Source: Faecalibacterium hattorii (lineage in GTDB: Bacteria; Bacillota; Clostridia; Oscillospirales; Ruminococcaceae). From it: a stretch of 64,000 nucleotides of DNA. The notes under the pieces were generated by a model. The model worked only from the letters and a program-made list of their open reading frames with translations. It searched no databases and was not told the DNA's origin. The DNA is taken from assembly GCF_003287455.1 (NCBI RefSeq), contig NZ_PRLC01000004.1, forward strand, positions 62,001 through 126,000, read 5' to 3'. The position numbers were made by a program, and so were the translations under genes. Positions 1 to 64,000 of the stretch are shown here, one piece after another (within the stretch, counting starts at the first letter, position 1; the number at the start of each line of letters is the position of its first letter).

Positions 1-999
1 AATATAATATTCCGCGAACCGCCGCGCTTTCGGGAGGCTTTCCGGGTGAGTCTCCAGCCAGTCGCAGATGGCCTCGGTGGTCTTCTGCATATGGGCCAGC
101 TCCTCTGCGCCCTGTGCGTCCTGCATGAGCTGCTGCTCCTGCTCCAGCACCTTGGCAAAGCGGCGGGCCGTTTCGAGGTTGAGGGGCGTTTCCGGCGCGG
201 CCTCCTGCTCCGGCTGCGGGGCCGGGCGGGCGCGCTGGGCGGCGAGGGCCTCCTGTGCCGCGCGGTAATCCTCGGCGGTCAGGTAGAGTGTATCCGTTTT
301 GTCGTCCAGCCATGCGTTCAGCCAGCCTTTGCGGATGTATTTTTGCAGCCGCTTGTGCACTTTTTTCGGTTTCTGGTGGGTCAGGTCGGCCAGCATCGAA
401 ACAGGCAGACCCTTATGGTAGTCCACGCTGTCGGCGTAGTCGGCAAACTGGCCCATCTGCCTACCCGCCTTCATTCGGGCTGCACCACAGGCCGTCATCC
501 AGCCAAAGCCCGCCGTGGCAAGGCCCAGCACGCTGCTGACGATGCCCAGCACGTTGTAGGCGGTGTTCATAACGTAGTCTGTGCCCGTCATCAGGATGCC
601 GCCGCCCTCAGCAGCCGACACCACAACGTCACCCAAAGCAGCCGGCGAAATAGTGCCCAGCCCGATGAGGCAGCCCAGCATCCCCAGCCCAAAGATCACG
701 GTGAACGTGATGCCCACCACCAGCAGGGCCACCCCGGCGTCGGAGCGCTTTTTGCCGTCGGCACGCAGAAGCTCCACCGGGGTCTGTTCGTTTTTCAGGC
801 CAAAGATATGCTTTGCCGCATGGACTGCAGCCTTTCCTACGCCCCATGCCCGGTCACCGATCTCCATGCCCCGGCCCTCAAAGCCGTGGGCGAAGGCGTC
901 CGACACGGTATCGCCGAAGGCACGCATCTGGTTTTCCAGCTCCTGCTGGATCTGCCGGCCCTCTGTTTCCCTCATTTTATCGTTTTCACGATCGTTCAT
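1..999 (-). CDS. XpaC-like membrane protein (partial, C-terminus beyond window)
   Basis: Minus-strand reading frame open from the ATG at 999 to the window edge, 333 codons without a stop. An N-terminal charged helix is followed by two hydrophobic segments near residues 90-115 and 135-165, then a soluble region with a basic KPKKVHKRLQKYIRKGW stretch and a Q/E-rich helix ending RRFAEYYI. The tail resembles the start of the conserved C-terminal motif of XpaC (5-bromo-4-chloroindolyl phosphate hydrolysis) family proteins, which are membrane proteins of unclear biochemical role. An SD (GAAGGGTGAG) overlaps the stop of the upstream FAD gene, so it is the last gene seen of the ispDF-cdaA operon. The family call rests on architecture and the short tail motif. 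Confidence 0.7.
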   Translation of the reverse strand, partial: MNDRENDKMRETEGRQIQQELENQMRAFGDTVSDAFAHGFEGRGMEIGDRAWGVGKAAVHAAKHIFGLKNEQTPVELLRADGKKRSDAGVALLVVGITFTVIFGLGMLGCLIGLGTISPAALGDVVVSAAEGGGILMTGTDYVMNTAYNVLGIVSSVLGLATAGFGWMTACGAARMKAGRQMGQFADYADSVDYHKGLPVSMLADLTHQKPKKVHKRLQKYIRKGWLNAWLDDKTDTLYLTAEDYRAAQEALAAQRARPAPQPEQEAAPETPLNLETARRFAKVLEQEQQLMQDAQGAEELAHMQKTTEAICDWLETHPESLPKARRFAEYYI

Positions 1000-1009
1000 C
1001 AAATTTTTC

Positions 1010-2605
1010 TCACCCTTCTGCCGGACGATACCGGCCGATGATCGCACGGGCGACCCGTAGGCCGTCCACGGCGGCGCTCATGATGCCGCCCGCATAACCC
1101 GCGCCTTCTCCGCAGGGATACAATCCCGCAAGCTGGGCAGATTCAAAATTTTCTTCCCGTTTCAGCCGCACGGGGCTGCTGGTGCGGGTCTCAAGGCCGG
1201 TGAGGACCGCTTCCGGGGCGGTGTAACCGGCAATTTTCCGTTCATACGCCCGCAGACCGGCCCGCAGGGTATCGGCCAGCTCGCCGGGCAGCAAGGCCCC
1301 CAAGTCCGCCGCGACCACGCCGCGGTCGTAGGTGGGCTCCACCCGGCCGATGGTCAGTTGACCCCGGCCCTCAAGGAAGCTCTGGACATTTTCCGCCGGG
1401 GCGGCGTATTCTCCGCCCGCCCGCCCGGCGGCGTAGGCCTTGGCTTCCAGCTCCCGCTGGAATGCGATGGCCCGGCGCGGGTCGGCCCCGAAATCCTCGG
1501 CCCCCACGCTGACCACCACCGCCGCGTTGGCGTTCCTGCCATTGCGGGCGTGATAGCTCATGCCGTTGGTCACGACCCGGCCCTTCTCGCTGGCCGACGC
1601 CACGACCTGACCGCCGGGGCACATGCAGAAAGTGTAAACGCACCGTCTGCCCACATGCTGCGAGAGCTGGTATTCGCCCCGCGGCAGGGCCGGGTGGCCC
1701 GCCGCCTCGTGGTAAAGGCTTTTTTCGATCTCACTTTGCAGGTGCTCGGCCCGGAAACCGACACTGAAGGGCTTGCACTCCAGCACAAGGCCGCTGTCCA
1801 TCAGCATCCCGAAGGTATCCCGCGCCGAGTGCCCTACCGCGAAGACCAGCGCCTCGCAGGGGAAGCTGCCCTGCGTGGTCTGGATGCCGGTCAGCTTGCC
1901 GTCCCGCCGCTCAAAGCCGGTGAGGGCCGTGTTGAAGTGCACCTCGCCCCCCAGCGATTCGATCTCCCGGCGGATGGAGGTGATGACGCCCCGCAGCAGG
2001 TCGGTGCCGACGTGGGGTTTCTGCTTCCATGCGATCTCCGCCGGGGCACCATGCTCCAAAAACACCTCGGTGACGAAGCCGCAGAGCGCGTCGCCGATGC
2101 GGGTGGTCAGCTTGCCGTCCGAAAAGGTGCCCGCGCCGCCCTCGCCAAACTGGATGTTGGCGTTTTCGTCCAACTCACCGCTGGCGGAGAAATGCTCCAC
2201 CGCCTTCACCCGCTCGTCCAGCGCGGGGCCGCGCTCCAGCACGATGGGCCGGTAGCCCTGCCGGGCCAGCAGCAGCGCCGCGAACAGCCCCGCCGGGCCG
2301 AGGCCGCAGACAATGGGCCGGTGGGCCAAGGGCTCCGCGCCGTTCTCGACGGAAAAATCGGTCTTGCCGCGGATAGCAACGCAGGGCGAGGCCCCTGCAA
2401 ATGCAGATTCCTCACCCTCGTCTTTGAGCGTTACAGCGACCGTATAAACCAGCTTCGGCTGCCCGTGGCGGGCATCCACCGACAGTTTCGACACGCCGAA
2501 GCGGCCGACTTTTGCGCGGGGGATGCGCGCCAGATGCAGCGCTTTTTCAAAGGCCTGCTCCTCCCCGGCGGAGAGGGGTAGGCGGATATCACGAACTAAG
2601 ATCAT
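1010..2605 (-). CDS. FAD-dependent oxidoreductase of the COG2509 type
   Basis: A 531-residue protein. An N-terminal domain of about 95 residues precedes a Rossmann dinucleotide-binding motif (IVCGLGPAGLFAALLLARQG, residues 98-117) followed by an acidic residue, LERG, typical of FAD binding. Later segments include ANIQFGEGGAGTFSDGK and a C-terminal PCGEGAGYAGGIMSAAVDG motif, which place it with the uncharacterised NAD(P)/FAD-dependent dehydrogenases found widely in Clostridia. The substrate is unknown. It sits 14 bases after cdaR and 10 bases before the XpaC-like gene on the same strand, so it is probably co-transcribed, but there is no known functional link to cyclic di-AMP. Confidence 0.85.
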   Translation of the reverse strand: MILVRDIRLPLSAGEEQAFEKALHLARIPRAKVGRFGVSKLSVDARHGQPKLVYTVAVTLKDEGEESAFAGASPCVAIRGKTDFSVENGAEPLAHRPIVCGLGPAGLFAALLLARQGYRPIVLERGPALDERVKAVEHFSASGELDENANIQFGEGGAGTFSDGKLTTRIGDALCGFVTEVFLEHGAPAEIAWKQKPHVGTDLLRGVITSIRREIESLGGEVHFNTALTGFERRDGKLTGIQTTQGSFPCEALVFAVGHSARDTFGMLMDSGLVLECKPFSVGFRAEHLQSEIEKSLYHEAAGHPALPRGEYQLSQHVGRRCVYTFCMCPGGQVVASASEKGRVVTNGMSYHARNGRNANAAVVVSVGAEDFGADPRRAIAFQRELEAKAYAAGRAGGEYAAPAENVQSFLEGRGQLTIGRVEPTYDRGVVAADLGALLPGELADTLRAGLRAYERKIAGYTAPEAVLTGLETRTSSPVRLKREENFESAQLAGLYPCGEGAGYAGGIMSAAVDGLRVARAIIGRYRPAEG

Positions 2606-2619
2606 ATCATTTGCTTTCT

Positions 2620-3921
2620 TTAGTTACTCTCGATCTTGCACTGGATGACATAGCTGCCCAGCGCGAAGATCTTGCCGTTGGAGGGCACATACAGCCGGCA
2701 CGCGATGTTCTGCTGGCCGATGGCCACCGAGAAATCGTCGGCGTCGATCTCAATGACGACCTGTTCCGGCGTCAGCGTTTCCAGCGCACCGGCCGGGCCG
2801 CAGAGGGTCACGTTCATCAACCGCTCGGTCTCCACCGTCAGGGTGTAGGTAGACGGCAGGTTCACCACCTGCACGCATTCGGAGGGCAGATTCATCGTCT
2901 TCGTTTCCAGCTTGGAGGAGTCGAAGCTGACGGTGATGCTCGTAATGTTGTCCAGCAGACGGATATCGCTGGGCAGCTCGATGGGCATCTCGTACACCTT
3001 GTTCAGCGAGAAGGTAGACAGGTCGATGGTGCCCACCGACAGGGTGGAAAGCTTGTCGATCCGGGAAGCCGGGCCCGCCACGTTCAGGGTCTGCTTGCTC
3101 AGCGAGTAGGTCAGCACAGAGGAGTCGAAGTCCCGCGGGGCGTTGACGAAGCTGACCTCCACGGGCAGCGTCGCCATCTTGTAGACCTGCAGCGTCACCT
3201 CCACGCTCTCCTCTTCCTTCGTGGTGTACTCGAACTTCACCTCGCTGCCGCTGTTGGTGTAAAACCGCAGGGCCGTATCCAGCGTGACGGATTCGGTCAG
3301 TTCGCCGTTGTGGGTAACTTCGGCGGTGCAGGTGGTGACCTTATCGATCTCGGTGCTGGGGCCGGAGAGGGTGACCGTCTCCTTCGAAAGCTCGGTGCCG
3401 TACAGGATATACCCGTCCGCGATGGTCAGGTAGTTGGTGGTCACGGTGATGGGGACGGTCTTTTCCTCCACCACGTCGAAGACGACATCCACGCTGTTGT
3501 CCCCGCCCTCGATGGAGACAGTGACTCCGTTCAGCAGCCCGTTGACCCCCCGCACTTGCAGGTGCAGGGTCTTCGCGCCGCTGTCGCGGACGCTGGACCA
3601 ATCCGGGTAGACCACGAAATCGGAGGCCGAGAGACTGCCGATGGTGTAGCCGTCGCCGGAAACTTTCAGGTTGACGTATTTTTCCGGGGCGCTGACAATG
3701 CTGAGGCCCCGCGAAGTATAGGCGGCGGAATCGTAAGTGAAATCCACCGGCACATTGGCGATGGTCTTGGTGGTGCCGGGCTGCACCACGATGGTGACGA
3801 CCATCCATGCCACGATGGCACCCACGATGGCCAGCAGAAGGCGGATGCGGCGGTCATCCAACAGACTCTTGGTGTGCTGGATGGCGGGCTTTGTGCCGTT
3901 CGTGTTCAGCTCCTTGCTCAT
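2620..3921 (-). CDS. cdaR: CdaR (YbbR-domain) regulator of diadenylate cyclase
   Basis: A 433-residue protein with one N-terminal membrane helix (about residues 27-46) and a long extracytoplasmic part made of repeated YbbR-type beta modules, visible as recurring blocks such as PVEVSFVNAP and VPITVTTNYL. In Bacillus and Listeria, CdaR binds and modulates the membrane cyclase CdaA. The start overlaps the cdaA stop by four bases and has a strong SD (AGGAGGAGCAGCC), so translation is probably coupled to cdaA. Its size and topology are usual for the family. Confidence 0.93.
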   Translation of the reverse strand: MSKELNTNGTKPAIQHTKSLLDDRRIRLLLAIVGAIVAWMVVTIVVQPGTTKTIANVPVDFTYDSAAYTSRGLSIVSAPEKYVNLKVSGDGYTIGSLSASDFVVYPDWSSVRDSGAKTLHLQVRGVNGLLNGVTVSIEGGDNSVDVVFDVVEEKTVPITVTTNYLTIADGYILYGTELSKETVTLSGPSTEIDKVTTCTAEVTHNGELTESVTLDTALRFYTNSGSEVKFEYTTKEEESVEVTLQVYKMATLPVEVSFVNAPRDFDSSVLTYSLSKQTLNVAGPASRIDKLSTLSVGTIDLSTFSLNKVYEMPIELPSDIRLLDNITSITVSFDSSKLETKTMNLPSECVQVVNLPSTYTLTVETERLMNVTLCGPAGALETLTPEQVVIEIDADDFSVAIGQQNIACRLYVPSNGKIFALGSYVIQCKIESN

Positions 3922-4814
3922 GGCTGCTCCTCCTCTTTCTGGTTGACCCAGCTCAGCAGACGCTGGACACGGCCCTTCCAGCTGTTGTCCGTCTTCTCGC
4001 TGGCGGTCTCCTTGGGGATCATCTCATCCACGAGCCGGGTGTACAGGGTCTGGCGGTCAAAGTGGCGGATGAGGACGCCGTTCTTCGCCATGGAGATGAT
4101 GCCCGTCTCCTCACTGACGACGATGGCGATGGCGTCGGAGTTTTCGGCAATGCCGAGGCACGCGCGGTGGCGGGTGCCCATATCCTTGCCGAGGTCAAGG
4201 TTATTGGAAAGCGGCAGCACGCAGCCCGCCGCCTTGATGCGGCCATTCTCGATGATGGCAGCGCCGTCGTGCAGGGGGGTGCCCTCGTAGAAGATGGTGC
4301 CCAGCACTTCCAGATTGACCGCGCTGTTCACCGGCGTGCCGGTGCGGACGATCTCGGAAAGGTTGGTGCTGCGCTCCAGCACGATGAGCGCGCCGGTCTT
4401 GGTCTCGGAAAAGCGTTCAGCGGCGTCGCAGATGGCGATGATGGCACTGCGCCATGCGCCCTTGAAGCTGGGGTCATTGTAGCGGCCCTTGACGTTAAAC
4501 AGCTTCGAGGCCCATTGGTCGGTCTGGCCCATCCGCTCCAAGGCACGCCGGATCTCCGGCTGGAACAGGACGACCAGCGTCAGCAAGCCGACCTGCAATA
4601 GGGAGTTCAGCAGCCACGTCACCGTGCGCATGTTCAGCACGTTTGCCACCAAGTAGACCGCCAGCACCAGCAGCGCGCCCTTGGCCAGCTGCCCGGCGCG
4701 GGTGCGGTTGATGATGCCCAGCAGTTGATAGATCAGGAACGCGATGATGATGATATCCAGCAGATCCGCCAGCTTGAAGGTCTGGAAGTTTGCTATGATC
4801 GAGTTCAGAGTCAT
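3918..4814 (-). CDS. cdaA: Diadenylate cyclase CdaA
   Basis: A 298-residue membrane enzyme that condenses two ATP to cyclic di-AMP. Three hydrophobic segments lie near residues 16-36, 44-62 and 67-86, followed by the DAC domain. The DGA motif (TPLHDGAAII) and the ATP-binding RHR motif (GTRHRACLG) are intact; the latter has Cys where Ala is common. The order cdaA-cdaR matches most Firmicutes, but the usual third gene, glmM, is absent: ispDF precedes and an FAD oxidoreductase follows. The only clear upstream promoter is that of ispDF. Confidence 0.96.
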   Translation of the reverse strand: MTLNSIIANFQTFKLADLLDIIIIAFLIYQLLGIINRTRAGQLAKGALLVLAVYLVANVLNMRTVTWLLNSLLQVGLLTLVVLFQPEIRRALERMGQTDQWASKLFNVKGRYNDPSFKGAWRSAIIAICDAAERFSETKTGALIVLERSTNLSEIVRTGTPVNSAVNLEVLGTIFYEGTPLHDGAAIIENGRIKAAGCVLPLSNNLDLGKDMGTRHRACLGIAENSDAIAIVVSEETGIISMAKNGVLIRHFDRQTLYTRLVDEMIPKETASEKTDNSWKGRVQRLLSWVNQKEEEQP

Positions 4815-4830
4815 CGATGTTTTCTCCCGC

Positions 4831-5997
4831 TTACAGCTTTTCGATCAGGGCCACCGCGTGCGCCGCGATGCCCAGCCCCTCGCCGGTGAAGCCCAGATGC
4901 TCCTCGGTGGTGGCTTTGACGCTCACAGCGTCCACAGGCAGCCCGAAGGCCTCGGCCAGCTTTTCGCGCATGGCGGGGATGTAGGCCGCCAGCTTGGGCC
5001 GCTGGCAGAGGATGGTGGAGTCGATGTTCTCGATCTTCCAGCCATTCTCGTGCAGGATCTCGGCCACGCGGCGGGCCAGCTTGAGGCTGTCGGCGCCGGA
5101 ATACTCCGGGTCGGTGTCCGGGAAGTGCTTGCCGATATCCCCCAGCGCCGCCGCGCCCAGCACGGCGTCCATAACGGCGTGGGCCAGCACATCGGCATCC
5201 GAATGGCCCAGCAGACCCTTTTCAAAGGGCACTTCCACGCCGCCAAGGATCAGCTTGCGGCCCTCCACAAGGCGGTGTACATCGTAACCATGACCAATGC
5301 GCATATTTGTTCCTTCTTTCTGTTCCGGGCGGGGCAGATCCTCCCGCGTGGTGATCTTCAGGTTGGCGTAGTCGCCCTGCGTCAGCTGCACCGGGCGGCC
5401 GGTCAGCTCAAACAGGCTGCAATCGTCGGTGACGAGGCGGGCCTTTTCTTCGTCCAGTTCGTCCAGCGCGGCGAGGTAAGCGGCCCGGTCGAAGCACTGG
5501 GGCGTCTGCACCGCATACAGGGTGCTGCGGTCGGGCGTTTCGGTGACGCTGCAGCCTTCCGGCACGGTCTTGCCGTCGCCCCGCTTTGCCGTTTTGACGG
5601 TATCCTTCACCGGCACCGCCGGGGCCGCGGCCCCGCACAGGGCGGCAGCGTTCAGCGCGGCTTCGATGACCGCCTCGCTCACAAAGGGGCGGGCCGCATC
5701 GTGGACGGCCACGATCTCGCCGCTCGCCGCCAGCACGCCGTTCTTCGCGCTCTCGGCGCGGGTCGCCCCGCCGGGCACGACCTGCACCGGCTTTTGGCAC
5801 GCGGCCGCCTGCTGCTCCAGAAACTCCCGGTTTTTGCCCGCCACCAGCACGATCTCGTCCACGAGGGGGCATTCGGCAAAGGCGCGGATGCTCCGCTGCA
5901 CCACCGTCTCCCCGCCCAGATCAAAGCTGAGCTTGTCGAACCCCATCCGGGTGGAGGAACCTGCGGCCACCAGAACCGCCGTCACACGTTTTTTCAC
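4831..5997 (-). CDS. ispDF: Bifunctional IspD-IspF enzyme of the MEP isoprenoid pathway
   Basis: A fusion of two non-consecutive MEP-pathway enzymes. Residues 1-225 are IspD (MEP cytidylyltransferase), with the nucleotide-binding [13 protein letters not shown] motif and the VHDAARPF motif. From residue 232 it is IspF (MEcPP synthase), with GYDVHRL and [14 protein letters not shown], which supply metal-binding Asp and His residues. I chose the GTG at 5997 because GGTAGG lies eight bases upstream; a GTG at 6006 is possible but has no properly spaced SD. At the domain join an SD-like AGAAGGA precedes an internal ATG at 5304, which would give a free 157-residue IspF. Confidence 0.95.
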
Positions 5998-6062
5998 TTC
6001 TGACACCTACCTGTCTTCCGTTTTTCTGCGCCCATTGCAAAGCGCAGACTGATACATTGAAT

Positions 6063-6091
6063 ATTATAACGTATTGCGCCACAAACTGCAA
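6063..6091 (-). promoter_or_regulatory. Promoter of the ispDF-cdaA-cdaR operon
   Basis: TTGCAG (6091-6086), a 17-base spacer and a perfect TATAAT (6068-6063) face ispDF on the minus strand. Confidence 0.75.
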
Positions 6092-6123
6092 CCACGCAGA
6101 GCAATAAAAATGGAGCTGCCGAA

Positions 6124-6188
6124 CCACTCCCCCCGTCACAACGCTGCTGTGCCAGCCCCCTCTGGGAGGGGGCCTCGCGCAGGCGATG
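6124..6188 (+). repeat. Dispersed hairpin repeat, copy A
   Basis: A pyrimidine-rich block (CACTCCCCCCGTCAC), a spacer, then GCCAGCCCCCTCTGGGAGGGGGC, which folds into a hairpin. The order of blocks matches the copies at 14844-14895, 15050-15188 and 59602-59659. It lies between ispDF and the mutase gene, outside coding sequence. The boundaries are approximate. Confidence 0.6.
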
Positions 6189-6229
6189 TGGGAAGGAGTC
6201 ATTCAACAGCTCCTCTTGATGGATTTCGT

Positions 6230-7912
6230 TTACTTCAGGATGGGCTCAATGGCAGCAGCCAGTGCATCCTTCTGGGCCTGTGCTTCGGCCAGATCCTTGC
6301 CCAGCGTGGTGAAGTAGGTCTTGATTTTCGGCTCGGTGCCGGAGGGGCGGACCACGACGGTGGCACCGTTCTCCAGCGTGTAGATCAGGACGTTGGCCGC
6401 GGGCAGACCGGTCTCTTCGGGCTTCTTGTAGTCGGTGACCTTGACGACCTTGTGGCCAGCCAGCTCGGTCAGCGGCTCGTCACGCAGCTTCTGCATGATG
6501 GAAGCCATCTTCTCCATGCCGGTCAGGCCGGGGAACTCGAAGCTGTCCACCTTGTTCAGGTAGCGGCCGTACTGAGCATAGATCTCTTCCAGACGCTGCT
6601 TGATGGAGGAACCGATGCTGCGGTAGTAAGCGGCCATCTCGCAGATCAGCATGGAGCCGATGACGGCGTCCTTATCGCGGACATAGGGGCCGGCCAGATA
6701 GCCGTAGCTCTCCTCGAAGCCGAAGATGAAGCGGTCCACTTCTCCGGCTGCTTCCAGATTGGCGATCTGGTCGCCGATCCACTTGAAGCCGGTCAGCACG
6801 TTGCGCATCTCCACGCCGTAGTGCTTGGCCACAGCGTCGGCCAGCGGGGTGGAAACGATGGACTTGACGGCCACGGGATTCTTCGGCATGGTACCCTTCT
6901 CGATGCGGCCTGCGCAGATGTAATCCAGCAGCAGAACGCCCATCTCGTTGCCGGAGACCAGCTCATAGCTGCCGTCCGGGCACTTCATGGCGATGCCCAC
7001 ACGGTCGGCGTCGGGGTCGGTGGCCAGCATCAGGTCGGCACCGGTCTCGGTGGCGAGGTCGAGGCCCAGCTTCAGGGCGGCGAAGATTTCAGGGTTCGGG
7101 TAGGAGCAGGTGGTGAAGTAGCCGTTGGGGTACTCCTGCTCCGGCACGATGGTGATATCGGTGATGCCCATGTCGTTCAGCACATGGGTGACGGGCACGA
7201 GGCCGGAGCCGTTCAGCGGGCTGTAGACCAGCTTCAGGCCAGCGGTCTTGCACAGGCCGGGCCGCACCTGACGGGCCTCGATGGCGTCATACAGGGCCTT
7301 CTTGCAGTCGTCGCCCACAAAGCGGATCAGGCCGTTCTCCACGCCCTCGGCGAAGGAGATGTACTTGGCCCCGGTCAGCACATCGGTCTTCTGGATCTCG
7401 TCGTAGACGATGGCGGCGGCGTCATCGGTCATCTGGCAGCCGTCCGGGCCGTAGGCCTTGTAGCCGTTGTACTTGGCAGGGTTGTGGGAAGCCGTGACCA
7501 TGATGCCGGCGTTGCACTCGTAGTAACGGGTGGCAAAGCTCAGGGCGGGCACGGGCATCAGGGCGTCATAGATGCGGACCTTGATGCCGTTGGCGGCCAG
7601 AACACCGGCGGCGGTCTTTGCGAAGATGTCGCTCTTCAAGCGGCTGTCGTAGCTGATGGCGACGGTCTGGCTGCCGCCCTGCGTCTTGACCCAGTTTGCC
7701 AGACCCTGCGTTGCCTGACGGACAACGTAAATGTTCATCCGGTTGGTGCCGGCGCCCAGAACGCCGCGCAGACCAGCGGTGCCAAACTTCAGCGCCACCG
7801 CAAAGCGGTCCTTGATCTCCTCATCATTCCCCTCGATCTTCGCCAGTTCGGGCTTCAGGTCAGCGTCCTCAAGATCCGCTGCCAGCCAGCGCTTATATTC
7901 ATCCAGATACAT
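6230..7912 (-). CDS. Phosphoglucomutase/phosphomannomutase family enzyme
   Basis: A 560-residue alpha-D-phosphohexomutase interconverting hexose 1- and 6-phosphates. Visible motifs are the N-terminal KFGTAGLRG, the catalytic phosphoserine loop TASHNPAKYNGYKAYG, the metal-binding loop DPDADRVG, the sugar loop GFEESYG and the phosphate-binding loop RPSGTEPKIK. Length and motifs fit the PgcA/PgmB-type mutases of Firmicutes. The ATG at 7912 is preferred over one 16 codons upstream because an AAGGTG-type SD precedes it. It has its own promoter and is likely to work with glycogen phosphorylase, encoded near the other end of the window. Confidence 0.94.
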   Translation of the reverse strand: MYLDEYKRWLAADLEDADLKPELAKIEGNDEEIKDRFAVALKFGTAGLRGVLGAGTNRMNIYVVRQATQGLANWVKTQGGSQTVAISYDSRLKSDIFAKTAAGVLAANGIKVRIYDALMPVPALSFATRYYECNAGIMVTASHNPAKYNGYKAYGPDGCQMTDDAAAIVYDEIQKTDVLTGAKYISFAEGVENGLIRFVGDDCKKALYDAIEARQVRPGLCKTAGLKLVYSPLNGSGLVPVTHVLNDMGITDITIVPEQEYPNGYFTTCSYPNPEIFAALKLGLDLATETGADLMLATDPDADRVGIAMKCPDGSYELVSGNEMGVLLLDYICAGRIEKGTMPKNPVAVKSIVSTPLADAVAKHYGVEMRNVLTGFKWIGDQIANLEAAGEVDRFIFGFEESYGYLAGPYVRDKDAVIGSMLICEMAAYYRSIGSSIKQRLEEIYAQYGRYLNKVDSFEFPGLTGMEKMASIMQKLRDEPLTELAGHKVVKVTDYKKPEETGLPAANVLIYTLENGATVVVRPSGTEPKIKTYFTTLGKDLAEAQAQKDALAAAIEPILK

Positions 7913-7970
7913 ATTGCACACCTTACCTTTATTGATTTTGCCAAAGGGTAGTTTTTCCAAACCTACTTAT

Positions 7971-7999
7971 ACTATAAACTCTTGTCCGGGCTGTGTCAA
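7971..7999 (-). promoter_or_regulatory. Promoter of the phosphohexomutase gene
   Basis: TTGACA (7999-7994), 17 bases, TATAGT (7976-7971) on the minus strand, giving a start about 50 bases before the ATG. Confidence 0.8.
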
Positions 8000-8032
8000 T
8001 TCCATATTATGTAAGAAGTTTTGCCGCACAAA

Positions 8033-8383
8033 TCATACAAATGCCACAAATCGGCAGCCCGGTTCCGCAATTTGGGCTGTCTGGGTCGTTTTTAATGTGG
8101 GCAGTTTGACGAACTGCTGGCCGTAGTCGCTCAGCACATCGAGCCACTGCTCCGCCCCGACGCCGTTTTCGTACAGGTATTTCATCAGCCGCATGGCCCG
8201 TGGGAAATTTTCCGAGGGGCACAGCGCCCTGTGAGCCGAGCGCACGCCGCCCTCTTCCAGTGCCAATTCCAGCACGATGCCCGTTTCGGTGCGGCGGGCA
8301 GAATAGCACAGGGTATGGGCCCGCTGCAACCCTTCCAGCTCTGAGTAAGAGCGGACATACCGACAGGATTCCTTAACGATCAT
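8033..8383 (-). CDS. Small DUF6514-like protein
   Basis: A 116-residue soluble protein starting MIVKESCRYV, with an antiparallel beta-like first half and a helical second half (SENFPRAMRLMKYLYENGV, then WLDVLSDY). This layout matches the DUF6514 family of short Firmicutes proteins, whose function is unknown. It has an excellent SD (AGGAGGGAAGAAGT). The last 25 residues (LKTTQTAQIAEPGCRFVAFV) look unlike the rest and may be a lineage-specific tail. No functional role can be assigned. Confidence 0.75.
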   Translation of the reverse strand: MIVKESCRYVRSYSELEGLQRAHTLCYSARRTETGIVLELALEEGGVRSAHRALCPSENFPRAMRLMKYLYENGVGAEQWLDVLSDYGQQFVKLPTLKTTQTAQIAEPGCRFVAFV

Positions 8384-8411
8384 ACTTCTTCCCTCCTATT
8401 GATTTCACACA

Positions 8412-8440
8412 TTGACTTTATCAATACCCCAAACTATAAT
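8412..8440 (+). promoter_or_regulatory. Promoter of the yifB/comM gene
   Basis: TTGACT (8412-8417), 17 bases, TATAAT (8435-8440). The leader of about 100 bases contains a short stem-loop (GGAAATCTG with CAGATTTTCC, around 8456-8482). The -35 lies inside an imperfect palindrome TTGACTTTATCAA. Confidence 0.8.
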
Positions 8441-8549
8441 GAAAAGCAAGATGGAAATCTGTCGAAATGCAGATTTTCCAGAATCTTAGCCGCTTCTTAA
8501 CCGCAAAAAACAAAAATGCCTCCAACAGGGAGTGCTGCAAGGAGATTTT

Positions 8550-10094
8550 ATGTACTCTGTCCTGAAAAGCTACGGTCTGAACGGCCTGAACGGCTTTGCT
8601 GTTGCGGTCGAGGCGGATGTATCCGGCGGGCTGCCCGCCTTTTCGCTGGTGGGTCTGCCGGACTCCGCCGTGCGCGAAAGCGGCGACCGCGTCCGTGCCG
8701 CCGTCAAAAATCTGGGCTTCAAGTGGCCGGACCGCCACATCACGGTCAATCTGGCCCCCGCTGACGTCCGCAAGACCGGCCCGGTTTACGACCTGCCCCT
8801 GCTGCTGGCCGTGCTGGCTTCCTCCGGCCAGTTGGAGGCGCTGCCCGCCGATACCGCCTTCCTCGGCGAACTGGCGCTGGATGGGGCCCTGCGGCCAGTG
8901 TCCGGTGTGCTTCCTATGGCGCTGGCCGCGGCGGCAGACGGCATCAAAGCCCTCTACGTCCCCGCCGAAAACGCCGCCGAAGCCGCCGAGGCGGGCGGCA
9001 CTGCCATGAAGGTCTACCCGGCCCGCACCGCGCGGGAGGTGGTGGACGCACTGCGCGGAGTCACGCCCATCGTTCCGACGGTTCCCCTCCCCTTCGACCC
9101 CGCCGACAGTTGGAACAGCGCCCCCGATTTCGCGGACGTCATGGGGCAGCCCCTCGCCCGCCGGGCCATGGTCATCGCGGCGGCAGGCGGCCACAATGTG
9201 CTGTTGATCGGCGCACCCGGCACCGGCAAATCCATGCTGGCCAAGCGTCTGCCCGGCATCCTGCCGCCGCTGAGCCGGGACGAGGCCGTGGAGACGACGA
9301 AGATCTATTCCATCGCCGGGCAGCTGCCCAAGGGGCGCGGGCTTATCACGAGCCGCCCCTTCCGCAGCCCCCATCACTCCGCCAGCGCCGTTTCGCTGGC
9401 GGGCGGCGGCGCCACCTTCCGCCCCGGCGAGTGCAGCCTTGCCGACTGCGGCGTTCTGTTTTTGGACGAACTGCCGGAATTTTCCCGCGAAAGTCTCGAA
9501 GTGCTGCGGCAGCCGCTGGAGGACGGCCAGATCACGGTCAGCCGCGCGGCGGGCAGCGCCACCTACCCCAGCCGGTTCCAATTGGTCGCGGCCATGAACC
9601 CCTGCAAGTGCGGCTATTACGGCCACCCGACCCATCCCTGCACCTGCTCGCCCAGCGCCGTGCGGCAGTACCGCAGCCGGGTTTCCGGCCCGCTGCTGGA
9701 CCGCATCGACCTCTGCGTCGAGATGGACCCCATCGCCTTTGACGAACTCCACGCGGCTTCCCCCTCCGAGAGCAGCGCCGCACTGCGCCAGCAGGTGCTG
9801 CGCGCCCGCCAAGTTCAGGCCAAGCGCTACGCCGCCCCCGGCTACGAAGGTGTCCGCTGCAACGCCCAGCTCACCGCCGGGCAGGTGCGCCGCGTCTGCC
9901 GGATGACCCCCGGTGCCGAGCAGCTCCTCCGCACCTCCTACGACACGCTGGGCCTTTCCGCCCGCGCCCACGACCGCATCCTCCGGGTGGCCCGCACCGT
10001 CGCCGACCTCGCCGGAAAAGCCCTCCTCGACGAGGACGCCCTGCTGGAAGCTCTGCAATACCGCGCACAGGAAAAGGCCGAACTGACGTTCTGA
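8550..10094 (+). CDS. comM: YifB/ComM-family Mg-chelatase-like AAA+ ATPase
   Basis: A 514-residue protein. The N-terminal third is the Lon-protease-like ChlI fold (LVGLPDSAVRESGDRVRAA); the central part is an AAA+ module with Walker A GAPGTGKSMLAKR, Walker B GVLFLDELPEF and an arginine-finger region; the C-terminal Mg-chelatase domain contains LSARAHDRILRVARTVADL. ComM from Haemophilus and Vibrio is a hexameric helicase promoting branch migration in natural transformation. The family occurs in many bacteria not known to be competent, so its role here is open. The ATG at 8550 is chosen for its SD, AAGGAG with six bases spacing. Confidence 0.94.
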   Translation: MYSVLKSYGLNGLNGFAVAVEADVSGGLPAFSLVGLPDSAVRESGDRVRAAVKNLGFKWPDRHITVNLAPADVRKTGPVYDLPLLLAVLASSGQLEALPADTAFLGELALDGALRPVSGVLPMALAAAADGIKALYVPAENAAEAAEAGGTAMKVYPARTAREVVDALRGVTPIVPTVPLPFDPADSWNSAPDFADVMGQPLARRAMVIAAAGGHNVLLIGAPGTGKSMLAKRLPGILPPLSRDEAVETTKIYSIAGQLPKGRGLITSRPFRSPHHSASAVSLAGGGATFRPGECSLADCGVLFLDELPEFSRESLEVLRQPLEDGQITVSRAAGSATYPSRFQLVAAMNPCKCGYYGHPTHPCTCSPSAVRQYRSRVSGPLLDRIDLCVEMDPIAFDELHAASPSESSAALRQQVLRARQVQAKRYAAPGYEGVRCNAQLTAGQVRRVCRMTPGAEQLLRTSYDTLGLSARAHDRILRVARTVADLAGKALLDEDALLEALQYRAQEKAELTF

Positions 10095-10186
10095 AAAACT
10101 CCGCCGCTTCCCTGCAATTTTTCCCGCCGTTCCTTCGTATTCCAAGTAAAAGGACGACGGGATTTTGTTATACAGGAGGAACCGCT

Positions 10187-10534
10187 ATGGCAATTTTGGA
10201 ACGTACCATCCGCAATCAGAACTTCGATGCACTTCTTCACCGCTTGGAGCAGGAGATCGTAAGCGGCAGTTGGTCGGCGAATCTCGAAGCTTCCAGCGAC
10301 TTCCGCGAAGGTTCCGCCCGGTGCAGCGTCCGGGTGTTCGAGCGCTACAGCATGATGGGCGGCAATCGCCTCAGCCTGACGCTGACCTTGTTCCAGAACA
10401 GTGACAGTCCCCTCCGCCTTTCGGCTATCACCGCCGGCGGCAGTCAGGCTGTTTTCTTCAAGGTCAACACCCTCGGCGAGGAAGCGTTTCTTGAAGAGGT
10501 AAAGCAAGTTTTGGACGATATCGCATCAGAGTAA
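10187..10534 (+). CDS. DUF6054-like small protein
   Basis: A 115-residue soluble protein with a strong SD (CAGGAGGAACCGCT). The middle reads RCSVRVFERYSMMGGNRLSL and the end AITAGGSQAVFFKVNTLGEE, which matches my memory of the DUF6054 family, a small conserved Firmicutes protein of unknown function. It lies 92 bases after comM; an imperfect hairpin CCCGCCGTTCCTT / AAGGACGACGGG followed by ATTTTGTT lies between them and could be a weak terminator. Confidence 0.75.
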   Translation: MAILERTIRNQNFDALLHRLEQEIVSGSWSANLEASSDFREGSARCSVRVFERYSMMGGNRLSLTLTLFQNSDSPLRLSAITAGGSQAVFFKVNTLGEEAFLEEVKQVLDDIASE

Positions 10535-10559
10535 GAGCATAAAAGAAAGGAATTATCGT

Positions 10560-10670
10560 ATGTCCCTTGTCAGTGTGAGTGTTTTTCTTACCGTCGCGCT
10601 CAATACGGCACAACTTGTCTTTTTTGTTACCGGGACGCTGGCATTTATCAAATATTTTCGGAAAAAGTGA
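10560..10670 (+). CDS. Short single-pass membrane peptide (36 residues)
   Basis: The ATG at 10560 follows AGAAAGGA at good spacing; 36 codons end at TGA 10668-10670. The peptide is a short polar start, one long hydrophobic helix containing VFLTVALNTAQLVFFV, and a basic end FRKK, the layout of small membrane peptides or holin-like type I toxins. It lies 25 bases after the DUF6054-like gene, probably in the same transcript. I do not recognise a family. Confidence 0.5.
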   Translation: MSLVSVSVFLTVALNTAQLVFFVTGTLAFIKYFRKK

Positions 10671-10730
10671 TCTTTCCAGAATGATAAATGTCCGTCCGCC
10701 GATCGGCCTTCCGAATGAACGGGGTGTACT

Positions 10731-11156
10731 ATGAATAAATTGCTCAAAGCAGTCGGCAAATTTCTGCTTTCCATCCTTGCAACGATGTTCCTCGTAACTG
10801 GCATCAAAATCGCCGTGGACGGCTGCTGGTTGATTTTTCTTCCCATTGATGAACAGGTCGAATCCGTCACCATTACTTATTCCAGTTTGTCCCCGGACGC
10901 AAAAGAAATTTCCGACTCAGACGACCTTAAAAGGTGCACCGCCATGCTGAATCTACTGAAATATAACATTTTCGTCAAATCCGAAGATGATTCCGCACCG
11001 CTTGTCACTTACATATTTCATCAAAAGAACGGCTCGGAACTTGTCGTGGCCGCCAATAACGAAACCGTCTTCTACAACGGGAAACAGCATGTTCTGAAAC
11101 AACCGGAGGTTTTCGTGAACCTCACCGAAGGACTCTTCTTCGGAAGGATATCATAG
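10731..11156 (+). CDS. Hypothetical membrane-anchored protein
   Basis: A 141-residue protein with an N-terminal hydrophobic helix (about residues 10-30, FLLSILATMFLVTGIKIAV) followed by an extracytoplasmic domain of about 100 residues with alternating beta-type segments (SVTITYSSL, LVTYIFHQKNGSELVVAA). There is no Cys for lipidation. The coding sequence is noticeably more AT-rich than comM and the GC-rich genes around it, as are the neighbouring small peptide and toxin-antitoxin genes, suggesting later acquisition. A strong terminator follows. Function unknown. Confidence 0.7.
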   Translation: MNKLLKAVGKFLLSILATMFLVTGIKIAVDGCWLIFLPIDEQVESVTITYSSLSPDAKEISDSDDLKRCTAMLNLLKYNIFVKSEDDSAPLVTYIFHQKNGSELVVAANNETVFYNGKQHVLKQPEVFVNLTEGLFFGRIS

Positions 11157-11164
11157 AATAATTT

Positions 11165-11210
11165 TGCATAAAAAAGGACTGCCGCTCAAAACGAACGACA
11201 GTCCTTTTTC
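11165..11210. terminator. Bidirectional intrinsic terminator
   Basis: AAAAAGGACTG (11171-11181) pairs with CAGTCCTTTTT (11199-11209), giving U-runs on both strands. It separates the convergent membrane protein gene and toxin gene. Confidence 0.88.
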
Positions 11211-11459
11211 TTACTTGTAAACATCTCCGCGGTTCCCAGCGTCCGTTACGCGAACTGTGATGATTTCCTCTTCCACGGTATACAAAATACGATAGTCCCC
11301 AACGCGCAGCCGATAGAAACCGCTCTGTCCCGCCATTGGTTTAATATCACCTGCAAACGGCAACTGCGCCAATGCAGCAAGGATTCTTTTTTGTTGTGTA
11401 GGCTGCTGCTTCCGGATAAATTTAGCTGCCCGTTTTTCGATGACTATTTGATACTTCAT
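11211..11459 (-). CDS. RelE/ParE-family toxin
   Basis: An 82-residue protein with the compact RelE fold signature: an N-terminal beta strand, two helices (AAKFIRKQQPTQQKRILAAL), then GQSGFYRLRVGDYRILYTVE and a C-terminal NRGDVYK. The YRLRVGDYRILY strand is characteristic of the family, which includes ribosome-dependent mRNA interferases and gyrase poisons; which activity applies cannot be decided here. Its start overlaps the upstream antitoxin stop by four bases, the usual coupled arrangement. Confidence 0.9.
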   Translation of the reverse strand: MKYQIVIEKRAAKFIRKQQPTQQKRILAALAQLPFAGDIKPMAGQSGFYRLRVGDYRILYTVEEEIITVRVTDAGNRGDVYK

Positions 11460-11683
11460 AGCGCAACTCCCAATTCCCGCGCAAGCTGCTCCAGCGGAAT
11501 CGTATCTGTCTTGTGCGGGTCAGGGTCATTTTGGTAGTCTTTCAAAAGCTGTTCGCAGTAAGCATCATCTTCTTTTTCCGCCATGTCCTCTGCAACCAGC
11601 CCTTGAACATAAGCCAGCACATAAGCCAGCTTGTAATCCGGCAGCGTTGCCGTCAATTGATTCAGTTGTTCCCGAACGCTCAT
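11456..11683 (-). CDS. Cognate antitoxin of the RelE-like toxin
   Basis: A 75-residue acidic protein directly upstream of and overlapping the toxin. The N-terminal half (MSVREQLNQLTATLPDYKLA) is helical and may be the DNA-binding or dimerising part; the acidic C-terminal half would wrap the toxin. It does not clearly match RelB, Phd or HigA, so the family is left open. The ATG at 11683 is preferred over one three codons upstream because GAGGTGA is well spaced only for the former. Confidence 0.8.
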   Translation of the reverse strand: MSVREQLNQLTATLPDYKLAYVLAYVQGLVAEDMAEKEDDAYCEQLLKDYQNDPDPHKTDTIPLEQLARELGVAL

Positions 11684-11707
11684 GAAAATCACCTCTTCTA
11701 CGCCTTC

Positions 11708-11736
11708 AGTATATCACGAACCACAGTCGAATTCAA
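11708..11736 (-). promoter_or_regulatory. Promoter of the antitoxin-toxin pair
   Basis: TTGAAT (11736-11731), 17 bases, TATACT (11713-11708), about 25 bases before the antitoxin ATG and just beyond the end of trkH. Confidence 0.75.
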
Positions 11737-11746
11737 CCCATTTTCA

Positions 11747-13189
11747 TCAGAACCTCCGCCATGTATCGGGCAGGAACAAAACGAGCATGGGGAAAATTTC
11801 CAAGCGGCCCGCGAGCATGTCGAAGATCATGACGAGCTTGGCGGGGTTCGAGTAGCCGCCGAAATTCATCATGGGGCCGACCTGATTCAGGCCGGGGCCG
11901 ATATTGTTCAGCGTTGCGGCAATGGCGGTGAAGTTCGTCACCATATCGAAGCCGTCAAGGCTGATGAGGAGGAACGACGCCGCAAAAATGAAGATGTAGG
12001 CCGCCACATAGACATTCGTTGCACGGATGGTCTCGTGGTTGACCAGCTTGCCGTCCATCCGGACCGGGGCCACCACCTGCGGGTGGAGCGCCTGTTTCAG
12101 CTCCTTTTTCAGGCTCTTGCCCAGCAGCAGGAGGCGGCTGACCTTTATGCCGCCGCCCGTGCTGCCCGCACAGGCACCCACAAACATCAGCATCACGAGG
12201 ATCTCCTTGGAAAGGGTCGGCCAGAGGTCAAAATCGCAGCTGGAAAAGCCGGTGGTCGTGATGATGGAACCCACTTGGAAGGCCGCATGGCGCAGCGCCT
12301 CGCCGAGGCCGTTGTACATGCTGTAGATGTTGCAGGTGATGATGCCCACCGCCACCGCGATGATGAGGAAGTAGGCCCGCACTTCCTCGCTGGCTGCGGC
12401 GCGGCGGAACCGGCGCATCAGCAGCAGGAAGTAGGCGTTGAAGTTGACGCCGAAGAGGATCATGAAAATGGTCACGACCCACTGGATGTAGGGCGAAAAG
12501 CTGGCGAAGCTGTCATTGAGGAAGCCGAAGCCGCCGGTGCCCGCCGTGCCGAAAGCCGTAAGCATGGCATCGAAGACCGACATCCGGCCAAACAGCAGGA
12601 AGATGAACTCGATCACGGTCAGGGCAAGATAGATGCCGTACAAAATCTTGGCGGTGGACTGGACCTTGGGCACCAGCTTATCCACCTGCGGGCCGGGGCT
12701 TTCCGCCTTCATCAGGTTGACGTGGGAACCGCCGGTCAGGGGCAGCAGGGACAGCAGAAACACCAAAACGCCCATGCCGCCGACCCAGTGGGTGAAGCTG
12801 CGCCAGAACAGAATGCCCTTGGGCAGGTCCGCCACAGCGGGCAGGATGGACGCGCCGGTGGTGGTAAAGCCGGAAACGGTCTCAAACAGCGCATCCACCG
12901 GGTTCGGGATGCAGCCGGTCAGCACAAAGGGCACGGCACCCACCACACTGATGAGCAGCCAGCACAGCGCCGTGGTCACAAAGCCTTCCCGCATATAGAA
13001 GATCTGGCTCTTGGCCTTGACGCGGTGGAACAACGCCCCCGCCAGCGCGCTGAGGGCCGCCGTGAACAGGAACACGCCCATCACGAACCACTCGCCGTAG
13101 CACAGGCTGGCGACGGCGGGCAGCAGCAGCAGAGCGCCCTCCGTCAGCAGGATGTAGCTCAGCAGCCGTAAAACGATCGCATAATTCAT
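11747..13189 (-). CDS. trkH: TrkH-family potassium uptake channel
   Basis: A 480-residue integral membrane protein with about ten hydrophobic segments and the four pore-loop repeats of the Trk/Ktr/HKT superfamily. FETVSGFTTTGAS, HWVGGMGVLVF, GTAGTGGFGFL and GSIITTTGFSSCDF contain the selectivity-filter glycines. It forms the membrane part of a K+ transporter gated by the TrkA protein encoded just upstream (12 bases, SD GGAGGCGCAGC). Length and motifs are normal. Confidence 0.96.
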   Translation of the reverse strand: MNYAIVLRLLSYILLTEGALLLLPAVASLCYGEWFVMGVFLFTAALSALAGALFHRVKAKSQIFYMREGFVTTALCWLLISVVGAVPFVLTGCIPNPVDALFETVSGFTTTGASILPAVADLPKGILFWRSFTHWVGGMGVLVFLLSLLPLTGGSHVNLMKAESPGPQVDKLVPKVQSTAKILYGIYLALTVIEFIFLLFGRMSVFDAMLTAFGTAGTGGFGFLNDSFASFSPYIQWVVTIFMILFGVNFNAYFLLLMRRFRRAAASEEVRAYFLIIAVAVGIITCNIYSMYNGLGEALRHAAFQVGSIITTTGFSSCDFDLWPTLSKEILVMLMFVGACAGSTGGGIKVSRLLLLGKSLKKELKQALHPQVVAPVRMDGKLVNHETIRATNVYVAAYIFIFAASFLLISLDGFDMVTNFTAIAATLNNIGPGLNQVGPMMNFGGYSNPAKLVMIFDMLAGRLEIFPMLVLFLPDTWRRF

Positions 13190-13201
13190 GCTGCGCCTCC
13201 G

Positions 13202-14560
13202 TCACTCTTCCACGATGTCCCGCAGATCGTGCAGACCATGCTCCAGCGTGACGACGATGACGCTGTCGCCCACTTGGATCTGGTCGCCGCCGCGGGGGAT
13301 CTTGATCTCATTGCCGCGGGTGATGCAGCACAGCAGGGTATTCTTTTTCAGGTGCAGACGGCTCAGCGGCACACCGGTGGCCCGGCTCTCCTCGTGGACC
13401 GTGAATTCCAGCGCTTCCACACGGTCGTCCAGAATGCGGTACAGAGTCTTGATGTTGCTGCCCGCTTCATTCTGCAAGGCACGGACATACTGCACGATGT
13501 AATCGCAGGTCATGTACTTAGGGTAGACGATGCTGCCCAGATCCAGCCCGGCCAGAATGTCGTCGAACTCCAGCCGGTTGACCTTGGTGACCAGCTTGCC
13601 GTGGGAGTGCTTTTTGGCAAACAGGGTCAGCAGAACGTTCTCCTCGTCGATGTTGGTCAGAGCCACGAAGGCTTCGGTAGACTCCAACCCCTCAGAGAGC
13701 AGAAACTCGCGGTTCGAGCCATCCTCGCACAGGATCTGTGCTTCCGGCAGGGACTCGGCCAGCACATTGCAGCGCTCCGGGTCCCGCTCCACGATGCGGA
13801 CGCGGACATGGTTTTCCAGCAGCTCCTGACTGAGGTAGAAGCCGATGGCACCGCCACCCACGATCAGCGCATTGCGCACCGGGCGGACCGCCAGATGGAT
13901 GCGCTGGAAGAACTCGTGGGCCTTTTCCTGCGTGGCAAGGAAGGTGACCTGATCGCCGCTGCGCAGCACGAAGTTGCCGTTGGGGATGATGACGTCCCCC
14001 GCCCGCTCGACGGCGCAGACGAGGATATCGCTCTTGAGCCGGGTGGGGATCTCGTGGATGGCCGTGCCGTCCAGCTCCTGCTGGTCGGTCAGGGTGAACT
14101 TGATCAGCCGGACGCGGCCCCCCGCAAAGGTATCGATCTTGCTTGCGCCGGGGAACCGCAGCAGGTGGGAAATTTCCCGCGCCGCCGCCATCTCCGGGTT
14201 GATGATGGCCGAGATGCCGATCTGCTTTTTGATGAAGTCCAGCTCGTGACTGTAGGACGGGTTGCGCACGCGGGCGATGGCGTGGCAGTGGCCCGCCTTC
14301 TTCGCGAACATGCAGCACAGCAGGTTCAGCTCGTCGGAACCGGTGACCGCGATGAACACATCGGCTTCTTCGATTCCGGCTTCGGACAGGGTGGTGATGG
14401 ACGAACCGTTGCCTACGATGCCCATCACGTCATACGACTCGCTCAGGTGCTCCACGCGGGCCTTGTTCGTGTCGATGACCGTCACGCTGTGGTCTTCCTC
14501 GCTGAGCTGCCGCGCCAGCGCTGTGCCGACCTTGCCGCCGCCCACCAGAATGATCCTCAT
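13202..14560 (-). CDS. trkA: TrkA potassium uptake regulatory subunit
   Basis: A 452-residue cytoplasmic protein with two RCK modules. The first starts at MRIILVGGGKVGTALARQL (Rossmann GxGxxG) and the second near residue 230 with ALIVGGGAIGFYLSQELLE; each is followed by an RCK_C (TrkA_C) domain. It binds NAD(H) or ATP and gates TrkH. RCK_C domains are a known class of cyclic di-AMP receptor in Firmicutes, relevant because cdaA and gdpP are in this window; binding here is inference. The ATG at 14560 is preferred because the Rossmann motif starts at once and AAAGGA precedes it. Confidence 0.95.
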   Translation of the reverse strand: MRIILVGGGKVGTALARQLSEEDHSVTVIDTNKARVEHLSESYDVMGIVGNGSSITTLSEAGIEEADVFIAVTGSDELNLLCCMFAKKAGHCHAIARVRNPSYSHELDFIKKQIGISAIINPEMAAAREISHLLRFPGASKIDTFAGGRVRLIKFTLTDQQELDGTAIHEIPTRLKSDILVCAVERAGDVIIPNGNFVLRSGDQVTFLATQEKAHEFFQRIHLAVRPVRNALIVGGGAIGFYLSQELLENHVRVRIVERDPERCNVLAESLPEAQILCEDGSNREFLLSEGLESTEAFVALTNIDEENVLLTLFAKKHSHGKLVTKVNRLEFDDILAGLDLGSIVYPKYMTCDYIVQYVRALQNEAGSNIKTLYRILDDRVEALEFTVHEESRATGVPLSRLHLKKNTLLCCITRGNEIKIPRGGDQIQVGDSVIVVTLEHGLHDLRDIVEE

Positions 14561-14624
14561 AGAAAAAAATCCTTTCTTTTTCTTCCCCTGTGGGAAGTGT
14601 ATTGCCAAGCGAAAATACAGTTTT

Positions 14625-14653
14625 AGTATAGCACAGTTCGACGGATAGTTCCA
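14625..14653 (-). promoter_or_regulatory. Promoter of trkA-trkH
   Basis: TGGAAC (14653-14648), 17 bases, TATACT (14630-14625), about 60 bases before the trkA ATG. Confidence 0.65.
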
Positions 14654-14689
14654 CTGTTTATGCGGTTTTCTGAGGTTTTCCAACCGTTC

Positions 14690-14718
14690 TTGCATTTTGT
14701 GTGGAAATGTGGTATAGT
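14690..14718 (+). promoter_or_regulatory. Promoter of the repeat-rich leader before the MFS gene
   Basis: TTGCAT (14690-14695), 17 bases, TATAGT (14713-14718), divergent from the trkA promoter. The first gene of normal size downstream is the MFS exporter at 15256. Confidence 0.7.
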
Positions 14719-14754
14719 CGATTCAACGATTTACTGGAAGGAGGGTGCACCTGA

Positions 14755-14799
14755 ATGGTCGGAACTGCTGCGCGGTTTACTCGAAATCCCGCGTCGTAG
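14755..14799 (+). CDS. Putative 14-residue leader peptide
   Basis: The ATG at 14755 follows an excellent SD (AAGGAGGGTGCACCTGA) about 37 bases after the -10 of a strong promoter. The peptide MVGTAARFTRNPAS ends at TAG. Its size and placement, ahead of a terminator and an exporter gene, suggest a regulatory leader peptide; it could also be a remnant of a gene disrupted by the adjacent repeats. Confidence 0.35.
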   Translation: MVGTAARFTRNPAS

Positions 14800-14843
14800 A
14801 TTAAGCGTTTCCGGCTCGAAGTGCGCCCATTTTTAGGGGATAT

Positions 14844-14895
14844 CCCTCTCCGTCTGCTGTGTAGCCAGCTCCCCCGAAGGGGAAGTCATTGGCAT
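14844..14895 (+). repeat. Dispersed hairpin repeat, copy B1
   Basis: CCCTCTCCGTC, a spacer, AGCCAGCTCCCCCGAAGGGGAAG, then TTGGCAT. The block order is the same as in copies A and C, and the CCCC/GGGG arms form a small hairpin. Confidence 0.65.
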
Positions 14896-15004
14896 ACCGG
14901 GTAGGCCCTGCGGAACACACAGGTCTTTTTTGCGTGAACGTGCGGGCCTTGTCCTCATTGGCAGATATTTCTTCCAGCAAAGCGTGGAGCATGAATTTTG
15001 TGCT

Positions 15005-15028
15005 GCACAGCTTTGCTGTGCGTTTTTT
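15005..15028 (+). terminator. Intrinsic terminator inside the MFS leader
   Basis: GCACAGC (15005-15011), loop TTT, GCTGTGC (15015-15021), then G and six T (15023-15028). It lies about 300 bases after the 14690 promoter and about 230 bases before the MFS ATG, where it could end the leader transcript or act as an attenuator. Confidence 0.65.
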
Positions 15029-15049
15029 CTTTTCCAAACGCAGTTTTGA

Positions 15050-15188
15050 TACAACCTCTCCGTCAATGCTTCGCATTGCCACCTCTCCTTGTAGGAGAGG
15101 CCTTGGCAGTCCACACCGCGTGTCCGGTTTCGCCAGAGACTCTCCTACCAGGAGAGCCGTCGAGCGTGAGCGAGACTGAGAGGTTGTA
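15050..15188. repeat. Composite repeat element with terminal inverted repeats (copy B2)
   Basis: Two copies of the dispersed repeat lie head to head. The ends TACAACCTCTC (15050-15060) and GAGAGGTTGTA (15178-15188) are perfect inverted repeats. Inside are two hairpins, CTCTCCTTGTAGGAGAG and CTCTCCTACCAGGAGAG. The 139-base unit has the shape of a miniature inverted-repeat element and contains no coding capacity. Confidence 0.7.
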
Positions 15189-15211
15189 CGAAGGATCATC
15201 AAAAAGGCGCA

Positions 15212-15248
15212 CTTTCTATTTTGAAATCGATTTGTTCAATAGAAAGGG
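15212..15248 (+). promoter_or_regulatory. Hairpin overlapping the MFS ribosome binding site
   Basis: CTTTCTATT-TT-GAA (15212-15225) pairs with TTC-AATAGAAAG (15235-15246), leaving a two-base bulge. The right arm contains the first part of the SD AAAGGG (15243-15248) of the gene starting at 15256, so the folded form would hide the ribosome binding site. Confidence 0.5.
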
Positions 15249-15255
15249 TGTTCCC

Positions 15256-16449
15256 ATGAACCATCCGCTCAACCTGAAAAGACAGCTCCGTTGTATTTAT
15301 CTTTCCGATTTTTTCTCCGGCCTGCGCATCACGGATGCGGTCTGGGTGGCCCTGCTGGCCGCGCGGGGCTTCTCACTGCTGGAGATCGGTCTTGCCAAAA
15401 GCATCTATTATACGGTCAGTCTGCTGGCCGAGATTCCCAGCGGGATGGCCGCTGACCTGTTCGGCCGTAAGCGCGCCCTCGTCTTGGGCGGTGTCCTGGT
15501 CGTGGCCTACAACTTATTGATAGCCTTTGCCCCGAACCTGTTTGTCATCTGCCTTGCTATGGCGTTGAACGCACTGTCCAACGCCCTGTTCTCCGGCACC
15601 AGTTCTGCACTGACCTACGACAGCTTGAAGCAAGCGGGCCGCGAACAAGATTACATTCAAGTATCGGCCAATGAGTACCAGATCACAAATGTTACCAATG
15701 CCCTCGGTTCACTGACCAGTCTTCTGCACAAATTTCTGGGCTTTTCCGGATTTTATCTTCTGAGCGCCGCTTTTGAGAGCATTTCTGCCCTTGCCATCAC
15801 ACGTTTAGAGGAACCCATCGTCACCGAAACGCAGGCCAGCCGGAAGCAGCATCCTCTGCGGGAGCTGCCCGCCCAATTTGCTCAGCTGATCCAGGACAGT
15901 CTGCGGGTCCTCCGCTCCTGCCCGTCAGTCGGGAGACTCATTCTGTCCAGCGCCGTCATCAGCGGCTCCAACTATCTGAGCATCATGTTCTTTCAACAGC
16001 GTCTGGTAGAACTGGGATATCCCACTTCGCTGCTGTTTCTTCCGTTACTGTTCAGCAATCTGGCTGCTATGCTGGGTACGGAATGGGGTCGTCGAATCCA
16101 CCTGCACAGTTTCCGGCGGTTTTATACCCTCTGTGCCCTGCTCTGCGGCATCGGATGCCTCTGCGTGGGTGCCGCGCCTGCACTGGTGGGCATTTTGGGT
16201 TGTATGCTGGCCGAAGGCGTATTGGGTGCCTGGCTCCTGCACGAGAACCGACTGTTGAACGATGCCATCCCCAGTGACCAGCGGGCCACTCTCATCAGCA
16301 TGGACAACATAGCCTACAGTCTGCTGATGATTCCCGCCAGCCCGCTCGTGGGTGCAATCGGGGACATTTTCGGGCAGGCCGGGGCCGGACTCGTTCTTCT
16401 GGGGCTTGCCGTTGCCCTCAGTGGGCTGATCGTACAAAAGCAGAACTGA
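15256..16449 (+). CDS. MFS-family exporter
   Basis: A 397-residue protein with about twelve hydrophobic segments. The loop after the second helix reads GMAADLFGRKRALVLGG, the classical motif A (G-x3-D-x2-GRR/K) of the major facilitator superfamily. The central cytoplasmic loop is short and charged (EEPIVTETQASRKQHP), as in 12-helix drug/H+ antiporter-like members. The substrate cannot be told. The ATG at 15256 has SD AAAGGGTG. The gene stands alone between a leader rich in repeats and a bidirectional terminator; no convincing promoter lies in the 230 bases immediately upstream, so it may depend on the one at 14690. Confidence 0.88.
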   Translation: MNHPLNLKRQLRCIYLSDFFSGLRITDAVWVALLAARGFSLLEIGLAKSIYYTVSLLAEIPSGMAADLFGRKRALVLGGVLVVAYNLLIAFAPNLFVICLAMALNALSNALFSGTSSALTYDSLKQAGREQDYIQVSANEYQITNVTNALGSLTSLLHKFLGFSGFYLLSAAFESISALAITRLEEPIVTETQASRKQHPLRELPAQFAQLIQDSLRVLRSCPSVGRLILSSAVISGSNYLSIMFFQQRLVELGYPTSLLFLPLLFSNLAAMLGTEWGRRIHLHSFRRFYTLCALLCGIGCLCVGAAPALVGILGCMLAEGVLGAWLLHENRLLNDAIPSDQRATLISMDNIAYSLLMIPASPLVGAIGDIFGQAGAGLVLLGLAVALSGLIVQKQN

Positions 16450-16451
16450 CA

Positions 16452-16492
16452 CAAAAGGCAGAGCCGAAAAATCCCGGCCCTGCCTTTTGTTT
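16452..16492. terminator. Bidirectional intrinsic terminator
   Basis: CAAAAGGCAG (16452-16461) pairs with CTGCCTTTTG (16480-16489), with GCCG/CGGC pairing inside the loop. It separates the MFS gene from the convergent pyrimidine phosphorylase gene. Confidence 0.85.
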
Positions 16493-16498
16493 GATCTC

Positions 16499-17818
16499 TT
16501 AATACCGTTCCACACCGTCTTTTGTGACGAGGGCGTAGACCAGCGGGGCTTCGTCGGGCTTTTCGGGACCGTAGACGAGGCCGCTGCGGTACTCTTCGGC
16601 GGCGGCGGCGAACTTCTCCGCTGCGCCGTAGAAGGTGGCGAGGCTTTCGCCCTTGTGGACGTAGTCGCCGCGCTTTTTGTGCAGGGTGATGCCGGCGGCA
16701 AAGTCCAGCGGGTCGCCCTTCTTCTGGCGGCCGGCACCCAGCAGGACGCTGGCGGAGCCGATCTTCTCGGCGTCATTGGCGACGATGTAGCCGTCCTGCT
16801 CGGCCAGCAGCTCATAGCTGGCAGCGGGCTTTTCGAAGAGGCTGTAGTCGTCCAGCACGCGGGTATCGCCGCCCTGCGCCGCGAACATCTCCTTACACTT
16901 GGCGAAGGCGGAGCCGTCTGCGATGACGGCCTCGGCCATGGCGCGGCACGCGGCGGGGGTGCCCTTATCGGCCAGCACCAGCATATTCGTCGCCAGTTGG
17001 AGGCAGACCTCGGTCAGGTCGGCGGGGCCTTTGCCCTTGAGCACCTCCATGCTCTCCATCACCTCAAGGCTGTTGCCGATGTTGCGGCCCAGCGGGGTGT
17101 CCATATCGGTGATCATGGCGGCCACCCGGCGGCCGTGGTGGGTGCCGATGGAGACCATGAGCTTGGCCAGCTCAATGCTCTGATCCACGGTCTTCATGAA
17201 GGCACCGGTGCCGGTGGTGACATCCAGCAGGATGGCGTCCGAGCCGGAGGCCAGCTTCTTGGACATGATGGACGACGCGATGAGCGGGATGCAGCTGACG
17301 GTGGCCGTCACGTCCCGCAGGGCGTACATCTTTTTATCCGCCACGGCGATGCCCTCGCTCTGGCCGATGACCGACAGGCCGATCTTGTTCACCTGCGCGA
17401 AGAAATCCTCCTGCGAGAGGGCGGTCCGGGTGCCGGGCACGCTCTCCATCTTGTCGATGGTGCCGCCGGTGTGGCCGAGGCCGCGGCCGCTCATCTTGGC
17501 GATCTTCACGCCGCACGCCGCCACCACGGGCGCGATGACGAGGGTGGTCTTATCGCCGACGCCGCCGGTGGAGTGCTTGTCCACCTTGATGCCGGGGATG
17601 GGCGAAAGATCCACCATGACGCCGCTGTGGGCCATCACGTCGGTCAGCTCGGCGGTCTCCGCGTCGGTCATGCCGCGCAGGTAGACGGCCATCATCCAAG
17701 CGGCCATCTGGTAATCGGCCACTTCCCCGCTGACGAACCCGTTGACGATGGCTTCCAGCTCCTCACGGGTGTGGGTGCCGCCGTCCCGCTTTTTCGCGAT
17801 CAGGTCATAAATACGCAT
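16499..17818 (-). CDS. pdp: Pyrimidine-nucleoside (thymidine) phosphorylase
   Basis: A 439-residue enzyme splitting uridine, thymidine and deoxyuridine with phosphate into base and (deoxy)ribose 1-phosphate. The N-terminal helical domain (MRIYDLIAKKRDGG) is followed by the phosphate-binding KHSTGGVGDKTTLV motif and the family signature SGRGLGHTGGTIDKMESVPG. The ATG at 17818 has SD AGGAGCGTGAC; a longer frame upstream lacks one. It lies downstream of a terminator that ends the BMP-type transporter operon but has its own promoter, and functionally completes nucleoside salvage with cdd, deoD and deoB. Confidence 0.96.
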   Translation of the reverse strand: MRIYDLIAKKRDGGTHTREELEAIVNGFVSGEVADYQMAAWMMAVYLRGMTDAETAELTDVMAHSGVMVDLSPIPGIKVDKHSTGGVGDKTTLVIAPVVAACGVKIAKMSGRGLGHTGGTIDKMESVPGTRTALSQEDFFAQVNKIGLSVIGQSEGIAVADKKMYALRDVTATVSCIPLIASSIMSKKLASGSDAILLDVTTGTGAFMKTVDQSIELAKLMVSIGTHHGRRVAAMITDMDTPLGRNIGNSLEVMESMEVLKGKGPADLTEVCLQLATNMLVLADKGTPAACRAMAEAVIADGSAFAKCKEMFAAQGGDTRVLDDYSLFEKPAASYELLAEQDGYIVANDAEKIGSASVLLGAGRQKKGDPLDFAAGITLHKKRGDYVHKGESLATFYGAAEKFAAAAEEYRSGLVYGPEKPDEAPLVYALVTKDGVERY

Positions 17819-17853
17819 AAAGTCACGCTCCTGTTTTCCTAGTTTCTGGTTCC

Positions 17854-17881
17854 AGTATATCAAATCTTGGCACAAAATCAA
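17854..17881 (-). promoter_or_regulatory. Promoter of pdp
   Basis: TTGATT (17881-17876), 16 bases, TATACT (17859-17854), just after the terminator of the transporter operon. Confidence 0.65.
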
Positions 17882-17905
17882 GGCACATTTTAGACGTTTT
17901 ACACG

Positions 17906-17941
17906 AAAACGGGCGCAGCCGCCCGAAAGCAGCTGCGCCCG
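17906..17941 (-). terminator. Terminator of the nucleoside transporter operon
   Basis: On the minus strand CGGGCGCAGC and GCTGCGCCCG form a ten-pair GC-rich stem followed by TTTT. Confidence 0.75.
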
Positions 17942-17959
17942 GTAAACCTTGCGTCCGAA

Positions 17960-18877
17960 TCAGCGGGAACCCTTGTCGTAAGGGATGCCCTCGGCCTTGG
18001 GGGCCATGCTGTTCTTGGAGGTGAAGGCCAGAATGATCATCGAAGCGATGAACGGCATCATGTTATAGATGTTGCTGGACCAATGGAACTGCGCAAGGAA
18101 GGTGGAGTCGGCGATGTTGGCCAGACTCTTGAAGACGGCGAAGAACATTGCCGCCGCGCAGATGTTGAAGGGTTTCCACTGGCCGAAGATCATAACGGCC
18201 ATGGCGAGGAAGCCCGCACCGGCCACGCCGACTTCGAAGTTCCACGTCTGGACCGGAGGCACGATGTAGGCCATGCCGCCGATGGCACCCAGCGCACCGG
18301 AGATCAGCACGCCCGCATAGCGCATCTTGTAGACGTTGATGCCCACGGAGTCCGCTGCCTGCGGGTGCTCGCCGCAGGCACGCAGCCGCAGACCGAAGCG
18401 GGTCTTATACAGCACGATATAGCTGATGACGAGCAGGACGATGCCCAGCGGGACAAAGACGCTCAGCTCCAAACCGCCGATGCTGAACAGGAACGCCTTA
18501 TTGGAATAGTTCAGCTTGGCGCTGCCGCTGTCGCTGAAATATTTGGCGATGACGACTGCAATGGCGGTCGCCAGCAGGTTCAGTGCCGTGCCGCCGATGG
18601 TCTGGTCTGCCTTCAGGTTGATGGAGGCGAAGGCCAGCAGCAAGCTGTAGACCACACCGGCCAGCGCCGCCACAAGGATGGAGATGAGGACCACCAGCGC
18701 CGGGGACATGCTGGAGGGAAGCATGGTCAGGGTGAGGACACCCGCCACGCCGCCGATGACCATGATGCCTTCCAGCGCGATATTGATGATGCCGGAGTGC
18801 TCACTGAACATACCGCCCAGTGCCACCAGCATCAGGACGATGCCATACAGCAGGGTATATTTGATCAAAAGCAGCAT
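17960..18877 (-). CDS. nupQ: BMP-type nucleoside ABC transporter permease (NupQ/YufQ-like)
   Basis: A 305-residue inner-membrane protein with about eight to nine hydrophobic segments. The segment HSGIINIALEGIMVIGGVAG is the conserved permease signature of the ribose/BMP branch of ABC importers. With the permease encoded just upstream it forms the membrane channel of a nucleoside uptake system. Its ATG follows the stop of that gene by one base, with SD AAGGAGGGCAAGTAAG inside the upstream gene's end, so translation is coupled. Confidence 0.93.
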   Translation of the reverse strand: MLLLIKYTLLYGIVLMLVALGGMFSEHSGIINIALEGIMVIGGVAGVLTLTMLPSSMSPALVVLISILVAALAGVVYSLLLAFASINLKADQTIGGTALNLLATAIAVVIAKYFSDSGSAKLNYSNKAFLFSIGGLELSVFVPLGIVLLVISYIVLYKTRFGLRLRACGEHPQAADSVGINVYKMRYAGVLISGALGAIGGMAYIVPPVQTWNFEVGVAGAGFLAMAVMIFGQWKPFNICAAAMFFAVFKSLANIADSTFLAQFHWSSNIYNMMPFIASMIILAFTSKNSMAPKAEGIPYDKGSR

Positions 18878-18878
18878 C

Positions 18879-20048
18879 TTACTTGCCCTCCTTCTTTGCG
18901 TTGGCCTTTTCCGCCGGGGCAGGCTCTGCATTTACGTTGGTCTTGTCCGCGTTCTTGAACAGCATCTTCTGGATCTTGCCGCGGAAGAGCATCGAGAATG
19001 CGCACAGATAGATGATGATACCGCTGATGAGGTCGGCGATCTCCGTGGGGTAATACTTGGTGGAAAGGAAGGTGCCGCCCACCGAGATGTGGGAGATGAA
19101 GATGGCCGAGAAGATGGTGCCGATGGGGTTGGAGCTTGCCAGCAGGGCAACGGAGATGCCGTTGAAGCCCATGGCCGGGAGGCTGGTGGAGTTCAGCGGG
19201 TTCCACTGGCCCACGTTGGACAGGTAGAACAGGCCCGCGCCGAAGCCGGACAGCGCACCGGCGATGGCCATGGAGAGGATGATGTTCTTCTTCTCGTTGA
19301 TGCCGGCGTAGCGGGCTGCGCTCTTGTTCAGACCGACGGCCTTCAGCTCATAGCCGAAGGTGGTCTTGTTCAGCACGACCCAGATCAGGACGGCCACGAT
19401 GGCCGCCAAGAAGATGGCAATGGTAGTGCTGTTGGTCTGGAACAGCTTGTTCAGGCCGAAGTCCGGGATGATGGACTGGGCGTAGTCCGCGCTCTTGCCC
19501 AGATTCAGGGTGCGGGTGTTGCGCACGTCGTACATGGGGCCGGTGCCGTTCTGGTAGACCAGCTCATTGACGAGGTACAGGCCGATCCAGTTGAACATGA
19601 TGGAGGTGATGACCTCGTTGATGTTGAAGTAGGCCTTGAAGAAGCCGGGGATCGCGCCCCAGATGCCGCCCAGAATGGCCGCCACCAACAGGCAGACGAA
19701 CCAAGGCAGCTTGAGCATGATAGCGCAGTAGAGGGCACCGTAAGCGCCCAGCGTATACTGGCCGGCCGCACCGATGTTGAACAGGCCGGTCTTGAAGGCA
19801 AAGCCCACGGAAAGGCCGGTCATGACGAGCGGCGCGGCATTGGCCAGCATCTTGCCGACGCCGTAGGGGGCATCATAGAAGCCGCCCTTGAGGATGCGGA
19901 CAAAGCCGTCGCCCCATGCGTGGGCCGGGTTGATGGCCAGCAGCACAAGGAAGCCGACGGCCATGCCGATCACGATACACAGCAGTGCCGCCAGAACGCT
20001 GGTGATGGAACTCTGGAGGACTCTGTGGGAAAGTTTGTTGTTCTTCAT
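18879..20048 (-). CDS. nupP: BMP-type nucleoside ABC transporter permease (NupP/YufP-like)
   Basis: A 389-residue permease. The segment GLFNIGAAGQYTLGAYGALY carries the branch-specific NIGAEGQ-type motif. About ten hydrophobic segments span residues 15-345; the last 40 residues are a charged cytoplasmic tail (NADKTNVNAEPAPAEKANAK). It pairs with the shorter permease encoded downstream, the usual heterodimer of YufP/YufQ-type transporters. The SD GGGAGTAAGCAGGA lies at the end of the ATPase gene. Confidence 0.93.
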   Translation of the reverse strand: MKNNKLSHRVLQSSITSVLAALLCIVIGMAVGFLVLLAINPAHAWGDGFVRILKGGFYDAPYGVGKMLANAAPLVMTGLSVGFAFKTGLFNIGAAGQYTLGAYGALYCAIMLKLPWFVCLLVAAILGGIWGAIPGFFKAYFNINEVITSIMFNWIGLYLVNELVYQNGTGPMYDVRNTRTLNLGKSADYAQSIIPDFGLNKLFQTNSTTIAIFLAAIVAVLIWVVLNKTTFGYELKAVGLNKSAARYAGINEKKNIILSMAIAGALSGFGAGLFYLSNVGQWNPLNSTSLPAMGFNGISVALLASSNPIGTIFSAIFISHISVGGTFLSTKYYPTEIADLISGIIIYLCAFSMLFRGKIQKMLFKNADKTNVNAEPAPAEKANAKKEGK

Positions 20049-20054
20049 TCCTGC

Positions 20055-21590
20055 TTACTCCCCTTTTCCCTGTTTGCGGGCGCCGGCCATGTAGAGGCCC
20101 AGCTCCTGCACCGTGGTGGTCTTGGGATCAAATTCGCCCACGATCTCACCCTCATACATGACAAGGATGCGGTCGGACAGGTTCATAACTTCGTCCAGCT
20201 CCAAGCTGACCAGAAGGACAGCCTTGCCCTTGTCGCGCTCCGCCACGATCTGACGGTGGATGTATTCGATCGCACCCACATCCAAGCCGCGGGTGGGCTG
20301 GACAGCGACCAAGAGCGTGGGATCCTTATCGATCTCACGGGCGATGATGGCCTTCTGCTGGTTGCCGCCGGACATGCTGCGCACGATGGTGGAGCTGCCC
20401 TGACCGCTGCGCACGTCGTACTGCTGGATCAGCCGATCGGAATACTCGCGCACCTTATCGCTGCGGATGAAGCCGTTCTTCTGGAACTCCGGCTGCCAGT
20501 AGCGCTGGAGCACGATGTTGTTCTCAAGGCTGTAATCCAGCACCAGACCGTGCTTGTGGCGGTCTTCGGGGATATGGCTCATGCCGTCCTTGGAGCGCTG
20601 GCGGATGCTCTCACTGGTGATGTCCTTGCCGTCCAGCATGATCTTGCCGCCGTTGATCTTTTCGAGGCCGGTCAGGCCATAGATGAACTCGGTCTGGCCG
20701 TTGCCCTCGATACCGGCCAAGCAGACGATCTCCCCGGCGTGGACTTGGAACGAGACGTTCCTGACGGCATCCTTCTTGTGCTGGGGGCTTTGCATGGTGA
20801 CGTTCTCCACGTCCAGCACCACCTTGCCCGGCTTTGCGGGCTTTTTATCGACCTGAAGCTGGACATCACGGCCGACCATCATGCGGGAGAGCTCCTCCTT
20901 GGTGGTGTCCTTGATATCCACGGTTCCCATATACTTGCCCTTGCGCAGGACGGTGCAGCGGTCGGCGACCGCCATGATCTCGTTGAGCTTGTGGGTGATG
21001 AAGAGGATGGACTTGCCCTCCTTCTTGAACCCGCGCATGATCTCCATCAACTCGTCGATCTCCTGCGGGGTCAGGACGGCGGTGGGTTCGTCGAAAATCA
21101 GGATCTCGTTGTCGCGGTAGAGCATCTTCAGGATCTCAACGCGCTGCTGCATACCGACCGAGATATCGCTGATGAGCGCATCCGGGTCCACACGGAGGCC
21201 GTACTTCTCGCTCAGCGCCATGACCTTCTTGCGGGCCTCGGCCTTCTGCAAAAAGCCCAGCTTATTGGGTTCCACGCCCAGAATGATGTTGTCCAGAACG
21301 CTGAAGCACTCCACCAGCTTGAAGTGCTGGTGCACCATGCCGATGCCCAGTGCGTTTGCGTCGTTGGGGTTGCGGATGGCGACCTCCTTGCCGTTTTTGA
21401 GGATCTTGCCCTCCTCCGGCTGATACAGGCCAAACAGAACGCTCATCAGCGTACTTTTGCCCGCACCGTTTTCGCCCAACAGGGCGTGTACCTCGCCTTT
21501 GCGCAGCTGCAGGGTGATATCATCGTTTGCCTTGATACCGGGGAATTCCTTGGTAATGTGGAGCATCTCGATCACAAAATCCTCTGCCAA
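20055..21590 (-). CDS. nupO: Nucleoside ABC transporter ATP-binding protein (NupO/YufO-like)
   Basis: A tandem ATPase of about 511 residues. The first nucleotide-binding domain has Walker [10 protein letters not shown], signature VGMQQR and Walker [14 protein letters not shown]; the second has a diverged Walker A (GIEGNGQTE), signature RSMSGGNQQ and [15 protein letters not shown]. One intact and one degenerate site is normal for sugar/nucleoside ABC ATPases. I place the start at a TTG (21590) about ten bases after AAAGGAG; an in-frame ATG at 21566 is the alternative. It energises the two permeases encoded downstream. Confidence 0.92.
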
Positions 21591-21768
21591 TCTGCTCACT
21601 CTCCTTTCGTGCCGGTTCGACACCTATACTATTCTATCTCCCATTATACCGTATTTTTGCCGTTTTGCACACTTCTTTTTGAATTTTTAAGGAATCACCA
21701 TATCAAAAGTATGACTTTTGTGCAACTTCTCCAGTTTTTTCCGAAGTCATCTTTCGATCAAGGGCTGC

Positions 21769-21807
21769 AAAAAAAGGAGGGGCACCCATGCGGGGTGCCC
21801 CTCCTTT
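21769..21807 (-). terminator. Strong terminator between bmpA and the transporter genes
   Basis: A perfect 15-pair stem, AAAGGAGGGGCACCC with GGGTGCCCCTCCTTT, and seven T on the minus strand, 19 bases after the bmpA stop. It probably sets bmpA mRNA above that of nupO-nupP-nupQ. Confidence 0.9.
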
Positions 21808-21825
21808 GGGGTTTTATAGGAGCAA

Positions 21826-23007
21826 TTACTGGATGTAGTTGACGGTGGTGAACTCGCTGACGGTGGGCTTGGTAGCGTCGTCGGAGCTGTTGTCAACAGT
21901 GATCTCGCCGGAAGCGATCTTCTCCTTGAGGGACTCATAGTCCTCCACGGTGAAGGTGTCGAAGTTCCAGCTGTCCTCATCGGTGGGCAGACCAATGTAG
22001 TCGCCGTCTTCCAGACCGAAGTTGCCGTTGGAACCGGAGATCTCGCCCCACTCGCCAGCCTCGATGTCGGACAGAGCGGTCTCGACAGCAGCGGACAGGC
22101 CCTTCATAGCAGAGGTGATGAACGGGTTGTAAGCGTAGGAACCATCTGCCACGCCGTTGACGCCGATGTAGTTCTGGTCAACGTCAACACCGATGACGTA
22201 GCCGTTGTTCTTCAGAGCAGCCTCGACAGCGGAGGTGTAGATGCCGCCGCCGCAAGCGAAGACAACCTGCGTGCCGTTGGAGTACCAGCCCTCCATACGG
22301 GAGGTGATGTTTGCGTCGCCGTAGAACTGGCCGCCGTAGAAGTAGTTGACCTCGATGTTCTGGCCCAGCTCCTGAGCAGCAGCGTCAGCGCCCTGCACGA
22401 AGCCATAACCGTAACGGATAACTGCGGGAACAGCCATGCCGCCGAGGAAGCCCAGCTTGGTCTTGCCGTCCTTCGTGATGGCGTAACCAGCCAAATAACC
22501 TGCCTGCTCCTCCTTGAAGGTGATGCAGTAGCAGTTGGTGGGGATGCTGTCGGTGCCGATATCGCCCTGCGTCACATCGATGGCGATGAACTTGACATCG
22601 GGATACTGCTCAGCAGCCCATGCCAGAGAAGCGCCGTACAGGTAGCCGACGCAGACGATGACCTCAGCGCCATCGTTGACAGCCTGACGGATCATGGTCT
22701 CGCGGTCCTCATCGGAAGCGTCTGCTTCGGGGATGTAGTACTGGCAGTCATCGCCCATGTAGGCAGAGACGGCGCTCCAGCAAGCCTGATTGAAGCTCTC
22801 GTCATCGATGGTGCCGGTATCGCAGGTCAGAGCGACCTTTACGATCTTGCCAGCAGCCTCAGAGCCGGCTGCAGATGCAGCGGAAGAGGATGCAGCAGCA
22901 GAAGAAGCGGTGCTGGTGGAAGAGGAAGAACCGCCGCAAGCGGTCAGAGCAGCAGCAGCGGCAGCGGCACCAGCCACAGCCATAAAGTTACGACGAGAAA
23001 TCATCAT
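21826..23007 (-). CDS. bmpA: BMP-family nucleoside-binding lipoprotein
   Basis: A 393-residue secreted lipoprotein, the substrate-binding part of the ABC importer encoded downstream. The N-terminus is a signal peptide with an arginine pair and lipobox LTAC (Cys near residue 24), followed by a Ser/Ala-rich linker of about 30 residues. The mature domain starts KIVKVALTCDTGTIDDESFNQACW, the BMP (PnrA/Med) fold entry, and includes VGYLYGASLAWAAEQYPDVKF and the sugar-binding region DVDQNYIG. SD AAAAGGAG precedes an ATG ATG start. PnrA/NupN homologues bind purine and pyrimidine nucleosides, and the neighbouring cdd and pdp support that substrate here. Confidence 0.94.
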   Translation of the reverse strand: MMISRRNFMAVAGAAAAAAALTACGGSSSSTSTASSAAASSSAASAAGSEAAGKIVKVALTCDTGTIDDESFNQACWSAVSAYMGDDCQYYIPEADASDEDRETMIRQAVNDGAEVIVCVGYLYGASLAWAAEQYPDVKFIAIDVTQGDIGTDSIPTNCYCITFKEEQAGYLAGYAITKDGKTKLGFLGGMAVPAVIRYGYGFVQGADAAAQELGQNIEVNYFYGGQFYGDANITSRMEGWYSNGTQVVFACGGGIYTSAVEAALKNNGYVIGVDVDQNYIGVNGVADGSYAYNPFITSAMKGLSAAVETALSDIEAGEWGEISGSNGNFGLEDGDYIGLPTDEDSWNFDTFTVEDYESLKEKIASGEITVDNSSDDATKPTVSEFTTVNYIQ

Positions 23008-23053
23008 AAGTAAAATCTCCTTTTATGTGTACAAAAACTTTCGTTTTACGACC

Positions 23054-23075
23054 AAATGTGCACACTCGCACATTT
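23054..23075. promoter_or_regulatory. Inverted repeat at the bmpA transcription start, candidate operator
   Basis: AAATGTGC-ACACTC-GCACATTT is a perfect eight-base dyad spanning roughly +3 to +24 of the bmpA promoter, the position expected of a repressor site. An mRNA 5' hairpin is the alternative reading. Confidence 0.6.
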
Positions 23076-23084
23076 ACTGGTTCA

Positions 23085-23113
23085 AGTATAGCCGGGAGAT
23101 GTGAGGAAAGCAA
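23085..23113 (-). promoter_or_regulatory. Promoter of bmpA
   Basis: TTGCTT (23113-23108), 17 bases, TATACT (23090-23085) on the minus strand between cdd and bmpA. The leader is about 70 bases long. Confidence 0.7.
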
Positions 23114-23212
23114 GGAAATTCCGATTACAAAATCTTTACAGATTTTTTGTAAAATTCGCGTAAAAGTAATACCTTTTAGCCAATTTCGCGTGTTTTCCCG
23201 CTTCCGGGGCCG

Positions 23213-23662
23213 TTATTCTTCCACGGCCTTGTTGCCCGCCACATTGGAGGGCCCGAAGCCGAAGGGCAGCAGCTCGTCCATGCTGCGCTCGATGAAGTCG
23301 TCCGGCGTCTTCGCCATGATGACGTTCAGCTCCGGCCCGCCGAACTCGAACAGTGCCTGACGGCAGACGCCGCAGGGGGAGGTGATCTGCTTGTTCACCT
23401 CGCCCCGGCGGGCACCCACGATGGCGATATCGGTAAACTTGGTCACGCCCTCGCTGACGGCCTTGAACAGCGCCGTGCGCTCGGCACAGCTGGTGGGGGT
23501 GAAGGCGGCATTCTCCACGTTGCAGCCGGTGAAGATGCGGCCATCCTCGGCCCGCAGCGCCGCGCCCACCATAAAATCGGAATACGGCACATAGGCTCCC
23601 TCGCGGGCCTTCAGCGCCATTCGGATCAGCTCTTTCTTTTCGTCTAAAGTCAGATTGGTCAT
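23213..23662 (-). CDS. cdd: Cytidine deaminase
   Basis: A 149-residue zinc enzyme converting cytidine and deoxycytidine to uridine and deoxyuridine. The zinc ligands and catalytic Glu are visible as C59-A-E61 and PCGVC (C97, C100); the substrate-binding CNVENAAFTP segment is intact. It is a little longer than the 130-136 residues usual in Firmicutes, with extra residues at the C-terminus (LPFGFGPSNVAGNKAVEE). The SD AGGAGGCCCCT is perfect. It lies between a GNAT gene and bmpA on the same strand, and its product feeds pdp. Confidence 0.95.
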   Translation of the reverse strand: MTNLTLDEKKELIRMALKAREGAYVPYSDFMVGAALRAEDGRIFTGCNVENAAFTPTSCAERTALFKAVSEGVTKFTDIAIVGARRGEVNKQITSPCGVCRQALFEFGGPELNVIMAKTPDDFIERSMDELLPFGFGPSNVAGNKAVEE

Positions 23663-23675
23663 AGGGGCCTCCTTT

Positions 23676-24119
23676 TCATTCTAAAGTATAAACAAACGTT
23701 TCTGCGTCTTTCTGAACAAATCCTATACTTTCAAACATTTTGCGGGACTGCTTGTTGAAAGAATAAATTTCTGCATAGCATCGCGGATACTTCTTCTCTT
23801 TTGCCAGTGCAAGAATCTTTCCAATCACTGTTCTCCCAATGTGCCGATTCTGATACCCTTTGCAGACCACAATCGAAATTTCTCCGCTTGTCTGCAAGCA
23901 TACATCTCCGCACAGAATGCCCTTATATTCAATGTAGAACAAATCACCATGACTACTCAGATACTGGTACATATTTTTCAGGATAGACAGGTCATAAATG
24001 CGATTCTGATTATCTACATGATGGCACAGTTCTGCGTCCTGATACCACGGAAGGGCAATTTCATAGGCTGGGTAATAAGGTACAAGGCGGATATCCTGAT
24101 TTGGTTGAAAGTCGTTCAT
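23676..24119 (-). CDS. GNAT-family N-acetyltransferase
   Basis: A 147-residue protein with the GNAT fold. The acetyl-CoA binding segment is KGYQNRHIGRTVIGKILALA (Q/RxxGxG/A type) and the end KMFESIGFVQKDAETFVYTLE is the usual last helix and strand. The substrate is unknown. The gene is clearly more AT-rich than the cdd/bmpA genes beside it and has its own promoter, suggesting separate acquisition with the adjacent divergent toxin-antitoxin pair. Only 13 bases separate it from cdd, so read-through into the nucleoside genes is likely. Confidence 0.85.
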   Translation of the reverse strand: MNDFQPNQDIRLVPYYPAYEIALPWYQDAELCHHVDNQNRIYDLSILKNMYQYLSSHGDLFYIEYKGILCGDVCLQTSGEISIVVCKGYQNRHIGRTVIGKILALAKEKKYPRCYAEIYSFNKQSRKMFESIGFVQKDAETFVYTLE

Positions 24120-24144
24120 CTTTCATCCCCTCTTTTGCACTTCA

Positions 24145-24173
24145 ATTATACGGCGTGTTCTCAAATTCTTCAA
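24145..24173 (-). promoter_or_regulatory. Promoter of the GNAT gene
   Basis: TTGAAG (24173-24168), 17 bases, TATAAT (24150-24145), facing away from the relB promoter. Confidence 0.7.
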
Positions 24174-24199
24174 GAGATTTCTCGTTATTCATTTATTAT

Positions 24200-24241
24200 G
24201 TAATGAAAGTTCTTGCATTTTTCATTACAGACGCATATAAT
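24200..24241 (+). promoter_or_regulatory. Promoter and palindromic operator of the relB-yoeB operon
   Basis: TTGCAT (24213-24218), 17 bases, TATAAT (24236-24241). The -35 hexamer lies inside the dyad GTAATGAAA (24200-24208) / TTTCATTAC (24220-24228), a perfect nine-base inverted repeat spaced by eleven bases. This is where autorepression by an antitoxin dimer would be expected. Confidence 0.75.
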
Positions 24242-24266
24242 AGAATCAAGAAAGAGGTGTATTAGA

Positions 24267-24533
24267 ATGGCAAATGCAGTCAATGTGAACTTCCGGATGG
24301 ACCCAGACCTGAAACGCAACATGGAGGAAGTCTGTGCTGAGATGGGGCTTTCCATGACGACTGCTTTCACGATTTTTGCGAAAAAGGTCTCGCGCGAGCA
24401 CCGCATTCCATTTGAGGTCTCTGCTGACCCGTTCTACGCAGAGAGCAACATCAATCACCTGCGTCAGATCGTGCACGACATCGACACCGGTAAGGCCAAG
24501 CTCACCGAGCACGACTTGATCGAGGTAGATTAA
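24267..24533 (+). CDS. RelB/DinJ-family antitoxin
   Basis: An 88-residue protein. Residues 1-50 form a ribbon-helix-helix domain (NVNFRMDPDLKRNMEEVCAE, then GLSMTTAFTIFAKKV), the usual DinJ/RelB DNA-binding dimer; the acidic C-terminal part would bind the toxin. SD AAAGAGGTG lies upstream of the ATG at 24267. Its stop codon abuts the toxin ATG (TAAATG), so the pair is translationally coupled. Confidence 0.92.
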   Translation: MANAVNVNFRMDPDLKRNMEEVCAEMGLSMTTAFTIFAKKVSREHRIPFEVSADPFYAESNINHLRQIVHDIDTGKAKLTEHDLIEVD

Positions 24534-24797
24534 ATGAGATTGCTTTGGGAAGAGGAAGCGTGGGAAGATTATTGTCTTTGGCAGACACGAGACAAAAAGC
24601 TGCTGAAGCGGATCAATGCCCTCCTAAAGGATATTCAACGGAACACCTATGAGGGCATCGGCAAACCCGAAGCCTTAAAGGGCGATTTGAGCGGCTGGTG
24701 GAGTCGCCGAATCGACGACACGCACCGAATCGTTTATAAGGAGCAGGACGGAAATATCATCATCGCGTCCTGCTTCGGACATTATGATGACACCTGA
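24534..24797 (+). CDS. yoeB: YoeB/Txe-family mRNA interferase toxin
   Basis: An 87-residue protein very close to the YoeB pattern throughout: AWEDYCLWQTRDKKLLKRIN, then KPEALKGDLSGWWSRRID. The catalytic residues of E. coli YoeB fall at the same numbers here (E46, R65, H83, Y84), so an active ribosome-dependent RNase is expected. YoeB is usually paired with a YefM/Phd-type antitoxin; here the partner is a RelB/DinJ ribbon-helix-helix protein. A hairpin terminator follows directly. Confidence 0.94.
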   Translation: MRLLWEEEAWEDYCLWQTRDKKLLKRINALLKDIQRNTYEGIGKPEALKGDLSGWWSRRIDDTHRIVYKEQDGNIIIASCFGHYDDT

Positions 24798-24844
24798 AAA
24801 GAGGGGGCAGCTGCCGTGTGGTAGCCGTCCCCTCTTTCTTTTCA
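24796..24844. terminator. Bidirectional terminator between yoeB and deoD
   Basis: AAAGAGGGG (24798-24806) pairs with CCCCTCTTT (24829-24837), with further pairing inside the loop and a T-rich tail. Confidence 0.82.
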
Positions 24845-24852
24845 AACCATAA

Positions 24853-25572
24853 TCAGTATTCTGCCCCCAAGGCGACCTTCATCATACTGGTGAAGCTGTT
24901 CTGACGCTGCTCGGCGGTGGTGATCTCCGGGGAGACGAAGCTGTCGGAGATGGTCAGCAGGCAGGCGGCGTTCTTGCCCAGAACCTGTGCATTGGCGAAG
25001 AGGGCGTAGCTCTCCATCTCCACGCAGAGGCAGCCGCGCTCGTCCCGCAGCTTTTCCCAATAGGTCGGCTTTGCGTCGGAGGGCTGGCGGTAGAAGACAT
25101 CGGAGGAGTGGATGCTGCCCTCGATGAGAGGGATGCCCTGCTTTGCGGCGGAAGCGCGGAGCTTCTCGTTCAGGCTCTCGCTGGGCAGGGTGATGTCCCC
25201 CTCGAAGCCGCTCTGGACGCGGGCATAGTTGGACTCGCTGACGGCACCGGTGGCCAGCACAACGTCAAAGAGCTTGGCCTTGTCGGTGTAGCTGCCCGCA
25301 GAGCCGATGCGGATGATGTTATCCACATCGTAGAACTTGAACAACTCGTAGGAGTAGATGCCGATGGAGGGCATCCCCATGCCGCTGCCCATCACGCTGA
25401 TGGGGTGGCCCTCATAGGTGCCGGTAAAGCCCAGCATCCCGCGGACAGCCGTGACCTGACGGACATCCTTGAGGAAGGTGTCTGCAATGAATTTTGCCCG
25501 CAGCGGATCGCCGGGCATCAGAACGGTTTTTGCGAAGTCGCCTTTTTCAGCGCTGATGTGAGGGGTTGCCAT
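24853..25572 (-). CDS. deoD: Purine-nucleoside phosphorylase, DeoD type
   Basis: A 239-residue enzyme, the normal size for hexameric DeoD, cleaving (deoxy)inosine and (deoxy)guanosine to base and sugar 1-phosphate. Seen are the N-terminal TPHISAEKGDFAKTVLMPGD, the phosphate-binding GMGMPSIGIYSYELF and the purine-site EMESYALF; the catalytic Asp lies in TISDS. The ATG at 25572 has SD AAAGGAG; the longer upstream frame is non-coding. It lies 25 bases after the M23 peptidase gene, so it is probably co-transcribed with it. Confidence 0.96.
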   Translation of the reverse strand: MATPHISAEKGDFAKTVLMPGDPLRAKFIADTFLKDVRQVTAVRGMLGFTGTYEGHPISVMGSGMGMPSIGIYSYELFKFYDVDNIIRIGSAGSYTDKAKLFDVVLATGAVSESNYARVQSGFEGDITLPSESLNEKLRASAAKQGIPLIEGSIHSSDVFYRQPSDAKPTYWEKLRDERGCLCVEMESYALFANAQVLGKNAACLLTISDSFVSPEITTAEQRQNSFTSMMKVALGAEY

Positions 25573-25597
25573 AGTCTTGATCTCCTTTATTTTATTT

Positions 25598-27487
25598 TTA
25601 TTTCTTACCGGGGAAGAAATTCTGTGGGGCCAGATAGGAACCGCTGCGACGGATCTCAAAGTGGCAGTGGTTGCCGCTGGAACGGCCAGTGCTGCCCACA
25701 TAGCCGATGAGCTGGCCTTGGCGGACGCTCTGGCCCGCACTGACGGTCAGGGACAGGCAGTGCGCATAGACCGTGGTGTAGCCGCCGGAGTGGCTGATGA
25801 TGACCGAGTAGCCGTAGCCGGTGCCCGCGCCCGCCTTATTGTAGCCCGCCTTGGTGACGGTGCCGCCGGCGGAGGCGTAGATGGGCGTGCCCGCCGGGGC
25901 GCAGATATCCACGCCCTTGTGGCCGCTGCCGTACCAGCGCGAGCAGTAGCGGTAGTTGGGTACAGGCCAGATGAACTGGCCGCTGCCGGTAATGTACTGG
26001 GTTTTGTTGGTCACCTTCTTGGTGCCGACGACGACCTTCTTGTTCACGGCCTCCTTGATGGTCTGGGTCGAGAGGACCGTCTGCTCCAGCAGGGTGCCGT
26101 TGGTATCATAAACATTCTGCAGCGTCACGAGGCGGATGCCGTTCTCGCCCTCCTGCAGGGTCTTGGTGGTGCCCTTGGTATAATCGCTGGACTTAGTGGT
26201 CTCGGTGCTGAAGGGGATCTCCTCCTGCCGGGCCTCCACCTTGGTGATCCGCACCTCCAGCGTCGCTTCTTCCTTGGTCACGATGAGGGTATCGCCTTCC
26301 TGAATGTTCGATGTCTCGGTCAGGGGTGCCCCCTTGAAGTTGGTGTTCAGGGCACACAGTTCGCGGAAGGTCAGGTCATTTTTCTGGGCGATGGACCACA
26401 GGGTGTCGCCGGTCTGGACCGTGTAGGTCTGTTCCTGCTGGCGGACACCGGAGATCAGATCCTCGATGGAGTTGTCATCCTCGAAGCTGTCGTTGAAGTA
26501 GATGCCGTCTTCCAGCGTGACGGTCTTGTTGAAGCCGACCGTCACGTTCTCGTCGTCCTTGTACTCCTCTTCGTAGGGGCTGACCATATTGTTCAGGTAG
26601 GTGCGCAGCGCGTCGCCATCGGAGCAGACTGCGGTGAGCTCGCCGTCCAGATACAGGGCCGTGCCCTCGCTGATCTCGTCGCTGGCGCTCTTCAGAATGG
26701 CGTCGGCGGTCTCGCTCTCGTCCATCACCTGATGGGCGATGGAGATGGTGTAGGTCGGCTCAATGGTCCAATCGGTCTTATCGGTGCCCGCGTAATTGAT
26801 ACGCTGCATCACGTCGTCACGGGCGAGGTTGAAGACCGTTTCGTTGGCCACATAGCCGACGGTCTGGCCGTTGACCTGCACCGCCAGCGCATAGGGCTGG
26901 CGGATGGTGTGGTTGAAGACGGACAAGAACACCGCCAGCATACAGACCGGCAGGATGTACATGGCCATCCGGGGCAGCAATTCGCGGTTGCGCCGGATGC
27001 CGCTGGCAAAGTAGTGGGCGCTGGCCTTGAGCGCCGCGCCGAAGCCCTGCTTTTTCCGGACATCGTAGGCGTGCACCAGCAAAGAGCCGATGCCCCGGAA
27101 GAAGAGCAGAATGGGGCCGAACAGCTCCCGGAACATCTGGGCCGCGCCGGGGAAAGCGGTGACGGCCACCTCATGCAGCACATCGCAGATGCCGTGCCAC
27201 AGCCACAGCCACCCGGCGGCAAGGCCGCGGCCCACACGCACCAGCGTATATTCGGCAGCAAAGCCCAGTGCGTAAAGCTCTTCGCCCACCGTCAGCACCA
27301 TGGCGCTCCCCCGCAGCTTCTGCGACAGGTTGTTCATGCGGTGCTGTGTCTTGCGGCGGAAGTGGTGTCTCCGCAGCAGCCGGCTGCACTGGAGCTGGGC
27401 CCACAACGAGCGCAGCGTCCGCTTGTGCTTCACCGGCGGCGCTGACGGGGTCTCCTGCCGCGGTTCATTTGTCTTTTCGTCGATCAA
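25598..27487 (-). CDS. Membrane-anchored M23 endopeptidase with LysM and G5 domains
   Basis: A cell-wall hydrolase of about 629 residues. A basic N-terminal cytoplasmic region of about 150 residues precedes a membrane helix (MYILPVCMLAVFLSVFN). Outside follow a long linker, a LysM module (QTYTVQTGDTLWSIAQ), a G5 domain and a C-terminal M23 (LytM) domain whose zinc ligands lie in GHKGVDI, YAHC and HCHFEI. It should cut peptidoglycan cross-links. The start is taken as TTG at 27487, nine bases after AAGGAG; a TTG ten codons upstream has no SD. The long cytoplasmic region is unusual for this family. Confidence 0.9.
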   Translation of the reverse strand: MIDEKTNEPRQETPSAPPVKHKRTLRSLWAQLQCSRLLRRHHFRRKTQHRMNNLSQKLRGSAMVLTVGEELYALGFAAEYTLVRVGRGLAAGWLWLWHGICDVLHEVAVTAFPGAAQMFRELFGPILLFFRGIGSLLVHAYDVRKKQGFGAALKASAHYFASGIRRNRELLPRMAMYILPVCMLAVFLSVFNHTIRQPYALAVQVNGQTVGYVANETVFNLARDDVMQRINYAGTDKTDWTIEPTYTISIAHQVMDESETADAILKSASDEISEGTALYLDGELTAVCSDGDALRTYLNNMVSPYEEEYKDDENVTVGFNKTVTLEDGIYFNDSFEDDNSIEDLISGVRQQEQTYTVQTGDTLWSIAQKNDLTFRELCALNTNFKGAPLTETSNIQEGDTLIVTKEEATLEVRITKVEARQEEIPFSTETTKSSDYTKGTTKTLQEGENGIRLVTLQNVYDTNGTLLEQTVLSTQTIKEAVNKKVVVGTKKVTNKTQYITGSGQFIWPVPNYRYCSRWYGSGHKGVDICAPAGTPIYASAGGTVTKAGYNKAGAGTGYGYSVIISHSGGYTTVYAHCLSLTVSAGQSVRQGQLIGYVGSTGRSSGNHCHFEIRRSGSYLAPQNFFPGKK

Positions 27488-27549
27488 AAGGGGTTGCTCC
27501 TTCCTGACAAGGATCAAAAATCAAGTCCAAAAATGACTCATTCAGTCTT

Positions 27550-27577
27550 ATTATACACTCTGTCCGCACCGAAACAA
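27550..27577 (-). promoter_or_regulatory. Promoter of the M23 peptidase-deoD unit
   Basis: TTGTTT (27577-27572), 16 bases, TATAAT (27555-27550) on the minus strand. Confidence 0.65.
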
Positions 27578-27646
27578 GGTTCCTCACAGAATTTGGGCAG
27601 ACCTTTCACGGACTTTTCACTTCCTTTTCATATTTGAAAAGGATTT

Positions 27647-28558
27647 TTATCCCAGAAGGGCCTTCATATCCGGCGGCAGCGGGCTTTCGACGGTGACGGT
27701 CTGCCACGCCTCGTCCCGGCCGGGCACCTGCACCCGGATGCCCTCCGGCGTCACGGTATGCCGCGGCACCCGGAAGGTCTGGCTTGCGCAGTGGAGCGCC
27801 TGACGCCCGATCTTCTCCCGGCTGCCGCCGTAGAGGTCATCCCCGGCCAGCGGGTGCCCGATGGAGGCGAAGTGGACCCGAATTTGATGGGTCCGGCCCG
27901 TCACCGGTACACAGGCGGCAAGGCTGAGGCCGTGATCCGCTTCTAATACGGTATACTCCGTGCGGCTGGGCTTGCCCTCCGGCGTCACGCACCGGCCGAT
28001 GATGCTCTCCGCCTGTCGGCCGATGGGGGCGTCGATGACCCCTTCGCCGAGGGGAAGCTCCCCTTCTGCGATGGCGTCGTAGCGCTTTTCCACATTCCGG
28101 GCCAGCAGCGGGGCCGCGTAGGCATTCTTCGCCGCCAGCACAAGGCCGCTGGTGTCTTTGTCGATCCGGTTCACCGGGCGGAAGACCGGGCTTTCGCCCC
28201 GCGCTTCCATCAAGGCAGCATAGCCGTTGGCCAGCGTACCCAGCGGGTAGTTCAGCGTGGGGTGCACCGCAAGGTGGGGCGGCTTTTCCAGCACGATGGC
28301 GAACGCATCCTCGTAGACGACCTTCACCGGGATCTCTGGCTGGGGGGCCACGCCCGCGCCGTCTTCGGGCAGCTCGAAGGAGATGTCCTGCCCGGCGGCC
28401 ACCCGGCGGTTGGCAAGGATGGGTTCCCCCTCCGCAAAAAAGCCGCTGCCGTGGAATTTCACCGCGCGGGCAAGCTCGGTGGAGACGGCACACATCCGCA
28501 GAAAATTGCGCAGCAGCGCGCCATCCGCTTCGGGCGGGACGGAAAAGATCAGCTTCAT
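27647..28558 (-). CDS. RluA-family pseudouridine synthase
   Basis: A 303-residue RNA-modifying enzyme. An S4-like N-terminal region (residues 1-75) precedes the catalytic domain with RPVNRIDKDTSGLVLAAKN, whose Asp is the catalytic residue; the usual RLDxxTSG has Ile in place of Leu. Further motifs are TGRTHQIRVHFASIGHPLAGD and a C-terminal HCASQTFRVP. The target (23S rRNA or tRNA position) cannot be told from sequence. It is divergent from the RNase P RNA gene and shares its -35 element. Confidence 0.93.
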   Translation of the reverse strand: MKLIFSVPPEADGALLRNFLRMCAVSTELARAVKFHGSGFFAEGEPILANRRVAAGQDISFELPEDGAGVAPQPEIPVKVVYEDAFAIVLEKPPHLAVHPTLNYPLGTLANGYAALMEARGESPVFRPVNRIDKDTSGLVLAAKNAYAAPLLARNVEKRYDAIAEGELPLGEGVIDAPIGRQAESIIGRCVTPEGKPSRTEYTVLEADHGLSLAACVPVTGRTHQIRVHFASIGHPLAGDDLYGGSREKIGRQALHCASQTFRVPRHTVTPEGIRVQVPGRDEAWQTVTVESPLPPDMKALLG

Positions 28559-28602
28559 CCGTTCTTCCCTCCCCCCAAAAATTGCACGCGATAGATAAGT
28601 TT

Positions 28603-28631
28603 ATTATATCAAATTTCGGCTGTACTTGCAA
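28603..28631 (-). promoter_or_regulatory. Promoter of the RluA-family gene (shares -35 with rnpB)
   Basis: TTGCAA (28631-28626), 17 bases, perfect TATAAT (28608-28603). The same six bases form the -35 of the opposing rnpB promoter. Confidence 0.82.
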
Positions 28632-28654
28632 TTCTTGTTTTTTTATGGTATCAT
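28626..28654 (+). promoter_or_regulatory. Promoter of rnpB (shares -35 with the RluA gene)
   Basis: TTGCAA (28626-28631), 17 bases, TATCAT (28649-28654). The predicted start, around 28661, coincides with the first base of the P1 helix. Confidence 0.82.
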
Positions 28655-28661
28655 GAGGGAC

Positions 28662-29007
28662 GGAAAACGAGTGGAACATACGGCGGCGGGGCGGCTTTGA
28701 CCGCCCTGAGGAAAGTCCGGGCCTCACAGAGCACGGTAACTGCTAACGGCAGCCGAGGGCGACCTCAGGGAAAGTGCAACAGAAAGGAAACCGCCGCAGC
28801 AATGCGGTAAGGATGAAAGGGCGAGGTAAGAGCTCACCAGCGCACCGGTGACGATGCGGCTTTGTAAACCCTACCGGAAGCAACACCTATATGGGACGGA
28901 TAGCGCTGCTCGCGTGTCCCGATGGTGGCATGAGCCTGTCAGCAATGGCAGGTCGAGACAGATCGTCGTTTAATACAGAACCCGGCTTACGGTCTATCTC
29001 GTTTTCC
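28662..29007 (+). ncRNA. rnpB: RNase P RNA, bacterial type A
   Basis: The catalytic RNA that matures tRNA 5' ends. The ends form a perfect ten-pair P1 helix, GGAAAACGAG (28662-28671) with CTCGTTTTCC (28998-29007). Universally conserved core sequences are present: GAGGAAAGTCCGGGC near 28710, ACAGAAAGGAAACCGCC, AGGGTGAAA-like AAGGATGAAAGGG, AAGAGCTCACC, and the 3' TACAGAACCCGGCTTACGG near 28975-28992. The length of about 346 bases is normal for type A. A strong promoter sits directly upstream and a terminator follows at 29024. Confidence 0.97.
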
Positions 29008-29023
29008 ATTTTGTGTTCGTTCG

Positions 29024-29060
29024 GAGCTGCCGCAGCCTGTCTGCGGCGGCTCTTTTTGTT
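29024..29060 (+). terminator. Terminator of rnpB
   Basis: GAGCTGCCGCAG (29024-29035) pairs with CTGCGGCGGCTC (29041-29052), followed by TTTTTGTT. Confidence 0.85.
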
Positions 29061-29118
29061 TGCTCCCGCTTTATTCACGCAATTTTTACCGCTCTGTCAC
29101 TTTTCGTTTGGCGCAGAG

Positions 29119-29129
29119 TGTGGTATACT
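29119..29129 (+). promoter_or_regulatory. Extended -10 promoter of the nadE operon
   Basis: TATACT (29124-29129) preceded by TGG, an extended -10 of the TGnTATAAT type; no good -35 is visible. It lies about 65 bases before nadE. Confidence 0.5.
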
Positions 29130-29196
29130 ATGTGCACCACAGCGGCCCATCTGTCCGCCGTGGCCAAACACAACAGACAGGATGTGAAATCCTCCG

Positions 29197-31125
29197 ATGA
29201 AAGATGGATTTTTGAAAGCAGCAGCTCTCTCGCCCGCACTGCGGGTGGCGGACTGCACCTATAACACCGCCCAGATCATCCAGCAGCTGCGCGAGGCTGC
29301 CGGGCGCGGGGTCAAGCTCGCGGTCTTCCCGGAGTTCTGCCTGACCGGCTACACCTGCGGCGACCTGTTTTTGCAGCGCACCTTGCAGCAGGGTGCGCTG
29401 ACCGGCTTGCAGACGATCTTGGACGCCAGCCGGGAGCTGGACGTGGTGGCGCTGGTGGGGCTGCCGCTGCTGGCGCGGGGCAAGCTGTACAACTGCGCTG
29501 CCGTCCTCTGCCGCGGGCAGCTGCTGGGTCTTGTGCCCAAGACCTACCTGCCCAACTACGGCGAGTTCTACGAAAAGCGCCAGTTCACCCCCGGCTCCAC
29601 CGAGGTGGAGACCATCACGGTCTGCGGCCAGCAGGTGCCCTTCGGCACCTCGCTGCTCTTCCGCTGCCGGGAGATGCCGAGCTTCGTGTTGGGCGTCGAG
29701 ATCTGCGAGGATCTGTGGAGCGCTCTGCCGCCCTCCACCTTCCACGCCCTCGCCGGGGCCACCGTCATCGCGAACCTTTCGGCCAGCGACGAGACCGTCG
29801 GCAAGGCGGAATACCGCCGAGCATTGGTGGAGAACCAGTCCGCCCGTCTGCTCTGCGGTTACCTGTACGCTTCCGCCGGGCACGGCGAGAGCACGCAGGA
29901 CATGGTCTTTGCGGGCCACGACCTCATTGCTGAAAACGGCACCCTGCTGGCCGAGGCGGCTCCCTTCGCGGGCGGCCGCGCCGAGACCGAGCTGGATTGT
30001 CAGCGGCTGGAGGCCGAGCGGGCCCGCAACACCAGCTTTGAGCCCTCTGCCGACGGCTATGTGACGGTGGAGTTCAGCCTGACCCCCGCCGACGCCGTGC
30101 TGACCCGCTGGGTGGACCCCACCCCCTTCGTCCCCGGCGACCCCAAGCGCCGCGCCGAGCGCTGCGAACTGATCCTGAAGATGCAGGCCGACGGCCTTGC
30201 CAAGCGGCTGGAACACGCCCACGCCAAAACGGCGGTCATCGGCATCTCCGGCGGGCTGGACAGCTGCCTTGCTTTGCTGGTGGCCGTCCGCGCCATGAAG
30301 CAGCTGGGCCGCCCCACCACCGATGTGCTGGCCGTGACCATGCCCTGCTTCGGCACCACCAAGCGCACCCGCAGCAATGCGGAAATTTTGTGCGACGAAC
30401 TGCACGTCAGCTTCACCGAAATCGACATCGCCAACACCGTCCACAGCCATTTTGCCGACATCGGGCAGGATGAAAGCGTGCTGGACGTGACGTTCGAGAA
30501 CGGTCAGGCCCGCGTCCGGACACTGGAGCTGATGGACACTGCCAACCGCACCGGCGGCCTCGTGGTGGGCACCGGCGACCTTTCCGAACTGGCGCTGGGC
30601 TGGGCCACCTACAACGGCGACCACATGAGCATGTACGGCGTGAACGCAGGCGTACCCAAAACGCTGGTGCGCCATCTCGTCCGGTACGAAGCCGACATTG
30701 CCGCCACAGCAGAGCTCAAGAACGTCCTGCTGGACATCCTCGACACCCCCGTTTCCCCCGAACTGCTCCCCGCCAAGGACGGCGAGATCGCGCAGAAGAC
30801 GGAGGATCTCGTGGGCCCCTATGAGCTGCACGACTTTTACCTTTATTACGTGCTCCGCTTCGGCTTCGGCCCGGCGAAGATCTTCCGCTTGGCCAAGGCG
30901 GCCTTTGCGGGCCGTGCCGAGTACCCGGACGAAGTGCTGTACAAGTGGCTGCGCAATTTCTACTGGCGGTTCTTCGCCCAGCAGTTCAAGCGCAGCTGCC
31001 TCCCCGACGGCCCCAAGATCGGCAGCGTGACCCTCTCCCCCCGCGGCGACTGGCGGATGCCCAGCGACGCGGCGGCGGCGCTCTGGCTGGCCGAGCTGGA
31101 ACAACTTTTCCCCCACGAAGGATGA
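29197..31125 (+). CDS. nadE: Glutamine-dependent NAD+ synthetase
   Basis: A 642-residue two-domain enzyme making NAD+ from nicotinate adenine dinucleotide, ATP and glutamine. Residues 1-280 are the nitrilase-type glutaminase with the catalytic triad regions FPEFCLTGYTCGD (Glu), PKTYLPNYGEFYEKR (Lys) and GVEICEDLW (Cys). Residues 320-642 are the synthetase, with the ATP PP-loop SGGLDSCLALLV and GTGDLSELALGWATYNGDHM. The SD is weak (AGGATGTG, rather distant). It starts an operon with the NusG-II-like protein and the LCP protein, four bases separating it from the first. Confidence 0.96.
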   Translation: MKDGFLKAAALSPALRVADCTYNTAQIIQQLREAAGRGVKLAVFPEFCLTGYTCGDLFLQRTLQQGALTGLQTILDASRELDVVALVGLPLLARGKLYNCAAVLCRGQLLGLVPKTYLPNYGEFYEKRQFTPGSTEVETITVCGQQVPFGTSLLFRCREMPSFVLGVEICEDLWSALPPSTFHALAGATVIANLSASDETVGKAEYRRALVENQSARLLCGYLYASAGHGESTQDMVFAGHDLIAENGTLLAEAAPFAGGRAETELDCQRLEAERARNTSFEPSADGYVTVEFSLTPADAVLTRWVDPTPFVPGDPKRRAERCELILKMQADGLAKRLEHAHAKTAVIGISGGLDSCLALLVAVRAMKQLGRPTTDVLAVTMPCFGTTKRTRSNAEILCDELHVSFTEIDIANTVHSHFADIGQDESVLDVTFENGQARVRTLELMDTANRTGGLVVGTGDLSELALGWATYNGDHMSMYGVNAGVPKTLVRHLVRYEADIAATAELKNVLLDILDTPVSPELLPAKDGEIAQKTEDLVGPYELHDFYLYYVLRFGFGPAKIFRLAKAAFAGRAEYPDEVLYKWLRNFYWRFFAQQFKRSCLPDGPKIGSVTLSPRGDWRMPSDAAAALWLAELEQLFPHEG

Positions 31126-31128
31126 CCC

Positions 31129-31488
31129 ATGAAACAACATTCCAAACTTTTCGTCAACCTGATCTTTGCCGCGGTGATTCTGGCCGCTGCGGGCATTCTG
31201 TTCGCCCTGCGTGCCGCCCACACCACCCCCGGCAGCACTTTGGAGGCGGAGCTGATCTACGGCGACGCCAACACCGTGCAGAAGTTTTCTCTGGACAAGG
31301 ATGCGACGTATGACGTGGACACCGGTACCTACACCGTCCACATCGAGGTCAAGGACGGCGCGGCCCGCTTTGTAGACTCGCCCTGCCCCGACCACATCTG
31401 CGAAGGCTACGGCTGGCTCTCGGCAGAGGATCAGTCGGCCACCTGTCTGCCCGCCCGTGCGGTGCTGACCATCGTCCCGCTGTCCTGA
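31129..31488 (+). CDS. NusG domain II-containing membrane protein
   Basis: A 119-residue protein with an N-terminal membrane helix (residues 7-27, LFVNLIFAAVILAAAGILFAL) and an extracytoplasmic beta domain of the NusG-II family: VHIEVKDGAARFVDSPCPDHICEGYGWLS, with a Cys pair in CPDHIC, and ending in PARAVLTIV. Such proteins are common in Clostridia and often lie next to genes for cell-surface or redox functions; the role is unknown. It lies between nadE and the LCP gene on one transcript. Confidence 0.88.
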   Translation: MKQHSKLFVNLIFAAVILAAAGILFALRAAHTTPGSTLEAELIYGDANTVQKFSLDKDATYDVDTGTYTVHIEVKDGAARFVDSPCPDHICEGYGWLSAEDQSATCLPARAVLTIVPLS

Positions 31489-31513
31489 GGGACCAGTCGA
31501 AAGGAGTTTTTCG

Positions 31514-33202
31514 ATGTTCGATGAAAAAGATACTTCCCGGCATGTGCACCGGGGTGCCCGGAACGACCCGGACAAAACGGTGGTGGTAGACAGCTCGGCG
31601 TTCTTTGCGCCCGAAACGGCCCAGCCGACGCCGCCTCCGCCCGCCAAGAAGCCCCCGAAAAAGAGCAGCGCCCCGGCCCCGCAGCCGCCCCGCCGCTCTT
31701 CCGGAAATGACTACAAGCCCCCGAAGCGAGGTTCCGTTTTGCTGATCGTACAAGCCATCCTCAGCGTGGCGGCGTTCATCCAACTCTGCCGCACCCAGAT
31801 GCTGCCCACCCTCTACCTCGTCATCATTGCGGCGCTGCTGGTGCTGTTCTGGCTGCTGGTCAAGCGCTGTCAGGAATACAAGGCCCCCGGCACCGTTTCC
31901 CGCGTGTTCTCGGTCTTTCTGTGCGCCATGCTGGCCGTCGGCTGCGTCTGGGCGCAGCAGGGCCTTGCCGCGTTGGATAACGTCACCTCCGGCCTGATCT
32001 CCGGCGCAGAGGCCAACAAGATCACCAAGGAGCCTTTTGTGCTCTACCTCAGCGGCGTGGACAACCGCGGTGAGCTGACCGAAAAAGCCCGCAGTGACGT
32101 GAACATCCTCGCTGTGGTCAACCCCACCACCAAGCGGGTCGCCCTCATCAACACTCCCCGCGATTACTACGTGGATCTGGCGGGCACTGACAGCAAGGAT
32201 AAGCTGACCCATGCCGGCCTGTACGGTGTGGAGACCAGCATGGCCACGCTGGGCAACCTGTACGGCATCCAAGTGGACCACTACATCCGCATCGACTTTT
32301 CGGGCTTCATCAGCATCATCGATGCCGTAGGCGGCGTGGACGTCTACTCCGATCAGGCCTTTACCTCGGTGGGCAGCCCCGGCTACTATGACCCCACCAC
32401 CTTCGCCGAGGGCTGGAACCATCTGGACGGCAAGAGCGCGCTGGCCTTTGCGCGGGAGCGCCACGCTTTCGCTTCCGGCGACATCCAGCGCGGCATCAAC
32501 CAGATGAAGGTCATCGACGCCATGGCGAACAAGCTCAAGTCCCCCACCGTTCTGATGAGTTTTTCCAAGCTGATGGACGCCGTTTCCAACTGCTTCGTGA
32601 CCAGCCTTTCGCAGGAGCAGATCTCCGCGCTGGTCCGGATGCAGCTGGGGGACCTCGCCAACTGGGACATCGAGAGTTGCTCCGTGACCGGTTCCAGCGG
32701 CAAGAGCAGCCAGTGCTACTCCGCCAAGGGCCAGAGCCTCTACGTCATGAAGCCCGATGAAAGCTCCGTCAGCAAGGCCAAGGAGCTGATTGCCTCTGTT
32801 CTGGGCGGCGAGGGTACCGTCAGCGACACCCAGCAGACCCCAGAGAAGACCGACGTCCACACCCCGACCGCCGACCCCAACGCCGCCGTTTCCGTGCCGG
32901 AGACCCCGGCCGACAGCGTGATCGTGGAGGAACCGGCGGAGAGCATCCCGGAGGAGGAAGTGCCCGCCGACGAGCCCCCCGCGGAAACGACCCCGGAACC
33001 CCCGGCTGACGGTGAGCAATCCGCTTCCACCGAAGCCCCGGCGGAGGAGGCCCCCGCCGAGAGCGATTCTGGCGACGGTTCCACCGAGGCACCGTCCATC
33101 TCCCTGCCTACGCAGGAGCAAGTGGAACAGGCGGCTTCCTCCCTCCATCAGGCCGCTTCCACCGTGCTGGATGCCCTGTTTGGTTCCAGCTCCGGGCAGT
33201 AA
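31514..33202 (+). CDS. LytR-CpsA-Psr (LCP) family cell-wall ligase
   Basis: A 562-residue protein. A Pro/Lys-rich cytoplasmic N-terminus of about 75 residues precedes three membrane helices (about 76-94, 98-117, 132-150). The extracytoplasmic LCP domain (about 175-345) has the phosphate-binding arginines in ARSDVNILAVVN, INTPRDYYVDL and FARERHAFASGDIQRG. LCP enzymes attach teichoic acid or other polyprenyl-linked glycans to peptidoglycan. The last 150 residues are a low-complexity Pro/Glu/Ala/Ser tail. The N-terminus contains NDPDKTVVVD, resembling phosphothreonine motifs recognised by FHA domains (inference). Confidence 0.92.
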   Translation: MFDEKDTSRHVHRGARNDPDKTVVVDSSAFFAPETAQPTPPPPAKKPPKKSSAPAPQPPRRSSGNDYKPPKRGSVLLIVQAILSVAAFIQLCRTQMLPTLYLVIIAALLVLFWLLVKRCQEYKAPGTVSRVFSVFLCAMLAVGCVWAQQGLAALDNVTSGLISGAEANKITKEPFVLYLSGVDNRGELTEKARSDVNILAVVNPTTKRVALINTPRDYYVDLAGTDSKDKLTHAGLYGVETSMATLGNLYGIQVDHYIRIDFSGFISIIDAVGGVDVYSDQAFTSVGSPGYYDPTTFAEGWNHLDGKSALAFARERHAFASGDIQRGINQMKVIDAMANKLKSPTVLMSFSKLMDAVSNCFVTSLSQEQISALVRMQLGDLANWDIESCSVTGSSGKSSQCYSAKGQSLYVMKPDESSVSKAKELIASVLGGEGTVSDTQQTPEKTDVHTPTADPNAAVSVPETPADSVIVEEPAESIPEEEVPADEPPAETTPEPPADGEQSASTEAPAEEAPAESDSGDGSTEAPSISLPTQEQVEQAASSLHQAASTVLDALFGSSSGQ

Positions 33203-33213
33203 ATAGCCGCAAC

Positions 33214-33249
33214 AAAAAATTCCCGAACCGTTTGGTTCGGGAATTTTTT
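33214..33249. terminator. Bidirectional terminator after the LCP gene
   Basis: AATTCCCGAACC, loop GTTT, GGTTCGGGAATT and a run of T, with a matching A-run on the other side. Confidence 0.9.
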
Positions 33250-33264
33250 TCGCCTTAGATTCGT

Positions 33265-33747
33265 TTATTCCGCGTCGCCCAGCTCGAAGGTCTTGACGGA
33301 AGCGGTGCCGTTGCGGCCGACCTTGTCGGCACGCAGATACTGGCGGGTGGTCTCGCCGTTGGAGGTCACGTCTGCCACATACACGGTGTTCTCCTCAGCC
33401 TCGATGGGGAACTCCTCGACCATGCCCTTCATGGGCTCAGCGCTCAGGTCCTCGTAAGCGCCATTCAGCTTCCACAGCTTCATGGTATCGCCGTTGGAGA
33501 GGGTGAACTCGCCGTAGCAGTCGGCGTCGTAGGTCTTGCCGTTCACTTCCATCTGCTCGGTGCTGACCACGCTGGCCGCAGCGGCTTCGCTGGAAGCGCT
33601 CTCGGAAGCGGCCACAGAAGAGGCAGCCTCGGAGGATGCAGCAGCGGAAGAAGCAGTGGTAGAGGAGGCGCTGCCGGAGCAGCCCGCCATGGACAGGGCC
33701 AGCACAGCAGCAGCCAGTGCAACGCCCATCGCACGATTCAGTTTCAT
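33265..33747 (-). CDS. Small secreted lipoprotein of unknown function
   Basis: A 160-residue protein: signal peptide with lipobox SMAGC (Cys at residue 23), a Ser/Ala-rich linker of about 35 residues, then a domain of about 100 residues, rich in beta strands, containing MEVNGKTYDADCYGEFTLSN and ending in ADKVGRNGTASVKTFELGDAE. The linker resembles that of BmpA, as expected for lipoproteins of one organism. The ATG at 33747 has SD AAAGGAG; the longer upstream frame lacks a signal peptide start. I do not recognise the mature domain. Confidence 0.85.
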   Translation of the reverse strand: MKLNRAMGVALAAAVLALSMAGCSGSASSTTASSAAASSEAASSVAASESASSEAAAASVVSTEQMEVNGKTYDADCYGEFTLSNGDTMKLWKLNGAYEDLSAEPMKGMVEEFPIEAEENTVYVADVTSNGETTRQYLRADKVGRNGTASVKTFELGDAE

Positions 33748-33834
33748 TGTATGAACTCCTTTGTTTGTTCCAATCCTACATTTGCCCGCCCACAAAGAGC
33801 TGATCTGCTCTTTCCTCACGGACAGGCAAGAATC

Positions 33835-33863
33835 AGTCTACCACAATGGAAGCCACACTTCAA
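33835..33863 (-). promoter_or_regulatory. Promoter of the small lipoprotein gene
   Basis: TTGAAG (33863-33858), 17 bases, TAGACT (33840-33835). The leader contains a short stem AAAGAGC / GCTCTTT (33796-33815 region) without a T-run. Confidence 0.55.
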
Positions 33864-33898
33864 GCATTTTCGTGGATTTTGTTGCCATTCTGTGACTT

Positions 33899-35077
33899 TT
33901 ACTTCAGGATTTCCGGCAGAATGCTCTGGCCGTCGAGGGTGGAGGCATCCACGCCGAGGTAATCGCAGATGGTGTGGGCGATGGTGCCGAAGCAGCGCTT
34001 GGTGCCGAGGTCCACGCCGGGCTTGACGCCCTTGCCGCAGATCAGGTAAGGCACATACTCACGGGTGTGGTCGGTGGTCTTGGTATAGGAGGGGTCGCAG
34101 CCGTGGTCGGCAGTGATCATCAGCAGATCGCCCTCCCGCATACCGGGGACGAAGTCGGCGAGGAAGCGGTCGAACTCGGTGGCGGCGGCGGCATAGCCTG
34201 CCACGTCGCGGCGGTGGCCGTAGAGCATGTCGAAATCCACGAGGTTCACAAAGGCGAGGCCCTCAAAATCGCGGGTCTGCAGCGCCTTGGTGAAGGCGAT
34301 GCCGTTGGTGTTGCCGGTGGTTTTGATCTTTTCCGTCACGCCCTCGCCGTCGAAGATGTCGAAGATCTTGCCCACGGCGATGACGTCCCTGCCCGCATCT
34401 TTCAGCAGGTCCAGCATGGTGGCGCGGGGCGGCTTCAGGCTCAGGTCGTGGCGGTTGGTGGTGCGGTAGAAGGTATCCGCCGTGCGGCCGAGGAAGGGCC
34501 GGGCGATGACGCGGCCCACGCCGTACTCGCCTTTCAGCATCTCGCGGGCGATCTCGCAGTAGCGGTACAACTCGTGTACCGGCACCAGCTCCTCGTTGGC
34601 CGCCACTTGGAAGACGCTGTCGGCGCTGGTGTAGACGATGAGGGCGTTCTCCTGCATCGCCTGTTCACCGTAGTCCTTGAGCACCTGCGTGCCGGAATAG
34701 GGCTTGTTGCAGAGCACCTTGTGGCCGGTCTTTTCCTCGAACGCATGGATCAGCTCCTCCGGGAAGCCATTCGGGAAGGTGGGCAGCGGTTTCGGGCTGA
34801 CGACACCGGCGATCTCCCAATGGCCGATGGTGGTATCCTTGCCCATGCTCTGCTCCTGCAGCCGGGCAAAGGCACCCACCGGAGCGTCGGACTTCTCCCC
34901 CGTCGTCACGCCGTCGATGTTGAACAGGCCCAGCTTTTGCAGGTTGGGGCAGTTGAAATTCGGGTGCTTCGCGATTGCGCCGAGGGTGTTGGTGCCCGCA
35001 TCGCCAAAAGCGGGGGCGTCCGGCTCTGCGCCGATGCCAAAGCTGTCCAGAACGATCAGAAAGACACGTTTTTCCAT
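33899..35077 (-). CDS. deoB: Phosphopentomutase
   Basis: A 392-residue alkaline-phosphatase-superfamily enzyme moving phosphate between C1 and C5 of (deoxy)ribose. Metal-binding motifs are VLDSFGIGAEPDA and AFGDAGTNTLG at the N-terminus and MITADHGCDPSYTKTTDHTREYVP near the C-terminus; the phosphothreonine loop is within FGDAGTNT. It takes the ribose 1-phosphate released by pdp and deoD into the pentose phosphate pathway or glycolysis. The ATG at 35077 has SD GGAG. It is transcribed divergently from pyruvate kinase. Confidence 0.96.
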   Translation of the reverse strand: MEKRVFLIVLDSFGIGAEPDAPAFGDAGTNTLGAIAKHPNFNCPNLQKLGLFNIDGVTTGEKSDAPVGAFARLQEQSMGKDTTIGHWEIAGVVSPKPLPTFPNGFPEELIHAFEEKTGHKVLCNKPYSGTQVLKDYGEQAMQENALIVYTSADSVFQVAANEELVPVHELYRYCEIAREMLKGEYGVGRVIARPFLGRTADTFYRTTNRHDLSLKPPRATMLDLLKDAGRDVIAVGKIFDIFDGEGVTEKIKTTGNTNGIAFTKALQTRDFEGLAFVNLVDFDMLYGHRRDVAGYAAAATEFDRFLADFVPGMREGDLLMITADHGCDPSYTKTTDHTREYVPYLICGKGVKPGVDLGTKRCFGTIAHTICDYLGVDASTLDGQSILPEILK

Positions 35078-35140
35078 AGATGGTTCTCCATTTCGTCTTT
35101 GTCGGTGTCCCACGGGAAAGTGAGACTTATTTCTGGCTCC

Positions 35141-35169
35141 ATTATAAGCAAATCTTCCCCCGGATGCAA
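35141..35169 (-). promoter_or_regulatory. Promoter of deoB
   Basis: TTGCAT (35169-35164), 17 bases, TATAAT (35146-35141). Confidence 0.8.
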
Positions 35170-35229
35170 GGGCTTTCCCCGCGCTGCAGCACCTTACGAA
35201 ATTTTAACCAAATCTTTGCAATCTTCCTC

Positions 35230-35258
35230 TTGCCCTATTGTATCCAACCGTTTATAAT
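35230..35258 (+). promoter_or_regulatory. Promoter of pyk-luxS
   Basis: TTGCCC (35230-35235), 17 bases, TATAAT (35253-35258). The predicted start near 35265 leaves a leader of about 139 bases. Confidence 0.75.
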
Positions 35259-35289
35259 ATAGAGTGGTGTGGTTTTGAACCAAAGCCAC

Positions 35290-35375
35290 CAAGGCGTCTT
35301 TCGCCGCGGCAAAAGGCCGGGGATCCCGTCCTTTGCCAAATGCAGCCGTTTGGGCTGCTGCGTTAAGATAGAGAG
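35290..35375 (+). promoter_or_regulatory. Structured 5' leader of pyk
   Basis: The leader contains GGCAAAAGG (35308 region) able to pair with CCTTTGCC (35331 region) around a GGGGATCCC core, followed by a second hairpin GCAGCC-GTTT-GGGCTGC. There is no T-run and no convincing small reading frame. It matches no riboswitch class that I know. Confidence 0.4.
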
Positions 35376-35403
35376 TAGTATTGAGAAAGTTGGAGGTACT
35401 GAA

Positions 35404-37158
35404 ATGAGAAAAACGAAGATCATCTGCACCCTTGGCCCTTCCACCGACAAAGGCGACGTCCTGCGCGACCTGATCGCCAACGGCATGAACGTGGCCCGTT
35501 TTAACTTTTCCCACGGCTCTTACGAGGAGCACGGCGGCCGTCTGGCCAAGCTGAAGGCTCTGCGCGAGGAGCTGGGCAAGCCCGTCGCCGCCCTGCTGGA
35601 CACCAAGGGCCCGGAGATCCGCCTGAAGGAGTTCAAGAACGGCGTCGAGATGCTGGAAGCCGGCCAGACCTTTACCCTGACCACCCGCGAGGTGGAGGGC
35701 ACCAAGGAGATCTGCTCCATTACCTATAAGGACCTGCCGCAGGATGTCCACGAGGGCGGCACCATCATGCTGGACGACGGCCTGATCATGCTGCGCATCG
35801 AGAAGGTCACCGACACCGACATCACCTGCACCGTGCTGAACAACGGCAAGATCAAGACCAAGAAGGGCGTCAATGTCCCCGGTGTCCACCTGTCCATGCC
35901 GTACCTGAGCCAGAAGGATCGCGAGGACATCATCTTCGGCATCCAGAACGGCTTTGACTTCATCGCCGCTTCCTTCGTGCGCACCGCACAGGACGTCTAC
36001 GACATCCGCAACCTGCTGAACGAGTACGACTCCAACATCCGCATCATCGCCAAGATCGAGAACCGCGAGGGCGTCAACAACATCGACAGCATCCTCGCTG
36101 CCGCCGACGCCGTCATGGTGGCCCGCGGCGATCTGGGCGTCGAGATCGACTTCACCGAGCTGCCCGGCATCCAGAAGAGCATCATCGACCGCTCCTTCTC
36201 CTTCGGCAAGCCCATCGTGACCGCCACGCAGATGCTGGACAGCATGATGGTCAACCCCCGCCCCACCCGCGCCGAGATCTCCGACGTGGCCAACGCCATC
36301 TATGACGGCACCTCTGCCATCATGCTCTCCGGCGAGACCGCTGCGGGCGCATACCCGGTCGAGGCCCTGAAGACCATGTCCGCCATCGCCGAGCGCACCG
36401 AGAACGAGCCCCACTACCGTGACGAGCGCTTCAAGGAGGCCCACGGCCAGATCAGCGTCAGCGACGCAACGGCTCACGCCGCCTGCCTGACCGCCAAGGA
36501 CGTCAACGCCGCCGCCATCGTCACCGTGTCCGAGTCCGGCAACACGGCCCGCCTGCTGAGCAAGTACCGCCCCACCCAGCCCATCATCGCCTGCGTCATG
36601 GACGAGCAGGTGCAGCGTCAGCTCTCCCTGAGCTGGGGCATCACCTCCCTGCTGATGGGCCCCGCCCGCAGCACCGACGAGCTGATCGAGATGTCCACCG
36701 CACTGGCCCAGAAGAACGGCTACCTCCACAACGGTGAGCTGGCCGTCGTCACCGCCGGCGTCCCCGTGGGCGTTTCCGGCACCACCAACATGATCAAGAT
36801 CCACATGGTCGGCAACTGCCTGTCCACCGGTGTGGGCGTGGGCCGCGAGAGCGCCGCTCTGACCAGCGCTTCCGGCAAGGCTTGCGTCTGCCGCACGCTG
36901 GACGAGATCCGCGCCAAGTTCAAGCCCGGCATGGTTCTGGTCGTTCCCTCCACCACCAACGAGATGCTGGAGTACGTCCGCGACGCCGCCGCTCTGGTGG
37001 TCGAGGAAGCCGGCCTGAACAGCCACGCCGCCATTGCCGGCAAGGCCCTGCTCAAGCCCACTATCGTGGGTGCCGTCGGCGCTTGCAGCCACATCCGCGA
37101 CGGTCTGGACATCGCGGTGGACTGCGCACACGGCAGCGTCCAGCGCCTTCAGGCGTAA
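35404..37158 (+). CDS. pyk: Pyruvate kinase with C-terminal PEP-utiliser domain
   Basis: A 584-residue glycolytic enzyme making pyruvate and ATP from phosphoenolpyruvate and ADP. Seen in order: substrate loop NVARFNFSHGSYEEH, LLDTKGPEIRLKEF, catalytic IAKIENREGV with the Lys, VMVARGDLGVEI, then TATQMLDSMM and AEISDVANAIYDG. The last 110 residues form the extra phosphohistidine-like domain found in Bacillus-type enzymes (SHAAIAGKALLKPTIVG), where the catalytic His of true PEP synthases is within the NSHAAI segment. SD TGGAGG precedes the ATG at 35404. luxS follows 12 bases downstream. Confidence 0.97.
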   Translation: MRKTKIICTLGPSTDKGDVLRDLIANGMNVARFNFSHGSYEEHGGRLAKLKALREELGKPVAALLDTKGPEIRLKEFKNGVEMLEAGQTFTLTTREVEGTKEICSITYKDLPQDVHEGGTIMLDDGLIMLRIEKVTDTDITCTVLNNGKIKTKKGVNVPGVHLSMPYLSQKDREDIIFGIQNGFDFIAASFVRTAQDVYDIRNLLNEYDSNIRIIAKIENREGVNNIDSILAAADAVMVARGDLGVEIDFTELPGIQKSIIDRSFSFGKPIVTATQMLDSMMVNPRPTRAEISDVANAIYDGTSAIMLSGETAAGAYPVEALKTMSAIAERTENEPHYRDERFKEAHGQISVSDATAHAACLTAKDVNAAAIVTVSESGNTARLLSKYRPTQPIIACVMDEQVQRQLSLSWGITSLLMGPARSTDELIEMSTALAQKNGYLHNGELAVVTAGVPVGVSGTTNMIKIHMVGNCLSTGVGVGRESAALTSASGKACVCRTLDEIRAKFKPGMVLVVPSTTNEMLEYVRDAAALVVEEAGLNSHAAIAGKALLKPTIVGAVGACSHIRDGLDIAVDCAHGSVQRLQA

Positions 37159-37170
37159 GAGGTGAGCGAG

Positions 37171-37623
37171 ATGGAACGGATCGCAAGCTTTTGCGTAGAC
37201 CACACCAAGCTCGACCGCGGCATGTACCTGAGCCGTCAGGACGGTGACGTGCTGACTTGGGACATTCGGATGAAGAAACCGAACCACGGCGATTACCTTT
37301 CCACCGGTGCCGCGCACACGCTGGAGCACCTGTTCGCCACCTACGCGCGGAACAGCGCCTACAAGGACGGCGTCATCTACGTCGGCCCTATGGGCTGCCG
37401 CACCGGCTTCTACCTGCTGACGCGGGGCCTGACCCCCGCCGAGGCGCTGGCGCTGATCGTGGAATCCTTCCGCTTCATGGCCGCCTTTGAGGGTGCCGTC
37501 CCCGGTGCCAGCGAGGTGGAGTGCGGCAACTACCGCGATATGGACCTCCCCGCCGCTAAGGCCGAGGCCGCCGCCATGCTGCCTGTACTGGAAGGTTTGA
37601 CTGCGGACGAGCTGCACTACTAA
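37171..37623 (+). CDS. luxS: S-ribosylhomocysteine lyase
   Basis: A 150-residue metalloenzyme splitting S-ribosylhomocysteine into homocysteine and the AI-2 precursor DPD. The metal ligands are H49 and H53 in the HTLEH motif and C118 in GASEVECGNY; GPMGCRTGFYL contains the catalytic Cys. The ATG at 37171 has SD GAGGTGAG. Its place directly after pyk, within one probable transcript, links it to glycolytic expression rather than to a methyl-cycle operon; no mtn (pfs) gene is in the window. Confidence 0.95.
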   Translation: MERIASFCVDHTKLDRGMYLSRQDGDVLTWDIRMKKPNHGDYLSTGAAHTLEHLFATYARNSAYKDGVIYVGPMGCRTGFYLLTRGLTPAEALALIVESFRFMAAFEGAVPGASEVECGNYRDMDLPAAKAEAAAMLPVLEGLTADELHY

Positions 37624-37633
37624 CCCATCAAAC

Positions 37634-37678
37634 TGCAAAAATGGAGTGATTCCTGCCGGAATCACTCCATTTTTTGTT
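37634..37678. terminator. Bidirectional terminator between luxS and the HAD gene
   Basis: AAAAATGGAGTGATTCC (37637-37653) pairs with GGAATCACTCCATTTTTT (37658-37675). Confidence 0.92.
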
Positions 37679-37694
37679 TCTCGGATCTTGTTCT

Positions 37695-38540
37695 TCAGAT
37701 CAACCCCAGCTCCGCGAATTCCTTGGCGACACCGTCCTCGGAGACGGCGGGGCAGATGCGGTCGCAGCACTGTTTCAGGTGGTCGGAGCCGTTGGCCATG
37801 CAGACGCTGATGCCCACAACGTCGGTCATCTGCAGGTCGTTGTCGCTGTCGCCGAAGCCGATGGTGTCGGCTAGCGAACAGCCGAGGAAGCTGCAGATGG
37901 CCTTGATGCCGGTGCCCTTATCGAACTTGCGGTTGATGAGCTCGCCGTTCACGATGCCGCCGCCCTCGTCGCCGAGGCGGGATTCGCAGAAGACGAACTG
38001 GCTCTCGTACTGCCGCTTGACCTCGGTAAGGCACTCCTCGTTCGGCGCAATGAAGACGATTTTATACACCGGTTCGCCGTGGTACTTCTCGATGGGGCAG
38101 ATGGTCATGCCGAACTCCATCATTTTGCGCCAGCGCTCGGCCTCACTGTTGACCTTGCCCGGCGTTTTGGGGAAGAGGTTGGCGAACCGCTCGATCATCT
38201 TGATGCCGCCGTAGGTCTCGTCCCGCACTTCCAGCGTACATTCGGCCCCGGCGCGTTCCAGCGCGGCTCGCAAGCCGCTGACCTGTTCCGGCTCCATGGG
38301 GATATCCACCAAGATCTTCCCATCGCAGCCCACATAGCCGCCCGCTGAGCAGACAAAGCCATCGAAACCGTAATGGAAGAGCGGCTGGGTCATCCGCAGG
38401 TTCCGCCCGGTGCAGAGGAAGACCTTGTGGCCGTTGGCGCGGGCGCGATGGATGGCGTCCACCGCGCTTTCCGGGACGATCATTTCGCCCGGCGGCAGCA
38501 ACGTGCCGTCAATATCCAGAAAAATCAGTTTTTGCTTCAT
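37695..38540 (-). CDS. HAD-superfamily (Cof-type) phosphatase
   Basis: A 281-residue protein of the Cof/YidA branch of HAD hydrolases. Motif I is FLDIDGTLLPPGE (nucleophile Asp and acid Asp), motif II is in KVFLCTGRNLRM, motif III is the Lys of NRKFDKGTGIKAI and motif IV is TIGFGDSDNDLQM. A C2-type cap domain lies between motifs II and III. Members dephosphorylate sugar phosphates, FMN or PLP; the substrate here is unknown. It starts nine bases after the tail-anchored HEPN-like gene, with SD GAGG overlapping that gene's stop. Confidence 0.93.
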   Translation of the reverse strand: MKQKLIFLDIDGTLLPPGEMIVPESAVDAIHRARANGHKVFLCTGRNLRMTQPLFHYGFDGFVCSAGGYVGCDGKILVDIPMEPEQVSGLRAALERAGAECTLEVRDETYGGIKMIERFANLFPKTPGKVNSEAERWRKMMEFGMTICPIEKYHGEPVYKIVFIAPNEECLTEVKRQYESQFVFCESRLGDEGGGIVNGELINRKFDKGTGIKAICSFLGCSLADTIGFGDSDNDLQMTDVVGISVCMANGSDHLKQCCDRICPAVSEDGVAKEFAELGLI

Positions 38541-38549
38541 TGTTTTTCC

Positions 38550-39350
38550 TCAGCCTTTCATCCCAAACCAGCGCAGCAGCAGCCCCACGGCCAGCAGCAC
38601 CGCCAGCAAGCCCAGCACCGCGTAATTGGTGCGGGGCTTTTTTGTGCGCTTGCCGCTCCCCTTGCGGCGGCTGTTGGCGTCCTTGCGGCCCGCGCCGCCG
38701 GTGTTCCGCCGTCCATTCGAAGCGCTGCGGCTCCGGCTCGTGCTGCCGGAACCAGAAGTTTTGCGCTGCCCCTCGCTGCGGGGTCTCGCGCTGCGCGGGG
38801 CAGCCTTCTGCCCTTCCGGTGCCGCGCTTGCAAGGGGCTTTTTCGCGCCGCAGCGGTCCAGAAAGTCTTCGGCCATCCGGTAATACTGCTCCAGCTCCGT
38901 GGTGCGCAGAGCTGTGCCCGCGTAGCCCTCTTCCAGCGCCTCCACGGCCTCGTTGAAGAGGATGGCCGCCTGTGTCCCGGCGGTGCGGTCCGAGGCGTGA
39001 GCAGCCTCGTTGCGGGCCGTGCGCACGGCGTTGCACGCGCGGCGGGCCGCGCCGGGGTGCTCGGTGTTGCCCAGCAGGTCCAGCGGGCGGGCGGCGTCCT
39101 TTTCCGGGTCCAGCAGCACCCGCATACAGAGGGTAGTGTCCAGCTGGGACCAGCTTGTTTTGCCCGAAAGGTCAGGCATCCGCTCGTAATATTCCGGGCT
39201 CTCCTGCTGGCGCTGGGCGATATGCTCCAGCAGCGCATTCAGGCTGTGGGCACCGGGCTTTTTCTCCCAGTGCCAGCGCAGCAGCTTGCGGCTGATCTCA
39301 TCGCAGGTCGTTTTGATTTCAAAAGCCGCCTGTAAGGTTTCGTCTGGCAT
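38550..39350 (-). CDS. Tail-anchored protein with HEPN-like N-terminal domain
   Basis: A 266-residue protein of unknown function. Residues 1-170 are helical and include SWSQLDTTLCMRVLLD and an R-N-x3-H motif (R113 to H118 in RTARNEAAHAS), the layout of the RX4-6H active-site motif of HEPN ribonucleases (inference). Residues 175-242 are a basic, low-complexity Ser/Arg/Gly/Lys linker. A single C-terminal membrane helix (about 243-261, YAVLGLLAVLLAVGLLLRW) ends five residues from the C-terminus, so the protein should face the cytoplasm. SD AAAGGAG. A terminator hairpin lies immediately upstream. Confidence 0.7.
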   Translation of the reverse strand: MPDETLQAAFEIKTTCDEISRKLLRWHWEKKPGAHSLNALLEHIAQRQQESPEYYERMPDLSGKTSWSQLDTTLCMRVLLDPEKDAARPLDLLGNTEHPGAARRACNAVRTARNEAAHASDRTAGTQAAILFNEAVEALEEGYAGTALRTTELEQYYRMAEDFLDRCGAKKPLASAAPEGQKAAPRSARPRSEGQRKTSGSGSTSRSRSASNGRRNTGGAGRKDANSRRKGSGKRTKKPRTNYAVLGLLAVLLAVGLLLRWFGMKG

Positions 39351-39368
39351 TCTTTTTACTCCTTTATC

Positions 39369-39401
39369 AAAAAAGCATCTGCACTTACATGTTGCAGATG
39401 C
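39369..39401 (-). terminator. Terminator between the zinc-ribbon gene and the HEPN-like gene
   Basis: On the minus strand GCATCTGCA and TGCAGATGC form a nine-pair stem followed by six T. It ends only 18 bases before the ATG at 39350, leaving no room for a promoter. Confidence 0.82.
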
Positions 39402-39418
39402 TCTTTAGCGGGTTTCCC

Positions 39419-40471
39419 TTACATCATAAACTGATAGTACACAAAGCCCCACAGTGCGATGGCGGCGCAGACGATGGCCGTCAGCGGCGGGACCCAGCGG
39501 ATGAGCGTTTCGGCCACGCTGTCGCGGGCGTCGTTCGGTTCATCCTCCTCGTAGTCCTCCGGTTCGGCGGGGCGCACCGGCTCCTTCCGGGTGGAGGGGA
39601 TGACGCGGGTGCCCTCGTCGTCGGCTGCGCGATCCAACACCGGCTCAAAGGAGGCGGGCTTTTCCAGCTTCGGGGTGGGCATCACACGGGTAGCCTCCGC
39701 CTCCGGCTCGGCCTTGAAGCTGCTGACCACGCGGGTCGGCTCTTCCTGCACGGGGGCAGCGGGCCGCACGGGCGCGGCGGGCGGCACCGGGTCTGCCCCG
39801 ATGACACGGGTGCGCTCGTCCGCTTCGCTCTGGGCCGGGCACACCGGTTCAGCCGCCGGGGCAGGTTCCTTCTTTTCCGGCTGCAGCAGGGTGTTCAGCG
39901 CGTTCTGCAGCAGGATGCGGTCGCAGCCGCACTCGCTGCAGTAAACGGTGTCCTCCTCCTTCGGGTGGAAGGAGCCACAGGCGCAGTACCAGCCGTTCTC
40001 GAAGACCTGCGGCATATACTTCATGCCCTGCCGGTTCATCCGGGCTTCCAGCGCCTTCTGCAGTTCGGGACTCAGGCGGCGCGGGGCGGGCAGCCGGACC
40101 CGCTTGATGGCGTCCAGATGCACGACCTTTTTGCCGCTGTATACGTTTTTCAAGGACACATCCACGCTGGTGATGGCCTTCTGGGTCACGAACACTGCAT
40201 CGTCCATGCCGAAGCTTTCGCCGGGCTTGACCTCGATATCGCGGTACTCGAACTGATCCTCACAGAGGATGACGCCATCCACGCCCTTGCACTTGAAGTG
40301 GATCTCCAGTGCGGTCAAGGTCACACGGGAAATGTTCTTGAAGGTCAGGCAGACCGCGTGGTCGCCGCTGACCTCGCCCTTGAGCAGCTCCACGCAGACG
40401 AACTGCACCGGGCTGCCGGGAGTGTAGTAATTCGCCCGCGTCCGGGCGACCGGATCAAAATTTTCCTCCAC
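39419..40471 (-). CDS. Tail-anchored zinc-ribbon protein with four x-T-R-V motifs
   Basis: A 350-residue protein of unknown function. Residues 15-125 form a beta-rich domain (VCLTFKNISRVTLTALEIHF). A zinc ribbon follows (C163, C165, C178, C181). Residues 200-320 are a Pro/Glu/Ala-rich cytoplasmic linker with four copies of an acidic-x-T-R-V motif, the threonines being T221, T246, T261 and T288. A C-terminal membrane helix (326-349) anchors it. The start is GTG with SD GGGAG. Such threonine motifs recall Ser/Thr-kinase targets read by FHA domains (inference). It lies 20 bases after ftsH on the same strand. Confidence 0.75.
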   Translation of the reverse strand: MEENFDPVARTRANYYTPGSPVQFVCVELLKGEVSGDHAVCLTFKNISRVTLTALEIHFKCKGVDGVILCEDQFEYRDIEVKPGESFGMDDAVFVTQKAITSVDVSLKNVYSGKKVVHLDAIKRVRLPAPRRLSPELQKALEARMNRQGMKYMPQVFENGWYCACGSFHPKEEDTVYCSECGCDRILLQNALNTLLQPEKKEPAPAAEPVCPAQSEADERTRVIGADPVPPAAPVRPAAPVQEEPTRVVSSFKAEPEAEATRVMPTPKLEKPASFEPVLDRAADDEGTRVIPSTRKEPVRPAEPEDYEEDEPNDARDSVAETLIRWVPPLTAIVCAAIALWGFVYYQFMM

Positions 40472-40491
40472 AACACTCGCTCCCTTCGTGG

Positions 40492-42621
40492 TTATTCATT
40501 GCCTTCTGGCTTCTCCGGAGCGTCCTGCTCCGGTTGAAACACTTCGCCCAGCGTCGCATCCTCGGCCTTTTCCGCAGCTTCCGCCTGTTCTGCGGGTTCT
40601 GCCGTTTCCACCGGGGCTGCGGGCTCGGCCTTGGGCTGCTCGTCGCCGTCACGGGGGGGCAGGGTGCCGCCCGCCATCACGGTATTGAACTCCTGCTCGT
40701 TGAGCTTTTCGCGCTCCATCAGAGCCTTGGCCAGCGCATGCAGCTGGTCGATGTGCTCCGTCAGGGTGCGGCGGCAGGTCTCGTACGCCTCGTCGATGAT
40801 ATCCCGCATCTCGCTGTCGATCTCGGCAGCGGTGGTCTCGCTGTAGCCCTTGCCCTGACCGAAATCGCGGCCAAGGAAGGTCTCCTCCTGCGAGGTGCCG
40901 TAGACCACGGGGCCCAGCCGCTCGGAGAAGCCGTACTTGGTGATCATCTGGCGGGCGATGTTGGTGGCTTGCTGCAGGTCGTTGGAGGCGCCGGTGGAGA
41001 TATCCTCCAAGATCAGCTGCTCGGCCACACGGCCGCCCAAGCTGGACACGATGTCCTCGAACATCTCGCCCTTGGTCACATAGCTGCGATCTTTTTCCGG
41101 CAGATACATGGTGTATCCGCCCGCCTGACCGCGGGGGATGATGGTGATCTCATGCACGCGGGGGTGGTGCTTGCAGTAGAAGCCCGCCACGGCGTGACCG
41201 GCCTCGTGGTAGGCCGTGAGCTTTTTCTCTTCGGGGGTCACCACACGGCTCTTCTTTTCGGGGCCGGCCATGACCTTCATGGATGCTTCCTCGATGTCCT
41301 CCATCGTGATGGCCTTGCGGCTGCGGCGGGCAGCCAGCAGGGCGGCCTCGTTCACAAGGTTTTCAAGGTCTGCACCCGCAAAACCGGCGGTGCGCTGGGC
41401 AATGACCTTCAGCGACACATCCGGGGCGAGGGGCTTGTTCTTGGTGTGGACCTTCAGGATCTCCTCGCGGCCCTTGACGTCCGGCAGACCGACATAGACC
41501 TGACGGTCGAAGCGGCCGGGGCGGAGCAGGGCCTTATCGAGGATGTCGGCACGGTTGGTTGCCGCCATGACGATGACGCCGTCGTTGGCCTCAAAGCCGT
41601 CCATCTCAACGAGGAGCTGGTTCAGGGTCTGCTCCCGTTCATCGTGGCCGCCGCCGAGGCCGGCACCGCGCTGGCGGCCCACCGCGTCGATCTCATCAAT
41701 GAAGATGATGCAGGGCATGGTCTTTTTGGCTTTGTCGAAGAGGTCGCGCACACGGGAGGCGCCGACACCCACGTACATTTCCACGAAATCCGAGCCGGAG
41801 ATGGAGTAGAAGGGCACGCCCGCCTCACCGGCACAGGCGCGGGCCAGCAGGGTCTTACCGGTACCCGGAGGGCCCACCAGCAGAACGCCGTGGGGGATGC
41901 GGGCACCGAGGGAGTTGAACTTGTCCGGGCTCTTGAGGAACTCGACGACTTCCTTCAGCTCTTCCTTCTCCTCGTCCTCACCGGCCACATCGGCGAAGGT
42001 GGCGGTCTTCTTGTTCTCGTGCTCGTCCTTGACCTTGGCTTTGCCGACATTCATGATGCCGCCGCCACCGGCACCGCCCCGCATCATGGAGAAGAGCAAA
42101 AAGCCGGTGCACCCCAGCATACCGAGGTAGAACAGGATCTCCATCCAAGGGATCGATTCCTTGAGGGTGGTGTAGTCGTAGGTCATCGGGGCGTCGGGGT
42201 TGACCGCGTCGTAGGACGCGATATACTGATCCACGTTCTCGATGAAGACGTAGGCGTAGGGCAGCTTATAACGGACGGTCACGGTGCCGTCGTCGTTCTT
42301 CACCGCGCCGACCGAGGCCGACGAGGAAGTGGAGAACATACCGCTGAGCAAGCCGCCAGTGGCCTGTGCGGTGCTGGCCGCCGAGGTATCCGGCAGGGCG
42401 AGGTCGCCCTCTTTCAGCGTCAGGGTGATGATGCTGGTATTCCGGTCAAGGGTGAAATCCGTGACCTGATTGTGTTCAAAGTAGTGCACCACAGTGGAGT
42501 AGCTCATGGTCGAGCCGCTGGTGCTGCTGTCACTGGTGCCCAGCACCGACCAGATCATCAGCACTGCCGCAAGGGCCAGCGCGAGGATCAGGGGGTTAAA
42601 GCGAGGTCGTTTCGGTTGCAA
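40492..42621 (-). CDS. ftsH: ATP-dependent zinc metalloprotease FtsH
   Basis: A 709-residue membrane AAA+ protease. Two membrane helices (residues 11-28 and about 160-180) flank an extracytoplasmic domain. Walker A is GPPGTGKT (250-257), Walker [12 protein letters not shown], the arginine-finger region [19 protein letters not shown], and the zinc site HEAGH (472-476). The C-terminal tail is Glu/Ala-rich. The start is a TTG (42621) about ten bases after GGAG. FtsH degrades misfolded membrane proteins and regulators; it lies between hpt and the tail-anchored genes, the tilS-hpt-ftsH order being typical of Firmicutes. Confidence 0.97.
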
Positions 42622-42650
42622 AAGGGATCAACTCCAGTTCTGTTTCTTAC

Positions 42651-43199
42651 TTATTTTTCGTAGACAGCGGGCTTGAGCACGCCGACATAAGGCAGATTGC
42701 GGTATTTTTCGTCGTAGTCCAGACCATAGCCCACCACGAACTCGTCCGGCACTTGGAAGCCCTCGTAATCGGGCTGGATGTCGGCCTTGCGGCGGCTGGG
42801 CTTGTCGAGGATGGTGCAGATCTTGACAGACTTCGGGTTGCGCATCTTGAGCATCGGCACCAGATTGGACAGGGTGATGCCGGTATCGAGGATGTCCTCC
42901 ACGATCAGCACATCTTTGCCGGTGAGGTCGCCGTCGAGGTCCTTGATGATCTTGACGAGGCCGCTGGAGGTGGTGTTGCTGCCGCCGTAGCTGGACACCA
43001 CCATGAAGTCGATGCTGCACGGAATGCTCACGGCACGCATCAGGTCGGCCATAAAGACCACCGAACCCTTCAGGATGGAAACGAGGACGAGGTTCCTGCC
43101 CTCATAGTCTTTGCTGATCTGGGCACCCAGCTCAGCCACCTTGGCCTTCAGCTGTTCCTCGCTGACCAGAACCTTCTCGATATCATCGTGCATGCTCAT
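42651..43199 (-). CDS. hpt: Hypoxanthine(-guanine) phosphoribosyltransferase
   Basis: A 182-residue enzyme converting hypoxanthine or guanine and PRPP to IMP or GMP. The PRPP-binding motif is [32 protein letters not shown] and a C-terminal [20 protein letters not shown] complete the family pattern. The ATG at 43199 overlaps the tilS stop (ATGA) and has SD GGAGGAAG. It can use the purine bases released by deoD. Confidence 0.96.
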
Positions 43200-44650
43200 T
43201 GTTCTTCCTCCATTTTTTGCGCTTCCATCTGCAAGACAACTTCGCTGTCCGCCGTGGGAGCCAGCCCGTCGGCGAACCCTGCACCGCAGACCCACACGAC
43301 CTCGCTCCCCGCCGCAAGCAGCGGCAGACGATCCCGTTCTTCGGGCGGGATGCCCGTTTCATTCATCCATTTGCGCAGCTCCTTGCGCACGCCCCGCCCC
43401 GCCGGGCAGAAGGTATCCCCCGGCCTGCGGTGCCGCAATACGAGCGCAGAATATAACATTGTTATTTTAGCATAATCCGCCTGATTTTTTAAGTCTTTTT
43501 TATGAACACCCTGTGTTTTTTCTGGAAAACCGCCCGGAATCCGCCGGGTTTCCAGCATCCAGCCGCCCGGAAGCCGGAGTTCCAGCGCTTTTTCAGGCGA
43601 AAACGGAAGGGGCAGCGCGGTCACACCGGCCTCCGGCAGAGGGTCTTTTTCCACTGCTTCCTCCACCCAGAGTACGCCGCCGCCCGCCCAGAAGCGGACC
43701 GCTTCGGTCAGTTGGACGGCCCCGCTCCCCTGCTCTACAAGGGTGCAGAGCAGCCGGACATACTTTTCCTCGGCGTCCCGCACCGGGCTCACCAAGCGGT
43801 GCAGCGCCGCTTCCAAGAGCAGCGGGTCCGCCTCTTGGAGGGGTCCCAGCGCCCAGACAGGTTCTTCTTTTTGCATTGCGTACACTGCCCCCGCCGGGAG
43901 CCGTTGGGGCAGCAGGGCCTCGGCGTCCTCCAGCAGGACCTCCGCCTTTTGGGCGAAGTAGGCGTCCGCACGGGCGGCCTTTTCGCAGAAGCGGGCAAGA
44001 TTTTCCTCGGCGGCGGCGTTGGCGCTCCGCAGCGCCGGGAGGGCCCCATGGCGCAGCCGGTTCCGGGCGTAGGCGTCGGAGTCGTTGGTCTCGTCCTCCA
44101 CCCAGCGCTGGCCGCAGCCGGTGCAGAAGCGTTCTGTCTCCCCGCGGGTCAGGCACAGCAGCGGGTGGCAAAAACCCTCCCGCTTTGGCCGGATGCCCGC
44201 CGCGCCGTGGAGCCCGGTGCCCCGCGCCAGCCGGAACAGCAGCGTTTCCGCTTGGTCAGTAGCAGTATGGGCGGCAGCAACGGTGGTTATCCCTTCGGCG
44301 TGCAGGGCGTCAAAACAGGCGCAGCGCAGTTTCCGGGCCCAGTCCTCCCCGGCGTGGGGCGGCACGGCAAAGCCGACGTCCGCCGGGTGAAACACCCGCA
44401 GCGGCACGCCCAGCCGCCCGCACTCCCCCCGGACGAAGGCTTCGTCCCGGTCGGCGGACGCGCCCCGCAGCCCGTGGTTCACATGGCACGCCGTCAACTG
44501 ATAACCGAACTCCGGCTGCAATTCCAGCAAAATGCGCAGCAGCGCCATGCTGTCGGCCCCGCCGGAGACGGCGGCGCAGAGCTTCTGCCCCGGATCAAAT
44601 AGCTCGTTTTCCTGCGCAAAGGTGCGAACTTTTTTCAAAATTTGTTTCAT
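43196..44650 (-). CDS. tilS: tRNA(Ile)-lysidine synthetase
   Basis: A 484-residue enzyme adding lysine to C34 of the tRNA-Ile that reads AUA. The PP-loop SGGADS is at residues 29-34; [19 protein letters not shown] and [21 protein letters not shown] are the other N-terminal signatures. The C-terminal domain ([22 protein letters not shown]) binds the tRNA. It begins at the dnaB stop (TGATG overlap) and ends overlapping hpt. Length is normal. Confidence 0.95.
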
Positions 44651-46047
44651 CAGCGTTTAAAATCCACATCCATGAAGCGGGTATGGGCGCCATCCCAGCC
44701 CAGCGGCACCGTGCTGGTCTCGCCGTGGCGGTTCTTCGCCACGATGCACTCGGCGGTGTCAGCGTCCACCTCGCCGCCGTCGGGGTTCTGGCTGGCGTAG
44801 TAGGAATCGCGGTAGAGGAACAGGACGCAGTCGGCGTCCTGCTCGATGGAGCCGGAGTCACGCAGGTCGGACAACTGGGGCCGGTGGGAGGAGTTGTTGC
44901 CCTGCTTTTCCACGGCACGGGAGAGCTGGGAAAGGGCGATGATGGGCACATTCATTTCCTTGGCCATGATCTTGAGGTTTCGGGTAATGGAGCTGATCTC
45001 CTGCACGCGGTTCTCGCTGCGCTGGCCGGTGGTCATCAACTGCAAGTAGTCGATGACGATGAGGCCCACATTTGGGCGGGTGGGGTCCTGATTGACCCGG
45101 CGGATCTTCGCCTTCATCTCGGTGATGGTGATACCGGAAGTGTCGTCCATATAGATGGGCGCATCGTGGAGCTTCTCGGTGGCGAGGGCCAGATACTCCC
45201 AGTCCTCAGCGCGGAGGGCACCGGTGCGGAACGCTTGGCTGTCGATGCCCGCCTCAGCGGACAGAATGCGGTTGGTCAACTGCTCCTTGGTCATTTCGAG
45301 GCTGAAGATCGCCACAGGCACCTTCTGCTGCATGGCCACGCGGGTGGCGATGTTCAGTGCAAAGCTGGTTTTGCCCATGCCGGGACGGGCGGCCAGAATG
45401 ATGAGGTCGCCGCGGCCAAGGCCGGTGAGGACGGTGTCCAGCAGCCGGAAGCCGGTGGGGATGCCCTTGTACTTGTCGGCGTCGGGGCCGCTGATCTTCT
45501 GCAAATTGGTCAGCGTTTCCACCATGCTGGAAGAAAGGGGCGTCAGAGCGCTGGAATCCCGGCCGGAGCGGATCTCATAAATGCGCTGCTCGGCGTTTTC
45601 CAGCAAAAGGTCGGCGTCCGGTTCGTCCCCCGCGTCCTGCAAAATATCCTTTGCTACCCCCATGAGCTGCCGCACCAGATATTTTTCGTTCACGATCTGG
45701 GCATAGGCCTTGACGTTGGAGATGCTGGGCACCGTCTCGGCAAGGCCGGTCAGGTAGACCTTGGCCTCGTCCGCGCTGGGGAAAACGCCGTCGGAGATGA
45801 CGGCGTCCAGCAGGGTGACGAAGTCGATGGTCTGGTCGCTGGTGAACAGGCGCAGCATTTCGGAGTAGATCTGCGCGTTCTGGCGGGTGTAGAACATCTC
45901 CGGGCGGATGATCTCCACCAGATCGGTCAGGACGTCGGGCTTGAGCAGCACCGCGCCCAGAACGCTCTGCTCCGCCTGCATGTTGTAGGGCAGGTTGATG
46001 CCCACACTTTCGAGATTCAGTTCGTTGTAATGTCGTTCGTTCGGCAT
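44650..46047 (-). CDS. dnaB: Replicative DNA helicase
   Basis: A 465-residue hexameric helicase. The N-terminal domain (about residues 18-120, NMQAEQSVLGAVLLKPDVL) binds primase; the RecA-like C-terminal domain has Walker A ARPGMGKTSFALN, Walker B VGLIVIDYLQLM and an arginine-finger region. No intein or insertion is present. It sits 69 bases after rplI behind a terminator, the conserved rplI-dnaB order of Firmicutes; no clear promoter is visible between them, so read-through may drive it. Confidence 0.97.
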   Translation of the reverse strand: MPNERHYNELNLESVGINLPYNMQAEQSVLGAVLLKPDVLTDLVEIIRPEMFYTRQNAQIYSEMLRLFTSDQTIDFVTLLDAVISDGVFPSADEAKVYLTGLAETVPSISNVKAYAQIVNEKYLVRQLMGVAKDILQDAGDEPDADLLLENAEQRIYEIRSGRDSSALTPLSSSMVETLTNLQKISGPDADKYKGIPTGFRLLDTVLTGLGRGDLIILAARPGMGKTSFALNIATRVAMQQKVPVAIFSLEMTKEQLTNRILSAEAGIDSQAFRTGALRAEDWEYLALATEKLHDAPIYMDDTSGITITEMKAKIRRVNQDPTRPNVGLIVIDYLQLMTTGQRSENRVQEISSITRNLKIMAKEMNVPIIALSQLSRAVEKQGNNSSHRPQLSDLRDSGSIEQDADCVLFLYRDSYYASQNPDGGEVDADTAECIVAKNRHGETSTVPLGWDGAHTRFMDVDFKR

Positions 46048-46070
46048 GATATCGTTTTCCTCTTAAAACC

Positions 46071-46101
46071 CAAAAAGCGCCCCCTGCCTTGAGGGGGCGC
46101 T
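46071..46101 (-). terminator. Terminator between rplI and dnaB
   Basis: On the minus strand AGCGCCCCCT and AGGGGGCGCT form a ten-pair stem followed by TTTTT, 15 bases after the rplI stop. Partial read-through would lower the dnaB level relative to L9. Confidence 0.85.
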
Positions 46102-46116
46102 GACAGGCAGCCAGAA

Positions 46117-46572
46117 TCAGGCCTGTTCGACTTCCACCATGATCTTGAAGGAAGCCACGACGCCGACATGCAGACGCACCTTGGCGTTGAACACGCCCGC
46201 GTCCTTGATGTCCTTGGTCTCCAGCTCGATCTTCTTCTTGTCGATGGGAGCACCAGCCAGCTGAGCCAGCGCCTCGGCGACTTCCTTGCCGGTGACCTTG
46301 CCGTGCAGACGGCCGGATGCGCCGCCCTTGGCCTTGATGGTCACGGTCTTGCCGTTGATCTTTGCGGCCAGCGTCTGCGCAGCAGCCACATTCTCGGCCT
46401 CATGGAAATCCGCAGCAGCCTCCTTGCCGCGTGCGATATTCACCGCGCTGGCGTCGGCCACAGCGGCCAGCTTGCGCGGGAACAGAAAGTTGCGGGCGTA
46501 GCCGTCGGAGACCTCGTGGATCTCGTCCTTCTTGCCAATGCCCTTGACGTCCTGCTTCAGAATCACTTTCAT
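46117..46572 (-). CDS. rplI: 50S ribosomal protein L9
   Basis: A 151-residue protein with the N-terminal domain [32 protein letters not shown] (the L9 signature), a long connecting helix and the C-terminal RNA-binding domain. It binds 23S rRNA helix 76 near the L1 stalk. SD GAGGG; its own sigma-A promoter lies just upstream, at the end of glf. Confidence 0.97.
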
Positions 46573-46621
46573 GATAGTATCCCTCACTTCTCACCGGAAA
46601 TCCGGTGCAGTTTATGGTTTT

Positions 46622-46650
46622 AGTATACAGCAATTAAGCGCTTCCGTCAA
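46622..46650 (-). promoter_or_regulatory. Promoter of rplI-dnaB
   Basis: TTGACG (46650-46645), 17 bases, TATACT (46627-46622). The -35 starts two bases after the glf stop codon. Confidence 0.8.
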
Positions 46651-46651
46651 C

Positions 46652-47755
46652 TTACGCCAGTTCCTTTTCCGCCACGGACAGAGCCACCTCGATGACCTTA
46701 TCCATGTCGTAGTACTTGTACTCGCCCAGACGGCCGCCGAAGATGACCCCCGGTTCGGCGTCGGCCAGCTTCTTGTACTCGGCGTAGAGGGCACCGTTCT
46801 TCTCGTCATTGACGGGATAATACGGCTCGTCGCCCTTCTTCCACTCGGCGCTGTACTCCCGGCTGATGACCGTCTTGGGCTGGGTGCCGAACTCGAAGTG
46901 CTTGTGCTCGATGATGCGGGTGTAGGGGGTCTCGGCGTCGGTGTAGTTCACGACGGCGTTGCCCTGATAGTTGTCGGTGTCGAGGACTTCCGTCTCGAAC
47001 CGGACGCTGCGGTACTGCAAAGCCCCCAGCTTGTAGCCGAAATAGGCGTCCACCGGGCCGGTGTAAACGACCTTGTCGGCCAGTTTGTCCAGCTGCTCCT
47101 TCTCGGCCAGATAGTCCACATTCAGGCGGACTTCCACGCCGTCCAGCATCTTTTCCACCATGGCGGTGTAGCCGCCGTTGGGGATGCCCTGATAGAGGGC
47201 GTTGAAGTAGTTGTTGTCGTAGGTAAAGCGGACGGGCAGACGCTTGATGATGAAGGCGGGCAGCTCGGTGCAGGGGCGGCCCCACTGCTTGCCGGTGTAG
47301 CCCTTGACCAGCTTCTCGTAGATGTCGGTGCCCACAAGGCTGATGGCCTGTTCTTCGAGGTTTTTCGGCTCCGTGATGCCGGCTTCGGCCTTCTGCTGCT
47401 CGATCTTTGCCTTGGCTTCGGCCGGGGTGACCACGCCCCACATCTTGTTGAAAGTGTTCATGTTGAAGGGCATGTTGTAGATCTCGCCGTGGTAGTTGGC
47501 CACCGGGCTGTTGGTGTAGCGGTTGAACTCCGCGAACTGGCTCACATACTGCCACACCGCCTTGTTGTTGGTGTGGAAAATGTGGGCACCGTAGCGGTGG
47601 ACATTGATGCCCTCCACCGGCTCCGTGTAGATGTTACCCGCGATGTGATCTCGTTTATCGATGACGAGGCAGCGCTTGCCCGCCTTCTTGGCCTCGTGGG
47701 CAAACACTGCGCCGTACAGACCGGCACCGACGATCAGGTAATCATACTGTTTCAT
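46652..47755 (-). CDS. glf: UDP-galactopyranose mutase
   Basis: A 367-residue flavoenzyme interconverting UDP-galactopyranose and UDP-galactofuranose. The FAD Rossmann motif is YLIVGAGLYGAVFAHEA with VIDKRDHIAGN; the active-site region includes YGAHIFHT and the substrate arginines in YTGKQWGRP and the C-terminal NDEKNGALYAEYKKLA. This points to galactofuranose in a surface glycan. No glycan gene cluster surrounds it: it lies after gdpP, 18 bases away, in the RNase J-gdpP transcript. Confidence 0.95.
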   Translation of the reverse strand: MKQYDYLIVGAGLYGAVFAHEAKKAGKRCLVIDKRDHIAGNIYTEPVEGINVHRYGAHIFHTNNKAVWQYVSQFAEFNRYTNSPVANYHGEIYNMPFNMNTFNKMWGVVTPAEAKAKIEQQKAEAGITEPKNLEEQAISLVGTDIYEKLVKGYTGKQWGRPCTELPAFIIKRLPVRFTYDNNYFNALYQGIPNGGYTAMVEKMLDGVEVRLNVDYLAEKEQLDKLADKVVYTGPVDAYFGYKLGALQYRSVRFETEVLDTDNYQGNAVVNYTDAETPYTRIIEHKHFEFGTQPKTVISREYSAEWKKGDEPYYPVNDEKNGALYAEYKKLADAEPGVIFGGRLGEYKYYDMDKVIEVALSVAEKELA

Positions 47756-47773
47756 ATCAGCGTTCCTCGCTTT

Positions 47774-49762
47774 TTATTTTTTGGTTTCTGTATCCGGCAC
47801 ACTCTTTTTCTGCGCCGCGCGGTATTGGTCGATGGCGGTCTGGATGCGTGCCCGCGCCGCCTCCGGGGTGATGTGCTTGAGCTGAGCCGCCGCCATGGTC
47901 TGATGGCCGCCGCCGCCCAAGGATTCCATAATGACCTGCACATTCACAGCCCCCAGACTGCGGGCCGAGATGTTCACGCCGCCGCCCACCTGAACGGCCA
48001 CGAAGCTGGCATCCACGCCCTGAATGGTCAGCAGGTCGTTGGCGGCCTGTGCCACGGCCACGCGGGCTTCGGGGGCAACTTCGCCGCTCACCGAGATGGC
48101 GCAGCTCTTGTACATCTGGGCAGCTTCCACCAGCGCGGCCTTGGTGTTGTACTCCACCATGGTCACATCGAAGAGCTGGCGGACCCGCTCGGTCTCCGCG
48201 CCGTAGCGGCGGAGGGCCGCCGCGGCTTCAAAGGTGCGCACACCGGTGTGCAGGGTGAAGTCGCGGGTGTCCAGCATGATGCCGGAGAGAAGGCCCTCGG
48301 CCTCCACCCGGTTGGGCTTGTCGTCGCGGGTGCCCACGTATTGCAGCAGCTCCGTGACCAGCTCACTGGCCGAGGAGGAATAGGGCTCGTGGCAGACCAG
48401 CGCCGCGTCCTCGATATAGCCCACGCCCTTGCGGTGGTGGTCGATGACGGCGATCTTGCCGCATTTTTCTAGGATCTCCTTGCTCTCCACAAGGCCGGTC
48501 TGGTATGTATCGACCACGATGCAGAGCGTCTTTTTCGAGATGATGGGCAAAGCGCCCTTGGGGTCGATGAAGTCATCCTCCTGCCCCGCTTTCACAAGGG
48601 CATCGATGAGGCTGCCCGCCAGCGTCGCATCCCGGCGGACCGCGATGACGGCGGGGACATCACAGATCTTGCAGATGCGCAGCACGCCCTCCGCCGCGCC
48701 GATGGCGTCGAGGTCGCTCATCCGGTGGCCCATGATGACCACATGGTCGGCCTCCTTGATGAGTTTGACCAGTTGATCGGCCACGATGCGGCTGCGGACC
48801 TTGCTCCGCTTTTCAACACCGTGGCTGACGCCGCCGTAGAAGGTAAAGCCGTCCGGGGTCATCTCGGCGGCTTGGTCGCCGCCGCGCCCCTGCGCCATAT
48901 CCAGCGCCTGAACGGCCATGTCCTGCGCTTCCCGCAGGGTCTTTGCCCCGCGGCCGATGCCGATGGAGATGGAGAGGTTCACGCTGGGGTCGAGGGCGCG
49001 GATCTTATCCAGCACATCGTAGCCGCGCTTGGCATACTGCTCCAGATGGCGCTCTTCCACCACGGCGATATACCGGCCGCTGGCCACTCGGCGCAGAAAG
49101 CCGCTGCCCCGGCCGATCATCTCTTCCAGCACCCGGTTGATGCCCTCCAAAAGGCGGGCACGCTCGCTGTCCAGCATATCGCTGAAAACGTCGTCGTAGC
49201 CGTCCACGAGGAAGACCATATAGCCGGGGCGGCTGGCCTTGTATTCAGCCTCCACCCGGCGCAGCGCAGTCTCCTCGTTGAAGACCAGCAGGGTCACGCT
49301 CTCGCTTTGGCCCGGCACGGTGGAGCTGTGGACGCTCCACACCCCGTCCGCCAAGTTGAGCTGCTGGCCGGTCTTTTCCCGGCAGAGCTGGAGGTCCAGC
49401 CCCGGCAGCAGCTTCTGCGCCCGGCTGGCCAAGCGATCCTCGCCGCCCAGCAGCCGCTGGCGGAATTCGGCGTTGTACCACAGCACCGTCTCGCCGGAGA
49501 GCACCGCCGCCGGCTGGGACAGGGATTCAAGGCTGTATTGGGTCTTGGAGTTCTCGAAGCTTCCGCCCGCCACCCAGCGTGCCAGCCAGTTGCGCAGCCG
49601 GCAGCGGAACACCCACATACCGATGCCCCACAGCACCACCAGCACAGCCAGCACCGGCCAGCATGCCGGGCGGTAAACCAGCAGCACCAAGGTCAGCAAG
49701 GCGCAGAGGACGGCCAGCGCACCGGTCAGCATTTCAAGAGTCCATCTCGGTTTTTGTTTCAT
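47774..49762 (-). CDS. gdpP: GdpP cyclic di-AMP phosphodiesterase
   Basis: A 662-residue membrane phosphodiesterase hydrolysing cyclic di-AMP to pApA. Two N-terminal helices (about residues 11-29 and 34-52) precede a PAS-like domain, a degenerate GGDEF domain (the loop reads ASGRY, so no cyclase activity) and a DHH/DHHA1 domain. Catalytic motifs are IMGHRMSDLDAIG, VVDTYQTG, VIDHHRKG and GGGGHQTMAA. The start could be the ATG at 49762 or the TTG one codon earlier; SD AGGAGG. It follows RNase J by 46 bases. Together with CdaA it gives both arms of cyclic di-AMP turnover. Confidence 0.96.
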   Translation of the reverse strand: MKQKPRWTLEMLTGALAVLCALLTLVLLVYRPACWPVLAVLVVLWGIGMWVFRCRLRNWLARWVAGGSFENSKTQYSLESLSQPAAVLSGETVLWYNAEFRQRLLGGEDRLASRAQKLLPGLDLQLCREKTGQQLNLADGVWSVHSSTVPGQSESVTLLVFNEETALRRVEAEYKASRPGYMVFLVDGYDDVFSDMLDSERARLLEGINRVLEEMIGRGSGFLRRVASGRYIAVVEERHLEQYAKRGYDVLDKIRALDPSVNLSISIGIGRGAKTLREAQDMAVQALDMAQGRGGDQAAEMTPDGFTFYGGVSHGVEKRSKVRSRIVADQLVKLIKEADHVVIMGHRMSDLDAIGAAEGVLRICKICDVPAVIAVRRDATLAGSLIDALVKAGQEDDFIDPKGALPIISKKTLCIVVDTYQTGLVESKEILEKCGKIAVIDHHRKGVGYIEDAALVCHEPYSSSASELVTELLQYVGTRDDKPNRVEAEGLLSGIMLDTRDFTLHTGVRTFEAAAALRRYGAETERVRQLFDVTMVEYNTKAALVEAAQMYKSCAISVSGEVAPEARVAVAQAANDLLTIQGVDASFVAVQVGGGVNISARSLGAVNVQVIMESLGGGGHQTMAAAQLKHITPEAARARIQTAIDQYRAAQKKSVPDTETKK

Positions 49763-49808
49763 CAAATTTTCTGCCTCCTGATCTGCCGCCGCGCTCCGGC
49801 GGCCTTTG

Positions 49809-51611
49809 TCAGACCTCCATCAGAATGGGGAGGATCATCGGGCTGCGCTTGGTGCGGCGGTAGATATAGCTGCTCAGCGCCTCGCGCACACGGGTCTTGA
49901 CGCTGTTCCAGTCGCGGACGTGTTCGTCCACGCAGCGGTCCAGCGCGTTTTCGACGATGCTCTGGGCACCGTCCATCAGGCTCTCGTTCTCCCGCACATA
50001 GACGAAGCCGCGGCTGACGAGGTCCGGCCCTGCCAGCACCTTGCCGGTCTTGCTGTCCACGGTGGCGACGATGATGACCAGACCATCCTCGGACAGGTGC
50101 TTGCGGTCCCGCAGGACCACATTGCCCACATCGCCGACACCGAGGCCGTCCACCATGACGGCACCGGCGGTGACCGGCTCGCCCAGCTTGATCTCATCCT
50201 TGGTCAGGATGACGTTGGAGCCGTTCTCCGCAATGAGGATGTTGCTGGTGGGGATGCCGAGGCTGGCGGCGGTCAAAGCGTGCTTTTTCAACTGCTTGTA
50301 CTCGCCGTGCACCGGCAGGAAATACTTGGGTCTGGTCAGGGTGAGCATCAGCTTCTGCTCTTCCTGACAGGCGTGGCCCGAAACGTGGACGTCGTACATG
50401 CTCTCGTAGATGACTTCCGCGCCCAGCAGCAGCAGACCGTTGACGATCTTGGTCACGCTCTTCTCGTTGCCGGGGATGGGGTTGGCGGAGATGATGATGA
50501 AGTCACCGGGGCCCACGCGGACCTGACGGTGGCTGCAGGATGCCATGCGGGAGAGGGCGCTCAGCGGCTCGCCCTGACTGCCGGTGGTGATGAGGACCAC
50601 CTGCTCCGGCGGGTACTGGTTCAGCTCTTCCACGCTGATGAGGGTGCCCTCCGGGATGTGCATATAGCCCAGCTCCTGCGCCATGGCCGTGTTGTTGACC
50701 ATGCTGCGGCCGCTGAAGGCCACCTTGCGGCCATCCTCCACCGCCAGATCAATGATCTGCTGGACACGGTAGATGTTGGACGCAAAGGTCGCGATGATGA
50801 TCCGCTTGTTCCGGGCGCGGGCAAACAGGTTCCGCACACCGGCGGCCACCTTCTGCTCGGTGGCGGTAAAGCCGGGGCGCTCCGCATTGGTGGAGTCGCT
50901 CAGCAGGGCCAGCACGCCCTTCTGGCCGTACTCGGAAAGGGTGGTCAGATCGGTGACGCCGCAGGCCAGCGGGGTATAATCGATCTTGAAGTCGCCGGTC
51001 TGGATGATGGTGCCGGCGGGGCTGTCGATGGCAAAGGCCACCGAATCCGGGATGGAGTGGTTCACATGGATGGGTTCCACGGTGAAGCAGCCCAGCTTGA
51101 TCTTCTGCTTCGGGGTGATCTCCACGAACTTGGTCTTGCCCGCAAGGCCGAACTCTTCCAGCTTGTTCCGGATCAGGCCGCAGGTCAGGCGGGTGCCGTA
51201 GATGGGCAGGTCGAACTTCTGCAGCAGATAGGGGATGCTGCCGATGTGGTCCTCATGGCCGTGGGTGATGAGCAGACCCTTGATCTTATCCTTATTCTGC
51301 ACCACGAAGGCGAAGTCCGGGATGACCAGATCCACGCCGTACATGTCGCTGTCCGGGAAGACAAGGCCGCAGTCCACGATGATCATATCGCCGCAGCACT
51401 CGTAAACGGTCATGTTCTTGCCCACTTCACCGAGGCCGCCCAGCGGGTAGATGTGGATGGGCACAGCGGCCTCCTTGGGCTGCTGAGGGCGGCGGGGACG
51501 CCGCTGATAATAAGGCCGGCGGGTGCGGGGCCGCTTTTCGCCGGTGGATTCGCTCGCGTTGTTGTTTCTGCTCTGAGCCATTGCCTGACTCTGTTCTTTT
51601 GCCTGTGCCAT
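49809..51611 (-). CDS. rnj: Ribonuclease J
   Basis: A 600-residue metallo-beta-lactamase/beta-CASP nuclease with 5' exo- and endonuclease activity, central to mRNA decay and rRNA maturation in Firmicutes. A basic, Arg/Pro-rich extension of about 50 residues (RPRTRRPYYQRRPRRPQQP) precedes the core. The zinc site is THGHEDHIGSIP, with NHSIPDS, GTIIQTGDFKID and the beta-CASP SHRQVRVG region downstream. The C-terminal domain is complete. The ATG at 51611 has a strong SD (TTGGAGGTACGA). A long leader precedes it. Confidence 0.96.
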   Translation of the reverse strand: MAQAKEQSQAMAQSRNNNASESTGEKRPRTRRPYYQRRPRRPQQPKEAAVPIHIYPLGGLGEVGKNMTVYECCGDMIIVDCGLVFPDSDMYGVDLVIPDFAFVVQNKDKIKGLLITHGHEDHIGSIPYLLQKFDLPIYGTRLTCGLIRNKLEEFGLAGKTKFVEITPKQKIKLGCFTVEPIHVNHSIPDSVAFAIDSPAGTIIQTGDFKIDYTPLACGVTDLTTLSEYGQKGVLALLSDSTNAERPGFTATEQKVAAGVRNLFARARNKRIIIATFASNIYRVQQIIDLAVEDGRKVAFSGRSMVNNTAMAQELGYMHIPEGTLISVEELNQYPPEQVVLITTGSQGEPLSALSRMASCSHRQVRVGPGDFIIISANPIPGNEKSVTKIVNGLLLLGAEVIYESMYDVHVSGHACQEEQKLMLTLTRPKYFLPVHGEYKQLKKHALTAASLGIPTSNILIAENGSNVILTKDEIKLGEPVTAGAVMVDGLGVGDVGNVVLRDRKHLSEDGLVIIVATVDSKTGKVLAGPDLVSRGFVYVRENESLMDGAQSIVENALDRCVDEHVRDWNSVKTRVREALSSYIYRRTKRSPMILPILMEV

Positions 51612-51873
51612 TCGTACCTCCAAAAAATCAATCACAAAACGCAGGCACGCCCATTTTTCCGGGCGGCCTGTCCTGTTGAAGAAGCGGGCTAGCTCAGCCG
51701 CCTCCATCGAAACCATCGTATAGAATTCAGCATTCCAGCGTGTTTTTCACACTGCCGGGTCGGTGCTGCAAAGCCTTGTGCAGCCAGTCAGTCCATCTGT
51801 TCGATGCGACCGCGGCGCGGCTGTGCAGCCACCTGAGCGCACCCCTCCGGCGCGCCCCTATACGCATTTTGTT
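51612..51873 (-). promoter_or_regulatory. Long GC-rich 5' leader of the RNase J gene
   Basis: About 260 bases of transcribed leader lie between the promoter and the ATG. It begins with self-complementary GC blocks (GGCGCGCC, GCCGCGCCGCGG, GGCTGCACAGCC). An in-frame ATG at 51716 lacks an SD. No protein gene or recognised RNA family is seen. Confidence 0.45.
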
Positions 51874-51879
51874 ACAAAC

Positions 51880-51908
51880 AGTATAGTATTTCTCACCCTT
51901 TTTGTCAA
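51880..51908 (-). promoter_or_regulatory. Promoter of rnj-gdpP-glf
   Basis: Consensus TTGACA (51908-51903), 17 bases, TATACT (51885-51880). Confidence 0.85.
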
Positions 51909-51951
51909 TTCCAAGGTTGGGCTGTGCCGGGCCGAATTATGCGTGTCCCTC

Positions 51952-51981
51952 TTGACAGAAACGGAAAAACAGTTCTAAATA
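51952..51981 (+). promoter_or_regulatory. Promoter of rnhA
   Basis: TTGACA (51952-51957), 18 bases, TAAATA (51976-51981), divergent from the rnj promoter; the ATG is 28 bases downstream. Confidence 0.7.
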
Positions 51982-52008
51982 GAGGTATCACACATTCAGG
52001 AGAAGCCC

Positions 52009-52473
52009 ATGAAACAAGTTGAAGTTTATACCGACGGCGCATGCAGCGGCAACCCCGGCCCCGGCGGCTGGGGCGCGGTGCTGCGCTACCGCTTTCACGG
52101 CAAGGTCTACGAAAAGGAGCTTTCCGGCGGGGACGATTCCACCACCAACAACCGCATGGAGCTGACGGCCTTCATCGAAGCGCTGCGCCAGCTCAAGGAG
52201 CCCTGCGAAGTCCGCCTTTGCTCGGACAGCCAGTATGTCATCAACGGGCTGGAGAAGGGCTGGGCGAAAGGGTGGAAGCGCCGGGGCTGGAAAAAATCCG
52301 ATGGCTCCCCTGCCCTGAACCCCGACCTGTGGGAACAGGCGCTGGAGCAGGAAGCCCGCCACAAGATCACCTACGTCTGGGTCAAGGGCCACGCCGGCCA
52401 CCCGGAGAATGAGCGCTGCGACCAACTGGCCGTGGCCCAGAGCCAAGCACACGGAGGGAGACAAGGACGATGA
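52009..52473 (+). CDS. rnhA: Ribonuclease HI
   Basis: A 154-residue enzyme cutting the RNA strand of RNA-DNA hybrids. The catalytic carboxylates are visible: the Asp in [16 protein letters not shown], Glu in [10 protein letters not shown], Asp in [10 protein letters not shown] and Asp in NERCDQLA; the His loop GHAGHPENE is present. It is close to the E. coli RnhA length and has the basic-protrusion helix ([14 protein letters not shown]). SD AGGAG. The downstream gene overlaps its stop by four bases. Confidence 0.97.
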
Positions 52474-52994
52474 GCGACACATTTTTGCCCGGAAACGGGT
52501 TCGATACCTACGAAGAGCAGGATAAAGTCTTGGTGGGCCTCGGCAGTGGCAGAGGCTGCCGGGCAGCGGTCCGCATTTTGCAGCAGCAGGGGTTCGCCGT
52601 CGCGGGCGCAGTGGTCCGCCTTTCCGCCGAGGACGACACCGTTGCCGCCGCGAAGGAGGCCGCCAAGGCCCTCGGCATCCAGTGCATCACCCTGAACGCC
52701 TCCGAGCTGGCAAGCCATCTGGCCGAGGAGGCTGTCCCCTCCGACCTGCGCTTCCCCGCCCTGCTGGCGGCGGCAGACCGGCTGGGCATCCAGTACATCG
52801 CCACCGGCCACCACGCGCGGGTGGAGACGGATGCAGAGGGCGTGAGCCGCATCTGCCCCGCCGCCGACCCGGCCAGCGACGAGAGCGCCGCGCTTGCCGC
52901 TCTGCCGCAGGAGACGCTGGCCCGGCTGATCTTACCGCTGGGCGAGTTTTCCCCCGAAGAACTGGACGATCTGGCAGAAGAGCTCAAGTTCTGA
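52470..52994 (+). CDS. Degenerate MnmA-like protein lacking the active site
   Basis: A 174-residue protein that aligns by eye with the N-terminal domain of the tRNA 2-thiouridylase MnmA: DKVLVGL at the PP-loop strand, [14 protein letters not shown], then [27 protein letters not shown] and [18 protein letters not shown]. The SGGxDS PP-loop is replaced by GSGRGC (residues 25-30), the segment carrying TPNPxxxCN and its catalytic Cys is absent, and the protein stops before the second Cys and the tRNA-binding domain. Thiolation is therefore not expected. The reading frame is intact, overlaps rnhA by ATGA, and has an SD-like AAGGA, so it is probably expressed. Confidence 0.75.
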
Positions 52995-53019
52995 GTTCTG
53001 CACTTCCCTGAACGACGCA

Positions 53020-53062
53020 AAAGAGGCCCTGAACCGTTTGGTTCAGAGCCTCTTATTTTTTA
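53020..53062. terminator. Bidirectional terminator between the MnmA-like gene and mgsA
   Basis: AAGAGGC-C-CTGAACC (53021-53035) pairs with GGTTCAG-A-GCCTCTT (53040-53054), followed by ATTTTTT. Confidence 0.88.
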
Positions 53063-53066
53063 TCTC

Positions 53067-53474
53067 TCAGCCATTCTGGGGATGGACGATATCGCGCCAA
53101 TCGAGGTCGCCGCGCTCCAAGCCGTGAATGAGCACTTCGGCGGTGGCGATGTTGGTGGCCAGCGGGATGTTGTGGACATCGCACAGGCGCAGCAGGGTCA
53201 TTTCGTTGGGTTCACTGGGCTTGGCGTTGATGGGGTCGCGGAAGAACAGCAGCAGATCGACCTCGTTGCAGGCGATGCGGGACGCGATCTGCTGGTCGCC
53301 GCCCTGAACGCCCGCGAGGAAGCGCTGGACCTGTAAGCCCGTCGCCTCCGCGATCATCTTGCCGGTCGTACCGGTGGCCACCAATTTATGCTGGCTCAAA
53401 ATCCGGCAGTACGCCGTACAGAACTGTACCATCAGCTCTTTTTTGGAGTCATGCGCAATCAGTGCAATCGTCAT
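53067..53474 (-). CDS. mgsA: Methylglyoxal synthase
   Basis: A 135-residue enzyme converting dihydroxyacetone phosphate to methylglyoxal and phosphate, a bypass of lower glycolysis under phosphate shortage or sugar excess. Catalytic residues fall in [11 protein letters not shown] (D60) and [11 protein letters not shown] (D80); the phosphate-binding ATGTTGKMI is intact. SD GAGAGG. It stands alone between two hairpin structures, with its own promoter. Confidence 0.96.
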
Positions 53475-53530
53475 CGGTCAACCTCTCCTTTGCTTTCCCC
53501 TGTGCCGGGCCCAATTTCCTTGCATATATC

Positions 53531-53559
53531 ATAGTATCACAATTCCTTGTTTTTTACAA
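53531..53559 (-). promoter_or_regulatory. Promoter of mgsA
   Basis: TTGTAA (53559-53554), 17 bases, TACTAT (53536-53531). It touches the repeat-hairpin region at the end of the mrdA operon. Confidence 0.5.
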
Positions 53560-53561
53560 CA

Positions 53562-53589
53562 GGTTTTTGGACAAAAACCATGGTTTTTT
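53562..53589. terminator. Mutually exclusive hairpins at the end of the mreB-mrdA operon
   Basis: Three adjacent arms, GGTTTTTG (53562-53569), CAAAAACCA (53572-53580) and TGGTTTTTT (53581-53589); the middle arm can pair with either neighbour. The palindrome AAAAACCATGGTTTTT has a T-run on both strands and is the only terminator-like structure after mrdA. Confidence 0.5.
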
Positions 53590-53666
53590 CGGGATATTCT
53601 CCAATTTCCCCTGAAAGATGCGAATTATCGTCCCTCACCTTTTGCATTTGCTGCATCGCGAAGGGT

Positions 53667-55859
53667 TCATTCGTCGGTATTTCCGGCGGCGGCAGCGGCT
53701 GCGGCCGGGTCCACCGCAGGGTCGGCGGCCGTCCCGTTGTCCGTTGCTGCGTCATCCGCGGCCGTTTCGGGCTGAGCCAGCGCATCGGAAACGGTATCAT
53801 CCACGGTGAGGGTGCCGTCCTTCATGGCGTAGTAGGCATTGAAGATATCCGCCACGAGCTGACCGGTGCGGGCACCCGCGCCGCCGTACTCCACCACGAT
53901 GCCGATGGCGATCTCCGGGTCTTCCGCCGGGCCGTAGGCGATCATGGCGGCGTTGGTGTAGTGCTTATAGGTGCTGCCGACGTAATAACCCTCGCTGCGC
54001 TGGGGGCTGCCGGTCTTGCACGCGATGGTGTAGGGGTAAGCTGCCAGCGCCGGGATGGTCTGGGCCACGCCCTTCATACCTTCCCGGACCAGGTCAAAGG
54101 TCTCCCCCTTGTCCTCGACGACATCCATGACCTCCGGCTGCGTCTCTTCGAGGGTCTCGCCGGTGTTGGAGTCGAGGATGGCCTTGACGAAGTGGGTGCG
54201 GTAGCGGGTGCCCCGGTTGGCCAGCGTCGCGGCATAGGTCGCCAACTGGATGGGAGTGACGGCGGTGTTGCCCTGACCGATGGCGGCTTGGATATCCAGC
54301 GATTCGGTGTAGTTGGAGTCGTTCTTGGTGGTCAGGTGGCCCAGCGCCTCGCTGACCTCTACACCGGTGCGCTGGCCGAGACCCAGCTTGTAGGCGTAGG
54401 CATCGTAGACGTCGCTGGTCAGGCGGCGGCCCACATCGTAGAAGAAGATGTTGCAGCTCCACTTGATCGCGTTGATCACATCGATGGGGCCGTTGCCGTG
54501 GCCGTGCTGGGCGCAGCGGGGACGGTAATCCTTATAATAAGTGTAGACGCGGGTGCAGTTGACGGTGGAATTCCGGTTCAGCAGCCCGGTGTCCAGCCCC
54601 GCCACGGCAACGCTGGGCTTATAGGTGGAGCCGGGGGTGTACAGGCCCTGCAGCGCCCGGTTGAACAGGGGCATATTCTCGTCGGCGCTGTACTCGCTGT
54701 ACTGGGCGGCATAGAGGTTCTGGTCAAAGCTGGGGTAGTTGGACGCCGCCAGCACGCCGCCGGTCTTTACGTCGATGACGACCACCGCGCCCGCGTTGGC
54801 CTGTTTGCTGTCCGCGTAGGTGTTTTTGATCCATTCCACATTCTTCGCCAGCGCCTGATCGACGGCCTTCTGGAACTCGCTGTCGATGGTGAGCTGGACC
54901 GTATGACCCGGCTCCGGCACGGTGGTGAGGGCCGTGTTCACAATGACGCCGTCCGAATTGCGGGTGATGGTCTCCACGCCGTCCTTGCCCCGCAGCTCGT
55001 CCTCATAGGCAGATTCCAAGCCGGAAATGCCGATGATGTCGTTCATGTTGTAGCCTTTTTCCTTGAGCGGGTAGGTCACCTGACCGTTCTCGTCGGTCAC
55101 CTTCCACTTTTCGGCGGTGATCTTGCCCACCCGGCCCAGCACATGCGGCAGGACGGTGCCCTGCTCGTAGCTGCGGGTGCTGGTCTCCACGATCTCCACA
55201 CCCGGCAGGGAGAGGCTGTTTTCCTTGATGGTAGCCACGGTGGCCTCGCTGACGTTTTCCGCCATGACAAAGTTGTTCACGTTGGAAAACGCCTGAAGCT
55301 GCATCTCATAGTGGATGCCGCTCAGCACCCGCTGCCAGTAGAGGGAGAAATCGGCGAGGTCGTAGTCCTCCACCAGCTTTTCCATCACATCGTCGGCGGT
55401 GGCATACTGCTGCAAGCCGAGGTTGTCTTTCATGGCGGCAAGGGCCTTCTGCTCCGCAGCGTTGTCGCTGGCCGCAGTGAACTCATAGTGGCCCGCCGCA
55501 TCCGGCTGGCCGATGAGGAGGCTATCGTTCCAGCTCTCGCCGTTCTTGCCCAGCAGCCCCACGATCTTCTGGAGCATGGTGTCGAGGTCTTCGTCCCCCA
55601 TCAGCAGCTTGTTGAGCACCACGCTATAGCCCGTGGTGCTGGAGGCGATCCGCTCGCCCTTGCTGTCCACGATGTCGCCGCGGGCGGCAGTGACGGTGAA
55701 TTTATAATCGGTGGTGTTGGTGGCCTGCGCCGTGAAGCTGTCGCCATTGACCAGTTGTAAAAAGATCAGCCGGAACCCATACAGTCCGATGATCACGGCG
55801 GCGGCGGCAATGAGGAGCATCATCCGCCGCACAGCCGTTTTGCGTTCGTCTTGGTTCAT
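53667..55859 (-). CDS. mrdA: Penicillin-binding protein 2 (elongasome transpeptidase)
   Basis: A 730-residue class B PBP. One N-terminal membrane helix (about residues 11-33) precedes the pedestal domain and the transpeptidase domain. The catalytic Ser motif is in YTPGSTYKPSVAV (S-x-x-K), the second motif is the SCN of KWSCNIFFYD, and the third is CKTGSPQR (KTG). An Asp/Thr/Ala-rich tail of about 45 residues follows. SD GGAGAACGG. It is the last gene of the mreB-mreC-mreD-mrdA operon and cross-links side-wall peptidoglycan with RodA, which is not in the window. Confidence 0.95.
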   Translation of the reverse strand: MNQDERKTAVRRMMLLIAAAAVIIGLYGFRLIFLQLVNGDSFTAQATNTTDYKFTVTAARGDIVDSKGERIASSTTGYSVVLNKLLMGDEDLDTMLQKIVGLLGKNGESWNDSLLIGQPDAAGHYEFTAASDNAAEQKALAAMKDNLGLQQYATADDVMEKLVEDYDLADFSLYWQRVLSGIHYEMQLQAFSNVNNFVMAENVSEATVATIKENSLSLPGVEIVETSTRSYEQGTVLPHVLGRVGKITAEKWKVTDENGQVTYPLKEKGYNMNDIIGISGLESAYEDELRGKDGVETITRNSDGVIVNTALTTVPEPGHTVQLTIDSEFQKAVDQALAKNVEWIKNTYADSKQANAGAVVVIDVKTGGVLAASNYPSFDQNLYAAQYSEYSADENMPLFNRALQGLYTPGSTYKPSVAVAGLDTGLLNRNSTVNCTRVYTYYKDYRPRCAQHGHGNGPIDVINAIKWSCNIFFYDVGRRLTSDVYDAYAYKLGLGQRTGVEVSEALGHLTTKNDSNYTESLDIQAAIGQGNTAVTPIQLATYAATLANRGTRYRTHFVKAILDSNTGETLEETQPEVMDVVEDKGETFDLVREGMKGVAQTIPALAAYPYTIACKTGSPQRSEGYYVGSTYKHYTNAAMIAYGPAEDPEIAIGIVVEYGGAGARTGQLVADIFNAYYAMKDGTLTVDDTVSDALAQPETAADDAATDNGTAADPAVDPAAAAAAAGNTDE

Positions 55860-55884
55860 CCGTTCTCCTTTTGGCGCAGCCGGT

Positions 55885-56418
55885 TCAGACTATGCCGTTG
55901 TCGATCTTGAATTCCGCATGGATGCGGCGCACACACCCGAACACCAGCGCACAGACCGGGATGGTGAACACCGCCGTGGGCAGCACGAACCACAGATACC
56001 GCTCCACAGCCCCGCTGTAGCCGGGCATGTAGTAGAAGAACAGCCAGTCCAGCGAGAGCACCAGCAGACTTGCCCCCAGCGCCAGCAGGACGAAGTTCGC
56101 GGCGGAGGCTTTGAAGTAAAGCTGCACCACCGCCGAGAGCAGAAAGCAGAGCACCAGCAGCTCAAAGGCCAGCATCCCCACCGTGCGGCCGGCGGTATAA
56201 TCCCACATCAGGCCGCAGACCGCGCCGAAGATGCCCCCGGCGAACTCGTCCTCTTCCACCGCGACGGCCAGCGCCAGCGGCAGCAGCCAGAGCGGCTTTG
56301 CGTCGCCCAGTTGGAACAGGCCCGGCGTGGTCTGCAAAACCGTGCACAGCAGCATCAGCAGCGTATAGCAGACCCATTTGATGATCTGGCTGCGGCTGCG
56401 CTTGCGGCGTGATTCCAT
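55885..56418 (-). CDS. mreD: Rod shape-determining protein MreD
   Basis: A 177-residue membrane protein with five to six hydrophobic segments and little else conserved, as usual for MreD. It is assigned by size, topology, the start (IIKWVCYTLLMLLCTVLQTTPGLF) and its place between mreC and mrdA. It is part of the elongasome with MreB, MreC and PBP2. SD GAGGAGG overlaps the end of mreC. Confidence 0.92.
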   Translation of the reverse strand: MESRRKRSRSQIIKWVCYTLLMLLCTVLQTTPGLFQLGDAKPLWLLPLALAVAVEEDEFAGGIFGAVCGLMWDYTAGRTVGMLAFELLVLCFLLSAVVQLYFKASAANFVLLALGASLLVLSLDWLFFYYMPGYSGAVERYLWFVLPTAVFTIPVCALVFGCVRRIHAEFKIDNGIV

Positions 56419-56430
56419 GGCAGGGCCTCC

Positions 56431-57261
56431 TCAGAAATTGGTAATGATGAATGCGTGGCGCACCGTGCGCGGGTCGGTGCCCGGCGTGATGACCGCGATG
56501 GACGATTTGCCGCTGACTTCCGGCACGACCTCCTTGACCACGCCCACCAGCACATCCGCTGGGAAGACCCCGCCGAGGCCGGTGGTGATGACCTGATCGC
56601 TCTTCTGGGTCAGGGTGTTGCGGTTCAGGTTGGTCAGCACACACGCGCCGTCCGCCGCGTAGTCGGCGTTGCCGGTGATGATGCCGTTATCCCGCGTGCG
56701 GGAAACGACGCCGGCGGCGTTGAAGTTCGGGTGCAGAATGGTCATCACCTTGCAGCTCGTAGCTTCCACTTCCACCACCATGCCCAGCAGGTAGCCCTCG
56801 TCGCTGACGACGGTATCGTTCACTTCGATGCCGTCCACCGAGCCCTGATCCAGCGTGAAGCCGTAGAAGGGATCCAGCGGGTCGCGGCCGATGACGAAGG
56901 CCGAGGTGCAGCTCATCTCCGGGCGGCTGCTCTGGATGTTGGCCAGTGCCTTATAGGCCTCGTTTTCGGCCTTGATGCGGTCGTAATCCACCATCTGCCT
57001 GCGCAGCTCGGCGTTTTCCTCGGTGAGCTGCTGGTTTTCGGCGATGATGTTGTCGATGTTGGTGTACTTCTCCCACAGGGAGGAGACGCCGCTGCTGACC
57101 ATGGCCGCCGCCTTCTGGAACGGGGCCACAGCCACGCTCAGCAGTTCCTGCGGGGCGGCGGTCAGGCGGTCGTTCGCGCCCGCGTAGGCCATGATGCCCA
57201 CCAGAAACACCGCGATGCCGATGAGGATCTTAAATTTCCATGTGTCGAAAAAATCTTTCAA
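56431..57261 (-). CDS. mreC: Rod shape-determining protein MreC
   Basis: A 276-residue protein: one membrane helix (about residues 12-30, FKILIGIAVFLVGIMAYAG), a coiled coil (NIIAENQQLTEENAELRRQMVDYDRIKAENEAY region), then the beta-rich periplasmic-side domain (DGIEVNDTVVSDEGYLLGMVVEV). It links the MreB filament to PBP2. The start is a TTG at 57261, eight bases after GGAGG; an upstream ATG at 57312 has no SD and lies seven bases from the mreB stop. Confidence 0.94.
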   Translation of the reverse strand: MKDFFDTWKFKILIGIAVFLVGIMAYAGANDRLTAAPQELLSVAVAPFQKAAAMVSSGVSSLWEKYTNIDNIIAENQQLTEENAELRRQMVDYDRIKAENEAYKALANIQSSRPEMSCTSAFVIGRDPLDPFYGFTLDQGSVDGIEVNDTVVSDEGYLLGMVVEVEATSCKVMTILHPNFNAAGVVSRTRDNGIITGNADYAADGACVLTNLNRNTLTQKSDQVITTGLGGVFPADVLVGVVKEVVPEVSGKSSIAVITPGTDPRTVRHAFIITNF

Positions 57262-57318
57262 GGGAAGTTCCTCCGGTTGCAAAAAAGCGCGGACAGCCAG
57301 AGCCATCCGCACTCTCCG

Positions 57319-58341
<1,023 letters not shown>

Positions 58342-58430
58342 AATGAAGCTCTCCTTCGTATTTCCGGTCTATTCCAAAACGCATGGCGGCGCAAACCCAT
58401 TCGCCGCCCATCGCAGAATAACACGACTAT

Positions 58431-58459
58431 ATTATAGCCGCAAGCAGAGGTTTTCTCAA
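58431..58459 (-). promoter_or_regulatory. Promoter of the mreB operon
   Basis: TTGAGA (58459-58454), 17 bases, TATAAT (58436-58431), between maf and mreB; the leader is about 85 bases. Confidence 0.8.
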
Positions 58460-58511
58460 GCGTTTTAACAAGTTTTCCCGGATTTTTTCATAATTCTCCG
58501 CGCCAAGCCGC

Positions 58512-59063
58512 TCAAAATTGTTGAAGCAGCCGGATGGTGCGGCTGACGGGCAGCCCCATGATGGTGTAATAGTCGCCCTCGATGGCGTCCAGCCAGAGCG
58601 CTGCGCGGCCTTGGATGGCGTAGGCACCGGCCTTGTCGTAAGGCTCCTCGGTGGCGGCGTAGCGGTCGATCTCCGCTTCCGGGATGGGGAAAAATTTCAC
58701 GCGGCAGGTATCCACGAAGCTTTCGGTCCGCTCCCCGTCCGAGATGCAGACGCCGGTGTGGACCTCATGGGTCGCGCCGGACAGGGCCCGGAGCATCCGC
58801 TTGGCATCGGCGGGGCTGTGGGGCTTGCCGAAGACCTCGCCGTTCACGTCCACCACCGTGTCGCAGCCGATGACCACTGCCCCGGGGTGCTGGGCCGAAA
58901 CGGCCAAACATTTGCCCCGCGCCAGCTCTTCCACCAGCCGTGCCGGGGTGGGGGCCGTGACGGCGCTCTCGTCAAAATCGCTGACGCAGACCGAGAAATC
59001 GGAGGTGTATAAGCTCAGCAGCTCCCGCCGCCGGGGGCTGCCGGATGCTAGAATAAGATCCAT
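58512..59063 (-). CDS. maf: Maf-family nucleotide pyrophosphatase
   Basis: A 183-residue house-cleaning enzyme hydrolysing dTTP, UTP or modified nucleotides. The N-terminal LILASGSPRRRELL signature is present, with SDFDES, GCDTVVDVNGEVFGKP and the EPYDKAGAYAIQG motif. The ATG at 59063 has SD GGGGAGGTAACG and lies two bases after the dut stop, so the two nucleotide-sanitising genes are coupled. maf next to mreB is a common Firmicutes order. Confidence 0.94.
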   Translation of the reverse strand: MDLILASGSPRRRELLSLYTSDFSVCVSDFDESAVTAPTPARLVEELARGKCLAVSAQHPGAVVIGCDTVVDVNGEVFGKPHSPADAKRMLRALSGATHEVHTGVCISDGERTESFVDTCRVKFFPIPEAEIDRYAATEEPYDKAGAYAIQGRAALWLDAIEGDYYTIMGLPVSRTIRLLQQF

Positions 59064-59065
59064 CG

Positions 59066-59512
59066 TTACCTCCCCGTCGAGCCGAAGCCGCCCTCGCCCC
59101 TCTGGGTATCGCCCAGCTCTTCCACCTGTGCAAAGGCAGCGGTGTAGACCGGCGCGATGCAGAGCTGAGCCACCCGCTCGCCGGGCTGGATGGTATAGGC
59201 TTCCTGCCCCAGATTGACCATGGGCACCTTCAGTTCGCCGCGGTAGTCGCTGTCCACCACGCCGACGCCGTTGGCCATGCAGAGGCCGTGCTTGATGGAA
59301 AGGCCGCTGCGGGCATAGACCAGCGCGACGCAGTAAGCCCCCGGCAGCTCGATGGCAAGGCCGGTGGGCACCAGCACCCGCTGCATGGGCTGGACCGTCA
59401 GCGGCGCATCCAGCACCGCACACAGGTCGGCCGCAGCGGCACCCGCCGTCGCGTAAGCGGGCACCTTTGCCCGCGCATCCAGCACTTTATAGTTTACGGT
59501 GATATCTTCCAT
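59066..59512 (-). CDS. dut: dUTP diphosphatase
   Basis: A 148-residue trimeric dUTPase. All five family motifs are visible: TAGAAAADLCAV (I), YARSGLSIKHG (II), GVVDSDYRGELKV (III), PGERVAQLCIAPV (IV) and the C-terminal RGEGGFGSTGR (V). It removes dUTP and supplies dUMP. The ATG at 59512 follows GGAGTGGAG; the longer upstream frame crosses a repeat and lacks an SD. Confidence 0.96.
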   Translation of the reverse strand: MEDITVNYKVLDARAKVPAYATAGAAAADLCAVLDAPLTVQPMQRVLVPTGLAIELPGAYCVALVYARSGLSIKHGLCMANGVGVVDSDYRGELKVPMVNLGQEAYTIQPGERVAQLCIAPVYTAAFAQVEELGDTQRGEGGFGSTGR

Positions 59513-59601
59513 TCTATTCTCCACTCCTGCCTCCCCGCTTTCGCGGAGCCCGGCATTTTTTGAAAAATAATTTTTGATTCGTCTCATTCGAACGGACCCG
59601 A

Positions 59602-59659
59602 CATGCCAAGGGCTCCCCTATCAGGGGAGCTGGCACGCGAAGCGTGACTGAGAGGTTTA
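59602..59659 (-). repeat. Dispersed hairpin repeat, copy C
   Basis: On the minus strand: AAACCTCTCAGTCACGCTTC, then TGCCAGCTCCCCTGATAGGGGAGC and CTTGGCATG. The block order is the same as in copies A and B. Its edge overlaps the stop codon of the U32 gene (59657-59659). Confidence 0.7.
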
Positions 59660-61726
59660 ATTCGTTCCTTTGAAATAAAGCCCGCGGGTGAAGTCGCCCT
59701 CAAAGGGGGCGTGCTGGCGGATGGCGTCCAGAATCGCCGCCGCTTCCTCCCGCGTTTCCAGCGTGAAATAAGCCACGCCGTAGTCCACCGTCAGAGCACC
59801 GGGCTTGTCTCCCATATAAATAGGTACGGGATTGTAGATGGTCCGCACGCCCATGCCGCACCGCACCGGGAACTTTTTGGCCTTGCGGTCGGTCAACACG
59901 CCGGTCTTGTCGCAGTGGGCGCAGTCGTGGATGTTCTGCAGCGGGCACGCGCGGGTGACCATCAGCGGCATATGGCCGTAGATGAGGACGCCCGTGGGCA
60001 CCGGCTTGCCGTTTTTCGTCGGCGCAATGGTGGAAATATCGCTGTCCTTGACTTCCGGCAGGATCAAGATCGAGTCAAGGCCGTGGTCGGCATAGAACTG
60101 GGCCGACAGGTCGTTGGTCACATTCAGGCCGAAGCCGCCGGAGAGGGGCAGCCCCCTGCACAGCCGCAGGTGGGCGATGTTGCCGGCCTCGTACCCGGCA
60201 AACCCGGCGTCCTGCGTGGCCGCGATGCGGCGGGCCGTGTCCGCTTCCAGCGCGCCGAACATGACGCGGGGCAGCTCCAAGATGGTCTTGCTCCGCCACT
60301 CGCGGGGGACCCGGTCGGCCTGTGCGATGGGCAGGATCAGGTACTCGATGCCGGAAAGGGCCCGCTCCGGCACCTGATCCCAGTGCTCGAACCGGGCGCG
60401 GAGGGTGCGGTGGGGCGGCAGGGTGCGCAGGGGCAGCGGAGGCAGGGTGACCTCGTTCACCGGCCACGGGTGCAGGACCTCGCGCTTCTGCTGGAGGCCT
60501 TCCAGCGCGGTGCGGCGCAGCTCGTTGACGGCGCTGCCCGGCACGAACCACGGCCCGCCGTCCATTTCCACGTCGATTTTCTCCACCGCGAAGGGGGTGC
60601 CGCCCGTCTTGGACAGGCTGCGCTGCAAGCTCTCGGTGGGGTCGGTGCGGGCGGGCTGAGGCTCGGCGTCGCCGTAGGCAAAGGCGCGGTTGCCCTCGTC
60701 GTCGGTGACGGTCAGCTTCTCGCCGCCCTCCTCGATCTCCAGCTTCATCTGCACCGGCACGCGGGAGCGCTCGCGGCGGTAGAGTTCCCGCAGGGCGGGC
60801 AGGGTCTTCTTGGTCAGCTCTGCGTCGGCCTCGCTGCGGACGCCGAACATGGTGCCGTCGATCTTCCCATCCAGATAGCCGGAGGTGAAGCCCGAACGGC
60901 TGAAGGCATTTTTCAACAGGTCCCGGTCGTAGGCACGGCCCTCGCGGCCCGCCAGACAGGCGCTGACCGCAGCGGCCACGTACTCCGGTGTGCGGAGGCG
61001 GCCCTCGATCTTGGCCGAGGCCACCCCGATGGCTTGGAGCTTGTCCAGCTTGTCGATGACCGAGTTATCCTTGAGGGACAGGTGGTGCAGACGGCCCGGC
61101 TTGCCCTCCGGCAGGGCGTTGGCCTCAAAGGGCAGACGGCAGGGCCCCGCACAGGAGCCGCGGTTGCCGCTCCGTCCGCCGAGGAAGGCCGACATATAGC
61201 ACTGGCCGCTGACGCACATGCACAGCGCACCGTGGACGAAGCACTCCGTCTCGATGCCGCAGTTCTTGGTGATGTGCTCCACTTCGGGCAGGCTCAGCTC
61301 GCGGGCCAGCACCACGCGGGTGAAGCCCAGCTCCTTCAGCTCCAGCGCGCCCTGTAAGGTGTGGACGCTCATCTGGGTGGAGCCGTGGCGGGGCAGCCGG
61401 GGTGCGATCTGCCCGATGAGCTGGGCCACCGCAAGGTCTTGGCAGATGACGGCATCCGCCCCGCTTTCGGCCACGGCCCGCACGGCATCGGCCAGTTGGG
61501 CCAGCTCGCCGCCGTAGACGGTGGTGTTCAGCGCCACATGCACCTTGACCCCCCGCACATGGCAGAAGCGGACGGCCTCTTTCAGGCTGTCCGCCGTAAA
61601 ATTTCCCGCGCCGGTGCGGGCGTTGAAGCCCGCAAAGCCCAGATACACGGCGTCCGCCCCGCTGAACACAGCGGCACGGAGCATCTCTTCACTGCCCACC
61701 GGGGCAAGGATCTCAATCTTCGGCAT
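59657..61726 (-). CDS. U32-family protein (DUF3656-containing), probable RNA hydroxylation factor
   Basis: A 689-residue protein of the U32 family. The TIM-barrel part has EILAPVGSEEMLRAAVFSGADAVYLG; the cysteine motif region is ECFVHGALCMCVSGQCYMS followed by GNRGSCAGPCRLPF, which together with later Cys residues (PLQNIHDCAHCDK) can hold an iron-sulfur cluster. E. coli relatives (RlhA, TrhP) are needed for cytidine hydroxylation in 23S rRNA and uridine hydroxylation in tRNA, and the old label peptidase is doubtful. The middle carries the DUF3656-like insert. The start overlaps zapA by 14 bases. Confidence 0.9.
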   Translation of the reverse strand: MPKIEILAPVGSEEMLRAAVFSGADAVYLGFAGFNARTGAGNFTADSLKEAVRFCHVRGVKVHVALNTTVYGGELAQLADAVRAVAESGADAVICQDLAVAQLIGQIAPRLPRHGSTQMSVHTLQGALELKELGFTRVVLARELSLPEVEHITKNCGIETECFVHGALCMCVSGQCYMSAFLGGRSGNRGSCAGPCRLPFEANALPEGKPGRLHHLSLKDNSVIDKLDKLQAIGVASAKIEGRLRTPEYVAAAVSACLAGREGRAYDRDLLKNAFSRSGFTSGYLDGKIDGTMFGVRSEADAELTKKTLPALRELYRRERSRVPVQMKLEIEEGGEKLTVTDDEGNRAFAYGDAEPQPARTDPTESLQRSLSKTGGTPFAVEKIDVEMDGGPWFVPGSAVNELRRTALEGLQQKREVLHPWPVNEVTLPPLPLRTLPPHRTLRARFEHWDQVPERALSGIEYLILPIAQADRVPREWRSKTILELPRVMFGALEADTARRIAATQDAGFAGYEAGNIAHLRLCRGLPLSGGFGLNVTNDLSAQFYADHGLDSILILPEVKDSDISTIAPTKNGKPVPTGVLIYGHMPLMVTRACPLQNIHDCAHCDKTGVLTDRKAKKFPVRCGMGVRTIYNPVPIYMGDKPGALTVDYGVAYFTLETREEAAAILDAIRQHAPFEGDFTRGLYFKGTN

Positions 61727-62126
61727 TCTGTTCTCCCTGTTTCTCCTGCTCGGCCTTTTCGCGGCTCTGCTCCTTGGCCTTCATCCGGGCCAACTGCTCC
61801 CGCAGGGCCGCATTTTCGCGCCGGAGCGTCTCATTTTCCGCCTTGGCCTTGTCCTCGGCCAGTTTGGCGCGGGCTGCGTCCGCGATGTAATCTTGGATCT
61901 GGCCGCGCATGTTCTCGGCGCTGCCGGTGCTCTTTTTGTACTCGTCCAGATAATCCATGGCGCAGAACACCGCCGCTTTGGTCACCGAAAGGTTTTCGTT
62001 GCCGTCCAGCAGCTTTGCGATATCCTCATCCAGCTTCTTGGCCAGAGAGGTGATATACGTTTCCGAATCCGTCGTTGCGATCGCGTAGGGCGCGCCCGCA
62101 ATGTTCACTCGTACTTTATTAACCAT
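61713..62126 (-). CDS. zapA: Cell division protein ZapA
   Basis: A 137-residue protein. The N-terminal ZapA domain reads VNKVRVNIAGAPYAIATTDSETYITSLAKKLDEDI, with AAVFCAMDYLDEYKKS; a long C-terminal coiled coil (ENETLRRENAALREQLARMKAK) follows. It cross-links FtsZ filaments at the division site. The ATG at 62126 has SD GTGAGG. It heads the operon with the U32 gene, dut and maf. Confidence 0.92.
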   Translation of the reverse strand: MVNKVRVNIAGAPYAIATTDSETYITSLAKKLDEDIAKLLDGNENLSVTKAAVFCAMDYLDEYKKSTGSAENMRGQIQDYIADAARAKLAEDKAKAENETLRRENAALREQLARMKAKEQSREKAEQEKQGEQNAED

Positions 62127-62447
62127 CGTATCCTCACTTTGCGCACTGCGCAGTTCCGGCACGGCGGGCGTGTTTCGAATTTCCCGGTTTTTCGGAGCCA
62201 TTTTCGGGATTTTCGGGCACAAACCCGTCCGCGCCCGAAAACCGGAGCGCGGCTTTTTCGTTCTCAGCGGAATTTCTCGACGAATTGCCACGCCGCCACC
62301 GTTCTCCCCCGGCTGCGGCACAGTCCGCTTTCTTCTTATTATAATATAAAAGCAGCGCAAGAAAAAGTGCTAAATCCGAATTTTCAGCAGATTTGTCAGA
62401 AAGATGGAGCCAAAAATAGCAGTAACGGCAAAAATTGGCTCTTTTCC
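62127..62447. other. Intergenic region upstream of zapA
   Basis: No gene is seen. It holds three copies of TTTTCGG/TTTTTCGG and a GC-rich stem (CCGCGC / GCGCGG, 62230-62255 region) followed on the plus strand by CTTTTTCG. A TATAAT on the minus strand (62343-62338) lacks a good -35 and may be the zapA promoter. Confidence 0.4.
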
Positions 62448-62476
62448 TTGCATTCACGCCCGGAACTGATTATAAT
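62448..62476 (+). promoter_or_regulatory. Promoter of glgP
   Basis: TTGCAT (62448-62453), 17 bases, TATAAT (62471-62476). The early leader has a hairpin AGCAGGG (62490-62496) / CCCTGCT (62518-62524). Confidence 0.8.
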
Positions 62477-62577
62477 GATATCGTTATGCAGCAGGGCTGA
62501 GGGAAAGAGGAGAGGTTCCCTGCTACGTTAAAATTCAAAAACAGCACCTAAGTGAGTGTGCGGATAGGAGTTCCTTT

Positions 62578-64000
62578 ATGACTACGAAAGAATTTGCAAA
62601 AATTCTTCAGGACAAGCTGACCAGCGAGTACGGCGTGGATCTGAGCGTTGCTTCCAACCAGCAGATCTATCGTTCCCTCGCTTTGATCTGCCGCCAGATG
62701 ATGAGCGAGAACCACAAAAAGTTCCAGTCCAAGGCCATTGGCACCGGTGCCAAGCAGGTTTATTACCTGTGTATGGAGTTTCTGATGGGCCGCAGCCTGA
62801 AAGTGAGCCTGTTCAACCTCGGTCTGAACGATGTAGCCCAGCAGGCACTGGCCGCTGCGGACATCAGCATTGACAGCATCTATGAGGAAGAGCCGGATGC
62901 AGGTCTGGGCAACGGCGGCTTGGGCCGTCTGGCTGCCTGCTATCTGGACGGCATGGCCACCACCGGCATCTGCGGCACCGGCTACTCCATCCTGTACGAG
63001 TACGGCATCTTCAAGCAGAAGATCGTGGACGGCTGGCAGCAGGAGCGCGCTGACAACTGGCTGCCCGGCGGTCAGGTCTGGCTGAAGAGCCACCCCGATC
63101 AGGCCATCGAGGTCCGCTTTGACGGCGAGATCCACGAGAACTGGGATCACGGCTTCCACTATATCCAGCACACCAACTACAACAGCGTCATGGCTGTCCC
63201 CTCTGATATGTATGTGCAGGGCTACGACGGCAAGGGCGTCGCCAAGCTGCGCCTGTGGCAGGCAAAGGCCCCGGACTTCGATATGTCCAGCTTCTCTCTG
63301 GGCAACTACAACACCGCGATGAGCAAGAACGCCAACGCGGAGCTGATTTCCAAGGTCCTGTACCCCAACGATAACCACGTCGAGGGCAAGATCCTGCGTC
63401 TGCGCCAGCAGTACTTCCTGTCTGCCGCTTCCATCGGCGATATCGTCCAGAACCACCTGTCCACCTACGGCACGCTGGAGAATCTGGGCGACAAGGTCGC
63501 CATCCAGTTGAACGATACCCACCCGACCCTCGCCATCCCCGAAATGATGCGCATCCTGCTGGACGAGTGCGGCTTCGACTGGGACAAGAGCTTCGCTATC
63601 TGCCAGAAGGTCTTCGCCTATACCAACCACACCGTCATGGCCGAGGCTCTGGAGAAGTGGAATGTGGACATCTTCAAGATGACCCTGCCCCGCATCTATC
63701 AGATCGTGGTCGAGATGAACCGCCGCGCCCGCGAGGAGCTGGAGAAGGCCTTCCCCGGCGACGAGGGCAAGATCAACTATATGGCCCTGATCGGCGACAA
63801 TCAGGTGCGCATGGCCAACATCTGCGCCTACACCGCCAACAGCATCAACGGCGTCTCCAAGCTGCACAGCGAAATCATCAAGGAGAGCGTCTTCCACGAT
63901 TACTATCTGTTCAAGCCGCAGGCCTTCAAGAACGTGACCAACGGCATCGCTTACCGCCGCTGGCTGCTGGCCTCCAACCCGGAGCTGTGCAAGCTGCTGG
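62578..64000 (+). CDS. glgP: Glycogen/starch phosphorylase (partial, C-terminus beyond window)
   Basis: The first 474 residues of a glycogen phosphorylase, which releases glucose 1-phosphate from alpha-1,4-glucans. Seen are YYLCMEFLMGRSL, EEEPDAGLGNGGLGRLAACYLD, VAIQLNDTHPTLAIPEMMRIL, AYTNHTVMAEALEKW and KNVTNGIAYRRWL. The PLP-lysine motif would lie beyond the window end. SD AGGAG; own promoter 100 bases upstream. Its product feeds the phosphohexomutase encoded at 6230. Confidence 0.97.
   Translation, partial: MTTKEFAKILQDKLTSEYGVDLSVASNQQIYRSLALICRQMMSENHKKFQSKAIGTGAKQVYYLCMEFLMGRSLKVSLFNLGLNDVAQQALAAADISIDSIYEEEPDAGLGNGGLGRLAACYLDGMATTGICGTGYSILYEYGIFKQKIVDGWQQERADNWLPGGQVWLKSHPDQAIEVRFDGEIHENWDHGFHYIQHTNYNSVMAVPSDMYVQGYDGKGVAKLRLWQAKAPDFDMSSFSLGNYNTAMSKNANAELISKVLYPNDNHVEGKILRLRQQYFLSAASIGDIVQNHLSTYGTLENLGDKVAIQLNDTHPTLAIPEMMRILLDECGFDWDKSFAICQKVFAYTNHTVMAEALEKWNVDIFKMTLPRIYQIVVEMNRRAREELEKAFPGDEGKINYMALIGDNQVRMANICAYTANSINGVSKLHSEIIKESVFHDYYLFKPQAFKNVTNGIAYRRWLLASNPELCKLL

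Follow-up and report, generated by a model that had tools for sequence, protein, structure and literature searches.

Downstream of rnhA, a clade of Faecalibacterium keeps a shortened MnmA that has lost its active site and is held by purifying selection. We call its 174-residue product mini-MnmA, a single-domain relict encoded at 52470..52994 on the plus strand of the window (the whole stretch of 64,000 nucleotides analysed here). It descends from MnmA, retains the MnmA fold in structure models, and its constraint has shifted away from the former active site; a similar reduction is seen in another genus. Regarding function, we give an even chance to the reading that this reduced native rnhA-linked MnmA would act through protein contact as a pseudoenzyme, probably in the sulfur relay.

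The gene and its relationship to MnmA

The short gene (174 codons, ATG start) starts inside the stop codon of the upstream rnhA, which encodes RNase HI (52009..52473, plus strand), the four overlapping nucleotides being ATGA. Downstream there is an intrinsic-terminator hairpin (53021..53054, plus strand; -23.3 kcal/mol, z -6.3) followed by AUUUUUU. A simple consensus terminator scan listed nothing despite this plain hairpin, and the single site reported by a promoter scan lies upstream of the RNase J-like gene, on the minus strand. An earlier, sequence-only reading of this DNA had pointed to an open frame, the overlap and a clean terminator, and all three were found. Two conserved neighbours flank the locus, both on the minus strand and both named on the assumption that their own sequences identify them: an RNase J-like gene upstream, which we take to be rnj (49809..51716), and a presumably mgsA-like gene downstream (53067..53474).

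The same reading had proposed descent from MnmA, and here profile searches, PDB matches, fold, tree and synteny agree. Pfam PF03054, the tRNA_Me_trans HUP domain, matches mini-MnmA with 59.3 bits against a cut-off of 20.6, and the best PDB sequence matches are four distinct MnmA/TrmU sequences (E 1.4e-13 to 3.5e-12). Four MnmA equivalog models match it partially and far under their cut-offs; TIGR00420 gives 49 bits against 236.95 and PRK00143 gives 63.3 against 284. Because the middle of the protein is deleted, 4 of 5 MnmA profile matches are split into an N-terminal and a C-terminal stretch with separate scores.

The loss of the active site, also proposed earlier, is evident at three places. 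The PP-loop SGGVDS of full-length relatives reads GSGRGC (52542..52559, plus strand). The TPNPCxxCN segment is gone, the approximate deletion site being a variable linker at about residues 81-93 (52710..52748, plus strand); with it went the NPxxxCN segment, the site of E. coli Asp99 and Cys102, both catalytic according to PMC11784392. Finally, the protein stops where E. coli MnmA has residue 187, ahead of the second catalytic Cys (E. coli Cys199) and of the central and C-terminal domains; according to PMC5372745, a variable segment of MnmA (187-215) starts where the models of mini-MnmA end. These losses are common to 14/14 short forms of the genus. Mini-MnmA is the MnmA HUP domain without active-site elements: it has in common with MnmA/TrmU (TIGR00420, PRK00143; PDB 2der, 2hma) the N-terminal HUP fold, the descent and the locus occupied in sister species, and it differs in lacking the PP-loop, the NPxxxCN segment, the second Cys and the central and C-terminal domains, and in scoring under every matched equivalog cut-off.

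AlphaFold2 predicted the same HUP fold both from an alignment of 79 mixed rows (mean pLDDT 68.5, pTM 0.60) and from 15 short forms alone (pLDDT 70.1, pTM 0.61), namely the 14 of Faecalibacterium and that of G054, a genome of another genus described below; the confidence of both models is moderate. Among the chains listed, both are closest to MnmA (2hma, Z 18.9 and 18.4; 2der_A, Z 16.9 and 16.0), so that the structural match proposed earlier is recovered even from short forms alone, and both end at E. coli MnmA residue 187. Matches to ThiI, argininosuccinate synthase, LarE, QueC and YcfA have lower Z scores, and no family is excluded thereby. The stand-alone M. jannaschii protein 3k32, annotated as predicted subunit of tRNA methyltransferase, resembles mini-MnmA in fold (Z 11.6 and 11.9) and, with its 191-196 residues, in size; it differs in being archaeal and in having just 19-22% identity to it. 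The conserved N-terminal tail LPGxGFDTYExQDxV (residues 1-20; codons at 52470..52529, plus strand) is also present in the full-length rnhA-linked MnmA. Its residues 1-15 or 1-16 have pLDDT mostly below 50, and residues 1-15 are below 50 in the short-form-only model. The tail is probably unstructured, and its conservation at low pLDDT is compatible with a binding peptide.

Distribution in Faecalibacterium and a single reduction

The short form, of 170-180 aa, is present in 14 of 31 Faecalibacterium genomes, in all cases open, at the same place and with the same losses. The gene is neither specific to one strain nor accompanied by frameshifted relatives, as had been considered earlier, and its recurrence together with the 4-nt rnhA overlap in 14/14 of these genomes means that mini-MnmA is not a chance frame. 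In 16 of the 31 the corresponding rnhA locus holds a full-length MnmA with SGGVDS (that of G025 reaches 236.0, the cut-off being 236.95), and in G018 the MnmA at this locus is cut off at the contig end. The PP-loop SGGxDS is found in 0/14 short forms and in 16/16 full forms plus the cut G018 fragment. The loci are collinear, with the RNase J-like gene, rnhA, mnmA or the short form, and the mgsA-like gene. Names are attached to 7 of the 14 short-form loci (four F. prausnitzii, F. longum, strains I4-3-84 and I4-1-79) and to 12 of the 16 full-form loci (An121, F. gallinarum, other species with bird-pointing names, and MAGs); we label the short-form clade the F. prausnitzii group.

A second, intact MnmA is encoded in 16 of the 31 genomes: all 14 with the short form, which answers the earlier suggestion to look for a full-length mnmA elsewhere, and G019 and G026, in which both copies are intact. 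Among the 17 genomes that lack the short form, nine are less than 90% complete, and the absence of a second MnmA is less certain there. The window's own genome has one intact mnmA (L001), between genes that we take from their own sequences to be cca and tcdA, and an intact mnmA occupies this position in 14/14 short-form genomes; in G019 and G026 the second mnmA is not between cca and tcdA.

Several minor observations concern these loci. Of the second mnmA copies of G019 and G026 (L035 and L048), the one of G019 adjoins a nifS-like gene with 48% identity and the one of G026 is near a weaker nifS-like match of 30%. Between the window's genome and the 13 other short-form genomes (L001, L034, L036-L047), the cca-like gene has 57-69% identity, mnmA 84-93% and tcdA 90-97%. 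In L112 (3531-5076), about 1.5 kb separate the mgsA-like gene from the short gene and hold a long minus-strand ORF with a signal-peptide-like start. One genome contains two rpoB copies on separate contigs (G010:C1 and G010:C45; L145, L172), perhaps a mixed assembly.

All 14 genomes with the short form fall into a single clade of an rpoB tree that covers 27 genomes (99.9/98; here and below, tree supports are read from splits). Similarly, the MnmA tree joins the 14 short forms in one group (100/100), nested in the rnhA-linked Faecalibacterium MnmAs (98.6/95) and closest to 13 of the 16 full forms (77.8/91). In a tree of RnhA plus RNase J rooted with outside genera, G019, G020 and G026 fall outside the eight other Faecalibacterium sampled, which have short or full forms (99.7/99). 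As for the second MnmAs, those of all 14 short-form genomes group with that of G026 (99.9/100), and the one of G019 joins them at 80.2/93.

Full and short forms alternate at rnhA and an intact second mnmA is present in 14/14 short-form genomes, so mini-MnmA is best read as what is left of the native MnmA after a single reduction in a lineage that had a spare. As the deletions and losses are shared, the reduction predates the whole short-form clade. The simplest story would be a two-copy ancestor with differential keeping, in which the rnhA-linked copy was kept on one branch, and the F. prausnitzii group reduced that copy and retained the other. In this sense, the native rnhA-linked mnmA would have been reduced once at the base of the group, and the second, cca-linked full MnmA would do the chemistry.

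Purifying selection and the shift of constraint

Selection was estimated with a one-ratio codon model that used the rpoB topology. For the short gene, with 162 codons in 14 genes, it gives an omega of 0.136, with 2dlnL of 497 against omega=1. Four partly overlapping subsets, two of them nested, give 0.097-0.132, and among four close species the value is 0.098. For comparison, the intact MnmA of these species has an omega of 0.053 and their rnhA one of 0.019; the full rnhA-linked MnmA, in 10 species, has 0.067. Tree length is 6.97 substitutions per codon for the short gene versus 3.40 for the intact MnmA. As the short gene changes faster than the intact copy, its constraint is real but relaxed.

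A rate about twice that of the intact MnmA and an omega about 2.6 times higher would also suit a slowly decaying pseudogene whose frame is open merely from youth or GC-rich DNA, a reading which we consider extremely improbable. It is opposed by the omega of 0.136 with its 2dlnL, by the value of 0.098 in four close species, and by the common deletions and losses, which put the reduction before the whole clade. Furthermore, in a neutral simulation along the gene's own tree, without indels, at most 11 of 14 frames were open in 3000 runs, and 14 was never reached. The decay reading is refuted on present data, and the earlier view that the gene is maintained rather than decaying is borne out (dN/dS of 0.14, with 0.05 for the intact copy; 14/14 open frames versus 11/14 or fewer simulated). 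Constraint from an antisense gene was considered as well and rejected: a short gene has 0-5 stops in its minus frames, one of these frames is stop-free in 7/14, and the sense frame alone is clean in 14/14.

We then compared the residues of both forms. Ninety-nine columns are invariant in the 16 full forms; 44 of them are unchanged in 14/14 short forms and 21 are never kept. The latter include S31 of the PP-loop, H54, R136/Q138/Y140 of RDQSY, and C89, N90, P91 and K94, for which the alignment near the deletion is approximate. The basic residues R144, K162, R166 and R170, also among the 21 and invariant in 16/16 full forms, are replaced in 14/14 short forms (R170 by Lys in some), and each of the seven former PP-loop positions 25-31 shows 3-5 different residues among short forms. 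Over 175 shared columns, K+R drops from 15-19 in full forms to 9-14 in short forms, and net charge from -5..-12 to -12..-17. By comparison, the short forms keep L6, P7, G10, D12, T13, Y14, E15, Q17 and D18 of the tail, as well as core positions and a large part of the RILQQQGF helix, and five columns are fixed to residues absent from the 16 full forms (V49, L51, A81, A143, A144).

Segment omegas, which are rough because the segments are short, describe the same change. In full forms the TPNPC segment is the tightest (0.005), followed by the PP-loop segment (0.015); the latter has 0.155 in short forms. The tail has 0.044 in short forms (0.063 with a 16-codon cut) versus 0.065 in full forms, and residues 83-127 are second to it in short forms, with 0.070. 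Constraint has moved from the active site to the N-terminal tail and the core. Tail conservation need not mean a new function, since the values for the active enzyme's tail (0.065), for the 16-codon cut in short forms (0.063) and for residues 83-127 (0.070) are alike. An RNA-level cause of this conservation was discarded as unlikely, tail changes being mainly synonymous (omega 0.044, 6.2 substitutions per codon).

This pattern also bears on two other explanations. According to one of them, constraint would act merely against misfolding or aggregation of a protein co-translated with rnhA and devoid of a function of its own. Many kept positions are core hydrophobic and the frame is coupled to rnhA, as this would predict; however, the constraint on the predicted-unstructured tail equals or exceeds that on the core, and gene loss or a fixed early stop occurs in 0 sampled members of the short-form clade, and we hold such an origin of the constraint to be unlikely. 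A similarly low probability is assigned to an enzyme or ligand binder with new chemistry in a remodelled HUP pocket. The kept fold, the five newly fixed columns and the strong constraint on residues 83-127 speak for it. Against it, the five new residues are small or aliphatic, there is no new invariant polar cluster, and the loop around the old pocket is variable.

The nifS-nifU neighbourhood and a putative role in sulfur relay

A second short form was found outside the genus, in Oscillospiraceae bacterium STD2_12 (G054; L121/L130), represented by one draft genome, 86% complete and the sole one of its genus examined. This form of 161-172 aa is without the TPNPC segment and the C-terminal part, still reads NGGIDS in the PP-loop and, given that motif, may still bind ATP. 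It lies directly behind nifS and nifU and starts about 1.9 kb from rnhA, which is located upstream with the RNase J-like gene; the genome also has an intact second MnmA. In the MnmA tree it sits on a long branch (1.39) and its placement is unreliable. The tree of RnhA plus RNase J unites Faecalibacterium (98/98) and places G054, together with the one outgroup, apart from the 16 other sampled places (94.8/96); other deep forks are weak. Since full forms occur on the lineages between, the reduction in G054 is most simply independent, and constitutes a second, apparently independent case. Among the listed rows of 297 family and 394 order genomes, G054 was the only further short form outside the genus, part of the rows being assessed from the length of the open frame, a criterion under which a short gene can escape notice (genus frames reach up to 321 codons). 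The same rows contain one more short frame, in G525, apparently at a contig edge.

In Gemmiger and Ruthenibacterium the order is rnhA-nifS-nifU-mnmA with the full enzyme, and several other loci have nifS-nifU-mnmA. In some relatives (L065, L071, L077) rnhA is immediately before mnmA. As nifS-nifU keeps the gene apart from rnhA in Gemmiger, in Ruthenibacterium and in G054, all of which still have rnhA in the neighbourhood, direct contact with rnhA is probably secondary, and nifS-nifU-mnmA is probably the older order. For this reason, the link to RNase HI seems incidental.

Proteins with a HUP fold commonly bind nucleotides, and the sequence-only reading had suggested that this one could be a nucleotide- or RNA-binding regulator working with RNase HI. 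Besides this general property, the 4-nt rnhA overlap in 14/14 short-form genomes and the presence of rnhA near the G054 form are in its favour. Nevertheless, a meaningful tie to RNase HI is not supported: full-length MnmA occupies the same place in the genus and in other genera, nifS-nifU separates the two genes elsewhere, and direct adjacency of reduced forms to rnhA, seen in 14/14 Faecalibacterium, is not found in G054, 1.9 kb away. The binding part of the idea is weakened in Faecalibacterium by the unconserved former PP-loop in the 14 short forms, the lost K+R and the replaced R144, K162, R166 and R170, and it keeps some ground in G054 through NGGIDS. As a whole, we judge this regulator quite unlikely.

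The pseudoenzyme reading agrees with what is typical of that class: in mini-MnmA the catalytic residues are lost, the fold is retained and purifying selection acts, which suggests a pseudoenzyme with a putative regulatory or scaffolding binding role. What remains would be a folded HUP domain without active site plus a conserved, probably unstructured tail, and its function would be protein-protein contact, with no catalysis. MnmA receives its sulfur from a cysteine desulfurase (PMC5372745, PMC11784392), and a direct desulfurase-MnmA interaction in B. subtilis is described in PMC5372745. The likeliest partners would be those of the ancestor, either NifS-NifU, the pair of cysteine desulfurase and scaffold, or the MnmA copy that is still active. 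Docking to the donor or to active MnmA is conceivable for a relict that keeps core and tail of a MnmA with relatives encoded beside NifS/NifU, even with the ATP loop and the tRNA domains gone. By occupying or presenting a docking surface, mini-MnmA could tune the sulfur supply to tRNA U34 thiolation. In a literature search covering titles and abstract openings, with few subscription journals or preprints, a MnmA-derived paralogue without active site was not found among the matches listed.

If this reading is right, a common gut bacterium would contain a conserved MnmA-derived pseudoenzyme. The genus also offers a natural experiment, since the locus still holds the full enzyme in sister species and two others have both copies intact; because of this, the step from enzyme to non-enzyme is directly testable, and the comparison may show which MnmA surface binds the sulfur donor. 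A broader and more tentative possibility, about which we are rather doubtful, is that mini-MnmA represents a new type of regulatory subunit in sulfur trafficking: in bacteria with two MnmAs, one copy would be repeatedly cut to a donor-docking domain controlling how the desulfurase's sulfur is split between tRNA thiolation and iron-sulfur clusters.

The sulfur relay is supported by the nifS-nifU-mnmA order in relatives and by the position of the G054 short form right behind nifS-nifU. In this respect, the mnmA relatives of the relict, often found behind nifS-nifU, resemble the Gram-positive cysteine desulfurase-MnmA pairs (yrvO-mnmA; here nifS-nifU-mnmA); unlike such pairs, the relict is without thiolation residues and Faecalibacterium has nifS-nifU elsewhere. 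In the loci read, NifU is not at the mini-MnmA locus of this genus. A strong NifU match is present elsewhere in the genome in 14/14 short-form genomes, with a NifS match beside it in 3/3 short-form loci examined (L177-L179). Across the genus, 22 of 31 genomes have a strong NifU match, and the nine without one all have the full form. This counts against the relay reading: these nine, among the 17 genomes that lack the short form, have MnmA and no strong NifU match, so the full form does not need NifU there. Additionally, in G026 a minus-strand transporter-like membrane ORF (L115:1741-2946) lies between rnhA and the full mnmA, in the place taken by nifS-nifU in other genera.
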